A DNA stretch of 11,316 nucleotides, from NCBI GenBank assembly GCA_902772755.1, contig CACYCD010000038.1, forward strand, positions 1 to 11,316, given 5' to 3'. This document shows, one piece after another, positions 1 through 11,316 of the stretch. The stretch is from an uncultured Ruminococcus sp. GTDB taxonomy: Bacteria; Bacillota; Clostridia; Oscillospirales; Acutalibacteraceae. The notes under the pieces were generated by a model. The model did no database searches, was not told the origin of the DNA, and worked only from the letters and a program-made list of their open reading frames with translations. The first letter of the stretch is position 1, and each line of letters begins with the position of its first letter. The position numbers and the translations under genes are program-made.

Positions 1-41
1 ACTGGCTTCGGCTCTTCACAGCCAAATTTATTTCAAAGCAA

Positions 42-69
42 AAACCCACCTGCCGGAGCAGGTGAGTTT
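42..69 (-). terminator. Rho-independent terminator after the TetR gene
   Basis: Inverted repeat with 7 perfect central pairs (47-53 with 58-64, loop CGGA), extended by 4 more pairs after one C/A mismatch (42-45 with 66-69). Read on the minus strand it lies just after the TetR stop codon and runs into five U (A40-A44 on the plus strand). The plus-strand side also ends in a short T run, so it may stop transcription both ways. Confidence 0.8.
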
Positions 70-72
70 GTA

Positions 73-621
73 TCAGCATATACCTCTGAACACTGTTTCA
101 AAAATATAATCGGCATCGAATTTGCTTCTGTTGCCGGCGATGGCAGCCTCCAGCAGTCGGACGGTGTTGTGCAGGACGATATCACAGATCGCAGACTTGT
201 AGATGTCATCTGCTTTTATATAGGGTGATATGCTCTTGTCAAAAACTCCGCTGAAGCCGAATTTGTTATCCTTTGCCATATCAAGATATAACGGCAGGCT
301 CCTGAAAATCACATAGAAAACCGCCCTGTCGGGGAATGCCTCAAAATAGCTGTAAAATCTGTTCCAAAGTAGTTTTAGATTTTCTTTGTCGGAAAGCTCA
401 CTGTTATGCTCAAATCCGTTGATCATCTCCTGCAAGCCCTGTTCGATGTCGTCATAGGCTTCCAGCACGATCTGATCTTTATCCGGAAAATAGTTGTACA
501 GATTTCCCTTTGTCATATTTGACTTTTCTGCGATCCTCTGAGTTGAAAGTAAGCCGAAGCCCCCTTCTTTTACAAGCTCATAAACGCCTGCTTTTATCAA
601 TTCTCTTGCAGCCTTACTCAT
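73..621 (-). CDS. TetR/AcrR-family transcriptional regulator
   Basis: A 182-residue DNA-binding repressor of normal length for the TetR family. Residues about 5-50 form the N-terminal three-helix domain; the helix-turn-helix is seen in LSTQRIAEKSNMTKGNLYNYF (about residues 25-45), including the family-typical KGNLYNYFPDKDQI stretch. The C-terminal two thirds are the variable ligand-binding and dimer domain, so the inducer cannot be read from sequence. The ATG at 621 is preceded by GAGGTAGGA, a fair ribosome site, and by a consensus promoter. The protein ends only a few bases before a terminator, so the gene is a single transcription unit. It lies downstream of, and in the same direction as, the LysR gene, but has its own promoter. 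No obvious target gene is beside it in the window; the likely operator found is its own promoter. Family call is sure, role is not. Confidence 0.9.
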   Translation of the reverse strand: MSKAARELIKAGVYELVKEGGFGLLSTQRIAEKSNMTKGNLYNYFPDKDQIVLEAYDDIEQGLQEMINGFEHNSELSDKENLKLLWNRFYSYFEAFPDRAVFYVIFRSLPLYLDMAKDNKFGFSGVFDKSISPYIKADDIYKSAICDIVLHNTVRLLEAAIAGNRSKFDADYIFETVFRGIC

Positions 622-693
622 TTCCTACCTCACAAAAATTTAATATAGCCATCAAAGTAAAAATATTCGACAAGCTAAAATAATACCTCTCTT

Positions 694-723
694 ATTATAA
701 CATATAAATGCAAAATATGTCAA
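694..723 (-). promoter_or_regulatory. Consensus promoter of the TetR gene with embedded inverted repeat
   Basis: On the minus strand TTGACA (718-723) is separated by 18 bases from TATAAT (694-699), perfect matches to both sigma-A boxes. The inverted repeat ACATAT-N9-ATATGT (700-720) fills the spacer and touches the -35, the classic place for an autorepressor operator. The leader is about 65 bases. The promoter is seen directly; TetR binding is inferred. Confidence 0.75.
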
Positions 724-753
724 TCACATAACGATAAAAAGAATAAGTTTCGG

Positions 754-1629
754 CTAGACGGTCTGCATCTCCTTTATAAAAAGCTTTGTTCCCGGGTTGC
801 TTATGGTTTTGTTCCACGCCATAACGTAGCTGATGCCGGTTTCTATTCCGCTGATAGGGTGAATGTCGAAGCCTGAGCTTTTTAACGAGCTGCACAGTGA
901 GGCAGGCAGGATAGACACACCCAGTCCGGCACATACGGCAATTATCAGTGAGGTGATGCTCTCAAACCTGTTTATAACACCCGGCACGATGTTGTATGTT
1001 CGCAGCAGGTCGAATATTTCCATATATAATATCGGGCTTTCCCCCTCGGAGAGAAGGACGATACCCTGTTCGTGAAAAATTTCAGGGTTGACAGCCCGTT
1101 CTTTTATCAAGCCTTTTTCACATATAACGCAAAGACTGTCGTCAAAAATATGCCTCTGCTCTATTTCTCCCGAATCGGGGAGCAGGTCTGCCGGCAGAAA
1201 CACCACATCTATATCCCCGTTATCCAAGCCGAGTATCTCATCGCTGGTCTTGATTTTTTTGATGTCGATGCTGATCTCGGGATATTTCACGGCAAAGGCT
1301 TTGATGTAGCGTGAAATTGCTGTTCCTATTGTTTCGTCATAGCCGAGGGTGATTTTTCCGTCCACACCTCGGCGTAGCTTTTCTATCAAAAAGTTGGCAC
1401 TGTCCATACGCTCGACAATATCCACCGCATAGGGGAGCAGTGCTTTGCCCTCCGTGGTCAGCACGACATCACGCTTTGTCCTTGAAAACAGCTTTGTGCC
1501 AAGCTCTTTTTCAAGCTCCTTGATACCCCTTGATACCGTGCTTTGCGACACATAGTTTCTGCGTGCCGCTTCCGAAAAATTGAGATACTGTGCCACGCTG
1601 ACAAAGTATTTTATAAAATTCAGTTCCAT
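754..1629 (-). CDS. LysR-family transcriptional regulator
   Basis: A 291-residue LysR-type regulator, normal length. The winged helix-turn-helix is at residues about 17-37 (NFSEAARRNYVSQSTVSRGI), followed by the linker helix KELEKELGTKLFSRTKR and the wing. Residues about 88-291 fit the periplasmic-binding-like effector domain of the family. I chose the ATG at 1629 because the family typically begins MEL..L.YF; an upstream GTG (1638) and ATG (1635) in the same frame would add three residues or two. The ribosome site is weak (GGTGAT). The gene points away from the ketosynthase gene, with 168 bases between them containing several palindromes. That divergent layout is typical for LysR regulators that control the neighbouring operon, so it probably regulates fabF-thioesterase-cysK. 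The effector is unknown; CysB/CysK-type or fatty-acid-type signals are possibilities only. Confidence 0.9.
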   Translation of the reverse strand: MELNFIKYFVSVAQYLNFSEAARRNYVSQSTVSRGIKELEKELGTKLFSRTKRDVVLTTEGKALLPYAVDIVERMDSANFLIEKLRRGVDGKITLGYDETIGTAISRYIKAFAVKYPEISIDIKKIKTSDEILGLDNGDIDVVFLPADLLPDSGEIEQRHIFDDSLCVICEKGLIKERAVNPEIFHEQGIVLLSEGESPILYMEIFDLLRTYNIVPGVINRFESITSLIIAVCAGLGVSILPASLCSSLKSSGFDIHPISGIETGISYVMAWNKTISNPGTKLFIKEMQTV

Positions 1630-1667
1630 ACACATCACCGCTGTTATTATACATTATAATATAAGAA

Positions 1668-1705
1668 GCATTATTCCTTTAATGCACAAACTGCATAAGT
1701 TTATG
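1668..1705. promoter_or_regulatory. Palindrome cluster, candidate LysR operator
   Basis: Three overlapping or abutting dyads lie between the divergent genes: GCATTA-N6-TAATGC (1668-1685), ATGCA-N5-TGCAT (1682-1696) and CATAA-GT-TTATG (1694-1705). The middle one contains T1683-N11-A1695, the form of the classic LysR box. The cluster lies about 30 bases upstream of the fabF -35, where an activator would sit, and upstream of possible minus-strand -10 boxes for lysR (1646-1651 and 1653-1658). The dyads are seen; LysR binding is inferred. Confidence 0.5.
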
Positions 1706-1737
1706 TAAAATAAAAATAATCTCCTTGTTTTGCGATA

Positions 1738-1766
1738 TTGATAATAATTCTGAAATTTGGTATAAT
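1738..1766 (+). promoter_or_regulatory. Extended -10 promoter of the fabF operon
   Basis: TTGATA (1738-1743), 17-base spacer, then TGGTATAAT with TATAAT at 1761-1766 and the TG of an extended -10 at 1758-1759. This predicts a start near 1773 and a short leader to the ATG at 1798. One mismatch in the -35. Confidence 0.75.
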
Positions 1767-1797
1767 TATATATATTTATACCGAAAGGACTTTTAAA

Positions 1798-3021
1798 ATG
1801 AAAAAAATCGTTGTTACCGGTATGGGTGCGATCACCCCTATCGGCGTTGGTGTTGATGAATATTGGAAAAATCTTCTCGGCGGAAAGAGCGGTACTTGCA
1901 GCATCACTGCATTCGACCCCTCGGAGCTTGCCGTGCAGTTTGCCGGTCAGATAAGGGATTTTGACCCGGCACAGTATATACCAAAGCAGATTTTAAGACA
2001 GACTGACCCGTTTATGCAGTATGCTTATATTGCAGCCGAGGAAGCCTTGAAAATGAGCGGACTCGAAATCGAGCCTACTCGCACAGGCATAGTTATGGGT
2101 ACTGCCCTGAACGGTGTGGCTACGACCGCCTACACTCAGGAGGCACTGTCGGGTATTTCTCACAAAAAGGTGGGTCCCCGTTTCATTCCCAAAATTCTGG
2201 GAAATGTGGCAGCTACTCACATTGCAATTATGCACAATATCCAGGGTCCTGCACTCACGGTGAATACTGCCTGTTCCTCCGGCGGAGATGCGATCTTCAC
2301 GGCGGCTATGCTTCTGCAGGCAGGCAAGGCTGACTCCATCATAGCGGTAGGTGCGGAAAGTGTTCTCTGTCCGCTGGTCATCTATTCCTTGGCTAATGCA
2401 AAAGCTCTCTCACGCAACAACGCAAATCCCGAATCTGCTTCACGTCCGTTTGACGCTTCAAGAGACGGCTTTGTTATCGGTGAGGGAGGCGGAGCTATAA
2501 TTCTCGAAACCGAGGAGCATGCACTCGCTAGAGGTGCAAATATTATCTGTGAGCTGATGGGCTGCGGAAATACCGGAGACGCTCACCACATCACGGCACC
2601 TCACCCCGAGGGAGACGGAGCGATCAGGGCAATGAAGCTCGCAATAGAGGAGGCAGGGATTTCACCCGAGGATATCGGCTACATCAACGCCCACGGAACT
2701 GCCACAAGGAAGGGAGACGTTGTTGAGAGCATAGCCATAAACAGCGTATTCGGCAGTCACAGACCCTACGTTTCTTCCACAAAGGGTGCAACGGGTCATA
2801 TGATGGGTGCAGGCGGTGTTACCGAAACCATAACCTGTATAAAAACTATCATAGAGGGTGTAATACCATACACACTCAATCTGAAAGATGTTGACGAGGA
2901 AATAGATCTCAACCTCGTGAAGGACGCACCAAAAGAGGGAGTGGTAAATTATGCCATGAGCAATTCCCTCGGCTTCGGCGGTCAGAACAGCAGTGTTATC
3001 GTAGGACGCTACAGCGGTTGA
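1798..3021 (+). CDS. fabF: Beta-ketoacyl-ACP synthase II (FabF-type KAS)
   Basis: A 407-residue condensing enzyme that extends an acyl chain on acyl carrier protein by decarboxylating malonyl-ACP; cytoplasmic, fatty-acid type II pathway. All three catalytic residues are present: Cys159 in VNTACSSGGDA, His299 in NAHGTATRKGD and His334 in GATGHMMGAGG. The glycine-rich C-terminal SLGFGGQNSS motif is intact. Length matches FabF (about 410). The frame is open further upstream, but the ATG at 1798 is chosen because it has AAGGA 8 bases before it, starts with the family-typical MKKIVVTGMGAITPIG, and the upstream part lies in the promoter. It is followed after 7 bases by the thioesterase gene. It stands apart from any fabD/fabG/acpP genes in this window, so it may be a paralogue with a special chain or substrate rather than the housekeeping enzyme. 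The family is sure, the exact product is not. Confidence 0.9.
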   Translation: MKKIVVTGMGAITPIGVGVDEYWKNLLGGKSGTCSITAFDPSELAVQFAGQIRDFDPAQYIPKQILRQTDPFMQYAYIAAEEALKMSGLEIEPTRTGIVMGTALNGVATTAYTQEALSGISHKKVGPRFIPKILGNVAATHIAIMHNIQGPALTVNTACSSGGDAIFTAAMLLQAGKADSIIAVGAESVLCPLVIYSLANAKALSRNNANPESASRPFDASRDGFVIGEGGGAIILETEEHALARGANIICELMGCGNTGDAHHITAPHPEGDGAIRAMKLAIEEAGISPEDIGYINAHGTATRKGDVVESIAINSVFGSHRPYVSSTKGATGHMMGAGGVTETITCIKTIIEGVIPYTLNLKDVDEEIDLNLVKDAPKEGVVNYAMSNSLGFGGQNSSVIVGRYSG

Positions 3022-3028
3022 GGTCGGT

Positions 3029-3448
3029 ATGAAGATAGAGCCGTATATCCGCAAAACCTATTACTATGAAACCGACCGTATGGGAATTATCCACCACTCA
3101 AACTACATAAGGTATTTTGAAGAAGCCCGTCTTGCGGCTATGGAGCAGATCGGCTTTGACTGTGCCAAGATGGAAGAAGAAAATGTGATAATCCCCGTTG
3201 TCGATGTCTACGCAAAGTATCGCCGTTCTCTCAGGCTGGGAGACGAGTTCAAGGTGCTTACACGTATGACAGAGTTTAACGGTACTGTTATGCACTTTGA
3301 ATATGAGATACGATTTACACGGGACGATACCCTCGCTTGCACGGGAAATTCCTCGCACTGCTTTGTCAACAGCAGCGGAATGCCCTATTCGATAAAACGC
3401 AAGCGTCCAGATATATATGAAAAATTTTTGTCGTTGATCGAAGAATAA
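3029..3448 (+). CDS. Acyl-CoA/acyl-ACP thioesterase, 4HBT (YbgC-like) hot-dog family
   Basis: A 139-residue single hot-dog domain protein, the usual size for the 4-hydroxybenzoyl-CoA thioesterase/YbgC group, which hydrolyses acyl thioesters in the cytoplasm. The signature is near the N-terminus: YYYETDRMGIIHHSNYIRYFEEAR (about residues 11-34), with the conserved aspartate of the T-D-x-x-G motif and the H-x-N-Y segment on the central helix. The rest follows the family pattern of beta strands (VVDVYAKYRRSLRLGDEF, TVMHFEYEIRF). The ATG lies 7 bases after the fabF stop, with the ribosome site overlapping that stop (TGAGGT), so the two are translated from one message and probably coupled. Beside a ketosynthase, it likely releases or proof-reads an acyl chain made by that enzyme, which is an inference. 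Confidence 0.85.
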   Translation: MKIEPYIRKTYYYETDRMGIIHHSNYIRYFEEARLAAMEQIGFDCAKMEEENVIIPVVDVYAKYRRSLRLGDEFKVLTRMTEFNGTVMHFEYEIRFTRDDTLACTGNSSHCFVNSSGMPYSIKRKRPDIYEKFLSLIEE

Positions 3449-3468
3449 GAGAAAAGATGGTTTAAGAG

Positions 3469-4398
3469 ATGGTCTATAACAATGTTTTGGAGGCTGTGGG
3501 ACAGACTCCGCTTATCAGGCTTAACAAAATGGTTGACAGTGACAGTGCAAATATCCTTGTGAAATTTGAAGCACTCAATGTCGGCGGTTCAATAAAAACA
3601 CGCACTGCACTGAATATGATAGAGCAGGCTGAAAAAGAAGGACTTATCAACAAGGACAGCATTATCGTAGAGCCCACCAGCGGAAATCAGGGAATAGGGC
3701 TTGCACTTGTGGGGGCAGTCAAGGGCTACCGCACAATAATCATTATGCCCGATTCCGTAAGCGAGGAACGCAGAAAGCTCATAAGACACTACGGTGCAGA
3801 GGTAAAGCTGATCCACGATTCGGGCGATATAGGTGCGTGTATTGACGAGTGTTTGAAAACCGCCCTAAAAATGAAGGAAAAAAACAGCAGGGTCTTTGTG
3901 CCGCAGCAGTTTGCAAACATAAACAATGTCAAGGCACACAAAAAATACACTGCACTTGAAATTATGCAGCAGTGTGCGGAGCCGATAGACGGATTTTGCT
4001 CGGGCATAGGCACGGGAGGAACTATCACGGGCATAGGTGAGGTGTTGAAGGCTCAGTATCCGGACATAGAGATCTGGGCGGTCGAGCCTGAGAATGCAGC
4101 TATCCTCGCAGGCGGTACAATAGGCACTCATTTGCAGATGGGCATAGGTGACGGTATAATCCCCGATATCCTCAACACCGAAATCTATGACGAGATATAT
4201 GTGGTGACAGATGAAGAAGCTCTTCACACTGCAAAACGGCTTGCACGTGAGGAGGGTCTGATGTGCGGTATCTCAGCCGGAACAAATGTGGCAGCCGCTA
4301 TGAAGCTAGCCAAAAAGCTGGGCAAGGGCAAAACTGTGGTGACAGTCCTGCCCGACACAGCGGAAAGATATTTTTCAACTCCGCTATTTGAAGAATGA
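3469..4398 (+). CDS. cysK: Cysteine synthase (O-acetylserine sulfhydrylase), PLP-dependent
   Basis: A 309-residue fold-type II PLP enzyme that makes L-cysteine from O-acetylserine and sulfide. The N-terminus MVYNNVLEAVGQTPLIRLN is family-typical. The PLP lysine is Lys43 in NVGGSIKTR; the substrate loop is PTSGNQGIG, the phosphate-binding loop is GTGGTITG, and the C-terminal part has CGISAGTNVAAA and ends LPDTAERYFSTPLF. Two positions differ from the commonest CysK text (NPGGSVKDR and TSGNTG become NVGGSIKTR and TSGNQG); as far as I recall this variant is common in Clostridia, so I do not read it as loss of function. It follows the thioesterase by 20 bases with only a weak ribosome site and is the last gene before a terminator, so it belongs to the fabF operon. 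A specialised beta-replacement enzyme of the same family is possible. Confidence 0.87.
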   Translation: MVYNNVLEAVGQTPLIRLNKMVDSDSANILVKFEALNVGGSIKTRTALNMIEQAEKEGLINKDSIIVEPTSGNQGIGLALVGAVKGYRTIIIMPDSVSEERRKLIRHYGAEVKLIHDSGDIGACIDECLKTALKMKEKNSRVFVPQQFANINNVKAHKKYTALEIMQQCAEPIDGFCSGIGTGGTITGIGEVLKAQYPDIEIWAVEPENAAILAGGTIGTHLQMGIGDGIIPDILNTEIYDEIYVVTDEEALHTAKRLAREEGLMCGISAGTNVAAAMKLAKKLGKGKTVVTVLPDTAERYFSTPLFEE

Positions 4399-4403
4399 TA
4401 AAC

Positions 4404-4437
4404 AAAACAGCTCAGAGGCGTACTCCTGAGCTGTTTT
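4404..4437. terminator. Bidirectional terminator between cysK and the 74-residue gene
   Basis: A 12-pair perfect stem, AAAACAGCTCAG (4404-4415) with CTGAGCTGTTTT (4426-4437), loop of 10 bases, and T4434-T4438 after it. The A run on the left gives a U run when read on the minus strand. It starts 6 bases after the cysK stop and ends 11 bases from the stop of the converging gene, so it serves both. Confidence 0.9.
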
Positions 4438-4448
4438 TCAATATCGAA

Positions 4449-4673
4449 TTATTTGATGATCGTGTTCTTTTTTACGTGACGGAAAACCCTGCCTATGTCA
4501 AGGTCTTCTACCTCGGAAACGGGTTTATCGGGTTCCTTCTCCTTGGGTGGCTCGGGCCTATATTCGCCCGATTTTGAGATTGTGTGCAGGGCAAGACAAG
4601 CCCCCACTGTCAAAAGGCTGACAACTAATAACAGGGAAACAGATACGATCAAATGTGCCAGAAAGGTGTTCAT
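4449..4673 (-). CDS. Small single-pass membrane protein of unknown function
   Basis: A 74-residue protein I do not recognise. Residues about 5-30 form one strongly hydrophobic helix (AHLIVSVSLLLVVSLLTVGACLAL); the rest is a charged, proline-rich tail (PEPPKEKEPDKP, about 40-51) ending in a basic stretch (RHVKKN). The layout suggests a membrane anchor with a cytoplasmic tail. The ATG at 4673 is chosen over the longer frame to 4733 because GGAGG (plus-strand CCTCC, 4681-4685) sits 7 bases upstream and a promoter lies beyond it. The ribosome site, promoter and shared terminator together make a real gene likely. It converges on cysK and diverges from lexA, and nothing in the context indicates a job. 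Confidence 0.7.
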   Translation of the reverse strand: MNTFLAHLIVSVSLLLVVSLLTVGACLALHTISKSGEYRPEPPKEKEPDKPVSEVEDLDIGRVFRHVKKNTIIK

Positions 4674-4705
4674 AAACCAACCTCCGAAAAGAATATAATA
4701 TAAAT

Positions 4706-4733
4706 ATAATAACATAATAACATCTAATGTCAA
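4706..4733 (-). promoter_or_regulatory. Promoter of the 74-residue membrane protein gene
   Basis: On the minus strand TTGACA (4728-4733), 16-base spacer, TATTAT (4706-4711). One mismatch in the -10. The leader would be about 26 bases and contains the GGAGG ribosome site. Confidence 0.65.
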
Positions 4734-4817
4734 CAGGGAAAATAATATCTATTGAATATCTATAAATAAGTTTATGAATATTTGTAAGAAATGCCGAATA
4801 AATTTTTTAAAAAATCG

Positions 4818-4857
4818 CAAACAAATGTTTGATTTTTTGCGAAAGATGTGTTATAAT
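4818..4857 (+). promoter_or_regulatory. lexA promoter with overlapping candidate SOS box
   Basis: TTGATT (4829-4834), 17-base spacer, TATAAT (4852-4857). The palindrome CAAAC-AAAT-GTTTG (4818-4831) overlaps the -35 and resembles the Gram-positive LexA/DinR box (CGAAC-N4-GTTCG) with C to A changes in each arm. A second dyad, TCGCAAA (4815-4821) with TTTGCGA (4836-4842), brackets the same region. Position fits autorepression by LexA; binding is inferred. Confidence 0.65.
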
Positions 4858-4904
4858 AATATCAGCGGAAATACATCTCTTAACAATAGAAAAAGGTGAT
4901 AATT

Positions 4905-5492
4905 ATGTCAATTCTTTCAGAAAGACAGCAGCAGATATTTGATTTTATCAAAAAATGTCATAACGAAGGCAGAAGCCCGTCAATAAGAGAAATTTGTGAT
5001 GAAACAGGACTGAAATCCCCCTCAACGGCACACCACCACCTCAGTGCCTTGGAGAGGAAGGGCTTGATAGAGCGTGACAAGGGTGCCCGTCTTATCAAGG
5101 TGGTAGGCGAGGACAAGGTCAATCAGGTGCCTATTCTCGGAAGAGTCACCGCAGGTATGCCTGTGCTGGCTGTGGAGGATATCGAGGGCTATATCCCCAT
5201 TAAGGAGAGCTTTAGCAGGGGCAGGAACCTCTTTGCTCTGAGGATCGATGGGGAGTCAATGCTCAATGCAGGCATCTATGACGGAGATATCGTGATCGTC
5301 AACAAAACTCCCGTGGCGGAAAACGGAAGCATAGTGATCGCAATGGTAGAAGATGAAGCCACCTGCAAGCGTTTTTATAAGGAAAACGGTCATTACCGCC
5401 TCCAGCCCGAGAATGATGAGTTTGAGCCTATCATCGTTGATGAGGTGGAGATCCTCGGCACGGTCATCAGCCTGTTCAGAAACTATGAGTGA
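4905..5492 (+). CDS. lexA: LexA, SOS-response repressor and self-cleaving serine peptidase
   Basis: A 195-residue LexA of standard length. Residues 1-65 are the winged helix-turn-helix domain (SIREICDETGLKSPSTAHHHLSALERKGL). The cleavage site is Ala83-Gly84 in GRVTAGMPV, the catalytic serine is Ser118 in DGESM and the general base is Lys155 in ATCKRFYK, matching the E. coli arrangement almost residue for residue. It represses DNA-damage genes until RecA filaments trigger self-cleavage. The ATG at 4905 has AAAAGG 8 bases upstream; an in-frame GTG at 4896 overlaps that ribosome site and is less likely. A candidate SOS box lies over its -35. The dCMP deaminase gene follows 13 bases after the stop, so both are probably co-transcribed and damage-inducible. 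Confidence 0.96.
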   Translation: MSILSERQQQIFDFIKKCHNEGRSPSIREICDETGLKSPSTAHHHLSALERKGLIERDKGARLIKVVGEDKVNQVPILGRVTAGMPVLAVEDIEGYIPIKESFSRGRNLFALRIDGESMLNAGIYDGDIVIVNKTPVAENGSIVIAMVEDEATCKRFYKENGHYRLQPENDEFEPIIVDEVEILGTVISLFRNYE

Positions 5493-5505
5493 CCCTTGGT
5501 GAAAT

Positions 5506-6021
5506 ATGAAACGCAGTGATTATATAAGCTGGGACGAGTATTTTATGGGCGTGTCACTGCTGGCGGCTCAACGCAGTAAGGACCCCAACACCCAAGTGGG
5601 GGCGTGCATAGTCAGCGGTGAGGACAGTGCCTACGGCAAAAATGTGATAATCTCCACCGGCTACAACGGATTTCCCTGTGGCTGCTCTGATGACGAATAT
5701 CCGTGGGACAGAGAGGGTGAACCGAACAAGACAAAATATCCCTATGTTGTCCACGCAGAGCTGAATGCTATTTTGAATGCACACGGCAAGTCACTGATAG
5801 GCACAAGGATATATGTTGCCCTGTTCCCGTGCAATGAGTGTGCCAAAGCGATAATCCAGTCGGGCATTAAAGAGGTAATCTATCTAAATGACAAATACAG
5901 CAACACTGACGCTACGCTTGCGTCAAAGCGTATGCTCGAATCCGCAGGCGTAAAGCTGAGGCGGTTCTATCCGGAATGTAAAAAAATTGTCCTTGATTTT
6001 GAAAAAGGAAGTATTGATTGA
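5506..6021 (+). CDS. Deoxycytidylate (dCMP) deaminase, zinc-dependent
   Basis: A 171-residue member of the cytidine/deoxycytidylate deaminase family (dCMP deaminase/ComEB type), which turns dCMP into dUMP, the precursor of dTMP. The zinc site is complete: His83 and the proton-shuttle Glu85 in VVHAELNAI, and Cys109 and Cys112 in PCNEC. The N-terminus [29 protein letters not shown] and the [10 protein letters not shown] segment are typical of the dCMP branch rather than the free-base or nucleoside branches. It lies 13 bases behind lexA on the same strand with a modest ribosome site (GGTGA), and a terminator follows 5 bases after its stop. The context ties nucleotide supply to the SOS operon. 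Feedback regulation by dCTP/dTTP is known in relatives but cannot be shown here. Confidence 0.92.
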
Positions 6022-6026
6022 TGAAA

Positions 6027-6056
6027 AAAGCTCACTGTTTAACGGCAGTGGGCTTT
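6027..6056 (+). terminator. Terminator after the lexA-dCMP deaminase operon
   Basis: An 11-pair stem, AAAGCTCACTG (6027-6037) with CAGTGGGCTTT (6046-6056), one G-U pair, loop of 8 bases. The U run is short (three), so termination may be partial. It separates this operon from the ATP synthase promoter. Confidence 0.75.
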
Positions 6057-6093
6057 ACGCTTGGAGTTGTTTTATAAAATACTAAAGATATAC

Positions 6094-6122
6094 TTGACAA
6101 ACCGCTTGAAAAGAGAGATAAT
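6094..6122 (+). promoter_or_regulatory. Promoter of the ATP synthase operon
   Basis: TTGACA (6094-6099), 17-base spacer, GATAAT (6117-6122): a perfect -35 and one mismatch in the -10. Predicted start near 6129, giving a leader of about 31 bases that holds the AAAGGAGG ribosome site (6145-6152). Confidence 0.8.
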
Positions 6123-6159
6123 AAAGCTTGAAATAATTACTGTCAAAGGAGGCGGCATA

Positions 6160-6849
6160 ATGGGAGATATCGCTAACGTCATACAGGAAGAAATGGAATG
6201 TGTGGAAGTTTTCAATATTCCCATATTCGGCGGAATACCGATTTATGAATCCGTAGTGGTCACGTGGATCATAATGGGTGTTTTTTTGCTTTTATGTCTG
6301 ATACTCGTAAGGAATCTAAAGGTTGAAAACCCGGGGAGGAAACAGCTGTTGCTGGAATTTTGTGTGGACTGGCTTTACAAGTTTGTCGGCGGAATGGTCG
6401 GCAAGGAGGGAAGCCGTTACGTTCCCTACCTGATATCCGTGCTGATCTACATACGCTTCAGCAATATCATAGGTGTATTCGGCTTTAAGTCGCCTACAAA
6501 GGATCTGAACATCACAATAGCACTTGCTTTGATGAGCATAGTCCTCATAGAGGGTGCGACTCTTTACAAAAAGAAGCCGAAAAAATTCCTCAAGGGCTTT
6601 CTTGAACCCACTCCCGTAATGCTCCCGTTCAATATCCTTGAATTGGGGATCCGACCGCTGTCGCTGTGTATGCGACTTTTCGGTAATGTGCTGGGTGCAT
6701 TCGTTGTAATGACGCTGCTTGAATGCGTTGTTCCGGTGATCGTACCCGTGGCATTCAGTCTGTACTTTGACTTTTTTGACGGACTTATCCAGGCTTATGT
6801 ATTTGTGTTCCTCACCTCCCTGTTTATCAAGGAAGGCTTGGAGGATTAG
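6160..6849 (+). CDS. atpB: F-type ATP synthase subunit a
   Basis: A 229-residue integral membrane stator subunit that forms the two half-channels leading ions to and from the c ring. The essential arginine is Arg172 in SLCMRLFGN, within the family-typical ELGIRPLSL (161-169) helix; the final helix carries Gln211 in LIQAYVFVFLTSLFI. Other marks are RFSNIIGVFGFKSPTKDLN (99-117). About five membrane helices are visible, the first at 32-50. The ATG at 6160 has AAAGGAGG 7 bases upstream; the same frame is open back to a TTG at 6061, but that part holds the promoter. One oddity: after RLFGN the text is VLGAFVV, so the acidic or histidine residue usual a few positions later (as in NMYAGE) is absent. 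No atpI gene precedes it. It is the first gene of the operon. Confidence 0.94.
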   Translation: MGDIANVIQEEMECVEVFNIPIFGGIPIYESVVVTWIIMGVFLLLCLILVRNLKVENPGRKQLLLEFCVDWLYKFVGGMVGKEGSRYVPYLISVLIYIRFSNIIGVFGFKSPTKDLNITIALALMSIVLIEGATLYKKKPKKFLKGFLEPTPVMLPFNILELGIRPLSLCMRLFGNVLGAFVVMTLLECVVPVIVPVAFSLYFDFFDGLIQAYVFVFLTSLFIKEGLED

Positions 6850-6875
6850 GCGGATCTATATTTCCGGATCCACCT
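6848..6875 (+). promoter_or_regulatory. Intercistronic stem-loop between atpB and atpE
   Basis: Starts in the atpB stop codon (TAG, 6847-6849). AGG-c-GGATC (6848-6856) can pair with GATCC-a-CCT (6867-6875), with one internal mismatch. It ends just before the atpE ribosome site AAAGGGAG (6877-6884). It could influence atpE translation or message stability; no terminator U run follows. Confidence 0.4.
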
Positions 6876-6891
6876 GAAAGGGAGTGTATTT

Positions 6892-8730
6892 ATGTTGACT
6901 TTACTTGCTATCGGTGCAGGTATAGCCGTTTTGTCGGGAATCGGTGCCGGTGTAGGCATAGGTCTTGCAACGGCTAAAGCATCTGCTGCAGTGGCAAGAC
7001 AGCCCGAGGCGGACGGCAAGGTTTCAAAGCTGCTGCTTCTTGGTTCGGCTCTTTCGGAGGCTACCGCCATCTACGGCTTTGTTGTGGGACTTCTGCTCAT
7101 AATCCTGGTCAAGCCCGGTGCAAGCCCTGCTATTATGGCTATCGGTGCAGGTGTGGCAGTGTTCACAGGTGCAGGTGCCGGCATAGGAATTGGCACGGCT
7201 ACGGGCAAAGCCTGTGAGTTTGCAGCCAAAAATCCGGAGGCGGACAGCAAAATTTCAAAAGTCCTTCTGTTAGGCTCCGCCCTGTCGGAGGCGACCGCTA
7301 TCTACGGCTTTGTAATAGGTCTGTTGATCATACTGTTGCTGGGCGACAGCGGCGATACTGCGGTAGTTGCCCTGGGTGCAGGTGCAGCGGTGTTTACAGG
7401 TATGGGCGGAGGCATAGGCATAGGTATGGCTACTGCCGGTGCCTGTGAGTCCGTGGCAAAATCTCCGGAGGCGGACGGCAAGATCTCTAAGGTCCTTCTG
7501 CTCGGCTCGGCTCTTGCGGAGGCAACTGCAATATATGGTTTTGTTATAGGTCTGCTCATCATACTTCTTGTGGGCAGCGGAGAATACTCCTACACCCTCG
7601 CACTCGGCGGAGGAATCGCCGTGCTGTCGGGAATGGGTGCAGGTCTGGGCATAGGATATGCCACAAAGAACGCCTGTCTTGCAGTGGCGTATGCTCCCGA
7701 GGCGGACAGCAAGATCTCAAAGCTCCTGCTTCTGGGTTCTGCCCTCTCGGAGGCTACTGCCATCTACGGCTTTGTAGTCGCCCTGCTCATAATTCTTTTG
7801 CTGGACGTGAAAACAGCCGTTGCCACCGTTGCAGTCGGTGCTGGCGTGTCCGTACTGACAGGCATAGGTGCCGGCTTCGGAATAGGCTTTGCCACCTCGA
7901 AAGCCTGTGACTCCGTTGCAAAAGCTCCCGAAACGGACGGAAAAATTTCCAAGCTCCTGCTTTTGGGTTCGGCTCTCTCGGAGGCTACGGCTATCTACGG
8001 CTTCGTGGTAGGTCTGCTGATAATCCTGCTTATGGGCGGAAATTCAAAAGCAGTTTATGAAACTGCCTTCGGTGCGGGTATCGCCGTGCTGACGGGCATA
8101 GGTGCCGGCTTCGGCATAGGTCTTGCCACTGCAAGATCCTGCGAGGCAGTCGGCAGAGTACCCGAGGCGGACGGCAAGATCTCAAAGCTCCTGCTGCTTG
8201 GCTCTGCACTTGCAGAGGCAACTGCGATCTACGGCTTTGTTGTGGGTCTGCTCGTTATCCTCCTGCTTGCATCGGGTGAACATTCCGCTATACTTTCCTT
8301 TGGCTCGGGACTTGCGGTATTTGCAGGTCTGGGAGCAGGTGTGGGAATAGGCTATGCCACATCAAACGCCTGTGCAGCAGTGGCACACAATCCCAAGTCA
8401 GACAGTAAGATATCAAAGCTTCTTTTGCTGGGTTCGGCTCTGTCGGAAGCTACTGCTATCTACGGCTTTGTAGTCGGCTTGCTGGTGCTTCTGCTGTTGG
8501 ATCCCAACAAAGCCAATGCGACCGTGGCTATCGGTGCAGGCATAGCTGTTGTCACCGGCTTGGGTGCAGGCTTCGGCATCGGTGCAGGCTCGGCAAAATC
8601 TTGTACGTCAGTGGCAAGACAGCCACAGGCGGACGGTAAAATTTCAAAGCTGCTGCTCCTCGGCTGTGCCTTGGCAGAGGCAACTGCGATCTATGGCTTT
8701 GTAATAGGTCTGCTGGAAATTTTACTGATG
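6892..8730 (+). repeat. Eight tandem 231-base coding repeats within atpE
   Basis: Units start at 6892, 7135, 7366, 7597, 7828, 8062, 8293 and 8524. Inner units are 231 bases (77 codons), unit 5 is 234, the first has 243 because of its N-terminus and the last 207 without a joint. The most conserved block encodes ISKLLLLGSALSEATAIYGF; third codon positions vary freely between units, so they are old and kept alike by selection on protein. Confidence 0.95.
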
Positions 8731-8733
8731 TAA
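6892..8733 (+). CDS. atpE: F-type ATP synthase c subunit, eight fused hairpins (single-chain rotor)
   Basis: A 613-residue proteolipid; ordinary bacterial c subunits have 70-90 residues and two helices. Eight homologous hairpins follow each other: residues 1-81, 82-158, 159-235, 236-312, 313-390, 391-467, 468-544 and 545-613, giving about 16 membrane helices. Each has a glycine-rich helix 1 (GAG....GxGAGxGIG), a polar loop and a helix 2 with L(S/A)EATAIYGFV. The ion-binding glutamates are 56, 133, 210, 287, 364, 442, 519 and 596; none is missing. Joints are short (about 8-10 residues) on the outer face. Helix 1 has Ile where sodium rings have Gln, and EA where they have ES/ET, so protons are the likely ion. 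The start has AAAGGGAG 7 bases upstream. The frame is uninterrupted and repeats differ at many silent sites, so an assembly error is unlikely. It would form a c8 ring alone or c16 as two chains. An extra Glu609 lies in the last helix. Confidence 0.95.
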   Translation: MLTLLAIGAGIAVLSGIGAGVGIGLATAKASAAVARQPEADGKVSKLLLLGSALSEATAIYGFVVGLLLIILVKPGASPAIMAIGAGVAVFTGAGAGIGIGTATGKACEFAAKNPEADSKISKVLLLGSALSEATAIYGFVIGLLIILLLGDSGDTAVVALGAGAAVFTGMGGGIGIGMATAGACESVAKSPEADGKISKVLLLGSALAEATAIYGFVIGLLIILLVGSGEYSYTLALGGGIAVLSGMGAGLGIGYATKNACLAVAYAPEADSKISKLLLLGSALSEATAIYGFVVALLIILLLDVKTAVATVAVGAGVSVLTGIGAGFGIGFATSKACDSVAKAPETDGKISKLLLLGSALSEATAIYGFVVGLLIILLMGGNSKAVYETAFGAGIAVLTGIGAGFGIGLATARSCEAVGRVPEADGKISKLLLLGSALAEATAIYGFVVGLLVILLLASGEHSAILSFGSGLAVFAGLGAGVGIGYATSNACAAVAHNPKSDSKISKLLLLGSALSEATAIYGFVVGLLVLLLLDPNKANATVAIGAGIAVVTGLGAGFGIGAGSAKSCTSVARQPQADGKISKLLLLGCALAEATAIYGFVIGLLEILLM

Positions 8734-8746
8734 GGAGGATATTAAC

Positions 8747-9742
8747 GTGCTGAAAATTGAATTTTGGGATATATTATTTACCGTTATAAATTTGCTTATC
8801 TTTTATCTGCTGATCAAAAAATTCCTCTTAAAGCCGATAAAGAAGATCATAGACGCCCGTCAGCAGATGGTGCAGGCTGATTTTGACGTAGCTGCCAAAT
8901 CGAAGGAGGAGGCAGAACAGCTCAAAAACGAGTATGAGGAAAATCTCAGGCACGCTGAGGCTGATGCGGAGGAGATCACTCAGAAGGCACACAAAAAAGC
9001 CGAGCGTCAGAAGGAAAAGATCATCAGCTCCGCTTCGGAGGAGGCAAAGCAGATCGTTGCAAATGCTCAAAAAACCGCACAGCAGGAGTACGATCAGACT
9101 ATGTCACGTCTTGAAAGCGACATAGCTTCGCTTGCCATGGAAGCTGCCGAAAAGGTCATCAAGGGAAACTCGGCAGAAAGCGGTACTGCCGAATATGACG
9201 AATTTTTGAAGGAAGTCAATGCAGATACTCAAAAAAAAAAATCTGACGCAGAAGCTGTGACCGAATCAGACGGCAGACAGCTTGGCGTGAGTGAGGAGTC
9301 TGTTTTAAATGCGGAACAGGCACTTGAAAACAGCCCCGAGCTTGCACGGGTGCTTGACAGTCCTGTTGTTTCTTATCAGGAAAAATGTGAGGTCATTGAC
9401 AAGATATTTGACGATGACATAAAAACGTTTATAAAAGTAGTATGCAAAAACGAAAAAGCTTCCGAGCTGAAAAGTATGTTTGCCGAGTACAAGCGATACA
9501 GGGTATCAGGTGACGGCATTGCAGAGGCAGAGCTGTTCTATACGGTTATGCCGACTGATGAACAGCAGGAAGGAATTAAGAGCTTTGTCAAGAACAAAAC
9601 AGGCGTTCATACCGTGAACCTGAAGCTCATTGAAAAGCCGGAGCTTGAAGGTGGCTTTGTGCTGAAGATCGGTGATCTGGAATATGACAGAAGCTACAAG
9701 GGCAGGCTTGACGCTCTGAGACAAAGATTGGTACGGAGGTAA
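8747..9742 (+). CDS. atpFH: Fused ATP synthase stator subunit b-delta
   Basis: A 331-residue protein joining two stator subunits. Residues about 8-28 are the single membrane helix of b (FWDILFTVINLLIFYLLIKKF), then the typical FLLKPIKKIIDAR and a long charged coiled coil to about 150, ending YDEFLKEV as free b subunits do. Residues about 181-331 are delta: ELARVLDSPVVSYQEKCEVIDKIF, then the C-terminal domain with KPELEGGFVLKIGD and GRLDALRQRL. The first helix of ordinary delta (YA.AL...A) is not visible. The start is GTG, with AAGGAGGA overlapping the atpE stop. The join holds an A11 run (9231-9241). Mycobacteria have a b-delta fusion too, but with a separate b; none is seen here. If the A run were 10 long, the genes would be atpF (170 residues) and atpH from GTG 9257. 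Confidence 0.85.
   Translation: MLKIEFWDILFTVINLLIFYLLIKKFLLKPIKKIIDARQQMVQADFDVAAKSKEEAEQLKNEYEENLRHAEADAEEITQKAHKKAERQKEKIISSASEEAKQIVANAQKTAQQEYDQTMSRLESDIASLAMEAAEKVIKGNSAESGTAEYDEFLKEVNADTQKKKSDAEAVTESDGRQLGVSEESVLNAEQALENSPELARVLDSPVVSYQEKCEVIDKIFDDDIKTFIKVVCKNEKASELKSMFAEYKRYRVSGDGIAEAELFYTVMPTDEQQEGIKSFVKNKTGVHTVNLKLIEKPELEGGFVLKIGDLEYDRSYKGRLDALRQRLVRR
9231..9283 (+). promoter_or_regulatory. Candidate slippage/frameshift signal at the b-delta junction
   Basis: A run of eleven A (9231-9241), read as Q-K-K-K in the fused frame. One step back, or one extra A in the message, gives Ile then TGA (9244-9246), a b subunit of 166 residues. One step forward, or one A fewer, gives five residues then TGA (9258-9260), a b of 170. 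A stem-loop starts 10 bases after the run: AAGCTGT (9252-9258) with ACAGCTT (9277-9283), plus an inner CCG/CGG pair (9261-9263, 9271-9273). An SD-like AAGGA (9209-9213) lies upstream. Elements are seen; function is inferred. Confidence 0.55.
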
Positions 9743-9748
9743 ATCCAA

Positions 9749-11254
9749 ATGGGAGTTATCAGATCGGACGAGATCATTTCCATTCTTAAAAGTGAGATAC
9801 ATAATTTCGTCTTTGACGAAAGCGAAAAAGAAACAGGCGAGGTCATATCCATAGGTGACGGTATCGCAAGGATATACGGCATAGAGAGTGCCATGTACGG
9901 TGAGATCGTGGTATTTGAAAACGGTGCCAAGGGTATGGTGCAGGATATCCGTGCCAATGAGATAGGTATTATCCTTTTCAGCAGTGAAAAGGGCATAAAA
10001 GAGGGTACCAAGGTCACAAGAACTCACAAGCGTGCAGGTGTGCCTGTGGGAGAAAAATTCCTGGGCAGAGTTATAAATGCTCTGGGTGCACCGATAGACG
10101 GTATGGGCGAGATAGCGGAGGACGACTACCGCCCGATAGAATGCCCTGCCCCCTCGATCATCGACAGAAAATCCGTAAACAAGCCTATGGCTACGGGTAT
10201 TTTGTCCATTGACTCGATGTTCCCCATCGGCAGAGGTCAGCGTGAGCTTATCATCGGCGACAGGCAGACGGGCAAGACCTCTATTGCAATTGACGCTATC
10301 CTCAATCAAAAGAACAATGATGTTATCTGTGTATATGTTGCCGTGGGTCAGAAGGCTTCGACCGTGGCAAGAGTGGTAAATACGCTCAAGGTTCACGGTG
10401 CTATGGATTATTCGATAGTTGTTTCGGCAACAGCCTCCGACCCGGCACCCATTCAGTATATAGCACCCTATTCGGGTACTTCCTTAGCTGAGTATTTTAT
10501 GTACAAGGGCAGAGATGTCCTCATAGTATATGATGACCTCAGCAAGCACGCAGTGGCTTACAGAGCCTTGTCACTGCTGTTGGAGCGTTCGCCGGGACGT
10601 GAAGCCTATCCGGGAGATGTATTCTATCTCCATTCAAGACTGCTGGAGCGTTCCGCAAGACTGTCTGACAGACTGGGCGGAGGCTCGATCACCGCACTGC
10701 CGATAATAGAAACACAGGCAGGCGATGTGTCCGCATACATTCCGACAAATGTAATTTCCATCACGGACGGTCAGATCTTTTTGGAGAGCGACCTGTTCAA
10801 CTCGGGTATGCGTCCTGCGGTCAATGTCGGACTGTCGGTTTCTCGTGTGGGCGGTGCAGCTCAGACAAAGGCTATGAAAAAAGCAGCCGGCTCTATCCGT
10901 ATCGACCTTGCACAGTACAGGGAGATGGAGGTATTCACGCAGTTTTCGTCAGACCTCGACCCCGACACGATGCAGCAGCTCGCCTTCGGCAAAAGCCTGA
11001 TGGAGATGCTCAAACAGCCGTTGTGCAATCCGCTTTCACTGCACGAGCAGGTAATTTCACTCATTGCAGCCGAAAACAGGCTGATGTCGGATATCAACGT
11101 CAAGAAGATCAAGGAATTTCAGAAGAAGCTCCTGGAATACTTTGACGTACAGCACCCCGAGATCGGTGAAGAAATAGAGGAAAAAACCGTACTTACCGAT
11201 GAACTCAAGGAAAAGATCATCTCCTACACCAAGGAGTTTAAAGCAACTTTCTAA
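9749..11254 (+). CDS. atpA: F-type ATP synthase subunit alpha
   Basis: A 501-residue F1 subunit of normal length; three copies alternate with beta and hold the non-catalytic nucleotide sites. The P-loop is GDRQTGKT (170-177). The arginine that reaches into the beta catalytic site is Arg366 in [10 protein letters not shown]. The N-terminal segment [17 protein letters not shown] is the part that binds delta in known enzymes; the beta-barrel (about 28-95, [15 protein letters not shown]) and the C-terminal helical domain ([16 protein letters not shown] onward) are complete. The ATG at 9749 has GGAGGT 8 bases upstream, overlapping the end of the b-delta gene, and the gap between the genes is 6 bases. 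Nothing unusual is visible, so the F1 part of this enzyme seems conventional even though the rotor ring and stator are not. Confidence 0.97.
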
Positions 11255-11266
11255 GAAGGTCAGTAT

Positions 11267-11316
11267 ATGGCAAACACAAGAGAAATACAGAGCAGGATAA
11301 AGAGTATCAACGATAC
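11267..11316 (+). CDS. atpG: F-type ATP synthase subunit gamma, N-terminal fragment cut by window end
   Basis: Only the first 17 codons are inside the window: MANTREIQSRIKSINDT. This matches the start of gamma, where the N-terminal helix with R-I-x-S-I forms part of the central coiled coil that turns inside alpha3-beta3 and sits on the c ring. AAGAAGGT (11253-11260) lies 6 bases before the ATG at 11267, and the gap to atpA is 12 bases. Order alpha-gamma is the usual one, with atpD and atpC expected beyond. Confidence 0.9.
   Translation, partial: MANTREIQSRIKSIND

Follow-up and report, generated by a model that had tools for sequence, protein, structure and literature searches.

A fused c subunit of eight hairpins in a bacterial F-type ATPase operon and its possible bearing on rotor ring size

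Bioenergetics has long asked what determines the size of the c-ring and, through it, the H+/ATP ratio. The locus described here, from an uncultured Ruminococcus sp., raises this question in a direct form, as a single gene encodes eight c hairpins and its product may constitute a whole rotor ring. The explanation that we favour on balance is that this protein is the sole c subunit of an H+-coupled F-type ATPase and that its chain is used uncut, probably as a c8 ring.

The eight-hairpin gene and its operon

The window, i.e., the whole stretch of DNA that was analysed (11,316 nucleotides), is an entire contig (C38) of a 349-contig assembly (G000) that is 75.6% complete. It contains the following genes of an F-type operon:

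6160..6849, + strand: atpB, F-type subunit a, 229 aa (PF00119, E 2.2e-41, scanned from 6154; NF004486 above cut-off)
6892..8733, + strand: atpE, eight-hairpin fused c subunit, 613 aa (PF00137, TIGR01260)
8747..9742, + strand: atpF-atpH, subunits b and delta as one frame, 331 aa (PF00430 and PF00213)
9749..11254, + strand: atpA, subunit alpha, 501 aa (TIGR00962 above cut-off)

The atpB gene starts at the ATG at 6160, behind GGAGG, and its translation contains MRLFGN with its Arg. The octamer gene sits between the genes for subunits a and b, as is characteristic of an F-type c. In the related genomes G021 and G059 the order a-c-b-delta-alpha is followed by frames for gamma, beta, and epsilon (the last two recognised by eye, and beta also by its match as an alpha paralogue), and gamma is present once in each of the six genomes with a fused c. 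The preliminary description had referred to an otherwise ordinary F-type operon; its F-type nature is confirmed, but b and delta are joined in this contig, whereas they are separate genes in the relatives examined. An A11 run is present at 9231-9241 inside the joint frame.

The atpE frame opens with ATG, and its product gave eight PF00137 matches in a profile search, each above the curated cut-off (whole-protein E 5.9e-110), and scored 275.8 bits against TIGR01260, the model for F-type c, for which the cut-off is 43.95. All eight units are two-helix hairpins whose second helix carries a membrane carboxylate, the glutamates being residues 56, 133, 210, 287, 364, 442, 519, and 596 (spacings 77, 77, 77, 77, 78, 77, and 77), and the earlier claim of eight c hairpins in one frame with every Glu kept is thus upheld. 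The classical F-type c has one hairpin per polypeptide, whereas this chain has eight. The first helix is glycine-rich in every hairpin. The individual hairpins, all matched by PF00137, are as follows:

6910..7098, + strand: hairpin 1, Glu56 codon 7057-7059, loop RQP
7141..7329, + strand: hairpin 2, Glu133 codon 7288-7290, loop KNP
7372..7560, + strand: hairpin 3, Glu210 codon 7519-7521, loop KSP
7603..7791, + strand: hairpin 4, Glu287 codon 7750-7752, loop YAP
7834..8022, + strand: hairpin 5, Glu364 codon 7981-7983, loop KAP
8068..8253, + strand: hairpin 6, Glu442 codon 8215-8217, loop RVP
8299..8484, + strand: hairpin 7, Glu519 codon 8446-8448, loop HNP
8530..8715, + strand: hairpin 8, Glu596 codon 8677-8679, loop RQP

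As the gene lies on a single contig of a draft assembly, it could be suspected of being an assembly artefact or a decaying gene rather than a true octamer, but this is extremely improbable. At the DNA level the gene consists of eight repeats of 218 nt, spaced by 231 nt (once 234), which are only 64-73% identical to the reference copy. The longest exact string common to any two hairpins is 22 nt, which makes a short-read assembly error in the number of units very unlikely. Four further 8-hairpin clusters, on contigs of up to 126 kb, also argue against an artefact, one cluster being identical to the G021 protein. In addition, the gene is under purifying selection: in comparison with the octamer gene of G021 (611 codons), pN is 0.146 and pS 0.74 (saturated), and with pN values of 0.09-0.17 for the individual hairpins, all of them are constrained. 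Within atpE, change is fastest in the loops and linkers (pN 0.25 vs 0.073 in helix 2).

A profile search detected no second PF00137 gene in any of the six genomes whose c genes fuse 4, 5, or 8 hairpins; of these, both G021 and G059 (the latter on one contig) are 99% complete, whereas the window's own genome is only 75.6% complete. The claim that there is one c gene, all of whose carboxylates are kept, therefore stands both for this genome, at its level of completeness, and for the octamer-bearing relative G021. The related suggestion of a reduced need for high c expression gains little from the translation starts. In all six fused operons Shine-Dalgarno pairing is weaker at c (-7.7 to -9.0 kcal/mol) than at either a (-11.8 to -12.3) or alpha (-10.6 to -10.8), as this suggestion would have it. 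However, a value for c was obtained at nine of the ten single-hairpin loci that were scored (seven of -8.9, one of -13.0, and one of +0.2 kcal/mol, the last surely from a wrong start), and as most of these values are -8.9, the c start is hardly weaker in the fused loci. The value at c of three two-hairpin loci is -8.2 kcal/mol; at the single-hairpin loci the start of a was chosen automatically, and in several cases it looks wrong.

Fused relatives and the fixed order of hairpins

The octamer is not a lone case, as the proposed family search has now established. The family comprises at least 28 clusters with 3, 4, 5, 7, or 8 hairpins, at least four of them 8-hairpin clusters besides that of the window, and every Glu is kept in 27 of the 28; these counts are lower bounds, since the searches with family members scored the 8000 candidates sharing most words. 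The alpha subunits of five near relatives are 82-86% identical to that of the window, and the near relatives carry 4, 5, or 8 fused hairpins. Several variants with fewer units come from short contigs and could be joins made in assembly, and the following were set aside as proof of living variation:

P0006: 7 hairpins
P0022, P0029, P0036: 4 hairpins
P0033, P0035, P0037-P0039: 3 hairpins

Another protein, P0032, resembles a 5-hairpin protein that lacks its start and is counted among the 14 four-hairpin clusters. One 4-hairpin branch has a 25-residue insert in a linker.

In a tree based upon subunits a, b, delta, and alpha (17 rows, leaving out L034, L036, L039, L046, L047, and L087), the fused operons formed one clade with support of 100/99, within which the 8-hairpin pair had support of 98/95; the fused group was not resolved in a tree based upon alpha only. 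When the hairpins of the window were compared with those of the other four octamers, 29 of 32 comparisons gave a best whole-hairpin match at the corresponding position. Seven octamer positions out of eight were each separated from the rest by a single branch of the hairpin tree (with support of 0, 30, 86, 88, 77, 89, and 95, i.e., nil or weak at positions 1 and 2), and position 3 was split, requiring two changes. The octamer hairpins are thus largely orthologous by position. The family would have grown through unequal recombination, starting with single hairpins that had been fused; duplication of a three-hairpin block was probably one of the steps.

The loops between the two helices show the same fixity. 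The RQP loop is present in the first and last hairpins of all five octamers and in none of their 30 inner hairpins. Likewise, a Tyr in the loop of hairpin 4 and a His in that of hairpin 7 are fixed in all five, and neither is found in the 35 other hairpins. As four of the six 4-hairpin proteins also carry RQP in hairpin 3, its presence at both ends of the octamers may in part be ancestral retention.

Ring size and coupling

The ligands of Na+-coupled c subunits include Gln/Glu32 and Ser66, according to PMC3692424. In all eight hairpins of atpE (hairpin 1 by alignment and the other seven by the same offsets) Gln32 is replaced by Ile and Ser66 by Ala; Thr67 and Tyr70 are kept. Because two ligands are lost in 8/8 hairpins, H+ is the expected ion, and a Na+-coupled enzyme as the default was rejected. 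A V-type-like pump, or a duplicated K subunit with fewer carboxylates, was likewise rejected, as Glu is kept in all eight hairpins.

Since the hairpins are fused, the ring must consist of entire chains, barring cleavage of the protein. This part of the preliminary interpretation is borne out on that proviso, as is that of a true fused F-type c that keeps all its carboxylates. Judging from sequence, the chain is very probably used uncut, as a protein of 16 helices with both ends outside, a fixed order of hairpins, and a ring size divisible by 8; the loop residues, being fixed by position, favour such an ordered ring of uncut chains. Cleavage of a precursor in the outer linkers, releasing single hairpins for an ordinary ring of any size, would be consistent with the rapid change of loops and linkers (pN 0.25 vs 0.073 in helix 2) and with the 25-residue linker insert in one 4-hairpin branch. 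However, no motif common to the linkers was seen by eye, the Glu-to-Glu spacing is steady at 76-78 in the five octamers, and position-specific loop residues are unexpected in free hairpins; hence, we regard cleavage as quite improbable.

The best solved-structure matches of the octamer are 4bem, 1yce, and 3zk1, which we take to be from A. woodii, I. tartaricus, and F. nucleatum, respectively. The rings of the enzymes behind these matches have 11 hairpins, as given in PMC3692424, and an uncut octamer cannot form an 11-hairpin ring, which counts against the explanation favoured here. These 11-hairpin rings, and the fact that the best match is the two-hairpin c1 of 4bem, would accord with some hairpins lying outside the ring, or with a second c subunit joining it as in the mixed ring of A. 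woodii. This is less probable still than cleavage, as no second PF00137 gene was found in the six fused genomes, two of them at 99% completeness, and all eight Glu are kept with every hairpin constrained.

To our knowledge, the smallest bacterial F-type ring is a c9, and c8 rings occur only in animal mitochondria, which also counts against c8 here. Ring sizes are given as 8-17 in PMC8809890, so a c8 ring from a single chain is possible, and the same source describes ten fused PS3 c subunits in one polypeptide as active in both proton-coupled hydrolysis and synthesis (PMC8809890). If the chain is uncut, the likelier outcome is that one chain closes as a c8 ring, with 8 H+ per turn and 8/3 H+ per ATP; in such a ring hairpin 8 would adjoin hairpin 1. 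A ring of two chains (c16, with 16/3 H+/ATP and two seams) is a less likely arrangement that nevertheless deserves consideration: fusion would halve the complexity of its assembly, and a large ring would suit ATP synthesis from a weak gradient. Sixteen is inside the cited range (PMC8809890), the glycine-rich first helix of every hairpin counts in favour of this arrangement, and membrane pyrophosphatases, matched in all six genomes, might provide ATP synthesis with a modest gradient. Against two chains, c16 is near the largest known ring (17), and no Rnf or complex-I-like pump was found in two near-complete relatives.

The survey of ion pumps covered two families taken as signs of a redox-driven pump, Rnf and complex-I/Ech-like. 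By profile search, no PF00361 (complex-I/Ech-like) was found in the six fused-c genomes and no PF02508 (Rnf) in the near-complete G021 and G059; G000 has a partial Rnf-family match, and each of three 4-hairpin genomes has two Rnf-family matches. As both families are absent from two near-complete relatives, the main role of the enzyme may be to pump protons at the expense of ATP, for which a small ring such as c8 would give the highest proton-motive force per ATP; at an assumed 50 kJ/mol, the computed upper limit of this force is 194 mV for c8 and 97 mV for c16.

Because in the octamers only the two hairpins at the seam keep the canonical RQP, we propose that the foot of gamma/epsilon would dock at the seam of hairpins 8 and 1, in one fixed register. 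The fuller proposal is a tentative one: that c8 is complete from one chain with hairpins that are not interchangeable, that gamma/epsilon docks only at this seam, and that ring size follows hairpin number in close relatives (4 or 5 vs 8), the H+/ATP ratio evolving by gain or loss of whole units in one gene. If the chains are whole, a 5-hairpin and an 8-hairpin protein cannot form rings of one size (the octamer and 5- or 7-hairpin relatives share no ring size below 40), and ring size would therefore differ between close relatives and be predictable from the gene; that it would have to change over so short a distance also weighs against the favoured explanation. The number of H+ used per ATP may thus be encoded directly in the length of one gene. 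Furthermore, the diverged but position-conserved hairpins would allow one to ask in a natural system whether a rotor ring can be asymmetric and dock the central stalk at one set point, and we know of no earlier handle of this kind.

Comparison with known systems

Among the single-hairpin rows of the two trees (of hairpins and of operons), both of which leave out single-hairpin genes of the window's own order, the nearest are a Lachnospiraceae-dominated set (L033-L045). Most of these share EATAIYGF in helix 2 with the octamer, and the three loci displayed (L035, L038, and L040) have the order a-c-b-delta-alpha; unlike the octamer, they have one hairpin per gene, and RQP is the loop in all nine compared.

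The preliminary description had called such an octamer remarkable in a bacterial F-type operon; to treat fusions of this kind as exceptional among bacterial F-type enzymes is too strong. A 6-hairpin bacterial query (P0010, 27% identical to the window protein) matched 373 proteins, of which the best 120 (P0010 and P0094-P0212) all have 4-6 hairpins (60 with 4, 47 with 5, and 13 with 6). This group, known here by protein sequence alone, includes several proteins named "ATP synthase F0 subunit C" and some named for Bipolaricaulota, Desulfobacterales, Desulfarculaceae, Desulfatibacillum, and Gracilibacteria. It differs from the octamer in that Gln is found at one or more Glu positions in 112 of the 120 matches listed (every Glu being kept in the other 8) and none of those listed has eight hairpins. 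A search of openly licensed papers, in which absence carries little weight, found no description of the octamer, nor of any bacterial F-type c that exceeds two hairpins, except engineered ones.

Of the archaeal-type proteins P0011-P0015, four have 8 hairpins per chain and P0011 has 11, and like the octamer they keep all Glu; they are, however, of V/A-type sequence, with 28-30% identity, and P0013 is named for Promethearchaeota, the others being alike. The 13-hairpin proteolipid of Methanopyrus kandleri similarly has many hairpins, each of which keeps its ion ligands, as stated in PMC2359735. It is a V/A-type archaeal protein with complete Na+ ligands, whereas the octamer is in a bacterial F-type operon and has lost two of them. 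Acetobacterium woodii c1 (4bem_J), the best solved-structure match, is also a fused c in a bacterial F-type ring, but it has two hairpins, the second with Gln for Glu in the alignment, and its ring is mixed, with one two-hairpin chain and nine single c (4bem chain counts), in an enzyme that is Na+-coupled (PMC3692424). The closest parallel to a whole F-type ring made of one active polypeptide is the engineered c10 of Bacillus PS3 (Mitome et al.; PMC8809890), which is man-made with Gly-Ser-Ala-Gly linkers, whereas the octamer is natural and its hairpins are diverged and position-specific. The near relatives with 4, 5, and 8 hairpins seem to be the natural counterpart of this hand-made fusion.

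Eight-hairpin c gene and its operon

The window comprises the whole of contig C38 (11,316 bases) of assembly G000 (349 contigs, 75.6% complete). The arrangement of its ATP synthase genes is as follows:

6160-6849: subunit a, upstream of the fused c gene
6892-8733, plus strand: fused atpE, a single frame of 613 residues
8747-9742: b and delta in a single 331-residue frame, downstream of the fused c gene, with a run of 11 A's (9231-9241) at the join; alpha follows

The atpE protein gave eight matches to PF00137 (ATP-synt_C), each above the family cut-off (5.9e-110 for the whole protein). Its membrane Glu residues are located at positions 56, 133, 210, 287, 364, 442, 519, and 596, exactly bearing out the eight Glu at a spacing of 77 residues (once 78) reported in the preliminary description. 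In the relatives examined, b and delta are separate genes in different frames, in contrast to the single frame in the window, where the N-terminus of delta is unrecognisable at the join; the two genes may truly be fused here, or the joined frame may reflect slippage or a miscounted base. A single gamma gene is present in each of the six genomes with fused c genes, that of G000 being on a different contig.

An artefactual origin of the eight-hairpin gene is made very unlikely by several observations. The DNA repeat units of atpE show an identity of just 64-73% to the reference copy, and the longest exact string common to any two hairpins is 22 bases. The congeneric genome G021 encodes an eight-hairpin protein that is 79% identical to that of the window, and between these two genes (611 codons) pN (0.146; 0.09-0.17 per hairpin) is far below pS (0.74), with the strongest constraint in helix 2 (pN 0.073) and the weakest in the loops and linkers (0.25). 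Additionally, four further clusters of eight-hairpin proteins (octamers) were identified.

In a PF00137 search covering 12 congeneric genomes, the fused gene accounted for all of the matches in the six genomes with four, five or eight hairpins, and the second, short atpE that the preliminary description had proposed looking for was found in none of these six (G021 and G059 are 99% complete each, G000 75.6%). The four genomes with a two-hairpin c gene have three further hairpins elsewhere, and genomes G060 and G062 contain three and one hairpins, respectively.

Distribution and history of the fusion

Protein searches were carried out with the window's protein and with a four-hairpin protein, 8000 candidates being scored in each, so that the counts are lower bounds. 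The first detected at least 20 proteins, including five eight-hairpin clusters of the window's kind (P0001, the window itself, and P0002-P0005, 78-82% identical to it, of which P0004 is the G021 protein), a seven-hairpin one (P0006) and three five-hairpin ones (P0007-P0009, with 160 member sequences in P0007); the remaining 11 comprised archaeal-type or remoter proteins with several hairpins, as well as chimeric records. The second detected at least 77 proteins, adding 14 four-hairpin and 5 three-hairpin clusters. Among the 28 clusters of the window's kind scored (5 with eight, 1 with seven, 3 with five, 14 with four and 5 with three hairpins), Glu is present in every hairpin in 27, the exception being P0009, which has a gap at one Glu.

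Within the genus, 50 of 161 genomes matched the window's protein at E 0.001 and 111 did not. Eight hairpins are found in G000 and G021, five in G059 (one contig) and four in G100, G103, and G097; the four two-hairpin F-type proteins (L079 in G164, L080 in G168, L081 in G087, L082 in G176) are 145 aa long with both Glu kept, and the other 40 genomes gave only weak, unclassified matches (E 2e-10 or weaker). In the order-wide search (E 1e-20), 14 of 394 genomes matched and more than two hairpins were seen solely in the window's own; the other five fused genomes are absent from these matches, as they presumably lie outside the 394-genome sample. One of the 14, G361 (locus L087), carries two separate single-hairpin atpE genes between a and b, a plausible precursor state of the fusion:

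1495-1716 and 1750-1971, minus strand: tandem single-hairpin atpE pair, differing by one residue

Two kinds of variants were also noted. In three four-hairpin proteins (L084 7989-8993 in G097, P0027, P0028), an insert lengthens the first outer linker by 25 residues, giving a Glu spacing of 102. P0006, P0022, P0029, P0036, P0033, P0035, and P0037-P0039 lack whole hairpins that a closely similar, longer protein has, and their joins fall inside conserved helices; these variants may reflect within-gene recombination or assembly joins.

The following history of the fusion is inferred from short sequences. In a midpoint-rooted tree built on a, b, delta, and alpha, which has 17 rows and includes no single-hairpin gene from the order of the window, the six fused operons formed one clade (100/99); within it, the eight-hairpin pair formed one group (98/95) and the four- and five-hairpin operons another (94/92). 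The eight single-hairpin operons formed an adjoining group. As the two-hairpin genes (three of the four used) branched apart from both groups, they apparently represent a separate, independent fusion. In pairwise comparisons of the window with P0002, P0003, G021, and P0005, the best match lay at the same hairpin position for 8, 7, 6, and 8 of the 8 hairpins. In a tree of 68 single hairpins (71 columns), many forks of which are weak given this length, a single branch set off each of seven of the eight octamer positions (with support from 0 to 95), hairpin 3 being split. Position 8 joined the last hairpin of the four- and five-hairpin proteins (support 80), positions 4 and 7 were sisters (91), and hairpin 1 of all these proteins was basal. 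Because the linkers, compared by eye, recur with period three (after hairpins 1, 4, 7; after 2, 5; after 3, 6), a duplication of a three-hairpin block is suggested.

Positional conservation, ring size, and coupling ion

The F1-facing loop of c, known from E. coli work as the contact of gamma and epsilon, is RQP in hairpins 1 and 8 of each of the five octamers, whereas the 30 inner hairpins all lack this sequence. A loop Tyr in hairpin 4 and a loop His in hairpin 7 are likewise fixed in all five and absent from the 35 other hairpins; positions 3, 5, 6, and 8 have no private loop residue in these octamers. Such position-bound conservation, over saturated synonymous divergence, points to a ring that has a defined seam and would be hard to explain if the hairpins were cut and shuffled. 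RQP also occurs at both ends of the six four-hairpin and two five-hairpin proteins compared (in four of the former in hairpin 3 too), and the pattern may in part be an ancestral retention.

The chain, which would be inserted as 16 helices with both termini outside, is very probably used uncut. If so, we somewhat favour closure of one chain as a c8 ring, the alternative being a c16 ring of two chains. An engineered fusion of ten Bacillus PS3 c subunits was active (PMC8809890), so a single-chain F-type ring can work. In a fermenter lacking a redox-driven pump, the F-type enzyme would operate mainly as a pump, and there the small ring would be useful because the pmf limit computed at 50 kJ/mol is 194 mV for c8 vs. 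97 mV for c16. Among the ion-pump families searched in the six fused genomes, PF00361 (complex-I/Ech/Mrp-like) was found in none and membrane pyrophosphatase in all; PF02508 (Rnf/Nqr) was absent from G021 and G059 and found in the other four, as a partial hit in G000 and in all three four-hairpin genomes, which do therefore carry Rnf-family genes.

Hairpin 1 was aligned by HMMER with 1yce and 3zk1, and the other hairpins were placed by the same offsets. In all eight hairpins the Gln/Glu32 ligand is replaced by Ile and Ser66 by Ala, with Thr67 and Tyr70 retained; the Na+ ligand roles of these residues are described in PMC3692424. Coupling to H+ is thus the default reading.

Comparison with other fused c proteins

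The preliminary description called an octamer in a bacterial F-type operon remarkable; any such rarity does not extend to four- to six-hairpin bacterial c proteins: at least 120 occur among 373 proteins matched by cluster P0010, and by name and sequence they appear to be F-type. Among the 120 matches listed, 60, 47, and 13 have four, five, and six hairpins; Gln occupies at least one Glu position in 112 and all Glu are kept in 8. Across all searches, 159 of the 212 proteins collected contain at least three hairpins; the most frequent patterns among them are EQQE (38), EQQQE (22), EQQQQ (20), EEEE (17, 14 of them from the window's family), and EQEE and EQQQQQ (10 each). P0100-P0212 form a separate four- to six-hairpin set, some named for sulfate reducers (e.g., P0176, Desulfatibacillum aliphaticivorans), with Gln patterns such as EQQE, EQQQE, and EQQQQ; if the members of this set are sole c genes, the H+ transported in one turn would fall well short of the number of hairpins. 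The three-hairpin P0043 (281 aa) has a single Glu (EQQ) and a helix-1 motif resembling that of Na+ enzymes. All Glu are kept in the four- and six-hairpin P0044 and P0180 (named Candidatus Gracilibacteria, a candidate-phylum bacterium) and in the V/A-type proteolipids P0011-P0015 (8 or 11 hairpins; P0013 is named Promethearchaeota and the others are alike).

No published account of the window's family was found in a search of the openly licensed literature. Multi-hairpin proteolipids are already known from archaea. The F-type ring of A. woodii (4bem) includes a double-hairpin c. The archaeal proteolipid of M. kandleri has 13 hairpins (PMC2359735), in contrast to eight in the window. The window's family is set apart from the other bacterial fusions by reaching eight hairpins, all with their Glu, within an F-type operon, by supplying the only c gene detected, and by showing a series of unit numbers within one genus.
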